Positions 1-64,000 of a stretch of DNA of 64,000 bases are shown piece after piece. Source of the DNA: Hydractinia symbiolongicarpus. Taxonomy: Eukaryota > Cnidaria > Hydrozoa > Anthoathecata > Hydractiniidae. Numbering within the stretch: position 1 is the stretch's first letter; every line of letters starts with the position of its first letter. A model generated the notes under the pieces. That model was given only the letters and a program-made list of their open reading frames with translations, was not told the origin of the DNA and ran no database searches. Made by a program: the position numbers and the translations under genes. The stretch is from NCBI RefSeq assembly GCF_029227915.1, contig NC_079878.1, positions 21,785,501 to 21,849,500 of the forward strand, written 5' to 3'.

Positions 1-730
1 TAAATAAGTAACTAACTTTTTGAAATCGCTTTTGCATGATAGAATCTATTTCAGTGGATTTAATTTAGTTTTTTAAAGCATTTCAACACGCTGGAAGCTA
101 AATCTTTCTTTTACCTTTGCGACAAGCATGCTGTTGGAGTAATACTGTGGCAGTTTTGAAGGCATACTTTTTTTTGTTAAAATTAACATGGCAACTTGTT
201 CCAACTAATTTTTGGTTTTGTGGACGTTGCGAAGTTATGTGGCTGGTGTATTATATATTTTTGGAAAGCTGAAAGGCTCATCTACAAGGTAAGAAAAACG
301 AAAAAACTGTATCAGTACTTCTGAAAGAATGCTAGAGCGCTGAATTCTGGCAATAAAAGTTAGTGTAAAACCTGAAAATTTTAACTCCCTCTTTGACATA
401 ATCTACTGTATGATTTATTGTAGGCATTAAAACTGTTGTAGTTTACTAAGCTAATATTTCACAGAATAACAACACTAAACAACATTCTATATAAACAATT
501 CTGTAACTCTAAATAAGGTTTCTGCGTCTCATACACTACTAACGTAAGCTCGACAAAAAGTCAAATAAAAATGAACTATGCATGTAGTAAGCTAATTAAC
601 TGTTCAATTCTTTTTCTTTCTAGACCAGCTGATCCACCTTTGAAATAATGCAAAGACTAAAGGAGCTTGCAAAGTAATGCTAATATGCAGTTAAAGATAT
701 AACTAGCTATCTAAGCTGTAAGTCTAAAAG
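1..730. other. 3' flank of the RAG1-like gene
   Basis: No coding exon is seen here. A minus-strand AATAAA (plus-strand tttatt at 414-419) lies about 315 bases beyond the stop codon of the RAG1-like gene and is a plausible polyadenylation signal. I looked for inverted terminal repeats matching the far side of the gene and found none by eye. Confidence 0.4.
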
Positions 731-3700
731 TTATTCTTCACGTGCAATTTTTCTTTTTTTAATTTTTGGTTTTAATTGGCTCGATTCAGGATTTACATTA
801 ACAAAATGTTGCTTTAATGTATTTCGTAACCGCTCCACTGGGTTTTTGATGCAGCTGTACCTGCTCGACATCCTGTTGATTTCATGATGCAAGCTTTCTC
901 CACCTTAAAAATGTTATAATTTGACATTTAAGCTAGCTAGCTACACATTTTCTGAAAAATAACACATTTTGGTAAAAAACACAAATTTTGGTGTTACCAG
1001 GTTACAAATTTAAGTGGCTGTTTACCTTGTTCGCCATAAAACCCAAATCCAACATTCCATTTTGCTATGAACTCAGTGACATGATCTTCAAGCATATGCA
1101 GTTTTGGTGAAATATTAACTTTTGGCCAGTTAGTTCGCAGATGCATCATGAATTTATTAATTGAAATTTCTAGAATTATGTACTATATGTATATTATTCT
1201 TTCTTTTTGTTTTGTTTTTGGCACATGAAATTTTAAAAAAAACTTATTTATTATTAAAAAAAGGAACAAGTTTCTCACCTAAAGCCAGTATTTCCTCACA
1301 TGACAGATATTTTGCCGAATTGTAAATGTTATGAACTTCTGCAAAGTAAGTAAATAACATGTCGTACTTATCCATTTCTAAATTCACACTGTGAATAAGC
1401 TGGTCATCATGCTTTTGTGCTGCAACAATCTCTTTAATGCTGGATGTTAAATTTTGGATGTTTTCTTTCTATAAGAGCAAGATTGTTTTTTTAATTTTCT
1501 TTAAATATGTTATTTTTAAATTGCTACATTATTGTTAGTATTAACAAACCTTTAGCAATTTATGTACATGGTTGCCGATAAAACTTTGGCCATGGTAGGC
1601 CTGACGTTCAACACCCATTTTTTGCAGCGTTTTATCTATTGAAGAAGCACAAGGACCAACACCTAAAATAAGATGAACAAACTATTAAACATAGCTTTAG
1701 ATTGGAGAGAATATAAGGCTTGCATCATAAGATCAGAATGAAAATTATAATTTTGGAAAGTTTTTTTTCGGGAATTAAATTTCTTGGAATTTCCAGACAA
1801 AAAAACATTTGCGAATATCACAAAAAATTACTTAGGTAATAAAAATGATCATACCCACTAAAATTCTTTTGTTGTTTCCCAAGGTTGAGATTTCTAATTC
1901 TAATTCTGTGATTTTCTTCTCAGTTTTTATTATACTTTTCTCGTACGTCAGTATATTTCGTTGTAAGCCACCAGATATTACAAGCCAGTTTAACTGATCT
2001 TGCTGGTTTGCTAATTTGGCTTTTTCATCTTCCAGCTTTTGCTGCAAGTCATTTGTTTCTTTAAGGACTTCGATGTAGTCACCATAATCTGAATCCAGTT
2101 CATTGTCTTCTGTTGCCAACAGCAGAGCTATTTTTACATCATAGTCTTGGCAAGAAGACTCAAACATTTTAAACATCTTTTGATATACACCCAAGGAAAT
2201 ATGAAGACCAGGAATACAGACCTAAAATTAGGTGTTTATATAGATTTTATTTTGGGATTATTAAATCAACTTGCAGTGGAAAAGCATAAAAATATGATGT
2301 ATACTTGATCAATAGGTATGTCAAAAAATATGTTGTCAATGACATTATAAAATTCTTTCGCATTTTTAGGGCTCCCACCACTTTCACGGAAATCTGCTAA
2401 ATTTTCTTCAAGTGTCGCCAGTGACCTTTTCTTAAATTTCTTGCGAGTAAACACTGGGATGTTCATTAGTTTTGAGGTAATGTTGCAAAACAAACAGCTG
2501 TGACGCCCTAAACACAAATGTTAAAGTATACATATTTTATTAGAAACTTTTAAAAATAAACCATTTTTAACTATGCATTTCCCATATCTGCGTAGTAAAA
2601 ACCCATTGTTAAACTACAGGAACTTTATGAAGTTGCAAAAAAAGTTCTGTAAAAATTAATTAATTTTGATTATCAACTAGCAACTTGCCCCAGATCTTAA
2701 GTAATTAATATTTACCATTTGCACCAGTTATACCATACATTGCACACAGAAATTCGTAGTCGCCATACATAAATACACGGAATATCGACTCTTTATATTT
2801 GACTTGTTGCAGCATTTTTATTTGTGGTCAAAAATTAATTAATTTTGATTATCAACTAGCAACTTGCCCCAGATCTTAAGTAATTAATATTTACCATTTG
2901 CACCAGTTATACCATACATTGCACACAGAAATTCGTAGTCGCCATACATAAATACACGGAATATCGACTCTTTATATTTGACTTGTTGCAGCATTTTTAT
3001 TTGTGGTCGAAACCGTTCAAGGCAGACTCTTAAGTTTGTTCTTGTGTCTTTCCCTAATTTAAAAAAAAAATATAAAAAATGTTTTGATTTCTACTTTAGA
3101 TCACTTAGATCATTTCTACTTTAGATCACAATTAGACATCACATGCATAGAATTTTGGAAATTCCAGTTTTAATTTTTTTTTTTTCATATTTGTAATATA
3201 TTGCATTAATGTTTGTTACCTTCAAAAATGCTAAACATTATTGTGTTTTCCTTCTTGTTTGGGTTTAGAACATTGCCTATTTGATATGCCATTTTAAAAC
3301 TATTTCCTCCATGGTCTCCACCAATTTTAACATGGATCTCATTGTCAGGAATGAAACTATGTTTTACAAGTAAATTGTGACATTCTAGCTTTTTGAGTTG
3401 ATACAGAATGTGGCCAACTACATTATACAGATACCCCCAGGGCCTAGGTATAACGGATACCCTGTTTCCAACTGATAATTTGGTGAGAGGAGCCAGCTCA
3501 ACTCTCAGTCCTTGGCCTACCCATTCAGCAGCGACACTTCTTGCTTTTTTTTCTGATTCAATTTTTATGTTGAATGTTTTCAACCAACGTGATATTTCAC
3601 GTAGTTGATTCCATGGCATGTTTAAATTTGATTTCATTGCTGTGATGTGATTGGCTGGAATAATGACTTCTGTACCCAAATTTTTAATGATAGTATTTCT

Positions 3701-5375
3701 GTCACTTTCTTCCATAGACTTTAGCAGTGCTGTGGTCTGTTTTGTGACAGATTGGGTTTCTTCACCAGACATCAGATGGATTAACTCCTTGGCTGTATTT
3801 GCTCTTTTCCGCACATTCCTTTCACATGTTTCATCAGAAGACTTGCGAGGAATTCTAATGGGTGTTATTGTCAATGGCTAAAATATGGAACATATGTTAT
3901 TAATTTGTTTTATGTAAAATGTAATATTACTATTAAAATTATCATATTGTTACAGACAATTATGTGTACATTATTTTTAATATAACATAGCATAGTTTTG
4001 TATTTTTGTATAAAGTAGTTATACACATTTTTTATATAAGATCACTTAACGATGTAGACGCCTTAGCATTTAGGGTGGGCACATCAAAATTTTAGTAAAT
4101 CTCCTAATATATAGAATGGTTTTTATTGACCCCCAAAACTTCCTATATTCTGTGACCCCTCTAGCCACTTACTTATATTTATTATTATTTTTAATTATTT
4201 ACTCTGAACATTTTAAAATTTGTCTTGTTCTTATTATGGCTTGTTTTTTGTATAAAAAATGTGTATAAGAAACATTTCACTGGAATTGTAAAAAAATGAT
4301 AACCTAGGTATGCACATATATAGACATATACAAAAGCAACTTATTTTCAGTTTTGATTTCAGCCTTAAAATTGCTAAGATCAAAATTTTTTGCTTTATCA
4401 GCCGTTTGAAAATCAGTTGCTTGTTAAAAAAAGTCAATGTCAAATCACTTTTACTGAGTCCACTCCATACATAAGTAATCTTACTTGTGAACTTCCACTG
4501 GGCAATTGGACAGTTTTATTCGGCAAGTTTGACTGCTGCATTTTTATTCCAACCACATGAGCAATGCATTCTTCTACCTTTTTCGGTACAGGCTTGGAAG
4601 GGCTCAACTGCATCATCTCTAGTGTTGTAAATGACAATGCTGGAGAGCATGTGTGCGATTGTGCAGACAGCAGTTTAAATGAACAACCACATGTTCCCTT
4701 GACAACTCGTGTGTTTAAAATCCTGGAAATGCACAAACCAGGCGAGACATCCCCGGGTGTTGTTGGGATGCTGCAGGTGGGACATCTATTTGAATTTTCC
4801 AACCAATTTGTTAAACACAAGGCACAAAACACGTGGTTACATTGGTTTATCATTAATGGCCTTTTTAAAATATTGCTACACAAAGCACAAATCAGATGTT
4901 CCCAGTTGCCTTCACTGATATTTATGTCTGAGAGAACGTTTCCACTATAGTCAAAAAGTTCAGAGGTTTTTCTGTAAATTTTATTAAGTTCTAGGGGTGT
5001 CCAAGTTTTTTCTGCGGAATCCACAGCTTTGTGTGTTGGGTTACCACCGCCCCTTCTTTTCATAGGTTTGCCACCTCTCTTTTTTTGTGCACTTAATATG
5101 CATGTTTTGCACTCGGTGTCTTTATGTGTATACCATTTAACAGGCACAATAGCGGTAGCTGAGTCACGTTTTAGGACATTACTTATTGTAGCAAAGCACG
5201 AGTGACAGAATTTTTTTGGGTGAATGCCTGCCCGATCAGAATAAAAATCAGCTCTGAAAATACTGTCCAAGTTCTTTATGTGCTCTTGGACAATATGTGA
5301 TCGTCCAGGCAGAGTGTTTCCACATATTCGACACAGCTTGTTCAACCGAGCTAGGTGTAAATCCCCAGTAGCCAT
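731..5375 (-). CDS. RAG1-like protein: RAG1-type zinc/RING N-terminus plus DDE transposase-like core, nine exons
   Basis: Exons read on the minus strand are 5375-4485, 3877-3220, 3053-2895, 2507-2305, 2221-1855, 1662-1550, 1468-1279, 1169-1026 and 903-731. All have GT-AG junctions and compatible phases, total 2,898 bases, and give 965 residues plus stop. Exon 1 has CRICG (15-19), HPKKFCHSC (52-60), W-x2-H and C-x2-C (81-92), a C3HC4 RING (163-201) and a small C/C/H/C cluster (229-243), in the same order as vertebrate RAG1. Exon 2 has GGDHGG (D485). Exon 3 has GDYEFLC (D555), followed by the zinc-type pair CLFC (574-577), as RAG1 has D708 followed by C-x2-C. Exons 8-9 have GEQGGES (E911), like the EGNES around the RAG1 catalytic glutamate. 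The start MATGD was chosen because it opens the conserved region; an in-frame ATG lies 19 codons upstream at 5432. Possible jobs are an active transposase of the RAG1/Transib or N-RAG type, or a domesticated nuclear E3 ligase or DNA-binding protein. The gene structure is well supported; activity is not known. Confidence 0.85.
2651..3008. repeat. 179-bp tandem duplication across exon 3 of the RAG1-like gene
   Basis: Bases 2651-2829 and 2830-3008 read as identical by eye. Each copy holds part of the following intron, the GT donor and the last two thirds of exon 3, including the codon for D555. Only the 3053-2895 copy keeps a splice acceptor, so the 2651-2829 copy is probably an inert partial exon inside the intron. 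Perfect identity means it is either very recent or an assembly artefact. Confidence 0.85.
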
Positions 5376-6794
5376 CTTGAACTTTAACAAAAATTTTGAA
5401 AAAAAAGTACCTAATGTTTGATACAATATCAATTCGTAATGTACTGATACACCTACAGTTCTTTTTTTATTCGTATCTCGTAACTATCTTGGAATGATTT
5501 TTATAAAAATTATCTGTGGGATAACTTCGTATCTGAAAATATTTTGCTTTAAGTTGGCATGGTGTCCACAGTCTTCAAAATGGAGGTTGAAAGTTTTTGT
5601 TTTGTTTTAGCTAGGCAACAAGCGAATAGCTTTGTATTTGAATTAATCTTATTGGTATAGGACTATATTTTATTTAAACCACTTAGTTTCCAGTCCTTAA
5701 GTTGGTTTATGTGATTAAAATGCCTATTAAACCTGGTGCTAGCTACCCTAAAATTTGTTTACTTTTAAGCGCAACTCGCCCCAGTCCTTATTTTAAATTT
5801 TTTTTTGACATGCGCAGTCTGAGTTTCCGAAATCTCGCTAGCTGAAACAGCCGTGAAACAAGCCACTTTTTTACATGACTATTTTTACGTTTGGACAAAA
5901 TTTTTGCTAAAAATCTTTTTGTATCATAACAGCAGTGTAAAAAACCTCCTTAGCTGTCACTTTTAAAGGTGTTTCCACCCAACCGGTGTCAAGAAATTTC
6001 CACTGTCACGTATTATTCTGAAATAATAATAAGTGGTTATCATAATTAGTGGTAATATTAGGTGGTAGTAGAACGCAACCGAAATTTAAGAATTCTCAAT
6101 CTCAAAGAATTAAAACGTTTTTAATAGTGATTTAAGCTTTGTTGAAACAACTTAGAGGTTAAATGGGAGGAATTGCTATAGATATTATAAGATAGAGCAA
6201 CCTAAAGCTATATGACATGATATGTCTGTGAATAACGGATGAGATGAGCTGAAAAGGCGGTTCAGAAAGACATATTAGCGGTCGTTCCAATCTTTCTTAA
6301 GTAATCACTATTACTTATTGGAATTTCATGGTTAAATAAACTTTATTTCGGTAACTTCATGACGTTAGTATTAGCATAGACTCCCAAAATCTTTAAATTA
6401 TGGAAATGTGTTTAACAAACCCTGTTTTGAGAGCATCAAAACAATGTATGTGTTTACTTTTGTACTATTTTACGGATTCACAGGAACGCATCCTGGGATA
6501 ACACGAGAGAAAATTAAAGATATTTGATTGAAAAAGGGCTTAAAACTGTTTTATCAAAGTATTCGTGGATTGTAACGAATGGTAAAGTTATGGATTTGCT
6601 TACTAATAAAAAATTTCGACGTATTTACTTTGTCAGTACCTTTCTCGAATAAAACAGTATAACCGATCTCAACATTATTTTGTTTCAAAACGACAGTAGA
6701 AATGTACATCAGAAACAGAATAAATTTTATAGTCAGGCATGTCTTCAGGACAATTAAGGCAATCTACCAAGAAAATCAAAATCTTTTACTTTTT
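5376..6794. other. noncoding stretch upstream of the RAG1-like gene
   Basis: This AT-rich stretch contains no ORF or splice pattern that I can support. It must contain the RAG1-like promoter on the minus strand, but no clear TATA box was found. No RAG2-like Kelch or PHD sequence is visible. Confidence 0.4.
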
Positions 6795-7710
6795 GTATCA
6801 TTTGCAAGCCTTCGAATTCTTCTGAACATCTATTAAAAACTTTTTAACAACTATCTAACCTTAAATGATAATTGTTAAAAAGGAAGATATTGACGAAACC
6901 ACGATGTTCGTGAATATATCACTGATTATCTACAAAATAGTGATCATCTAAGAATGAAAGACAATTTTGAAATTAAAGACTTTAAACAATTATTAAATAC
7001 GCGTTTATTCAACAACCAAAACACTGATTGATATTGTTTTAACCAACAATGTAACTAGCATCGGTAGTAACATAAATGCCAATTGCAACTTTAATTCAAG
7101 CTCGACAACCTTGAATTATCTGAAAAATGTTTTAGCAGATGTGTTCAATCGACACGCTCTTTTTTCCTTTTTCCTTTAAAGAGATGTGTCAAGAAGAACA
7201 CATGACCTTGCCTAGACAAAGATGTGAAACGAAAATGAAAACCCGAGATCAGCTCATGTACACGGACCTTAAATCAAATAAACTGTCGGAACTGGATGCC
7301 TACACACGACAAGAAAACTTTAATAGAAATGAGTTGAAAAGATCAGAAGGAAAACGCATATAACTTCGTTTATTTCTAGAAAACAGGGGATTTTTCGGAC
7401 ACAGCTCAGAACTAGCATTCAACCAACCACGTTTACTATTGACCTCTCAGTGATACAGATATTTTACAAAATTTTGGAGTTGATTGAAGCATATATCATT
7501 CACCCTCACGAACTAACATAACGAAACAAAAAACACTGAAAACCTAGTCCACAGCGACAGATTTTACATTTCAGACAGTCGCTAAGACTGGAGTGAAAAG
7601 TCATCGAAAGGAGCTCAAACTTAAATGGGCTACAGGGTTAGACAACATTTTCAGGTGCTTTCAGGTGCCATCAATGTACGTCATAACGATATCACTGGTT
7701 TCAGACGATT
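6795..7710 (+). mobile_element. decayed LINE (endonuclease to start of reverse transcriptase)
   Basis: Broken frames on the plus strand recall a CR1/L2/Jockey-type LINE. In order there are PSNSSEHL (endonuclease, usually YRPPNSS), a stretch like LIDIVLTNN (end of endonuclease) near 7030, a linker with TRDQL-type residues near 7235-7350, and WATGLDN near 7627, like the KATGLDG that opens many LINE reverse transcriptases. Many stops and frameshifts show it is dead. The clade is uncertain. Confidence 0.6.
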
Positions 7711-9869
7711 TCTAATTAGCACAAATTTTTTCTGATACTAGAAATTATTAACTAAGGTATCCAGTTTAACCTTTCACCGTGGTCAAAAGGTAAGTTGCCC
7801 GAAAAAATTTCCAAATTTTTTAACCCTTCCGATATTTTTTCCCACATGCAGCCGACAAGTTTTTTATTTCCATGGTTTTGTAATTTTGTGCTTTTTGATT
7901 CGTTAATTTAAACAACAACCGCGACTGCCCATCGTTCGCCCGAGTGTGCAGAAAATCTAGATTTAATTTTCGCTCTGTTTACAATATGTTACAATTAAAA
8001 ATGTCTGGAAATTAAAATACTCGGTGTCTTAGGTATATCACAGATGGGCTGCTCACAAATACACCCGACAAGCCATTTTCTGTATTACTGGATGTGACAC
8101 ATTTCTTTTAAATACTTTTATCTGTAGCCATATGTAACTAAATCTGAGGTTTATTGTGAGGTGACTACAAAGTTTCTATCCATGTTTTATTTTGAAATGA
8201 CGGATAAAAATGCATATAATTTTTTTCAAAATACAAGAATCTTATCTTCCATTTAAAAGGATCGCGTATTTCAGCCTTTAACTGTATTTAACCATATTTT
8301 AATGCCATGAACTTAAATATTCTGCGTCAAGTCTGAGAAAACACATGCAATTTCTCCGAACTGGTTAAATCATTCGATCTTAAACCTAGGACATGTTTTG
8401 TTAGACCATATCTGGCTGATTTCAATAATGAGAAACGCTTCATGTTTTTGTACGTGAGGCTTTTTCAAAATTAATATGCAGCCAAAAACAGTTTATCGTT
8501 TTCTTGAGGGTCACTTCGGGAATTCGGGTACTATGACAATAGTAGGAAGAAAATCTTGTCTATTGCACCAAACCAGTCCAAAACATAATACCATGTTTCA
8601 ATTCATTATTTTAATTTTTACCAAAGTTACAGGGCAAAATTATGGTTTTTTATACCGCTGACAGCGAAATGGTCATGGAGGCTAATTGGTATGAAGTTAT
8701 TTTGTAAAACCTGAAGCTGATTTCACTCTAATGATAATAAATGTTCTTTTAAAGATGATTTATCATCAAGTTGTTCAATATATCAAGATATTTAATATCA
8801 ATTGATTTTTTTATAAGACATTTAAAAAATACGACATGATTTAACTTTGCAAGGCCCTCAAGCTGGTGTGTAATACAAGGTGGGTATAAGGTCTGACATG
8901 TAGCAAAAACCTGTGCTTTTATTTGTAATGGACTTGTGAAAACATTATAGACACGGTGCAACACTATAGGCAATGACCAACCTCGCGTGGGTCACACTTG
9001 TCCACTTAAGGTTTTTCAGGTCGGAACATTATCAAGATTTTCACAGGGAACCTATAGAATTAACTGCTGCGTTAGTTTTACCCTAACATATTTTTATTAA
9101 AGCAGATAGCTGCTATATGTTTATGATGTTTTCAACTAAAAACATGTCTTCATAAAAGCATGCATTGTAGGACATTTTTTTGTCAGCATGTCGTACATAT
9201 TTTCCGCATTGTTATTTCGTGCATTCATGCTCATTTGTTAGTATGATGGAATGCAATTTATTTGAACGGGTGTTATTACTACGATCATATGTGCGATTAT
9301 AATGAGGTTTTCTATTTATCAACACCTTTTTTCTAAAAAAATACGGAAATTCACAGGTTATACCGTCCTTTATATATTTCTTTTCAACTGTATACAGTAT
9401 AACATTTTTCTAGCGCATAAGTAATATACGGGTATTGGTATTATTATAGTGCATCGAAACTTTAAGCCACATCGAAATGTTTTACCCAGCCTTTAACGGC
9501 AAGTTGACTGACTGTTTAGTTGCAGGTAAATCGTTCACATATGTTGGTTAGACTTAAGGACAGATATTCTGCACATCCAGTGGGGCGTCTGCAGGTGTAA
9601 TGTCTTCCGGACTTCGAGCGTTGAGCACTTCAATTATGTTGCGCAACAAGGAAGAGCGCTGTAGTATTAGTGTATTTTACCTTGTAACATAAAATTAACG
9701 AAGCATAACTTTAACTAGTCATCAAGTTATGAAATTTAGCGCTATTACTTAAATAGAAAATTACATATGAATTTCGTGGTCATTTTGAAAGTTTACACCT
9801 CTAGATTGGCGGAAAATGTCCTTTCAGACGTCAACGATCTGATGGTTCAATGTTATGTTCAATGTTCTA
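7711..9869. other. noncoding, nothing recognised
   Basis: Only short chance ORFs occur here. No repeat, splice pattern or domain was recognised on either strand. Confidence 0.35.
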
Positions 9870-9991
9870 TTTTTCTGACTCTCTTTCTCTCTTTTCTTTC
9901 TTTCTTTCTTTTTTTCTTTCTGTCTTTCTCTCCTTCTTTCTTTTTTTTTAGTAGAAAATTATTGAGGGGGGGGAGGGGGGGGGGGGGGGGG
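9870..9991 (+). repeat. CT-rich tract followed by a 26-base G-rich run
   Basis: A polypyrimidine tract of (TTTC)n type runs to about 9945, and 9966-9991 is eight Gs, one A and seventeen Gs. The G run could form a G-quadruplex and is prone to sequencing error. Confidence 0.8.
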
Positions 9992-10974
9992 CTGTGGTTA
10001 CGGCACTAAACTAATTTACTAAAGTCCAACCATGATACATAAAATATTAAAATAAACCTAGTAGTTAAAAGAAAATTAAACCGAAATAAAAATACTATTG
10101 CCGACAAAATAAAAATACCATTCCCAAAATATCTTACACGTACAGCAAAACGTTGTCTATATTGTATTCTCGAAATCTCAAAACAAGATAAGCATTTTAT
10201 TTAAGTTAGTAGAACCACCTACGGATTAAAATCACGCTTGCATTAATTTGCACCTTCGCAGTAAAACATTTCATTGATTTAGCTTATAACAAATGAATAA
10301 ATTGGGGAAAGAGGGGAATACTCTATTTTGTATTGAGTAACAAAAGTAAACTGGGTGGTACAGACACAGACTCTGCTAATGATATCGGTAAAAATATCAA
10401 TTCGATAAATTTTTCCACTGTAGTTTTAATTAACGAAACAGGATATCATCTTTGGGAAATGCACCTTTCTCTAATTTCATGCATTTTTAAACCTGTTTAA
10501 ACCTGTTTAAGGTACATTATGTATATCATGTCCATAAAATTAAAAGAAAAGATAATTTTTAATAACTGTTTATAAAAGAGGACACATAATTAAACAAGCC
10601 GTTAAAACAAGTTAATTGTCTGCCGCGGAACAGCAGTATTAAAGTGGTCATTGTATACAAGATTAATAATACCTGAAACGAGATTTGTATAAAGTTTGCA
10701 AATAACTGAAGTAGAACGAAATTTATTTTCAACTTCAACTCTTCTTTTCTTCCAGGTTCCTTTATAATGAGGTTTGCCGTTTACGTCATTACTAGATTTG
10801 AGTGTCATACGACTCTCCGTTATTCTCTTGTCAAATATACGAACATGAGCAGAAATAATACTTTCATAAAAAAATTACGTAATCACATGAAAACGAGACA
10901 AGGGGAGCAAAAACTTTGTTCTCGCGTAAGAAAACAATATTCAATAGGAAAGGCTCCGAAAAGCTCCAATGTAG
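9992..10974. other. noncoding, nothing recognised
   Basis: Overlapping short ORFs on both strands (10602-11000) show no known domain and no convincing splice sites. A 15-bp direct repeat occurs near 10490-10515. Confidence 0.3.
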
Positions 10975-11187
10975 CGTTTATCACCAAGAAAAGCATGTAA
11001 ATTGTCCGTTGAACCTGAAAACAATGCTAGTAATATTTCTGAAATCGATTTTGACATTGTTGATAGTAATACTGAGGACAATAATACAGGAGCAGAAGAC
11101 CTTATTAAGAAGAAGGAAGAACTCGTTACCAAACGCCAACAGTATACTAACTACGTTATGCAGGCATGTCAAGTATTGAAATATTAA
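10975..11187 (+). CDS. possible small exon or relic, acidic then lysine/glutamate-rich
   Basis: The open stretch has an acidic part (EIDFDIVDSNTEDNN) followed by a Lys/Glu helix (DLIKKKEELVTKRQ), ending at a TAA at 11185-11187. It has no proper start in frame, and a possible AG acceptor lies upstream. I do not recognise a family. The composition looks protein-like, but it could be chance or a fragment of a dead gene. Confidence 0.2.
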   Translation, partial: RLSPRKACKLSVEPENNASNISEIDFDIVDSNTEDNNTGAEDLIKKKEELVTKRQQYTNYVMQACQVLKY

Positions 11188-11631
11188 CTGCGTTGTTTGG
11201 TTTCATTGATCCCGGAATCGATGGTGAAAATATTATTTTACATAATAGTCGTAAAATCAAAGGGAATGATACAAGAGACAGAAAGCAATTTTTTTCAGGG
11301 CCTGTAAGCGTTTCATTGTCATCTCAGAAAACGCTACAGGTCCTGGTATGGAGGTTGCTTTGTCGTGTGAATCTTTTTTATTACTTACTACTTAATTTAA
11401 CTAAACCAAAACATAGATATTGAAACTGTTATGCTGTTGGGAACCAACAATGCCCAAAACACTTTCACAGGATAGTGTATTTCCTGACCATGGCAACTCG
11501 CATTCATGTTTGTTTTTACAGCATTATATATCATGTTCACGACCAATATCGTTTATCGTAAATAAAAGACAAAGTGTTGAAAGAACTATTAACATTATAT
11601 ATTATTCTAGTTTGTATCACTGAGACAAGTT
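11188..11631. other. noncoding, nothing recognised
   Basis: Two short ORFs (11166-11423 and 11420-11623) have no recognisable domain. The stretch ends where the 146-bp satellite begins. Confidence 0.3.
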
Positions 11632-12790
11632 TTCTGTAATAGGATTGATGGTGTTCCACCGGTCGGGATTGTAGCATTGATTGACAAAAATCGTTTAAGA
11701 CAAGTAAATATGAGATAAAATGTTGAAAGAAGTAGTAGGATTGTATTAGTCGACTAGTTCATCAGAAACTGACTTTTCGTAACAGGATTGATGGTTTCAA
11801 ACCGGGCGAGATTGTTACATGATTGACCAAAATCACTTACGACAAGTATATACGAGATAAAATGATGAACAAAATAGCAGGATTATATTAGTCCATTAGT
11901 CTCTACTACTAAAACTGACTTTCCGTAATAGGATTGATGGCTTCACACCAGGTGAGGTTGTTACATGTTTGACCAGAATCACTTACGACAAGTATATACG
12001 AGATGAAATGATGAATAAAAATAGCAGGACTGTATTAGTCCATTAGTCTCTACTACTGAAACTGACCTTCCGTAATAGGATTGATGGTTTCAAACCGGGT
12101 GGGGTTGTTACATGTATGACCAAAATCGCTCACGACAAGTAAATACGAGATAAAATGATGAATAAAAATAGCAGGACTGTATTGGTCCACTAGTCTGTAC
12201 TACTGAAACTGACTTTTCGAAATAGGATTGACGGTTATAAAGGGGGCGATATTGTAACATGTTTGACCAAAATCGTTTACGACATGTAAATACGAGATAA
12301 AATGATGAAAAAATAGTAGGATTGTATTAGTCTACCAGTCTCTACTACTGAAACTGACTTTCCGTAACAGAATTGATGGTTTCAAACCGGGCGGGATTGT
12401 AGCATGTTTGACCAAAATCACTTACGACAAGTAAATACGAGATAAAATGATGAAAGAAATAGCGGGATTGTATTAGTCTACCAGTCTCTACTACTGAAAC
12501 TGAATTTCCGTAACAGAATTGATGGTTTCAAACCGGGCGGGATTGTAGCATGTTTGACCAAAATCACTTACGACAAGTAAATACGAGATAAAATGATGAA
12601 AAAATTAGTCCATTGGTCTCTACTACTGAAACTGACTTTTCGAAATAGGATTGACGGTTTTAAACGGGGCGGGATAACATTATATTAGTCGACTAGTTTG
12701 CATTACAAGAATAGTTTCTTGTAGCAGGGCTCACAGTTTTGTATCAGTTGTACTAGTTTATTGTAGCAGGATTGATAGATCGGATGCAGA
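11632..12790. repeat. satellite array, about 146-bp unit, eight copies plus a partial
   Basis: The landmark GGATTGATGG or a close variant recurs near 11640, 11783, 11929, 12076, 12223, 12368, 12514 and 12647, with a degenerate copy near 12770. Spacing is 143-147 except the last full interval (133, a deletion). Each unit carries AAACCGGGCGGGATTGTA and AAATACGAGATAAAATGATG or variants. It encodes no long ORF. The GC-richer core resembles, in reverse complement, a short segment near 25900. Confidence 0.9.
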
Positions 12791-14364
12791 TGTTGCATAA
12801 CCAAATTGCCTACACAAAGTACACATAAAACGTATTGATGACACAAAAGCAAAGAGTACATAGATTGTATGCCTCAAACTAATTTCATGTAACGGATTCA
12901 ATAATTTTAAATTTGGTTGCTTGTTACAAGTGACAAAATCTAAGCCCTACATACGCGACAAGAGTATTTTATTTTGAGGTTGAGAGTATTATATTCTGCT
13001 GTTAGTTTTTATTTGCAAGTTAGAAAAGACTGATAACTATTTGACCTGCGTTTTTAACATTAAACCAAAGCGAATTTGGTATCAGAACTCTTCCTATAGT
13101 AACAGGAGAGAGAGAAAGAGTATAGAAAATGCCACTACACCTTCCGTAGCAGATTTGGACAGTCTTCGTAAAATTACCTCGGGTTTATAAGCAGTCTCTT
13201 AGGCGGCGGCTTGTTACATGAGGCGGCTGTCCGCATACCACAAGTGCATGGCTAGCGATTATTAAATTAGCGTAAGTTTTGTTATCATGCAATTGCTTTA
13301 TATGCGATTTTTATATTTCAACCTGTGGTGCAACTTTTTCAGATTCGGTTATCTGCGGACGTGTAAGTTTTTTACAACAGCTCAAGCGACGGCCTAAGAG
13401 ACCACCAGTTTGCCTATGGTGAGCGCCAGACTTTTTAAATTTTCGATACTGTTAAGAATATCAACTTAAACGAACAAGGCCAAACCAATTTACTAATATC
13501 ATATACAAATACTTTTTGCTAAAATTTTATTCGTCGAAGAAAAGGCTTCTTGACCAATGACTTCACCTATGATACTTTCAGCAACAGCAATGTCGATATT
13601 TTCAGCAACCATTACTTTAATAAATAGTTTAATAGTTCAGGTATGCATGTCGGAAAAGTAGTAGACAAGTCCAATAAAGTGTAGGTAGTAGTTTACGTGT
13701 CCCTGATCCATATCTCAATTTATATTTACATTATACACAAAATTTTCCACTATATACAAACAAGAGATATTTCAGTCTACATTAAAGCTAATTTTTTCTT
13801 TAAAAACGTGTGGTTAAAAGTACAATAATAATGCTATGAAGCATGCTCTGAAAACTTTAAATTGAATTCTAACTTTTAAACGAGTTCGTAAAACACGTGC
13901 TTATACAAATTACGAAAGTAGAGGGTGTAATAACAAGAAGATTCAAGTTTGCTAAAACAGAATCATACATAGGATGTAGTAGAGAAGACCAATGCCTTTA
14001 CAGCTCATAAACAAAATATAAACTTTAGAAAGCAGTGCATCAAGCGTTATATACACAAAATGAAATTAAGCTAGAAAACACATTTTGTCTAATCAAGGTT
14101 GTATTTAAAGAAAATGTCAGCTTAGCAAAACTTAGTTTCATTAATTAAAACTAGTTGTCAAAATTTAACTCAGTATTATAATCGTCGTCAAAGTTAGGAA
14201 AGTACAGTATCGTGCGTGTTAGCAGTGCTGCCTCTGGGATAATATGCAACATCAATTATAAGAACAATTAGTAAAGAAACAAAAGCAGAACATTAACATG
14301 TTTAATAATTTTACAAAGAGTTATTCGTTTTAATGACTGGCATAAGTTCATGGAACAGATGTGT
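12791..14364. other. noncoding, nothing recognised
   Basis: A few short open stretches occur (for example 13540-13620) with no domain or splice support. The region probably contains the 3' UTR and downstream flank of the minus-strand gene that ends at 14365. Confidence 0.3.
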
Positions 14365-15122
14365 TCATAGTTGTTTTCTTTCGTAGTGCAAACGAGTACG
14401 AATTTGTACAAAAGTAAATTTGTTTAGTATATCTTCCCCTTCCAACGCCTTAGTGACAGCTTGTTTCGTTAAAGGACCATTAGCAATAAGATCCGAGCAC
14501 TTTTGACGTATCAGTTGAACATCTTTATCGCAAAATAAACTTCTTCTCTTGCCCTAGTATAACAGAAAGAAATAAAAATAAGTATTTTTAAATGATATTT
14601 CTTCAAAGAACATTTAGGGCAATACATTATACACATTGTACCTCTGATAATCTTTGGAGAGCGTACCAAAAAATTAAACCTACTACTTACTCTAAATAAA
14701 GATTTTTGCTGTGGCACACTACTTGCTGTACTTACAGTTTCCTGAAAAATGTGAAAATGTCATTTAGTTAATCTCAGGTTAAAGCTAATTCTCAAGTTTA
14801 TTTGCCTTCCATGTGAATAGCACAATATGCAATGTATGAGCGGTGCTAAATGCGTTTTTTATACACCTCCCATAAGTTGTATTTACAGCTTACCAAAATA
14901 TATTTTCTCAGTTACAAAATTTTCAGGATTAATCAGGAATCGCGATTAAATTCAGAAAAGATATGATTATTTAACGTCAAAGTAAGGAAACGAAACCTTA
15001 AAAAAACTAGCATCTTATAAAAAGAATCAAAACTGCAGATTTAAACAGAAGCAGATCCGCTACTTACAGTAATTAAAGGTCGCTTAACAGGAGTATATCG
15101 CATGAAGCTACGGACTTTATAC
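14365..15122 (-). CDS. three 3'-terminal exons of a minus-strand gene, possibly the 3' end of the SET gene
   Basis: Exons 15122-15068, 14741-14691 and 14553-14365 join in frame with good acceptors (CCAG, TCAG, CTAG) and gtaagt donors. They read RYTPVKRPLIT, then SVPQQKSLFR, then GKRRSLFCDKD, and end VQIRTRLHYERKQL and TGA at 14365. The last exon looks like a small helical region ending in a basic YERK-type sequence. I do not recognise a named domain. The first of these exons enters in phase 2, which matches a weak GTGTGA donor at 18341 at the end of the SET gene's last large exon, so the two may be one gene with an intron of about 3.2 kb. Alternatively they belong to a separate gene whose 5' exons I could not find. 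Confidence 0.6.
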
Positions 15123-18100
15123 CTGGATTCAATATTACAGAAGAAACATCTAGGGAGAATTTTGTTTGGATCAAGAGATTATAAGGGAAAGATTATTTTT
15201 ATGCAGGCCAATGTCAGTGTTAATATGGTTGTTACAAATTCAGAGTCATGTTAATAAATACTACCAATTTTAACTTATATTTATCGATCACTTAATAATG
15301 AGAAAAATTCCATTGGGAAAAGTGTTGCTTGCAAGAAAAACCTCACCTTATAAAAACTAAAAATTTCACGTATAAAAGACTGTCCTTTTACTTGTGCGTG
15401 AAAAAGAATTCGTGTTGTGAACATATGCCATTTGTCCATGAACTACGTACTATCATGTGTAACAAAAATCGCTAATCGTGCGTTTCTACCTAAAAACGCC
15501 TTGAGAATTCACGAGTGATGTTGGGATTAATTCACATCATCACTCGTAGATTTCCAATGCCAAATTCCAGGATGGAAAACAAATTTGACTATTTTTGTTA
15601 AAGAATGAGAAAGGGTTCTGAGCTTGCGGGTAAACTTGAGGAAGCGTGACAAATAGACAGAGTTTGACATGACCAACCTGGCGAATGAAATAATTAGCTA
15701 GCCGCCTAAAAGCAAACTGAAAAAATAGTTTCAAAGTTTAAATGTTCAGCTTCTTCTTTCATCAAACTATCAAAGTCGATATCCTTTCGTGCAATATCTA
15801 CTAGAAATCATGGAAAGTTTTTCATACACTAATACAATTATTGCAACAACAACACCACCAAACGTAGATTTCCTAAATAAATTATTTACTAAGGAATCAC
15901 CTTTACGTCTACATAACGTCTATAAAAGATAGGCGTAAATTTTCAAAATACTTGCTAAGGGAGGCCCTAAGGGGAAGCTTATAGCTACACCATCAATTTG
16001 TTTTTAAACTTTGTTAAAATGCTAGCAGGCTAAATTGGTCACAAGTCCTAGGTAAATTGTTTTGGCTACGAGGTAGTATTTTAGACACAAACGTGCGAGA
16101 TCATAAAACATCATTGTTCCTCACTCAAATTTTCTGACATGCGTGACAAGCTTGTCTTTGTAAAAAGCCAAAAATATATAAAATATAATCTTTTTTCCAA
16201 TAAGAAGAAATATGAATTACAATTAAAATGCTATGTTTTGTAAATAGAAAAACATTTATAGCATAACCTAACAATAAATTGAATGTTCTATAATACTTTT
16301 AATGAATTTCAAGCCATGAATTGATCAAGTCAATAACTTGTGTAAATTTATTTTCATCTTATTGCGAATGTTTGATGCATGTTTGTTGCAAATGTTCAAT
16401 AAATATCGTGGATGGAAGAACAGATAAATTTTGGCAGCTCTGAACCAGATGTTCCTATTCCATATATAGTGTTCTGACTCCCTACACTTTCGCTAGTGAA
16501 TCATCTTTGCAATTAAGCCAGCACCTAAAATCGATGTAGATTATAATACGGATTATCAATTTTTAACCGATAAGTGTATGTGGTCATTATATATTGTCAT
16601 ATAATACTACTACTTTGAGTTTTTAACACCTTTAAACTGTACTGAATAATAATAATAAGTTGTAATTCGTATTGCAACTACTGTTTAAACTGTGTAGCTG
16701 GTTTACTAACTAGGTAACTTAAGGAGGAAAAATACTTACAATTAGATTTATCACTGTAGACGCTTCTATTTAAAACCAGCTTACTCAAAAGTTAACGTCC
16801 TATTACTAACTAGCATCCTAGATTTTCTTTTTACTCTACTTGATATAAGTGAATTTGCACGCGAATCTGAATGCTAGTCCAACGATGAGATCATCTTGTC
16901 GTTAGCAGATTAACTGGAGTTTGGACCAATCTTCTTTCATACACAGCACCAGAAATTTTTATTAAAAACAGATAGGTACTTGACATGATGCTGATGCAAA
17001 AAAAGCGAATGTAACAAATCATAACTCTAATTGGGACATATCGCTTTTGCTTATGAACTACGAAACGACGGATATCACTTAGAAATCAAAGTAAAAAAAC
17101 TGACGCCCAAAAACTATGAAGCAAAAATATTAGCGTGAGATGAAAAAATATTAGCGTTTTTTCACATATATTCGGAAATGCACGCAAAAAATGATAGCTA
17201 ATTATTTATTTGGAGAATGTCCTGAAGATTTATTTTTCTTTATCAAAACCTAATAGTTAATAGTTAACTATATCATAATTTTTTTTTTAGTAACGAAGCT
17301 TTTATGACGATCACTGTCGAGGGGCTATCAAAACAATAACAATAGCTAAACGAGTCTTTCTGTCAAAAAACTATCATTTTTATTTTTCCATCGATATAAT
17401 TCTTGTATCCAAGAAACAGATTTGATCTACAAGAAAAAAAGGGGTCATAGCATACATATACATGTTGTAGTGATGTGTAACGTATCTTGCAACATTCACA
17501 AAAGCCATCATCGGCAACATCTTGAGGTCTAGGAAGAACATATTTATTACGTGAACATTAATAGAAAGAATCTTAAGAGACGTTGTTGGAGTTATGATAA
17601 AACGAATACTTTTGCGCTTTCTTTTACAAATGTGTAGATTATTAGATGACGCTCAAAAACCTTGAAATCGTAAAAACATTTTAGGAAAATCCCCAGTTTC
17701 AGCTTGTCAAGATTCAATTTTTAAAGACCTTGATATTTAGATTTACAGTTACCAAAATCACCGTAATTTCAGAAGAACACAATCAAGTTTCTTTTTTTTC
17801 AGTAAAGTAGCTATACAGCATTCATGGATCTCTGGAGGCAAAATGTATTCAAAATAGTGGAATTAATTACTAACAAAGTTTTATCCCAAAATAACAAAAG
17901 AGGTCTTTTTTTCTTCAATAAAAATGTTATTTCAAATGTCGATAAAATATAGTAGTTATTTATAAAGAAAACAAAGAGGAATAAAAAATAAGAATAAAAT
18001 AAGAAAATTTGAGCCTATATTCAGTCATTTTGCAAAGAAAATTGAGGCTCAGGTCAAAATACGGTTACCTTTCAAAAAACAACGTGTAATGCAGGAATTG

Positions 18101-18301
18101 TAGAAAATACATCTAGGCATTTTCTACGTTGTTGATTTGTCATACCATAAAAAAAGTTTTTTGCCGCCCACTAGCTGCAAAGCACCAAGTAATGCTTTTC
18201 CAGAAACAGTTAAGAAGTTGTAGTTAGCATAAAATTAAAACACACAGACTCTTACTTTAAAATAGTGACCCTAGGAATAAAAAAGAGCACCATAGAGAAT
18301 A
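15123..18301. other. intergenic or long intron, nothing recognised
   Basis: No domain-bearing exon was found on either strand. If the flanking exons belong to one gene, this is its intron. Tiny AG...GT intervals exist (for example near 16745) but are too short to support. Confidence 0.3.
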
Positions 18302-19686
18302 CTAATTTAGATGTGAACTGTTAAGATGCCTTGTATCACACGAGTCATGTCTTGTGATTTCCTTGTCGATTTCAAACAGACAACCCTTTTCAAAGTGAAG
18401 ATTAGGGATCTTCGTCTTATATATTAATGGCTTGAACAAACTAAAAACATAATAAAGAAACAGGCATATTAACAATACGTTAACGTTAACAATTCAAATT
18501 TAATCATGAGATTCAGGTTGTAATAAAGCCAAATCATTATTATTTTTATTTACTGAACACGTTAAAACTACACAAGAAAGGAGAGAGCTACTTACTTTTC
18601 ACGATCTCTGATAATCATGTAAGGCTCTTTTAATACTATAAAATAATTGTGTCACAATACACGTTATTGATGAAAGGTTATACTTCTCATTGTAAGTGTG
18701 CTCACCTTCTACCTCAATTACAGTTTTTTGCCCTTCCTACAATGAAATCATTGATAAATTGAAATAACAAGCAAAAGTTTTAGTTATTAATTAAGCAATC
18801 GTACAAAAATTGAATAAACAAGAATGCTAGTTTTATATATTAACATCTCAGGAAATATGCAACATAAAAACAGCGCTTGCTACTAGTTTATTATTAGGAA
18901 ATGAAATTCAGTGATGTAATACATACCTTCAGTTTCAGAATACTTGCATGGGAGATCTTTTTTAGCTAAGAATAGAAGATAAACATCATATATATATATA
19001 TGATGTTTATTTTTATATAACTTGTAGTGGAAGAAAGAACAGAAGCAGAACCTTGAGCACACTAATTTTTTGAGCCTTGATAATATGCGAGTTTAACATG
19101 CAGTAGGCAAGAAAAAAATTGACTTTGTTTGTGCAAATATAGAAAACGTGAATTCACAATGAAGCTTCTTTTAAATCACAGCTCAAGAATACAAACACTA
19201 CATTTCTTATTTGTGATCACAAAAATCCAAACAACTGCCTTGTGTGCAAGAATATTTGACATCAATTAATAACTTGAATTGAAATTATAGAATCCTGGTG
19301 AGAATATTTGCTTCTCTGGATCTTTAAATTTTTTACTTTTTACTTTTGTACACTACAAGAAATAATGATTTCTACCTGATTCTCTATATCTTTTAAATGT
19401 AATGGCACACACAAGTTCTTCTATAAGAAAAAAATGCAGTAAATATTTGGAAGCAAAATAACAGTAAAGTTCCTTAGAGTTAATAAATTACCTGCTTTCT
19501 CAAAGACAACATGCATTTATCACCATAATCGTATCTAAGCTCTTCATTAGTCTTTATGAGTTTTAGAGACTTTAAGCCTAGATACGGCACTTTGTCACGA
19601 ACCAGTAACACCATTTTACAATTGGCACACCGGGATGGGCATGGTTCACGAATCTCGCCAAGCAGTTGGAATGTGTTGCATCAATG
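18302..19686 (-). pseudogene. SET-domain lysine methyltransferase-like gene (KMT5A-like), 3' exons, frameshifted
   Basis: Minus-strand exons are 19686-19492, 19420-19376, 18965-18927, 18736-18706, 18635-18596 and 18440 to either 18342 (splice) or 18302 (stop TAG). The first holds the C-terminal half of a SET domain: IDATHSN, LARFVNH, then VPYLGLKSL and EELRYDYGD. This resembles KMT5A (VDAT, LGRLINH, VPHLILIA, EELLYDYGD), which methylates H4K20 using SAM. The NH and the Tyr of YDYG, needed for cofactor and catalysis, are present. Between NHAHPGVP and NCKM the frame shifts by one base (CCAATT where CCAAATT would keep it), so the copy is broken here unless the base is a sequencing error. Later exons read cleanly (for example KEPYMIIRDREK). 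The N-terminal half of SET was not found; a Helitron sits 170 bp upstream. Confidence 0.65.
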
Positions 19687-19857
19687 CTTAAATATAGTAG
19701 AAAAACTATTCAGATACTATTTACGGATTAGAAACAAAGTTTAAAATATCTTGAATTAGAGTTTTTGGGCAACATTTGTGTACCATTACCAAAAGCTGCA
19801 ATATAATAATTTGTATACCTATATTTGTTATATAAATAACTACATAAAACGTTTCTA

Positions 19858-20602
19858 TCTCTTATAATAATACGAAGTGTATGTGACGGTCATAGTGGAT
19901 ATCGTCATTTTCCTTTGATGTCGCCGAAATTTTCTCTGATGTCGCCAAAAAAAATTATGTCTCGGATGTTAAATTTTATGACATTACGGCGCGACGTCAA
20001 TAACACTACTACTAACGTCAATATCCTATATTAAATTAATGAAGCCATTACAGTGCACTTAAATATTTAAGGCCAAATAACTTGGAAACGAGGTGGTGTC
20101 AATGATTTTTCCCCGCGTGGGTAAATAGGGACCAGATAGGACCAATTTGGGTAATTTTCCGAAACCTGGGTCCCTGAATCCGTTTCGGAATGGACGGGTT
20201 AATAACGTCATCAAAAATCAATTAAACCCCCATATTTCCGTAACCGTTTGTCAATACATGATCCTATACATTTTCTTGATCAGCGTTTAAAGACCTATAC
20301 GTTGAAGCCAACAGGTATACAAATTTCTAAAAATTAATTTTGTTTGTTTTCGCGGGTCTTTGCTGACGTCAGCATATTTTTTAAACCCTTATATATCATT
20401 AACCGTTCATCAAAATCACATGATCACATACATTCTCTTCATGAGCGTGTCGAGCTCTACACAATAGAGACAACGGATAAAATGAATTTCGTCAATTTGT
20501 TTTTTCATATGCACTGCTGACATCAGCAAAAGGTCTTAAATAACCAATTTTTACATTGTCCCTCCTGCCTAAGTGGATTTCTCCACAGGCCTTATCGACT
20601 AG
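19858..20602 (+). mobile_element. non-autonomous Helitron, full-length copy
   Basis: The element starts TCTCTTATAATAATACG and ends with a small hairpin (GTGGA...TCCAC) followed, after about a dozen bases, by CTAG. It sits between an A and a T. A 5' TC, a 3' hairpin plus CTRR, an AT target, and no terminal inverted repeats or target duplication are the Helitron signature. It has no coding capacity. Related copies are at 52.8 kb and 60.9-62.8 kb. Confidence 0.7.
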
Positions 20603-20797
20603 TTTATTATATTGAAAATCACTTTCCCATTTCCCCATAAAAAATGAATTCACTCACTGGATATTTTCTAGCAGCGTTCATGTCAACTTAGCAGTTTAGT
20701 TCAATATTGGTTCTTTATCTTTATAACTAAGAAAAAGTAATTCCTATGAATAAGGATAGACAATAAGGCACCAAACATCAAACATGGCTAACCTTTA

Positions 20798-22645
20798 CAG
20801 TACAGTCCAGATGTAAGCGTACGCGTACGCTCAAGTTTCACACCTTTTTCTCGGAGGCGGTAGTTGTTTGTCTTTTGTTCTTATTAATTATCTTGCGAGT
20901 CTTGTAAGTCATTAACTTGCGCGTAAAAAACAAAAGATTATCGAAGAAAAAATAGCTTATTATAACTGCGCGTAACTATTGTTAAATAGTGTTAACATAA
21001 CTATTCCCAATAGCATAATTGCAAATGTTATCAACTCTATCAATGTGACACGAAGAGCCATTGTTTAATAGTTTTATTAAACAATTGTTTTGCGTGGAAA
21101 CTAAATAAACTAGCGAGAAGGCATTGTTGGTTGCGCGGGTGAAATAAAGGATTTAAGCGATAGAAATTATTATATTTTAACAAAGATTGAAACTTTAATT
21201 TTAATAGAAATGTTTTTTTTAGATTGCATTTTAAAACTTTAAAAACGAAAAACGGCGATAGAAATGTTTTTTTAGATCGCATTTTAGAAGTTTAAAAAAC
21301 GGAAAACGGCGATAGAAATGTTTTTTTAGATCGCATTTTAAAATTTTAAAAACGAAAAACGGCGATAGAAATGTTTTTTTTAGATCGCATTTTAAAAGTT
21401 TAAAAACGAAAAACGGCGATAGAAATGTTTTTTTAGATCGCATTTTTAAATTTTAAAACTAAAAACGGCGATAGAAATGTTTTTAGATCGCATTTTAAAA
21501 GTATAAAAACGAAAAACGGCGATAGAAATGTTTTTTTTAGATCGCATTTTAAAAGTTTAAAAACGAAAAACGGCGATAGAAATGTTTTTTTAGATCGCAT
21601 TTTAAAAGTTTAAAAACGAAAAACGGCGATAGAAATGTTTTTTTAGATCGCATTTTAAAAGTTTTAAAACGAAAAACGGCGATAGAATTGTTTTTTTAGA
21701 TCGCATTTTTAAAGTTTTAAAACGGAAAACGGCGATAGAATGTTTTTTTTAGATCGCATTTTCAAAGTTAAAAACAAAAAACGGCTATAGAAAAGATTCG
21801 TTATATCACATTTTAAAAGTTTAATAACGAAGAGCGGCGATAGAAATGATTTTTTAGAAAGTTACAGAACGAAGAACGGTGATAGGAAAGCTTCGTTAGA
21901 TAGTGTTTTAAGTATTTAAAATGTTATCAACTCTATCAATGTGACATGGCGATCCATTGTTTGATAGTTTTATAAAATAAAAGATTTGCGCGAAAACTAA
22001 ATAGACAGCGAGATGCATTGTTTAAATCTTTTAAGAGATAGAGCTGTTGCGCTGAAAAAAAACAAAGACAATGTTTTTAACAATAAAATGTAGGTGATAC
22101 TATAAAACGTCAAAAGTTATATTTTTAGATTTTTTCTTTCTTCGGTATTAAAATTTAATTTGTTTTTGAAATCTTATCGCGAAGGGAAAAGTCCCGAACG
22201 TAGGGTTTTCCCGTTTGCGTTGCTAAACGTTGCTTTTTATAAAAAGAACTTTAAAGTTTCGCATGTTAAAAAATATGTTTCGACGATAAAGAAATATTAC
22301 TAAAAGTTTTAAAAGTAGCATTAGTTTTTTTTTAAATATTTAGATCATTGCATTTCTTGTTTTTTAAAAGAGCTTGTGTTTTTTAAATATATCAGATTAA
22401 AATCGCGTTACTATAATTAGTTTCGTTGTTAAAAAAAAATTAAAATTCAATAGCCTTCGCGTTTAATTTTTTCTCGCGCAGAGTATTGTTTTTAAACAAT
22501 GTTTCTTGCTATGCTTTTGTTTTTAACACGAAGCAATTATTTTCGCGCAATTTGAAAGGAACTCGCTATCCTATTGTTTTTTTTAATGAAAGCAATTATT
22601 TTTGCAAGTTGAGCGTACGCGTACGCTTACATCTGGACTGTACTG
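20798..22645. mobile_element. non-autonomous Tc1/mariner-type element with 37-bp perfect terminal inverted repeats
   Basis: The ends are inverted copies starting CAGTACAGTCCAGATGTAAG and running on through CGTACGCGTACG to CTCAA. A TA flanks each side (20796-20797 and 22646-22647), the target duplication of Tc1/mariner elements. The 1,848 bases carry no transposase ORF. Inside are a minisatellite (21201-21900) and, on either side of it, a direct repeat beginning ATCAACTCTATCAATGTGAC at about 21029 and 21924. Confidence 0.85.
21201..21900. repeat. minisatellite, about 53-bp unit, about 13 copies
   Basis: Units contain GGCGATAGAAATG, a T run, AGATCGCATTTTAAAAG and AAAAACGAAAAAC. The 5' copies are nearly identical and the last two or three are degenerate. 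ORFs reading through it on the minus strand are repeat artefacts. Confidence 0.9.
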
Positions 22646-22647
22646 TA

Positions 22648-23639
22648 TATATAAAATAGCAGTTGTCACAAAACATATACATAATAAAAAAATAAAAATG
22701 ATGTTAAAAAACATTAAATAAATTAGGCAATACAAGAGTTCACAGTTTTAACTAACTATTGTTTAAATAAATCTTTCTCTTGTTACAATGCTCTTTTTTG
22801 AGAATTGAAAAATGGAAGTAAACTGTTATGAATTAAGAAAAGTTACAAATCATTCACATATGTTTTAAGTAGGGTTACTGGCAATAACTTACTAAATTTT
22901 CATGCCTTAAAACCATTTTTTTTTAAAAATACAAAATATTCATAATGCCCATGGTCTTATTAAATTCACTCCGTTTACTTCCCTTTTTAATACAGAAAAT
23001 AAGTGAACAACTTAAACTGTGAAAAGGTCAATAAAAGAGAATATAGCACATTGAAATTTTATGCGGGATATAACTTTACACTAGAGGTTTTGGATATATA
23101 ATAGTTATAAACCAGAAATACGTGTTGACTTTTGCAATTTGATTTATATATATATGTAACATTATATTTTTTAATAAACTTATGAAGAGATTATGCATAA
23201 TACGTTATTTCAAACAACACAATTTTAGCTATTTGGTCAACTTTTAATGGGAGATTGAGTGCTTAAAGTACAGGTGAACCTAGAGTACAAGTCGAAACCC
23301 TTGTGAATTTTGTGTTGGACAACAATTTTTTTTGCTGTTTCAGTGAAAAACGATCTACAAAATTATGTTATTTTGTAGTTCTTCTAATTTCATTTTTTGA
23401 AAAATACTGTATTTATATACCTTACGCAATTAAGAATCTTAAAAATGTGCAAATACACACAGAATTTCATAATTGCATATGACATATGAATACAGGAAAA
23501 TTAAAACTTGGGATCTGTGAAAGATATATATGTCCAAAATATGAAAAAGATAATCGTTTTTTAAGTTGAGTAGAAAATGTACATTACATATACTTTAAAG
23601 AAACATATACATGGTCGTTCAGCATATATATTTTTATGG
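22648..23639. other. noncoding, nothing recognised
   Basis: AT-rich, with no ORF or splice evidence. It may include decayed Penelope-like flank near its right end. Confidence 0.3.
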
Positions 23640-24010
23640 TAATATTTCGACCTCCATATTGGAGGTCTTCATCAGACTATAAAAATTTTTTTAACGGTTG
23701 TCATTACATTGACATCAAATCGACGTCGTACCTTACGATCAAATTTATTAAATTCTTGTTAAGCATTTTCGCATTGTCCCAATCATAACCAGCATTACAA
23801 GAACTAGAGTGAAATGAATCTCCTGATGCGCTCCACTTTCCTTTAATGTTGGTGTCTTTGTGTTGTTCGAAGCGGGTAGCGATTCCCAACTTCGTCTCCC
23901 CAAAATATTTTTTGCCGCATTTGCATGGGATAATGTATACGCCGGGTTGACTTAGTGGTGGTAGTTGGCATTTGTTTTTCGATGTCAATATTGTCTGAAT
24001 TTTAGCAGAG
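23640..24010 (-). mobile_element. 3' end of a Penelope-like retroelement with GIY-YIG domain
   Basis: A minus-strand ORF (23988-23704, 94 residues) reads GVYIIPCKCGKKYFGETK, then TRFEQHKD. This is the start of the GIY-YIG nuclease domain found at the C-terminus of Penelope-like elements, with the CxC insertion typical of them. Only the 3' end is present; the reverse transcriptase part is missing. Just after the ORF comes the hammerhead-like motif described separately. Confidence 0.7.
23645..23675 (-). ncRNA. hammerhead-ribozyme-like core in the Penelope element
   Basis: On the minus strand CTGATGA is followed by a seven-base-pair stem (GACCTCC/GGAGGTC) and then GAAA. This is the conserved core order of a hammerhead ribozyme, and such motifs are known from the terminal repeats of Penelope-like elements. 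A short stem III can be drawn downstream, but stem I pairs poorly, so activity of this copy is doubtful. Confidence 0.45.
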
Positions 24011-25814
24011 CTTTTAAAGACAGTTTTATATCATTTAAAGAGTACATTACATATATAATATATAATTGCATCTACCACCGCATCCAGTAGCGCATATATA
24101 CTCTCTATGGCAAATCAGCTGTTCATTTGTTCTTAAAGAAATATTAAAGAATATGCAAATAATAAAAAAAATTATAGATATTATCTTGTGTTCTTATGGT
24201 ATCATTATATTATTGCCCTCCAAAAACCAAAGAATGGGTGCATAAAAATCCCTGTTTTATGAGCCATAAACAAATCAAACCATTGCATTTTTCATATAAC
24301 TCTTCCGTGTATCAGCCAAGTAATAAAAAATAAATATAAAGATGTTTTTTGCATTCAAAAGCTTCTGTGTTTTAACATGATTATTCACACACCGGTGTCA
24401 ACAAAAGTTATGACATTTTTACAGATAAAGAACGTCATTGATGTATATATAAAAAATATTGTATAATGCCTTTAAACAAACAACTTCACTGTGCAATGTA
24501 CAAATGGTATTCAAAGACCAGCTATGATGTATATAAGTTGTAATATAGAAATTCACAGCTTAATATATATAAATAAAGTTACAAATGTCCAGAAACAAAT
24601 GTGTTAGGTATCAGAAATGTTGATGCAGACAAACTTATGAAGTTGTCACAAGCAATAAAAGAACTATATAAATTAACACTTTTATATAAAAAGAATGAAA
24701 AGATAATAAATATTTAGTATCCATGATTTAAAAAACATTTATGCCTACCATAATTGTTTGGCTAGGAATGAAATGTCTTGTGTTGTACATTTATGAAGCT
24801 ATGCTATCTTATTTATATAAAAACATGAAATATTGCACATTGTTCCAGTATGCTAGCTAGACACTTCACAGAGAAGTGAACACAACACAATATTTTCACA
24901 AATTAGTTTGGTGTTTTTGGAATAAATATTTGTATATTATATTTTTTCACGACGATAAAGTAAATGTGGTACAGGAAAGACATTGTATTTCGGGTAAATG
25001 AATTAAAAGAAAAAAAAATTATATTGTATCCAATATGTCCATATTTTAGTCAAAAAAACTAGCTCTTATAGAATGCTATATAGCAGATACTTTTTCCAAG
25101 GTTACTTTTAACACACTCGATACATTTTTGGGAGGTCACATAACTCACATACTTTGTGCAGGAGACGCCGGTTCAATTTTGTAATGCGGCTATTATATAT
25201 GCTGGTTATTGAAAGTTACCATAGCTCCCCCCCATCCACATGAACCTCCAAGGGAGTGGATCATGGCTAATTATCCTAGTTACATGTAACAAACTTTCAG
25301 ACAAGTCATAAAAGCAGTAACATTTTTTAAACTTTTTTAACCCTAAGACTGATAAAGGCTTGGCGCCGCAATATATATGACCAGCCAGCCAAGGGAAATT
25401 GAACACTGCTCTGGTCTTCTGAGATGATTTTAAACACTACAATTAGCTACAAGAACCTAGCTAGATAGCTTCTACAACTAACGAGCTAGCTATAGCTTTT
25501 GTAACTGGGTAAGATAGCTAGCTATTTCACCTATTCCACAACGTTTTTTAATAATAGTAAAACAAACATAAAATACTTTCATTGAGATAGCTAGCTAGCT
25601 AGCTATCTACACGAGTGTTGCTGTCAGCTAAATGAAAACTGGCGATATAAACCAAAGCAAAACACAGTTAGCTAGCCAGCATAAACTTTGAACAACTTAT
25701 TGTAGAGAGAGTTTTGTTTACAATACAGCACGGGCCCCAAACTTAACCAAAAAGATTTGCTAAACTACTGTTGGAGTGTCGCTGCTGCCAATCACGCTGC
25801 CATCTTGAAATTAT
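24011..25814. other. noncoding, AGCT-rich near 25.5 kb
   Basis: No gene recognised. Runs of (AGCT)n occur near 25440-25620 and 25670. A short minus-strand ORF at 25406-25206 shows no domain. Confidence 0.3.
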
Positions 25815-25960
25815 GCACGGTAACAAAACAGCCGGAATGGTAGCAAAACCGCCCGATCTCCCGTAACAAAACAACCCGATGTGACAAAACAGACCTATTT
25901 ATGTAGCAATCCCGCCCGGATGTAACAAATCAGCCCTGCCGACATGTAACAAAACAGTCC
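25815..25960. repeat. short degenerate tandem repeat, GTAACAAAACAGCCCG type
   Basis: Five or six imperfect copies of a unit like TGTAACAAAACAGCCCG (about 25 bp) lie just before the microsatellite. The segment AGCAATCCCGCCCGGATGTA resembles the reverse complement of the core of the 146-bp satellite at 11.6-12.8 kb. Confidence 0.5.
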
Positions 25961-25969
25961 ATGAATATA

Positions 25970-26929
<960 letters not shown>

Positions 26930-28480
26930 GTAAATTTAATTTGTTTCAAATTGTGGGCAAAAACCTTAATCAGCATGCTAAAAGAACTGACTTTTCTTAA
27001 TTTAAAATTACTAAACACAACCATTTTCTTACATTTAGTGTAAACTTTTGTGCGTATGGCTTATATTTAATACACCAAAAGAGCTACTTTGTTGATTTCA
27101 ATTTTATACTCTTTGTAAGCTATTTTTTTCTTCTTTTTGACATTTCTGTTTTACCACTCAATTTTTACATTTTATAAGTTATTTGGAACAGAATGGTATG
27201 AAATAGACCAAAATACCTGATCTTAGTTGTTTTTAATTTACAGGCTGTGTCTGTGAAACCTTAAGGGGAACATTTGGTGGAAGACAATGGCATGACATAT
27301 ACTGATAACTGATTTTTGTTGTGTTAGATGTTATATCTGAACCTTTTTGACATTTTATGTTAATTTTGCGAGGAAGGACCATATATATATACACAGAAGA
27401 AGAATTCAATATTACACCTTGCAAGCTTTGTTTTTCTATATTTTGTATAAATTCTTACTGGGGAGGACTCCGTGCAATATATCGAAATGACTGATCCTTC
27501 TCGATTTAAATTTGATGTGTTCTAAATCGTATATAGTTTTGGAAATTTTGTGTAAGATTTAATGGGTAAGGGCTAGATGCAATATGTCAAAAAAACTTTT
27601 TTTGTTGAATCAGAAGCACTCCCTACAACCATTCTTTTTTTTACAGTTTGTGAAGCTTTTGTGAGGAAAGAGTGTATGCAATATTATCGAAATAACTGAT
27701 TTTTGTTGCAAACTGTTTTTCTTTGGCATTTTGGATTAAAATATTGTTTTAGAGGGCATATGCAGTAGATATATGTACTGAAATAGTTAAATTTTGCAAA
27801 CTTTGATTTTGTCGTTACCTCTCATTTTTTACATTTTGATTAAACTTTTGTGGGAGACCTTCGGTATGCGAAGGACCAAAATAAGAGATTTTAGTATTAT
27901 TTAGAATTTGTATTTTGTGTTGCAAAATTGGTGCAAAAATTGACATAAAATGAACTTATATACAGATTGATTGCTGTTGTTTAACATGACTCATTATGAC
28001 TTATATATATATTTTATGAAAATTTGTGACAGAATACTATGTGAGATTTGAAATTTTGTTTACTTTATTGATGGTAAAACAGCATGCAAATTGCTAAAAG
28101 GACTTTATTAATTTTAGATTTAAACACCGTTATTTTGTTGGCATTTTGTCTAAAGTTTGGTGAGGAAGGACTGTATGCAATATATCAAATAATGTTTCAT
28201 TGCATTATAATTTGTCCTTGCAAATCCCTTTTTTTCACCTTAGATAAAAAATTCTGTCAGAGGCACAATTTATTTTTTTTTTTTCATATTGTGTGTCAAC
28301 CTTTGGCAGGGTTTGCAATAAACTAACTGATTTTAACATATACAATGAGAGAGATTTGTGTTTGACATTGATCAGCTTTTTTGTATATATGTGGCGTTTT
28401 GAGTGATTTAAATTTTATGGGTGAGATGTATGTTGAAAACTTCTTTCCGAATAATTTTCGCATTTGTCAGATGGTCAGAG
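26930..28480. repeat. degenerate tandem array, unit roughly 90-130 bp
   Basis: A loose motif recurs: a T-rich start with ACATTTT, then TTTTGTGAGGAAGGA, then TGTATGCAATATATC, then AAATAACTGATTTTTGTTG. Recognisable copies start near 27350, 27450, 27560, 27650, 27830 and 28150. Copies differ a lot in length and sequence, so boundaries are approximate. Confidence 0.4.
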
Positions 28481-28675
28481 CAAGTAATTTTAGTAGATTT
28501 AGATTTTAAATGTCACATAAATACTGCAGTTGTTGAAAACCTTCAATTTTTTTGGTCATTTATATAATAATGCAGATGTAAGATGCGCACTGCTGTATTG
28601 TTTGATTTTTGATGGACATATATCTGCTACATAAATTAAATGGAATACAGTGGATTCTTCCACGGGAAACAGCTA

Positions 28676-28893
<218 letters not shown>

Positions 28894-28910
28894 CTTGTTC
28901 CAAAACCTAG

Positions 28911-37961
<9,051 letters not shown>

Positions 37962-39599
37962 GTCTGTTTTGTTTGCACATGTTGATTGGGAATACCACCG
38001 TTTTTGTATTCTAGTTTACATGCACACATACTATAGACAAGTTATTGCATTGTGATTGAGAATATCATTTGAATATGTAATTTATGTTAAGATTGTTTAG
38101 TAAGTTGATATTGTAAGGAAGGTAATAGTGAAGTAGTAGTAGCTAATTAACGAGGAAGTATTTGTTTGTATTTTACTTTTTTTTAAGAGGGGGGGGGGGG
38201 GGGGAGCCGGTTAGGTGTATAATTATTTATTTTAATGCTCTTAACTCCGAGGGAGATTTTGCCTCCTTACACCATACCTCTCCTTCCTCCTTTCTTCTCT
38301 TCCTTTGCTAAATTTGATTCTTTAATATTTAATTATTGTCAGCAATAAATATCAACAAATGTTTTTTAGTAAATGTTTTTGAAAGCAACCGAGTTGTTAC
38401 ATGATAAGGCATTGCTTTGCATCAAAACACTAGTAAGAATTTAAAAAGTGTTTTGAAAAGAAATAAAAAGATCTTCTCATTTTATATAACTTGTTATTAT
38501 AGATCTTCTAACTGTATATTAAGTTATTCTGTAAGCCACTGTACAACCATAACAATAAAGTGTTTTTTATTGCTTGTTTGTTTGTTTGTTTGTTTGGTTA
38601 TGGAAAGAATCTTATCAGTCACAAAAACGCACGCATATTTTAACCAACTTCTGGCCTGGAGCTACAGTTGTTAAAAATATCTTTAGGTTAGATGGTTAAC
38701 AGTTAGCTAAAAGGAACCCGACCAGTGTGGAGGATTAATAAAAGCCCTGCTAGAAGTCACTCGAAATCACTCTCAAACGTGAAAGTTATGTTCCATATAT
38801 GAGTACAAACAAGGATCTAACAATAAACAATACAAACAGCTTTGAACTTATCATAAAATTGTTGCTTGAATCCAATATTACTTATATAAATAAAAAAGGA
38901 AGGGGTGCAAGTGCTCTTTAAATCGTTTTCTCTAAGCTTTTCATTGTCGTTGCTTTCTTAAATACTTAAAAAAGTGCTATTTAGTATTAATTTAGTAAAA
39001 TTTACGCCCATTCCCCTCCCCCCTTCTTCGTTGATATATCGCTATTAAGGATAAGTGCGATTATAATTCGGTTGCTAAATTATTAATGCCCTTTCTCCTA
39101 AAAAAGTTGTTTCTAAGAAATCCCGAAAAGACCACCGGAATATAACCTGCCATTTTAAACAGATTGACAAAAACAGACAAAAAGGTAGTATTATAATGAC
39201 TAGTCGGTGGCCGCGGATAACTTCACATGATTGCCTGTCCTTCACATACCGCTTTTCGCGTATCTCGTTACATTGCACGGCGGTAAAAAAAAAAGTGATG
39301 TCAAATCTTCCACTTGGTATCAGAGTATGTTTTTTTTGTCTATTTTACTTTTTTAAAAAAGAAGAAATTATGTACAAACTCTTGTCGTTTTCAATTTATT
39401 TCAGGTCTCTAGATTGGGCAGAAATGTCCTCGTGCAATTTTTAGGCCGGATTATTGATTGTTCTATCTCAGACAGAAAGTCCATCGACGAATTGGAGGGA
39501 AAACTGGGTGTCATTAATTAGTCCTTATACACTACAGCACAAAAACTTTGGATCTAGCAACATCTTTCTTTATTCCGCAAAGTGGCCAATTTTAATGTA
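37962..39599. other. intergenic, 3' flank of the upstream TSR gene
   Basis: Contains the AATAAA at 38344-38349, a run of 16 Gs at 38189-38204 and a (TTTG)n run near 38575. No gene recognised. Confidence 0.4.
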
Positions 39600-40641
39600 C
39601 GAGATTTCGATGTCTGTTGAAGGGCGCCTAGAGCAAAAGGCATCAGTGTTCAAACAAAATTGGCTGAACTAGCATTGTTCCATCACAAACATCTCCCTAT
39701 ATGCGGCCTCCTCTCCTTGCCCTCGATCCATTAAGAGCCTCGCTTCTATTTTGAAATCCGTAAAGATTAGCGGTCACTTACTTTTGCGTCACTCCAAAGA
39801 TCCAATTCTGTCAACACTCGATCCATCTGTAGAGGCAGGTTTTTGTAAGGTGAGCGATGCAATTGACATAGCTGAGGGTGATTTAAAGTACAAAACCATA
39901 AGAAGTACATCCTGGACGAACCGGTCTTTGCAATTGTTAAGTGGAAGTAAAACCGCCACTTACAAGTACAGAAAGTTGATTGCAAAAACATCGGCTGAGA
40001 TTGACGAGAAAAGCTATCTATCTAAGGCACTCCAACTTCAGGTGCAGAGCTAATAGACAAGATGGGAGAACTACGTTTGATCTTTCATGGAGAAACATCC
40101 TAGCAACTTGTCCTAATCTCTTATCTTTCTGCCTGCAATCCACTTACGATGTTCTGCCCTCACCAAGTAACTTGAGGAGATGGAAAATAAATATAGAACC
40201 ATCTTGTTTCCTATGTCACAAAGAAATTTGCACTTCTGCTCGCATTCTTGGTGCTTGTAAAACTGCTCTTTCCCAGGGAAGATACACCTTTAGACACGAT
40301 TCCGTACTTACCCATTTGGTAGAAACTTTGAAAAAGTTCATTTTTGAGCTCCCTTCTGAACCTTCCAAAAAATCCCACAAACCTTTTTGAGAGCCGGGTC
40401 AAAGGCACATACAAAATCTAAAGTGTCGTGTATGCTGCACCTGGCCAAGTTGATTTCTTTGCAGTGAAAGTAGGAGCAGGAGGTTATTGTGCATGAACCA
40501 CCACTGAATGTTTAAACAGATTGTGCTTCACCAACAAACTTGCTTATTCTACTGCAAATGATCTCGGTAAAATCAGCATGAGGTCTTCTTTTTGTATCTG
40601 GCTGGCACTTGAGTCCAATGTTTGGTCAACTGACTCTTAAA
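39600..40641 (+). mobile_element. decayed retrotransposon C-terminus, restriction-like-endonuclease type, copy 1
   Basis: Broken frames carry the C-terminal landmarks of a non-LTR element with a restriction-like endonuclease: VEGRLEQKASVFKQNWL, AEGDLKYKTIRS, DVLPSPSNLRRW, the zinc-type CFLCHKE, QGRYTFRHDSVL, and VKVGAGGYCA to SSFCIWLALESNVW. These match the order in related elements (CxxC, then RHD, then an EVGxRG-type strand). Several stops and one internal deletion show it is dead. The first ~125 bases lie outside the 5.5-kb duplicated unit. Confidence 0.7.
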
Positions 40642-41033
40642 TGCAATTACCCAAAGCCAAGCAGGCTCTGTCCAATGTGGCGAACAAGGGTGTTTCATCT
40701 CGCTAAAAGGAACCATCTAAAAAGGTTAGCCAAAATAAAAATGACACTCAACCAATTAGTGTCTATAAAAACATCAGATTTTTAAACAACGGCAACACTT
40801 GTTACGCCACGCCATTTTGCAAGTATTAAGTACCATTCCATCAACAAGTGTTGCCCTTACTTAAAAATCCGATGTTTTTTAGACAATTTGTTAAGTGTTA
40901 TTTTTACTTTGGCTAACCTTTTTAGATGGTCCCTTTTAGGGACATGAAACACCCTTGGTTTCCACATTAGGTAGAGCCTGCTTAGCTTTGGGTAAATGCA
41001 TTAAGGAAACTGTCGACCAAACATTGGACTCAA
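40609..41033. repeat. long imperfect inverted repeat at the retrotransposon 3' end
   Basis: Arms 40609-40803 and 40843-41033 are inverse copies (for example AAAGGTTAGCCAAA with TTTGGCTAACCTTT) around a 39-base loop. The left arm begins inside the last codons of the endonuclease-like frame, so part of the coding end is present in both orientations. The second unit has the same structure at about 46175-46575, with part of the right arm deleted. Confidence 0.85.
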
Positions 41034-41059
41034 ATGCACACTGATGGGCATGTGAACTC

Positions 41060-41495
41060 ATCAGGACGTGGCAGATATTTTGTTTGTGGTTGTGGACGCA
41101 CTTAAGGGATTTTCCCCGATTGCTGCAGATAAAATCTCAACTTAAATCTTTATGTTTGTAAGCTGTAACACCTGCCTGTGCACCTCTGTAAATGTCGAAG
41201 TGCAGGACATTTTAACACTACCAATGACATCTAAAATGCAATCTTGTGTCAGAAAATTCTTAGAACCGGAAATTCTAATTGATGGAAACAAGTGGTTTTG
41301 TCCGCAATGCTTTGCACAACATTTGGAAAGACAACAGAGTTGTTGAATGTGCTTCTTTACGTAAGTCTCTCCTACAACTACCTCTTGTCAGTGATACGGA
41401 TACAATATTTCATCAAAACTACTCATTGTTAACAACAATTAACCATTCCGGTACGTTGACTGCAGGTATTTATTGGGCTTATGTTAAGGATCGTG
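41060..41495 (+). pseudogene. ubiquitin-specific protease (USP) fragment, copy 1
   Basis: Two frames joined by a frameshift read QDVADILFVVVDAL, then SCNTCLCTSVNVEVQDIL, CPQC, and HSGTLTAGIYWAYVKD. This is the order of USP catalytic-domain parts: QQDxxEFL box, zinc CxxC pairs and His box. The His box has GIY where active USPs have GHY, so the catalytic His is gone. The N-terminal Cys box is missing. It has no introns and sits next to retroelement sequence, suggesting retroposition. Confidence 0.65.
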
Positions 41496-44400
41496 CCACA
41501 CTGCTCCCAACCTATTCTCATCAACAATTCATGTTATATTCCTTGTTACGTTCGCTGTTGATCCGCTTTCTTTCTTATTCCTTTTTTTCTTTTTCTCTTT
41601 TTTTTTTTTTTTTTAATTTATGGGGGAAGAAAATGTAAACCCGAGCGCTTTTGTATTACCACAGCTGGTTCATTCGTACCAGTTTACCGTTAATACCCAG
41701 GGCGTAAAGAGTTTAGCTCACTCTTCACTGGTAACTTTAAAAAAGCTTAGCAAGGGGTTTGCCTTCAGCTCGTCTTTAAGTGTAGCGACCCCACTTTTTA
41801 CCAAAGTTCAGTAAGGTGCCTAAGTTTACTAATTTGGTCTTCAGGCTTGACAACCCTGCTGTCCTTAGTCAAAGTATTTACAGGCTAGTCCTGTCATGTC
41901 AACCTCTTGTGTAAGGCTGAGTGTTGGGGCCCTGTAACATATGTGGAAAGCTACAGGCAGAGTCACAAGTTCTGGCGCACAAGAGGGCTTTATTTAGTTC
42001 TTTTACATATTTTTATATATTTAACCTACCCATTTTTTTCTATTTGTGTTCTATCTGTAACCAGTCTGGTTTATTTTGTTAGTTCTGCCGTGTGTCGTAT
42101 TGTTTGTGATGAAGGATTATTTTCTCTATAAGCATATTCTCAAGGAATAGTTACGCGTGTTGAACAGTACTCATGCTTCTAAGAAGCTTGAACGCGTATT
42201 CAGCACCTTCTTCTGAGAGCGTAATCCCAGTTTTATTTTCATCCACCGAACCTGTAGACAAGATACTTCAGTGCAGATTGGTGCACTGTAAACCTTTTTC
42301 ATCAAGATCTTTTTTTGATAGACCAAATTAATGCAATTTTTGAATTCTATGAAAAATTTTAGGCGGAAAGGAGGCACAATTTTAAAATTTGAGATTAGTA
42401 AAGCTAAAGATGTCATCCTTCAAAAAGTCGTGGGCGTTTCTGGATGGCAGAAGACATACCTGAAATCTCAGTTATGAGTAATGATTTTCAAATTTAGGCA
42501 ATTTATTGCGAAGGAATTGAGCTTCCCAAGCGAAGCCAGTGAAGTGATAACATGGAGCACGTTTGCTACGCGAAGTTAAGCAAGAGAATTATTAAGATTC
42601 TCAAAATTTTGATAGAAAAAAAATCATTTAAAAATTTAGGGTAAAGAAATAGTACTGATATTTTTGCACAAAAAGCTAGGATATTTTTTGTTTAGTAGAA
42701 CAAATAAGTTTGGACTGAGGGGCTAAAGTAGAAGTCTAGTAGAAAAGCCAAGAAGTACGGCTCGTCTTGCTTTTAATACTATTTCAATTGTATTTAATTC
42801 AAATTAATAGTATTAAAACTATTTTCGTTTTCTGAAATAATTTATTGGTAGTCCTGTCTCTAATTGCCTTTATTTTTTTGTTGATTTGCTTTTTCTCGAA
42901 ATCTGAGTTGGATTGGAAAATTTCTGTACCTACACTCTTTGTGGGAAGACTAAAGGAATTTGTATATTTATAACGCGCCGAGCTGTGTTTTAACTTATCG
43001 TTTCTAAGAATACAAAATAGCTAAGAGTACAAAATTATCGATTTTAGTTGGTTTTATCTAGATCAAAGTAAGTCTTACACACACGAAAGGTAGCTAGCTC
43101 TGTTTTGCAGAAAATAATTAAAAGTAATTTGTAGAATAAATATGGAGTAGCTATATTATAAAATGACTGATAGCCAACTATAGGAGAACCTGTAGCTAGA
43201 GCGCAGATAAAAAACAACTAGCTCTGGGTGTTACCGATAACAGACCAACCGTTTTTCATCACAATTTTATATTTGTTAAGTCGGTAATCAGTTACAGTAA
43301 TTAAAATACAATATCCAATTTTGCTATAAAACCAGTAAAAATGTATTTGGCAATAGGAATGAGTTGTCCGTGGGCACTCCCTGAGAACAAGGTTTAAAAC
43401 AACATAGAAACCGTCAATTAAAAAAAACTCTAAGGATGGGCAAAAGCTGCACACGTCCTTCAAAAGGTGTGGGCGTTATCGAAACTTCTTGTTTCTTTAC
43501 AATCTTCTCAGGAATACCAGACCAAGAGTTTCTTGTCCACCGCCCACATGTGTTTAAGCACCCACATAAAGAAGCTCATTATTTTCAAAATTGTTTTTGT
43601 TAAAACTACCATTTTATTTACAATAGACTTCTCGTCAGTCATTTTCTTTATTAAACGCAGAACCCTCTTCCTATTCAAGGTGCTATTCTATAGCAAAGAA
43701 CTTAACAAAGGCCATGTCTCAGCATAGTTTTCAATAGGGTCTGACTTCAAAATATGCTTTACTTGACCTTTGCGAAAATGTGAATTAAGCCTCAAGAGGA
43801 AGTTTATGACTTGTATATTTTTGTATTCGTGTCTCTAGCTTCTAAAACTTTGTGTTGCGCATTATTTAAGCAAACTGGATGATGCCCAGCAATAGACATG
43901 TAAAATTTACTCTGGCTTATTGCATTGTTGCTGGTTAAACAGAAAAAAAAGAATTACGAAATTTTTTCGCATGTATTCTCTAATGTAGGACAATAAACTG
44001 TGTTTTGATTTCCTTTGGCCTTGCATCGATAAAATTCTAAGAAAAATACACTTTTAGAATGACATTGCCATAATATGAAACTGTCTGTGTCCTTGTTGGT
44101 ATGGTTGGAACATTTTGTCTACCTACCACCTAAGAAAAAACAATGATTTGATTATTATGCTTTTGTTAACTTCCTGAAAATGCCATGTGGTAAAGCTCTA
44201 GCAATTTTTTAAATGAAATTTGCGCTTCTCTTCAGGTCACTCTCACACATTTCAGAAACTTAAACACAGACACAGAAAATAACTGTTAATAAGAAAACTG
44301 GTGCTTTGGTGACCAAAAGTAAATATTTTTGTATCATTCTATTTCTTATTCTTTTAAAACACTCATTGGTCCACACAAACGTTTCTTAATTCTATAGGCA

Positions 44401-45296
44401 TTATACCTTTTACGTCTGTCACCTAAGCTCGTATATGAAAATTAGCTGATTAGAACAAAACTATTCACCTCAGAGAGATATAGCTTAAAAATTTACCGGC
44501 TAGATCAATGATTACATGATGAAATTTCAATTTTTGAAACATTTTTTGTCTTGCAAGCAACCAAGAACGTTCTTGTTAGCAGCTTTCACTTAGATAGCAT
44601 TTTGATATTTTATATCCAACGCAAGTTGGAGCAAAGTGAACATTGTTTAAGTAATGAAATACAGAAATTTACGACTCTCATCAGTATTTTGGCGTACAAA
44701 CACGTAAATGTCGTGACTTAGTTAGAAAGACAAAACATAGTGTTTAGGAAGATATAGAAAAAATGGTCCTAAAGATTAGCACGCCAAATTACACGCAAAG
44801 GCACTGTGTTCTAGGTTGTTCACTCTCGTTACTAAGAAACAACAGACTTAATAAATGAAAATAATATGTGAAAGAAGTGTTACCCCGCCATTCTGTCTCT
44901 AATAAGTTTACCTCTTTCAGACTTTGTGTATCTAGCTATATTTCCATTTTTTGATTTGCCTTTTTAAAAGAAGAGATTATTCTTCGCATTTTATAACCAA
45001 AACAAAAGTTTTATGACTTCCGTCAACCATAATATACCTTTTTATCTCTGAATGTAATAAGGAAAGTGTTGTTAGTATCTACTTTTATGGATCAAAAGTA
45101 AACGTTTTTTCTTGCCTGTGAAAATATTTGAGTAATGCAAAAATTTATGTACACGTAAAAGTATGAACACGTACGAGCGATTGTACACAATAGATAACAA
45201 ACCTGAATGTTTACAACCTTTTCGAAACGAGAAAAAGATAAAAGTTGTTTTGTATAGGTTATTGCACAAAACATGTTAATGATGTTAATGAAACAT
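41496..45296. other. remainder of duplicated unit 1, noncoding
   Basis: A T-rich tract lies at 41570-41620, followed by a broken frame (HSYQFTVNTQGVKSLAHSS) to about 41815 that may be retroelement-derived, and LDNPAVLSQSIYR further on. The rest shows no gene. Confidence 0.4.
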
Positions 45297-46205
45297 GATC
45301 CATTAAGAGCCTCGCTTATATTTTGAAATCCGTAAAGATTAGCGGTCACTTACTTTTGCGTCACTCCAAAGATCCAATTCTGTCAACACTCGATCCATCT
45401 GTAAAGGCAGGTTTTTGTAAGGTGAGCGATGCAATTGACATAGCTGAGTGTGATTTAAAGTACAAAACCAAAAGAAGTCCTGTACAGCGTGGACGAACCG
45501 GTCTTTGCAATTGTTAAGTGGAAGTAATACCGCCACTTACAAGTACAGAAAGTTGATTGCAAAAACATCGGCTGAGATTGACGAGAAAAGCTATCTATCT
45601 AAGGCACTGCAACTTCAGGTGCAGAGCTAATAGACAAGATGGGAGAACTACGTTTGATCTTTCATGGAGAAACATCCTAGCAACTCGTCCTAATCTCTTA
45701 TCTTTCTGCCTGCAATCCACTTACGATGTTCTGCCCTCACCAAGTAACTTGAGGAGATGGAAAATAAATACAGAACCATCTTGTTTCCTATGTCACAAAG
45801 AAATTTTCACATTCTCACATTCTTGGTGCTTGTAAAACTGCTCTTTCCCAGGGAAGATACACCTTTAGACACGATTCCGTACTTACCCATTTGGTAAAAA
45901 CTTTGAAAAAGTTCATTTTTGAGCTCCCTTTTAAACCTTCCAAAAAATCCCACAAAATAACCTTGTTGAGAGCCGGGTCAAAGGCACATACAAAATCTGA
46001 AGTGTCGGGTATGCTGCACCTGGCCAAGTTGATTTATTTGCAGTGAAAGTAGGAGCAGGAGGTTATTGTGCAAGAACCACCACTGAATGTTTAAACAGAT
46101 TGTGCTTCACCAACAAACTTGCTTATTCTACTGCAAATGATCTGAGGTCTTCTTTTTGTATCTGGCTGGCACTTGAGTCCAATGTTTGGTCAACTGACTC
46201 TTAAA
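45297..46205 (+). mobile_element. decayed retrotransposon C-terminus, copy 2
   Basis: The second copy of the element at 39.7 kb. It keeps VQRGRTGL, lost in copy 1, and like copy 1 has stops and frameshifts. It lacks the upstream part found outside unit 1. Confidence 0.7.
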
Positions 46206-46617
46206 TGCAATTACCCAAAGCCAAGCAGGCTCTGTCCAATGTGGAGACCAAGGGTGTTTCATCTCGCTAAAAGGAACCATCTAAAAAGGTTAGCCAAAAT
46301 AAAAATGACACTCAACCAACTAGTGTCTATAAAAACATCAGATTTTTAAACAAAGGCAACACTTGTTACGCCAAGCCATTTTGCAAGTATTAAGTACCAT
46401 TCCATCAACTAGTGTTGCCCTTACTTAAAAATCCGATGTTTTTTAGACAATTGGTTGAGTGTTATTTTTACTTTGGCTAACCTTTTTAGATGGTCCCTTT
46501 TAGGGACATGAGACACCCTTGGTTTTAGATAGAGCCTGCTTAGCTTTGGGTAAATGCATTGGAATACATTGGACTCAAATGCACACTGATGGGCATGTGA
46601 ACTTCAAATTTAATACT

Positions 46618-47060
46618 CAGCAGGACGTAGCAGATACTTTGTTTGTGGTTGTGGACGCACTTAAGTGATTTTCCCCGATTGCTGCAGATAAAATCTCAAC
46701 TGAAATCTTGAAATGTTCGTAAGCTGTAACACCTGCCTGTGCACCTCCGTAAATGTCGAAGTGCAGGACATTTTAACACTACCAATGACATCTAAAATGC
46801 AATCTTGTGTCAGCAAATTCTTAGAACCGGAAATTCTAATTGATGGAAACAAGTGGTTTTGTCCGCAATGCTTTGCACAACATCTGGAAAGACAACAGAG
46901 TTGTTGAATGTGCTTCTTTACGTAAGTCTCTCCTACAACTACCTCTTGTCAGTGATACGGACACAATATTTCATCAAAACTACTCATTGTTAGCAACAAT
47001 TAACTATTCCGGCACGTTGACTGCAGGTATTTATTGGGCTTATGTTAAGAATCGTGCCAC
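46618..47060 (+). pseudogene. ubiquitin-specific protease fragment, copy 2
   Basis: Same arrangement as copy 1, with a fuller QQDVADTLFVVVDAL box. It has the same GIY change in the His box and the same frameshift between the CPQC segment and the next, so both defects predate the duplication. Confidence 0.65.
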
Positions 47061-50000
47061 AATTTTGTCGTTCGCTGTTGATCCGTCTTCTTTCTTTTTC
47101 CTTTTTTCTTTTTTCTCTTTTTCTTTCTTTTTTTTAATTTATGGGGGAGGAAAATGTAAACCCGAGCGCTTTTGTATTACCCCAGCTGGTTTATTCGTAC
47201 CAGTTTACCGTTAATACACAGGGCGTAAAGAGTTTAGCTCACTCTTAACTGCTAACTTTAAGAAAGCTTAGCAAGGGGGTTTGCCTTCAGCTCAAGAGGG
47301 CTTTATTTAATTCTTTTACATATTTTTATATATTTAACCTACCCATTTTTTTCCATTTGTGTTCTATCTGTAACCAGTCTCGTTTATTTGGTTAGTTTAG
47401 TTAGTTCTGCCGTGTGTCGAATTGTTTGTGATAAGGTATTATTTTCTCTATAAACATTTTCTCAAGGAATAATTACGCGTCTATGTTGAACAGTACTCAT
47501 GCTTCTAAGAAGCTTGAACGCGTATTCAGCACCTTCTTCTGAGAGCGTAATCCCAGTTTTATTTTCATCCACCGTCACTGTAGACAAGATACTTCAGTGC
47601 AGATTGGTGCACTGTAAACCTTTTTCATCAAGACCTTTTTTTTGAAGACCAAATTAATGCAATTTTTGAATTCTTTGAAAAATTTTAGGCGGAAAGGAGG
47701 CTTAATTTTAAAATTTGAGATTAGTAACGCTAAAGATATCATCCTTCAAAAAGTCACGGGCGTTTCTGGATGGCAAAAGACATACCTGAAATCTCAGTTA
47801 TGAGTAGTGATTTTCAAATTTAGTCAATTTATTGCGAAGCTTCCCAAGCGAAGCCAGTCAAGCGATATTATGGCGAACGTTTGCTACGCGAAGTATACCA
47901 ACAGAATTATTAAGATTCCCAAAATTTCGAAAGAAAAAAAAATCATATAAAATTAGGGTAAAGAAATAGTACTGATATTTTTGCACAAAAAGCTAGGATA
48001 TTTTTTGTTTAGTGAAACAAATAAGTTTGGACTGAGGGGCTAAAGTATAAGTCTAGTAGAAAAGCCAAGAAGAACGGCTCGTCTTGCTTTTAATGCTATT
48101 TTAATTGTATTTAATTCAAAATAATAGTATTAAAACTATTTGCGTTTTCTGAAATAATTTATTGGTAGTCCTGTCTCTAATTGCCTTTACTTTTTTGTTG
48201 ATTTGCTTTTTCTCGAAATCTGAGTTGGATTGGAAAATTTCTGTAACTACACTCTTTGTGGGAAGACTAAAGGAATTTGTATATTTATAACGCGCCGAGC
48301 TGTGTTTTAACTTATCTTTTTTAAGAATACAAAATAGCTAAGAGTACAAAATTATCGATTTTAGTTGGTTTTATCTATATCAAAGTAAGTCTTACACACA
48401 CGAAAGGTAGCTAGCTCTGTTTTGCAGAAAATAATTGAAAGTAATTTGTAGAATAAATATGGAGTAGCAATATTATAAAATGACTGATAGCCAACTATAA
48501 GAAAACCTGTAGCTAGAGCGCCGATAAAAAACAACTAGCTCTGGGTGTTACAGGTCACAGACCAACTATATTTATTTACTCGATAACCAGTTACAGTAAT
48601 TAAAATAAAATATCCAATTTTACTATCAAACCAGCAACAATATATTTGGCAATTAGAATTAGTTGTCCGTGGGCTCTCCCTGAGAACAAGGTTTAAAACA
48701 ACACAGATACCGTCATTTAAAAAAAAAACTCCTAGGATGGGCCAAAGCTACACACGTCCACCAAAAGGTGTGGGCGTTATCGAAACTTCTTGTTACTTTA
48801 CAATCTTCTCAGGAATACCAGACCAAGAGTTTCTTGCCCACCGCCCACATGTGTTTAAGCACCCACATAAAGAAGTTCATTATTTTCAAAATTATTTTTG
48901 TAAAAACTACCATTTTATTTACAATAAACTTCTCGTCAGTCATTTTCTTTATTAAACTTCCTACCCAAGGTGCTATTCTATAGCCAAGAACTTAATAAAG
49001 GCCATGACTCAGCATAATTTTCAATAGGGTTTGATTTCACAATATGCTTTACCCTTTGCGAAAATGTGAATTAAGCATCAAGAAGAAGTTTGACTTGACT
49101 TTGACTTGTATATTTTTGTATTCGTGTCTCTAGCTTCTATAACTTTGTGTCGCGCATTATTTAGGCAAACTGGATGGTGCCCACCAATAGGCATGTAAAA
49201 TTTACTCTGGCTTATTGCATTGTTGTTGGTTGAACAGAAAAAAAAAGAATTATGAAATTTTTCTGCGTGTTTTCCTTAATGTGTCTAAGAGAATAATCTG
49301 TGTTTTGATTTCCTTTGGCCTTGCATCGATAAAATCCTAAAAAAAAACACTTTTAGAATGACATTACCATATTATGAAACTGTCTGTGCCCTTGTTAGTA
49401 TGGTTGGACATTTTATCTACCTACCAACTAAGAAAAAACAATGATTTGGTTATTATGATTTTGTCAACTTCCTGAAAATGCCATGAGGGAAAGCTCTACC
49501 AATTTTTTAAATAAAATTTGCGCTTCTCTTCAGATAACTCTTTCACATTTCAGAAACTTGAACACAGACACAAAAAATAACTGCTAATAAGAAAACTAGT
49601 GCTTTGCTGACCAAAAAGACAATGTTAGTTTCATGTAGCCATCTCACAATTAATGCAAGTATATTTTTTATCATTCTATTTCTTATTCTTTTAAAACACT
49701 CATTGTTCTACACAAACGTTTCTCAATTCTATAGGCATTATACCTTTTACGTCGGACACCTAAGTGCGTATGTGAAAATTAGCTGATTAGAACAAAACTA
49801 TTCACCTGGGAGAGATATAGCTTAAAAATTTACCGGCCAGATCAATGATTACATGATGAAATTTTAATTTTTGAAACATTTTTTGTCTTGCAAGCAACCA
49901 AGAACGTTCTTGTTAGCAGCTTTCACTTAAATAACATTTTGATATTTTATATCCAACGCAAGTTAGAGCAAAGTGAACATTGTTTAAGTAATGAAATACA

Positions 50001-51112
50001 GAAATTTACGACTCTCATCAGTATTTTGGCGTACAAACACGTAAATGTCGTGACCTAGTTAGAAAGACAAAACATAGTGTTTAGGAAGATATAGAAAAAA
50101 TGGTCCTAAAGATTAGCACGCCAAATTACACGCAAAGGCACTGTGTTCTAGGTTGTTCACTCTCGTTACTAAGAAACAACCGACTTAATAAATGAAAATA
50201 ATATGTGAAAGAAGTGTTACCCCGCCATTCTGTCTCTAATAAGTTTACCTCTTTCAGACTTTGTGTATCTAGCTATATTTCCATTTTTTGATTTGCCTTT
50301 TTAAAAGAAGAGATTATTCTTCGCATTTTATAACCAAAACAAAAGTTTTATGACTCCCGTCAACCATAATATACCTTTTTATCTCTGAATGTAATAAGGA
50401 AAGTGTTGTTAGTATCTACTTTTATGGATCAAAAGTAAAAGTTTTTTCTTGCCTGTGAAAATATTTGAGTAATGCAAAAATTTATGTACACGTAAAAGTA
50501 TGTACACGTACGAGCGATTGTACACAATAGATAACAAACCTGAATGTTTACAACCTTTTCGAAACGAGAAAAAAATAAAAGTTGTTTTGTATAGGTTATT
50601 GCACAAAACATGTTTCAAATTAATCATTTTTATTACTCGCTAATCAGCCAGATATACATATTTTCCTGTCCAAAACATTATAGTTTTTGAGAACTATAAT
50701 GTAAAGAAACACTCTAGCAAATTTTGGATTTTCAAGGTTGCCTTATGTCTAGAAATAGTCTAGATTTGGGTTACTTGTTTAGAAAATGAATGGAAAATTT
50801 GTGGAAAACAGTTTTAAAGAAAAGTTACAATCATTTTTTAAATTTCTTAAATTACTTTTGCATGAATCTATATACTCTATTATATAGTATATCTGTAGTA
50901 TTTCTGTTATGTGTTATATATATCTTGAATAATTGGCACTGGTTCTGACTTGAAAGTACAATGGAAAAGAGGGGCAGTTAAGTGTGATACAAAAACAAGC
51001 GAAAGAACTGCATGAGAAGAAGAAGAACTTTAAATTGTAACTACGAAGGAAAAAAAACTCCTCTCACTTTGTTTAAACTGTTTTTTTTCCGTATCATCAA
51101 AAATATACATTG
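47061..51112. other. remainder of duplicated unit 2 and intergenic DNA
   Basis: Noncoding to 50611 as in unit 1. From 50612 to 51112 it is unique AT-rich sequence with nothing recognised. Confidence 0.4.
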
Positions 51113-51154
51113 AATTGTCGGACACTTATATGTCCGACAATTAGGTATATAAAG
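51113..51154 (+). promoter_or_regulatory. perfect 12-bp palindrome and TATA-like box upstream of the downstream TSR gene
   Basis: AATTGTCGGACA (51113-51124) and its exact inverse (51131-51142) flank a 6-base loop. TATATAAAG follows at 51146-51154, about 325 bases before the start codon. A T-rich AG at about 51377 could be the acceptor of a 5' UTR exon or of a trans-spliced leader, which hydrozoans use. All of this is position-based inference. Confidence 0.35.
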
Positions 51155-51477
51155 ACTAGCAACGAAAGAAAAATATATGTTTCCAAATTATTTGACCAGA
51201 TTTCAGTCAAATACTCTCTTGTTTGTTAAATATCTGGAAAATTATTATCAGTTTCACTTCAATAGTGAAATTGATATTAATTAATGAAAAATAATATCAA
51301 TTTTTATGATATGTCTGCATATTTAATTGAAAAAAGGCTGTCGCAACCATGGCATGGTTATAAGTTTATTTTTTTAGAGGAGTAAAAAATTGTTCGAAAC
51401 TCTAGAATATCATCCCTTGTTACGTTTTTTCTTTTACTCTCTGGAAAATTTGTTTGTGCCGTTAAACCAGTTTGGAG

Positions 51478-54400
51478 ATGATCTTTCGCGTCATCCCGTT
51501 ATTCTTAATCATCGCTGTTATACAAGGTATTATATTTCATATTACATCATATTTTGTATTTTTTGGTGTACATTTATTTTCTTACTAATTAACTTTTCAG
51601 AATGTTCAAGTTCTTGCACTGTCAACAATGGTGGTTGTGATGGAAAATGTACCGAAGTTGGATTTCAAACAAAGTAAATAAAATAACATGTATATAAAAG
51701 TTAACTTTAATTAATTTCTAGTGTTAAGGTAAAGAAGGCTGGTTTTTGAGTGTTAAGGTAAAGAAGGCTGGTTTTTATAAGATTCCGCGTGTTACATCTG
51801 TAATCTAATAAAAACCGGTCTTCTTCGACTGATTTTTGAAGCGATTGCCGTAACGTCAGGAATTTATTTCTCAGGTCGAATCCCGCGATTTATTAGTTTT
51901 TTGGCCTTGCGTCAAGCTAGAAGTCCGTGTCCTGAGCCGTAATAATTCTTCATTTAACTGGATATATTTGATCGTTTATAAAGGTTGAATTATTTGGTTC
52001 AGATAATGGCCAACTGATTAATTTAATTCAAATAATTCAAAAATATGTTCCACGGGCTAAAGATATAGTAATTGCACAGTCCGAAAAAATAAAATGACAA
52101 AAAAATGCTCTACACTTGTTATCTCGGTATTACTCCCAAATATTTCTTTGTGCATACCACTTGGAAATGTTTTTTTGCTTGCGCTAATTTATGTTTCTAA
52201 TATTCTCTAATATATAGTTTTAGCCATGTATAAAAAGTTTTAAAAGTGACTTTATGAATGCAAAATGATATTGGTACTGTAATTGGTAAAAGTGGGATGC
52301 TTCAAGAAACGTTTTATTTTAGAAGTGGTATTTTGAGTTGTGAAATTCCATTTAAAATTCAACAAGTACAGTGGTATAAGTAGCGCAGTTTAGGTTTTTG
52401 ATTGTCTCGGCCTTGAAAAACCATTTCTGTACCATAAGGACTTATCGTCTTAAAGCAGTTCAAAATATATTTACAGTATCAAAACTTATGTTGCTTAAAC
52501 AAAACACATTATTTCTGTCCTGGACGATGTTGTTAAAAACCCTACAGAGTTTTATCACAAAAAAGTTAAAAAATGTTAAAAAATTGAAATTAACTCGTTC
52601 TTACATTATTGGTAAAAATGTTTTGCACTTTTACAATTTTTGAGCGCCATTGTCCTTTTTGGATTTTGACACCCAGCTTCATTTCATACTTATCCATGCA
52701 TAAAAAGCTGAAAAACTTTGCCTGCAAAGGCTTTTTGTACAACTTACTTTAACTTTAGTGTAGTATTTTTAATTAGCCTTTATAAATACACGCGAGTTAA
52801 ATTTTTAAAACTTTCTTACTATATATCTTATCCTAAATCTGTTATATCAATACGAAGATTCCGTCTGTCTGACTGACAGTCAGTCTGTGACTTTTTATAA
52901 AGTCGATTATATTTTTCAAAATTTAATTTACCAAACTTTAAGAAAGTATATTCAGATTGGTGACGCCTTTGCATTGCACCTTAGCAATGTCTAAAAGTAT
53001 TGTCGTAAATTGTAAATTTTCTGACGTTACAACACGACGTCAATATCACTATTTTAACGTCCTGATTTAACTTACTGCAGCCATTACAATGCACTTAAAA
53101 CGTTGAGACCAAGTAACTTGAAAATGAGGTTGTAGTGTCAGCAATTTTTCACCGCGCAGGTAACTAAGGAGACCTTGGGACTAATTTAGGTATGTTTCCA
53201 AACCCTGAATACGTTTCGAAATGAACGGGTTGATGAAGTCATCAAAAAGCTTTTAAATCCTAATTCTCTTTAACTGGGTGTCAAATATACATGATCGTAA
53301 AAATTTTCTAGATTAGCGTTTTAACATCTATACGATGAAGGGCATACAACGGGTATAAAAATTTCTAAAAAAATTTGTGTTTCGGTCGGTCTTTGCTGAC
53401 GCCAGCAAAACTTTTAAACCCTTATATCTTCTTAGGCGTTCGTCATAACACATTACAGACACGGGTAATTTTTTTAATTATTTTCATTAATGCTAATTTT
53501 ATCAAAATTTAATTTTCTTTTTCATTGTTCATCCGCCTAAATGTATTTTTGACGGTCTTAAACCACCAGTCATAAATAATATTTTCACGTGTCCCTTGCC
53601 GGGCGCCATGTAAGATAATAATGGACACGAACGAACGAAACATGTGTTGTCCTTTTGGCGTCATGCACGACTAACAAAAATAAGCTCAAAAGAAAGCATA
53701 GATAGGAAAGGTCTAAGTACAAGAAATAAAAAACGTCTGGGTGCATCTTGTACCGAACGTTTACATCACGTTTAAGCACAGTCAGAGATTTTCTTTCCTC
53801 TATCGTTGTTTTACTATTCTTTCAGACTTTTCTAAGCTCCATTTCGAGGTTAGCTAACTTAAATAATTATTTATAAAGAATTGACGTCCTGATTCATTTA
53901 TTGATGATTGTATTAAAAAAGATTGTTTAATAAAGTTTATCTGATAAGTCCGTGTCGTCGCCTGATTTTGTTGCTAAGGAAAAAGTTTTGGTAGTGTTAC
54001 CGTGTCTAGGTTCAGTTTCACTTCAAGCAAGAAATCGCTTTTATATATCTTTTCGTTAATCAATTCTATGTTGCGATTTACAAAGTATTTCTAAATCTTC
54101 TGTACAATTAGGTTCCTTGTTTACATTTTTACATAAACTCCCCAAGTCTATACTAGTACTCGTATGGTTGCTGCAATGCCACCTATATTGGTAAGACAAT
54201 GCTTTACCTGAAAGTAAGGGATTATGAACATCGTGAAGTTTTCCACCTTACTGCATGTAAACCTTTAATAAGTAAAGAGTAACCGTATCCCAGTAAAAAT
54301 ATAACGTCAGCACCCTCGTATTTATTTAGTTCATTAATTTATTCTCTTAGGAATTGTACAGAGTATTTTATATATATTTTTTTTCTGGATAAAAAGTATA

Positions 54401-57400
54401 TGAATGTCATCATGGCGCTGGTCAGAACCGAAAGCTCATTTATGGTGTTTTTAATTATTTTTATTATATGCATCTCAAAGTCTTGTGATTTTCGGACACT
54501 CTAGATTGATTATTTCCCACAAGATCAAGTAACTTTGAGGCGGTCCTGCTTTCGTGGTAAATTACGCTTTATCTTTTAAATATAAATTTTTGTCACAAAA
54601 TACGATAAAAAAATTTACCCTCGTGTTTGTTTCTACCTATACATTCTGCGCTTTGGATTAGTTACTTAAAATGGTGCAGCAAAAGAAAATGCAGCAACCT
54701 ATGCGCCAGGGTGCATTATAAAAGTTTCGCATGCAGCACCCGGAGACACGGGGTAATGTTGCTCGCGCGTGCAACAAATTGCATGCGCTTAAATACGAAC
54801 TTTATCGCAAGTACGAGTACAAATCTGAACCCTCAAATTTTGTTAAAAGGATGGAACAAACGCGGTTTGTCACGTCGAAAGGGGCAAGAAGGTACACTAT
54901 TACGTAGTGGCTTAGATCTTAGGTGCGAATCAGCGTCAGCGTTGGAACTTCTCTCACGAAAAAAATGCTAATTTGTTCTCTAAGCACTATTTCTGTGACG
55001 TCAGTATTTCTTCTGCAACATCATCAGAAGCTTAAAACTTTTCAAAGATTTTATTGTTTACGTTCCCTTCTCTAATACATGAATAAATCTGTAGTTATCA
55101 TCGCCATGCAACGAACAAGGTTAAATTTAAATTCGTTGATAACATTTCTCATTACTTTATTAAGGTGTTCCTGCAACATTTTGGGCACGCTACAACCAGA
55201 TGGAAAGACTTGCAAATATAAAGGAATGTTCTATTTTGCACAAGGTCATAGGATTGACTTTGTGTATAACTCCACTTTTGGGATTTCACTTAAAAACTTT
55301 CCATTAAAACAAATTAATGCAATAGTGGCAAATATTGAAAGTAGCAAGGTATTTTATGCGGCTGCAGGGTATGGCATGTCGATAGTGGGTGAATTTTCGT
55401 TACATACATTAAAACGAAAGAATTTAACAATTGGTGAGTCAATTATGTTACATCAGTTGCGCGTCTGTACCAATCCATTGAATTTAGTAGCTTTCGCAAA
55501 TTTATGTTTGGCCAACAACAAGCTTCATTAACGTGCACTTTGCGCCTCATCGTACATACGGTTGATGCGCACAATTCGACTCGTGCAAAAAAAAATTATA
55601 ATAATACAACGCGCGTTGGTGCAAGATATTAAACACATAAAAAGGATTTTTTTCGAACTTTTGAATTCTACGAAAAAATAAACACTGGAGAACACATTGT
55701 ATAAGTACTTAAAATGTTCTGTGGCCTGAACATAAAAGTTTTGCAAAGTCAATGAATAAGGCTGAGAATTATGAGAATTCATACACTACCCTTTTTGATA
55801 ATTAGTTAATATTTATTTCGGACAAAATCTTTTGAACTGCACACTGTATAATATATGTGAAAAAAACGTAAAAAAGTAAAAGTTACGAAGAACACTTTGT
55901 TTTATGATATAACCTTTATTTTTACTGATCTTGAAATTTACTTTACACTGGTCTTACAGCTAATTATAAACTAAACTAAGTGTTCAAAAGCTTTTTTTCT
56001 TATTATTTACTTATAAATGATAGTTTTTTATTTTATCACTGGTAATAGAAAATGGACTTATTGATGGAATGGCGTACAATAAAACGTCAAAAGATCTTTA
56101 CTATGCCTTAGCTGATGGTCCAGTGAAGGTTATCAGAAATGTCGGTGCAAAGATGCCGAATGCCAAGTTGCTTTTACAAATGAGCAAACCTCGTGCAATT
56201 GCACTGGACTCCTGTTTCGGGTAGAAAATTTTTATTGATTGCGCTACTTTTAAACTTGAATGTTTTTGACTTATTAAATCCGTTTAATGTAATGTATTAA
56301 AACACATAAAATTACAATTGCATAGTTCTATGTCTATCTTGAAAACGTTTAAATCTAGGTACATATTCATATCAGATTGGGGTTCTCACGAAATTATCCG
56401 ATACAATCCCATGATTCGAGCTAAGGTTTCAATTGTAACGTCCGGTCTGGTTTGGCCGAATGCTTTATCAATAGATACGCTTACTGAAAAAATATTTTGG
56501 GCCGATGCAAATCAAGATACTTCTACTAAGGACAAGTAAGTACCGGTTTAACGTATAGCTTTGTTTTGGTCGTGTAGAATTTACCGACATGTTTTGCGAC
56601 CATTTTAGAAAAAAACCCGAAAAACAGGGGTTTTTCTTACAGTAGAACGATTTCGCATGTGAAAATATATGGTGCACGACACACACAAAAAAAGATTTTT
56701 ATTTTCTTTGAGGTGCATTTTTTTAAAAATACTTTACATTTTTTCACTGACAGTCAATGATTCCATAAATTTAGTACGTAAGCTCTGTAGAAAACCTAAA
56801 CCTAATAAAAACTAAAAAGAAATTGGCCTGGCAAAACATGGTTAAAACGGGCTAAAATACCCTTTTTTACACCCTGTACACATTGACCTTCCAAAAAATA
56901 TTTAACAACCAAAAATGCATTTGACAGTCGTTGAATATTAAAATAATATCCTTTTCAAAGTGGAAACAACAAAAAATTGAAAAAATAGAAAAACCTTGCC
57001 CCTGGCCAATGCACTTCAAAGTTGATACACTTCGCAACTTTTCTAAATAATCAACGTAAATTACCTTTCCAAGGTAAAAACGCTGTATTTTCGCGTCGTT
57101 ATCGCAAGAACTTTCTTCTTAGTTTCGTGCGAGAGATTAACCAGATTGCATTCTCGTGGAAGATAGGGACATCGAAAAATCTTGTTTTGTACTTCTATTT
57201 TGTTTCTTTCTACGATTATCTACGAATTGTACAATAACAAAGTTATGTTTTTACAAAAGAAAATAAGAAAAGAGAGGGTTCATTGCTGCTTTTTTAAAAA
57301 AATCAGAGTTTGTCAATTTTACACTTCCCCTGGTAACTTAATTTTGATTGTCGCAATGATGCCCAACTAGATAAACTTAAAGCATAGCCTTCCATCTTTG

Positions 57401-60400
57401 TACAATTAAAACAAACAAACGGACTGGAGACTAACTTGCGCATGAAAAATTTTTTCCGCAGCGCTAACTTTTTTGTGAAGATTTTTGCAAAGAAGAGAGA
57501 GCGCTAGAAACTTTATCACAGACCATGCGGGCTTAATTATTATATAACGAGAACGTCACACATAATTATATTCTATTGTTTTTTTAACAAATTAAAATAG
57601 CGCATTTATGCAGTCAGTGGGGTTAGGGAATAAATAAACGCGAAAAAAACCAAAAACAAAATTTCGCTCCCCGTGAAAACATTCAACGTGACGTTCTGTA
57701 TGATTTTTTTTATCAAAGCAGTTTTGCACCGTACTTACTGAAAAAATGATTTTGTCAAGCAATTTATCTGAATTATTTCATTTGACATAGAATTGAAATG
57801 GCCAACTATGATGGTTCGTGCAGAAAAGTTATTCGAGTTCTACCTCAGCTTCATCCGTTTGCAATGATGTTTCATGGTGGATACCTCTATTGGACAGACT
57901 GGAGTACAGCAAACTATAAAATATACTTGACATCTATAATAGACGGAAGTACCACAATTTTGACATCCCTAAAATACAGACCATATGGAATCGACTTTTT
58001 CGGTGAACTGAATAAAGGTAAAACTTAGTTTTTTCTCGTATTTTTTATCTTCAATGTACTCTTTATCACCAGTAAAATATTTGTTATTTTTAGCAATAGG
58101 AAAATGGTCGCAGTGGAGAGAAACCAAAAGCTGTCCAAGTAACTGTATCGGACAAAGGGAGCGAACAAGATATTGTCAAAATCCTTATGTGCATAACTAT
58201 GAAAAAGTCTGCCTAAAAACTGCTTGTCAGAAATCATTTAAATGTGTAGGCATTGCAGGACTGGAAGATGGCCCTCAAGTTGACTCTATTGTTTGTGATG
58301 TATGCTTATGTAAAGGTAAAAACAGTTAACAGTTAAGTACATAGATCCTACAAATAGATCAACCCTAGTTTAAATGTAAATGTGAAAATAGTTTTAACTA
58401 CCGAAAAAACAAGCAAACAAATAAATGAGAATCACATCCATGCTCTAGCTGAACAAGAAGACTCACTATTGTTTACGAGTACTCCATTTTTTTAAAAATT
58501 TTTAAAAACAATTTCAATACAAAGGTAAGGCTGTATACACGGTAAAAATATGAATAACTATTTATATTTTAAATGTTCGAAATGGTGCTTCGAGGAAACG
58601 TTTCTTAAACATTATTTGAGACTTAAATTATTCTAGTGTACATGCATAACCGAGGATCAGTCAAAAAATATTGATGCTAAAAAGCAAGGTGTAGAAAAAG
58701 TAGCAAAATACAACTGTTGATAGGGATATTTAAAGAAAAGAAAGTTTTGCCCTGTTTCTTCTGACCCCTATGTCACGTTATACTAAAGTTACAATGCAAG
58801 CTCAACAATCTCTTTCCTAAATTTCCAATTTCCTAAATTATGTATAATTTGCTTGGTGTTCCAAACAACCAAAATAACTGTTATCTGCATTCTTCAGCTG
58901 CACTTCTGTCTTAACTCGTCGATTCTATAACTGTATTACCAGCTGCATCGCAGTCAGTTTGTTATAATATGTCCAATTAGGCGTTTAGTAGAATTCAAAA
59001 ACACATGATTCCACCGCTTTTTTTCCTGCAAAAATCTTAAAACAGTTATATTTCAATGTTGCAGGTTATTTGACTTTTAACTTTTTAATGCGAATCTTAC
59101 ATGGATCCATGCCATGTTAAAACATGAATAGTGTAATTAAATATTATAGTTAATGGTGAATGGGGACCATGGATCAGTGGCCAGTGCTCACAAACTTGTG
59201 GAACTGGTAGAATGACAAGAAGCCGTTATTGCAATAACCCAACCCCTAGAAATTGTGGATCTGATTGCACTGGAACAAATACGACTATTGTTGATTGTTA
59301 CTTGCGCTTGTGTCCAGGTAATTGAATGAATTCATATTACTCTTGCTGTTTTTTGAAATTTAAAGCAACGAGCATTGTGTTGTTTAAATATTTTGCCAGT
59401 TATCTTTAATATGTATTATTATAACTCTTGTGAGTGGGCCAAGACGGATAATATTTAAAACATGCTGTTTGGTTAAGAGGGAGATGACAAAAGAAGTCTG
59501 AACAAATTTCAGCATAAATCAGAATGTAAAGTTGAAGACGGTCTTTTAACATATTCAATGGTTAAATATTTCTTCGACAAAGCGCTACAGGGTGTGTTGT
59601 TGAATGACAGAAGTTTAAAAATGCTTAGTTGCTTAATATGCAATGTTTCATATTACCGTTTAGGTTAGTATAGGATTTTGAAGTGTATCATTTTCAACCT
59701 TTTATTCGCTTCGCTTTTTAAAATTCAAATTTCAAAATCAAATTTAATTTTTTTTTTCTGATTTCTTTTTTCTAAAACGACCTGGAATAATATTCAGATC
59801 AATTATTTGATCCCTTAATCTTATACGAAAAACTTTAGACATTTAACTACACCAGTCCGAAGCCCAGCTAAGTCTTCTTTTTGGTCCGGGAAAAATTGTT
59901 GACACTTATCGAAAGTTCATTAAAAAATAAGGCCTTATTTTTGGTAAAGTATTTTTATGTTAATGATTAACATCCAGGTGTAAAATGTTTGACCCAGGAG
60001 GACAGGTTTGACGTAAATCTTGTCCCCAGGGATTCTTAATTGCTTTATATTGATTCTAAACAGGAGCCCAACAGCAGTTGTACATGAATTATTCAAGTCA
60101 CAACCATTATGGTTTATTTAGGTAAATGGCATGTTACTGCACTGCAATATTGTCTTTGAGCCTTTCTATTCCAAAATTAACAATCTAGAGTACCAATAAG
60201 GTTTACAGATTATTTCCTAACTACAATTTCTTCCTTGTTCCAAAATCTAGAAGTACTTAATGGAAATTGGGGAACATGGTCATCGTACTCAGTATGTTCA
60301 GTCACCTGCGGAGGTGGAATCAAGACAAGAACACGTTTATGCAACAATCCAGCTCCTGCAAATGGTGGAAATCATTGCTTCGGAAGGAGCAAACAACAAC

Positions 60401-63400
60401 TAAGTTGCGCTACATCACCTTGCAGTATGTCCTTCTCACGTTTCTTGGCTTTATGATCGTATTGGGTTTAAAAAGACAAAAATAGTTCAAAAACACATTT
60501 GTCATCTTTACACATTGGTTTTTAATTTTTTGACAAAGAATGAATTACACATATATAATCAGTACCACATCAAAGAATTGCACTTATTTTTTTCGTGTGA
60601 TGCGTCTTGTTATAAATACTTTTGTAGCTAATCTGATAGTCAAATTGTTTTTTCTTTTATCAATTGTATATTCTAGAAAATCAAAAGCGATATTTGTAAC
60701 AGATACTACTTAAACTATCCTGTTTTTACAGTTGTTTTCCATTTGTTAACCCTTTAACTGTTTTAGCTGTACACGGAATTTGGGGCGAATGGTCGTCGTA
60801 TTCAGCATGTCCAGTCACCTGCGGAGGTGGAATTAAGACAAGAACACGTCTATGCAACAATCCCGCACCTGCAAATGGTGGGAATCATTGCATTGCAAGC
60901 AACACAGAACAAATTAATTGCGCTACATTACCTTGCAGTATGTATTTCAAATATATCTCTTATAATAATACGCTAAGTGTGTCTGTCTGTCACTTTTGCA
61001 AAGTGGATTACATTCTTCAAAATTTTCTTTAACAAATTCTATAAAACATCGCCTATAAAATTGTTCTGTAATTTACCAAACTTTACCGATAAAATAGTAT
61101 TGACGTCAACGGAAAGTTAATTAAGATTAGTGAAGCCATTACAATGCACTTAAAACTTTGAGGCCAAATAACTTGGAAACGAGGTGGTGACGTCAATGTT
61201 TTTTCACCGCGTGGGTAACTAGGGACCACCTAGGATCAATTTGGGTAATTTTTTCAAACCCGGATCCCCGAATCCGTTTCGGAATGGACGGGTTGATGAC
61301 GTCATTAAAAAACCTTTAAACCCTAATATCTCTGCAACTGTTTGTCAAAAGTACATGATCCTATACATTTTCTTGCTCAGCGTTTCAAGATCTATACGAT
61401 AAAGGCAACAGACATACGCATTTCTGAAAAAAAATTTTGTGTTCTGACATGTCTCTGCTGACATCATCAAAATTTAAATGACGGTTGTTTTTCTCTGCTA
61501 TCCTGCCTAAGTGGATTTTTCCACGGGCCTTATCGACTAGTCTATATAATAATACGCCAGTTCTATCTGTCTGTCACTTTTGCAAAGTGGATAAAATTTC
61601 TTTGAATATCGCCTATAAATTTGTTCTGTAAATTAGCAAACTTTGACGTTAAAGCAATATTGACGTCAAAGGAAAGTATATTAAGATTAGTGAAGCCATT
61701 GCATTGCACTTTTAAATTTAAGGCTTAATAACTTGGGAACGGGTGGAAATAACTGACGTCATCTCCTGCTTGAGTAACTAGGGACTACCTGGGACCAATT
61801 GGGGTAGGTTTTCCAAACCTGGGTCACCGAATCCGTTTCGGAATGAACGGGTTAATGACGTCATCAAAAAACCTTTAAACCCTAATATCTCTGCATCCGT
61901 TTGTCAAAAGTACACGATCCTATATATTTTCTTGATCAGCGTTTCAATATCTATACGATGAAGGCAACAGGCATACAAATTTCTGAAATTTTTTTTTTGG
62001 TGTTCTGACAGGTCTCTGCGGATGTCAGCAAAATTTAAATGACGGTTTTTTTTTCTCTGTATAATAATACGTCAGTTCTGTCTGTCTGTTTGTCTGTGAC
62101 TTTTGCAAAGTGGATAAAATTTCTTTGATAAAGTCTATAAAACATCGTCTATAAGTTTCTTCTGTAAATTACTAAACTTTGACGTTAAAGCAATATTGAC
62201 GTCAAAGGAAAGTATATTAAGATTAGTGAAGCCATTGCATTGCACTTTTGAATTTTAGGCTAAATAACTTGTAAACGGGTGGAGATAACTGACGTCATCT
62301 CCTGCGTAGGTAACTAGGGACCACCTGGGACCAATTTGGGTAAGTTTCCCAAACCTGGATCCCCAAATCTGTTTCGGGAATGGACGGGTTGATGACGTCA
62401 CCAAAAAACTTGCAAACCCTAATATCTCTGCAACCATTTGTCAAAAATACGCGATCCTATACATTTTCTTGATCAGCGTTTCAAGACCTATACAATGAAC
62501 GCAGCAGGTATACAAATTTCTAAAAAAAATTTTTGGGGGGTTTGACTGGCCATTGCTGACTTCAGCAAAATTTTAAAACCCTCATTTCTCATTAATCGCT
62601 TATCAAAAAGACATGATCGCATACATTTTCTTGGTCAGCGTATTAACCTCTGCACAGTACAGGCAAAGAATAAACTAAATTTCGCCAAAAATTTTTGTAA
62701 TTGCACTGCTGACGTCAGCAAAAAATCTAAAACAACCTATTGTTCCATTGTCCTTCTGCCTAAGTGGATTTTTCCACGGGCCTTATCGACTAGTTCTGTA
62801 ATAATTACATTGAGTTTAGAAAGAAAAAATAATCTATAAAGCATTTCATGAAGCTTTTTTTTTCATTTTAAATCAAGCAGTAATATAATGAGTCATTGCA
62901 CATCTTCACCCTGTGGTGTTTATCTATGATCACCCTGTGAAATCCAATAATATTTTTTTATTTTATCATTAACTTATTCTAAAGCTTGGTTTCCATCTGG
63001 CGTTAATTCGCGTTAAGCAGGTGCGCGGCCTAAATATCAATGTTTTCATATCTTTTTTGCGATTTTTCACTTTTGTATAACAGAATTGAACATATTATGC
63101 GTGCAAAAGCTATTTCTGCAAACATTTTTTTTAACAGCGGGCAAAAAAAGGTTATATATTAATTCTTCTTAAAGATGGTTATATTCTCCATATTGCCCTC
63201 GTTTTACAAAAAAATCACAATTCCACAATCTTACCGTTTTCTTTTTTGATTTTGCCTTGTTCTTAGGTTGCAACCCTGATTTCGGTCATTTAATGTCTAG
63301 ATGAGTTTGCATTGCGAAATGATTTCATATGATTTATATAACGAATTTTAAACTCTCCTTCCATTTAACGTTAATCCGTGTATGTGATAGTTTCATTTAT

Positions 63401-63978
63401 GACGAGTTAAGAATACACCAAATGGAACAATAGTTTACAACACTTTTAGTATTATGCCAACGAAAATGGACAACCTGCAGTGTATGTTTAACAAATAGGG
63501 TAACGTCTGAGTTGGAAGTAAAGCGAAAGAAGCACCACCTGTACAATTTATATCACCAATTTTTAAAGTAATTTCCAGGTTGTTTTTAGCATGAAAATGG
63601 TGAAAAAATTAGTCAATTAATAAATTTCTGCAACAAAATTATGTCAGTGGTATGAATTTTTAGAACAGAAGAACAAGTTTTAACTGGTGGTCTCTTTCAA
63701 GAAGCATAATTAGCTCATAATGCCTTAATTGTAAAACATTTATTTTTATAGAGGGCAAGAATAACTTACCGCTAATTGCTGGAGCATCTGGAGGTGGTGG
63801 TGTTTTCATTGTGATGCTTGTCGTAATTTGTGTGTGCGTGAAAAGACATCGCGACTCATCACCTACGTACCACAATCAATACGTTGACTGCGGAAGAAGA
63901 GAGACTGAGTCTATTTCACCATATGCAGTATATAACATGTACGATACTATACAATTAGATGAGTTTGGATATGAGTAA
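51478..63978 (+). CDS. EGF / YWTD propeller / TSR transmembrane receptor-like protein, downstream paralogue
   Basis: Exons are 51478-51526, 51601-51673, 55165-55433, 56049-56220, 56359-56535, 57791-58017, 58094-58315, 59150-59317, 60251-60424, 60767-60937 and 63752-63978. All have GT-AG junctions and matching phases; the total is 1,929 bases, giving 642 residues plus stop. Residues 1-16 (MIFRVIPLFLIIAVIQ) are a signal peptide. An EGF-like module follows (about 17-57; NNGGC, then CSCN and DGKTC). A six-blade LDLR class B type propeller runs to about 322 (ISDWG, IFWAD, YLYWTDW). TSRs lie at about 323-396 (atypical), 397-452, 453-510 and 511-567; then a transmembrane segment (about 575-596) and a tyrosine-rich tail. 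This start was chosen because it alone gives a signal peptide in phase with the EGF exon. It is likely a type I plasma-membrane receptor; the ligand is unknown. Confidence 0.85.
51674..52829. other. intron 2 of the downstream TSR gene, first part
   Basis: A 27-bp direct repeat (GTGTTAAGGTAAAGAAGG then CTGGTTTTT) occurs twice at 51721-51777, with an inverted partial copy near 51815. Nothing else recognised. Confidence 0.5.
52830..53560 (+). mobile_element. diverged Helitron-family copy
   Basis: It shares the internal order of the other copies (CTGTCTGACTGAC, CCATTACAATGCACTTAAAA, GAACGGGTTGATGAAGTC, ATCTATACGATGAAG) but has many changes, and its 5' and 3' ends are not clear. Confidence 0.55.
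53561..54145. other. intron sequence, nothing recognised
   Basis: A short minus-strand ORF (53779-53585) has no recognisable domain. Confidence 0.3.
54146..54290 (+). mobile_element. relic of a GIY-YIG-like retroelement segment
   Basis: A short frame reads CCNATYIGKTMLYLKVR then EHREVFHLT. The CxATYIGKT...VR..EH pattern is the core of the GIY-YIG-type domain at the C-terminus of Penelope-like and some other retroelements. It is on the opposite strand to the 23.7-kb copy and of a different subtype. Confidence 0.45.
54291..55164. other. rest of intron 2 of the downstream TSR gene
   Basis: An ORF at 54627-54971 shows no domain. The intron ends in ATTAAG at 55164. Confidence 0.35.
55165..58017 (+). 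other. beta-propeller exons (end of EGF plus YWTD region)
   Basis: Four exons encode about 280 residues, the usual size of one YWTD propeller. Blade motifs are degenerate (KVFYAAAG, DLYYALADG, IFISDWGSHEIIRY, KIFWADAN, YLYWTDWSTANYKIYL). Unlike in LDL-receptor proteins no EGF module follows; TSRs follow directly. Introns 55434-56048 and 56536-57790 show nothing recognisable. Confidence 0.75.
58094..58315 (+). other. atypical TSR exon of the downstream gene
   Basis: It starts like a TSR (KWSQW, then CPSNCIG and RTRYC) but lacks the TCG core and carries a longer C-terminal part with extra cysteines (CVGIAGLEDG, then CDVCLC). It may be a degenerate TSR fused to a short Cys-rich piece. Its start and end phases match neighbouring exons. 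Confidence 0.6.
58316..60250 (+). other. introns around TSR exon 59150-59317
   Basis: Apart from the TSR exon (NGEWGPW, CSQTCGTG, six cysteines, ending LRLCP) no other coding or repeat feature is seen in 58316-59149 or 59318-60250. Confidence 0.5.
60956..61540 (+). mobile_element. Helitron-family copy 1 of a head-to-tail series
   Basis: Starts TCTCTTATAATAATACG and ends with hairpin GTGGATTTTTCCAC and CTAG at 61537-61540. It is the same family as 19858-20602 with an internal deletion, and lies in the intron between the last TSR and the transmembrane exon. Confidence 0.75.
61541..62053 (+). mobile_element. Helitron-family copy 2, 3'-truncated
   Basis: Begins directly after the CTAG of copy 1 with TCTATATAATAATACG. 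It ends in a T run without the terminal hairpin where copy 3 begins. Confidence 0.7.
62054..62793 (+). mobile_element. Helitron-family copy 3
   Basis: Begins near TCTCTGTATAATAATACG and ends with the terminal hairpin and CTAG at 62790-62793, followed by T. Nearly the full length of the 19.9-kb copy. Confidence 0.7.
62794..63751. other. end of the last intron of the downstream gene, homologous to the upstream gene
   Basis: From about 62810 the sequence matches the intron before the upstream gene's transmembrane exon (for example ATGATTTATATAACGAATTT at about 37275 and 63330). No ORF is conserved between the two copies, which argues against coding. Confidence 0.6.
63752..63978 (+). other. transmembrane and cytoplasmic-tail exon of the downstream gene
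   Basis: Encodes LIAGASGGGG, a hydrophobic segment (VFIVMLVVICVCV), KRHR, and a tail ending TESISPYAVYNMYDT, then IQLDEFGYE. The stop TAA at 63976-63978 overlaps a good donor-like sequence (GA then gtaagt), so a further spliced exon beyond the window cannot be excluded. Confidence 0.85.
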
Positions 63979-64000
63979 GTCTCATTTGTTTGCACATGTT

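Follow-up and report, generated by a model that had tools for sequence, protein, structure and literature searches.

A young Chapaev-type DNA transposon with a RAG1-like N-terminus and unequal ends in Hydractinia symbiolongicarpus

The spliced gene located on the minus strand (5375-731) of the analyzed window, a stretch of 64,000 nucleotides from H. symbiolongicarpus, very probably codes for the transposase of an autonomous DNA transposon of the Chapaev type (CMC group) that is young and probably still mobile, a reading to which we give a probability of about 93%. This kind of element is already known, and the family found here is very young and mostly intact. The new point is that the two ends of the element are unequal.

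The nine exons were rebuilt letter by letter and gave 965 residues with no internal stops, and all of the eight introns were of the GT-AG type. The original prediction of a nine-exon, stop-free gene was reproduced in its exons and introns, with splicing judged from the sequence alone. The exons were as follows:

4485..5375, minus strand: exon 1, Chapa domain (about residues 1-100), RING (163-201) and a further zinc cluster (229-243)
3220..3877, minus strand: exon 2, pre-catalytic region, D485 and most of DUF1280 (residues 373-540)
2895..3053, minus strand: exon 3, presumed second catalytic Asp D555 (GDY)
2305..2507, minus strand: exon 4, CxxC (C574, C577)
1855..2221, minus strand: exon 5, CIPGLH (H644) and a helical insertion
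1550..1662, minus strand: exon 6, from the spliced reconstruction
1279..1468, minus strand: exon 7, from the spliced reconstruction
1026..1169, minus strand: exon 8, HxxxxH (H885, H890)
728..903, minus strand: exon 9, coding 903-731 with E911, stop codon 730-728

The junctions were compared with seven relatives by counting gap-free alignments over 10 residues on either side. J2 and J3 were gap-free in 7/7 relatives, J4 and J6 in 6/7, and J1, J7 and J8 in 5/7; the relatives that failed at J1, J4, J6, J7 and J8 were gapped or truncated at the junction. J5 is a variable linker and aligned cleanly in 0/7 relatives. The relative P0015, 99% identical across exon 1, continues unspliced past the donor site and therefore gives no splice evidence. 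An exact tandem duplication of 179 bp (2651-2829 and 2830-3008, minus strand) introduces a second, partial exon 3 into intron 3. Among 20 copies of the element, this unit was single in L010, L012, L015, L020 and L021, triple in L016 and L017, and double in the other 13. Since the number of units varies from one to three among the copies, an assembly artefact is an unlikely source of the duplication.

The own-genome search with exon 2 returned at least 145 matches, and 150 of 171 candidates were scored. Among the matches listed, at least 22 were full-length at 100% (rounded, window copy included) and at least 16 belonged to a second family at 54-56%, together with many diverged or broken ones. 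The boundaries, target site duplications (TSDs) and reading frames were compared in 20 of the 22 full-length copies, which delimited the element in the window as follows:

1..5855, minus strand: Chapaev-type transposon with common boundaries in 20/20 copies; the whole element of 5,953 bp is G000:C4:21785403-21791355
5842..5855, minus strand: 5' outer terminal inverted repeat of 14 bp, CACGGCTGTTTCAG in minus-strand reading, identical in 20/20 copies, with an inverted counterpart at the 3' end
5809..5829, minus strand: inner terminal block CGGAAACTCAGACTGCGCATG at offset 26 of the 5' end; its 3' partner lies at offset 16, outside the window
5856..5859, no strand: 4-bp TSD (GTTT on the minus strand); the second copy lies outside the window, and equal repeats were found in 20/20 copies

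All of the 20 copies terminated in CACGGCTGTTTCAG..CTGAAACAGCCGTG. Their lengths ranged from 5,548 to 6,132 bp, part of the difference being due to the number of 179-bp units. The mean pairwise divergence was 0.00076 per site, and 27 of the 6,133 alignment columns were variable. The 965-residue frame was open in 17 copies, and in the other three one exon was without a full-length match (exon 1 in L012 and L019, exon 9 in L023). The 17 open frames are recent descendants of one element and do not represent 17 independent tests. L016 and L017 lie about 15 kb apart and have the same flanks and target duplication, as well as three 179-bp units each, and they probably arose by segmental duplication after insertion. 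Because of these common flanks, the 20 copies represent 19 distinct insertions.

Pfam analysis of the protein identified RAG1_imp_bd at residues 38-103 (E 7e-6), RING at 163-201 (E 2e-11) and DUF1280 (PF06918) at 373-540 (E 4.3e-15). The zinc motifs earlier attributed to a RAG1-type N-terminus were all located, namely CRIC at 15, CHSC at 57, CKTC at 89, CALC at 163 and 184, CGC at 229 and HTC at 241. Judging from the alignment, D485 in KIGGDHGG and D555 are the presumed first and second catalytic Asp, and E911 in GEQGGES, a motif divided by the exon 8/9 junction, is the presumed catalytic Glu. The pairs C574xxC577 and H885x4H890 are both placed between D555 and E911 and have their counterparts in C727/C730 and H937/H942 of RAG1, while the counterpart of H644 is RAG1 H795.

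The protein search returned seven proteins and the alignment search 10, giving 15 different relatives in total. In alignment A2, DUF1280 was detected in 14/14 proteins, the RAG1 N-terminal model in 5/14 and RING in 2/14 (E<=10). P0005 contained RAG1 N-terminal, RING and DUF1280 domains according to precomputed domains; P0006 contained RAG1 N-terminal and DUF1280 domains, and its alignment covers the RING. The record of P0006 bears 'scpid/scgid' labels, which we take to indicate a calcareous sponge. P0010 was named Branchiostoma belcheri and P0011 Hydractinia.

It had been proposed that this protein joins both halves of RAG1. For the N-terminus the proposal held: the PDB sequence search matched RAG1 at residues 38-229 (E 4e-11), the family profile matched 21wb_A, a structure of the RAG1 N-terminus (E 6e-14), and the N-part profile matched RAG1 at 98.5%. 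The other half is a DUF1280 DDE core, which resembled RAG1 weakly in sequence. A RAG1 or Transib match had also been expected for residues 300-965, where the PDB search with the 965-residue protein gave no significant match along the core, and the core-only profile gave E 0.0098 at a probability of 4.2% (30.7 bits, with nine controls at or below 25.6 bits). With the family profile, the core reached ProtoRAG in the PDB only at E 0.15. The RAG1 core family PF12940 gave no match at E<=1 in the protein, in a search whose filters drop most matches above 0.1, while the positive control P0093 scored 1256 bits. In structure, the RAG1 core fold was seen in a predicted core, that of a relative, P0001, rather than of the window protein itself. 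In the comparison with 5zdz_C, model residues 176-811 were placed on RAG1 393-1007 with an rmsd of 11.9, and such alignments extend into the RAG1 nonamer-binding domain.

The class was assigned by published hallmarks of Chapaev. Chapaev elements are described with TSDs of 3-4 bp and invariable 5'-CAC/GTG-3' ends (PMC4079192), and the 4-bp TSD and CAC..GTG termini were present in 20/20 copies. DUF1280 corresponds to Chapaev transposases, which are placed in one clade with RAG1 (PMC3985635), and this DDE core was found in the window protein and in all relatives of A2. The C(2)C and H(3-4)H motifs reported from the wider group (PMC12730594) correspond to C574xxC577 and H885x4H890. Chapa followed by RING is reported from two Chapaev subgroups (PMC4411706; Kapitonov and Jurka 2007 via it), and Chapa, RING and core are inferred to have been together in the common ancestor with RAG1 (PMC4411706). 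Here they were recognized by PF12560, the RING matches and the RAG1 profile (98.5%), without a Chapa model. The element shares with Chapaev carrying Chapa and RING the DUF1280 core, both N-terminal domains, the ends, the 4-bp TSD, and the C(2)C and H(4)H motifs, but the family was not matched to a named Repbase entry and shows a 10-bp end asymmetry.

A true RAG1 relative with a RAG2 partner, such as RAGL/ProtoRAG or TransibSU, would have the same domain order, and the RAG1-homologous N-terminus, the RAG1 fold in the core of a relative and the CAC termini agree with it. We nevertheless consider it highly improbable, as the TSD was 4 bp and not 5 bp in 20/20 copies and the core went undetected by PF12940 with a working control. 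Besides the transposase exons, there was no other sense stop-to-stop frame of at least 100 aa in the element, and the coding region is flanked by only 480 and 825 bases; therefore no RAG2-like gene was seen. ProtoRAG makes 5-bp duplications (PMC8289069), and the element differs from ProtoRAG/RAGL also in that no RAG2L was seen and in an asymmetry of 10-11 bp instead of 4. It differs from vertebrate RAG1 in being mobile as well as in a core sequence undetected by Pfam, the 4-bp TSD and the lack of a visible RAG2. The Transibs likewise make 5-bp duplications (PMC8355894), and their ends are described as mostly symmetric with few 12/23-like (PMC8289069, PMC8355894); unlike Transib (HzTransib), the present element has N-terminal domains and a 4-bp TSD. 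The N-RAG-TP of Aplysia (Panchin and Moroz 2008) is likewise a RAG1 N-terminus-like protein in a mobile element, but is described as containing the RAG1 N-terminal part only (PMC8355894, PMC2996935), whereas a DDE core is also present here.

Still harder to credit is a host gene that was domesticated from such a transposon and can no longer move. The intact nine-exon frame would fit it, and no terminal repeats were found within the window alone, because the window stops 98 bases before the 3' end of the element. That end lies just beyond the window, however, and there are many near-identical copies with separate target duplications. With the common boundaries, the 14-bp repeat and the 4-bp TSDs of the 20 copies, domestication was ruled out for the window copy.

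At least four further Chapaev-type families (B-E, L029-L037) were observed in the same genome. Their elements measured 4,549 bp (B), 5,355 bp (C), 5,678-5,680 bp (D) and 5,754-5,773 bp (E), with two complete copies each, and the compared copies of B and of C were at least 99.9% alike. CACG..CGTG ends were found in all four families, and a 4-bp TSD in 8/9 copies; the ends of the ninth (L033) were not found. For one copy per family, bases 8-60 of the 5' and 3' ends were compared by the best ungapped 20-mer, against 600 random same-composition pairs per family. Family A (the window element) matched at 19/20 with a shift of +10, C and D at 17/20 with +11, and E at 18/20 with +10, values reached by 0/600 random pairs in each case. 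The asymmetry of family B was not significant, with a best match of 13/20 at +4 (reached by 81/600 random pairs) and 12 at +10. The box GCGCATG was exact in seven of the 10 ends of families A-E and had one mismatch in the other three. It starts 40/30 bases from the 5'/3' end in A and E, 41/30 in C and D, and 36/32 in B. The long end is the transposase-upstream end in families A, C, D and E. The inner box of families A-E tends to the perfect palindrome GCGCATGCGC, which we presume to resemble an NRF1 site.

The offset between the ends amounts to roughly one helical turn, comparable to the difference in length of 12 and 23 spacers. As the inner block sits one turn deeper in the 5' end than in the 3' end, the transposase may join a long end to a short one, in a manner somewhat like the pairing of 12 and 23 RSSs by RAG1. 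We tentatively suggest that Chapaev transposases, as deep cousins of RAG1 with its N-terminal and RING domains, may use ends that differ by one helical turn (box at about 30 versus 40-41 bp) without RAG2. No report of a 10-bp end asymmetry in Chapaev was found in the literature covered, which lies outside Repbase Reports.

Alternatively, the inner block might be a site for a host transcription factor, NRF1-like as GCGCATGCGC, with a spacing meaningless for transposition. The shared GCGCATG box and the use that a promoter site would have at the 5' end favor this explanation, but the block common to both ends of one family extends past the palindrome, its 3' position is 30 in four of five families, and it differs by family (CGGAAACT in A, CGAATTTA in C, GCGGACATTCAG in D and AAAGTGT in E), as expected for sites evolving with their own transposase. 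We regard it as rather unlikely. The same applies to the view that the spacing difference is an inherited accident without function, in which a single ancestral element carrying an indel gave rise to all families. Because the families are related, as seen from their matches to the window protein, their unequal ends are not independent events; family B has no significant asymmetry, and the 5' spacers between outer and inner block still match at 6-9/18 between families. Against this, the spacers have largely diverged (1-6/7 at the 3' end), and yet four families retain an offset of 10-11. The spacing therefore seems to be kept better than the sequence, which points to a function without proving it.

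If long and short ends are indeed paired, two transposase molecules would bind the inner blocks, perhaps through the segment matching the RAG1 nonamer-binding domain, and would synapse the long with the short end. The RAG1-like RNase H-fold DDE site (D485, D555, E911), with C574/C577/H885/H890 as its putative zinc module, would then cut the ends at CAC, and the element would be pasted into the target with a 4-bp stagger. By analogy with the non-core RAG1 that they match, Chapa and RING probably function in nuclear import, in dimerisation and as a ubiquitin ligase.

Elsewhere in the window, thrombospondin type 1 domains were observed at 32653-32988 and 60700-61029, with a similar frame near 29 kb; these frames may be exons of a large host gene with multiple TSP1 domains. 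A long simple repeat at 28606-29143 reads as Tyr/Ile runs. Two very similar frames at 41279-41635 and 46840-47211, with a weak match to ubiquitin hydrolase (UCH) below the Pfam cut-off, are probably a duplicated segment. The region 39980-40387, with a weak zf-RVT match below the cut-off, may be what is left of a LINE-type reverse transcriptase.

The origin of V(D)J recombination hinges on the source of the RAG1 N-terminus, the RING and the 12/23 rule. According to PMC8355894, some Transibs are the only other known case of transposition with 12/23 asymmetry. The present element, which has defined ends and is represented by very recent copies with open frames, has a RAG1-like N-terminus and RING as well as a hint of a 12/23-like rule. 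If Chapaev transposases do work on such unequal ends, the one-turn long/short pairing would be an old trait of the transposase group rather than one that arose in the RAG lineage or in vertebrates. If the element is active, it could show whether paired unequal ends and a RAG1-like N-terminus predate RAG.
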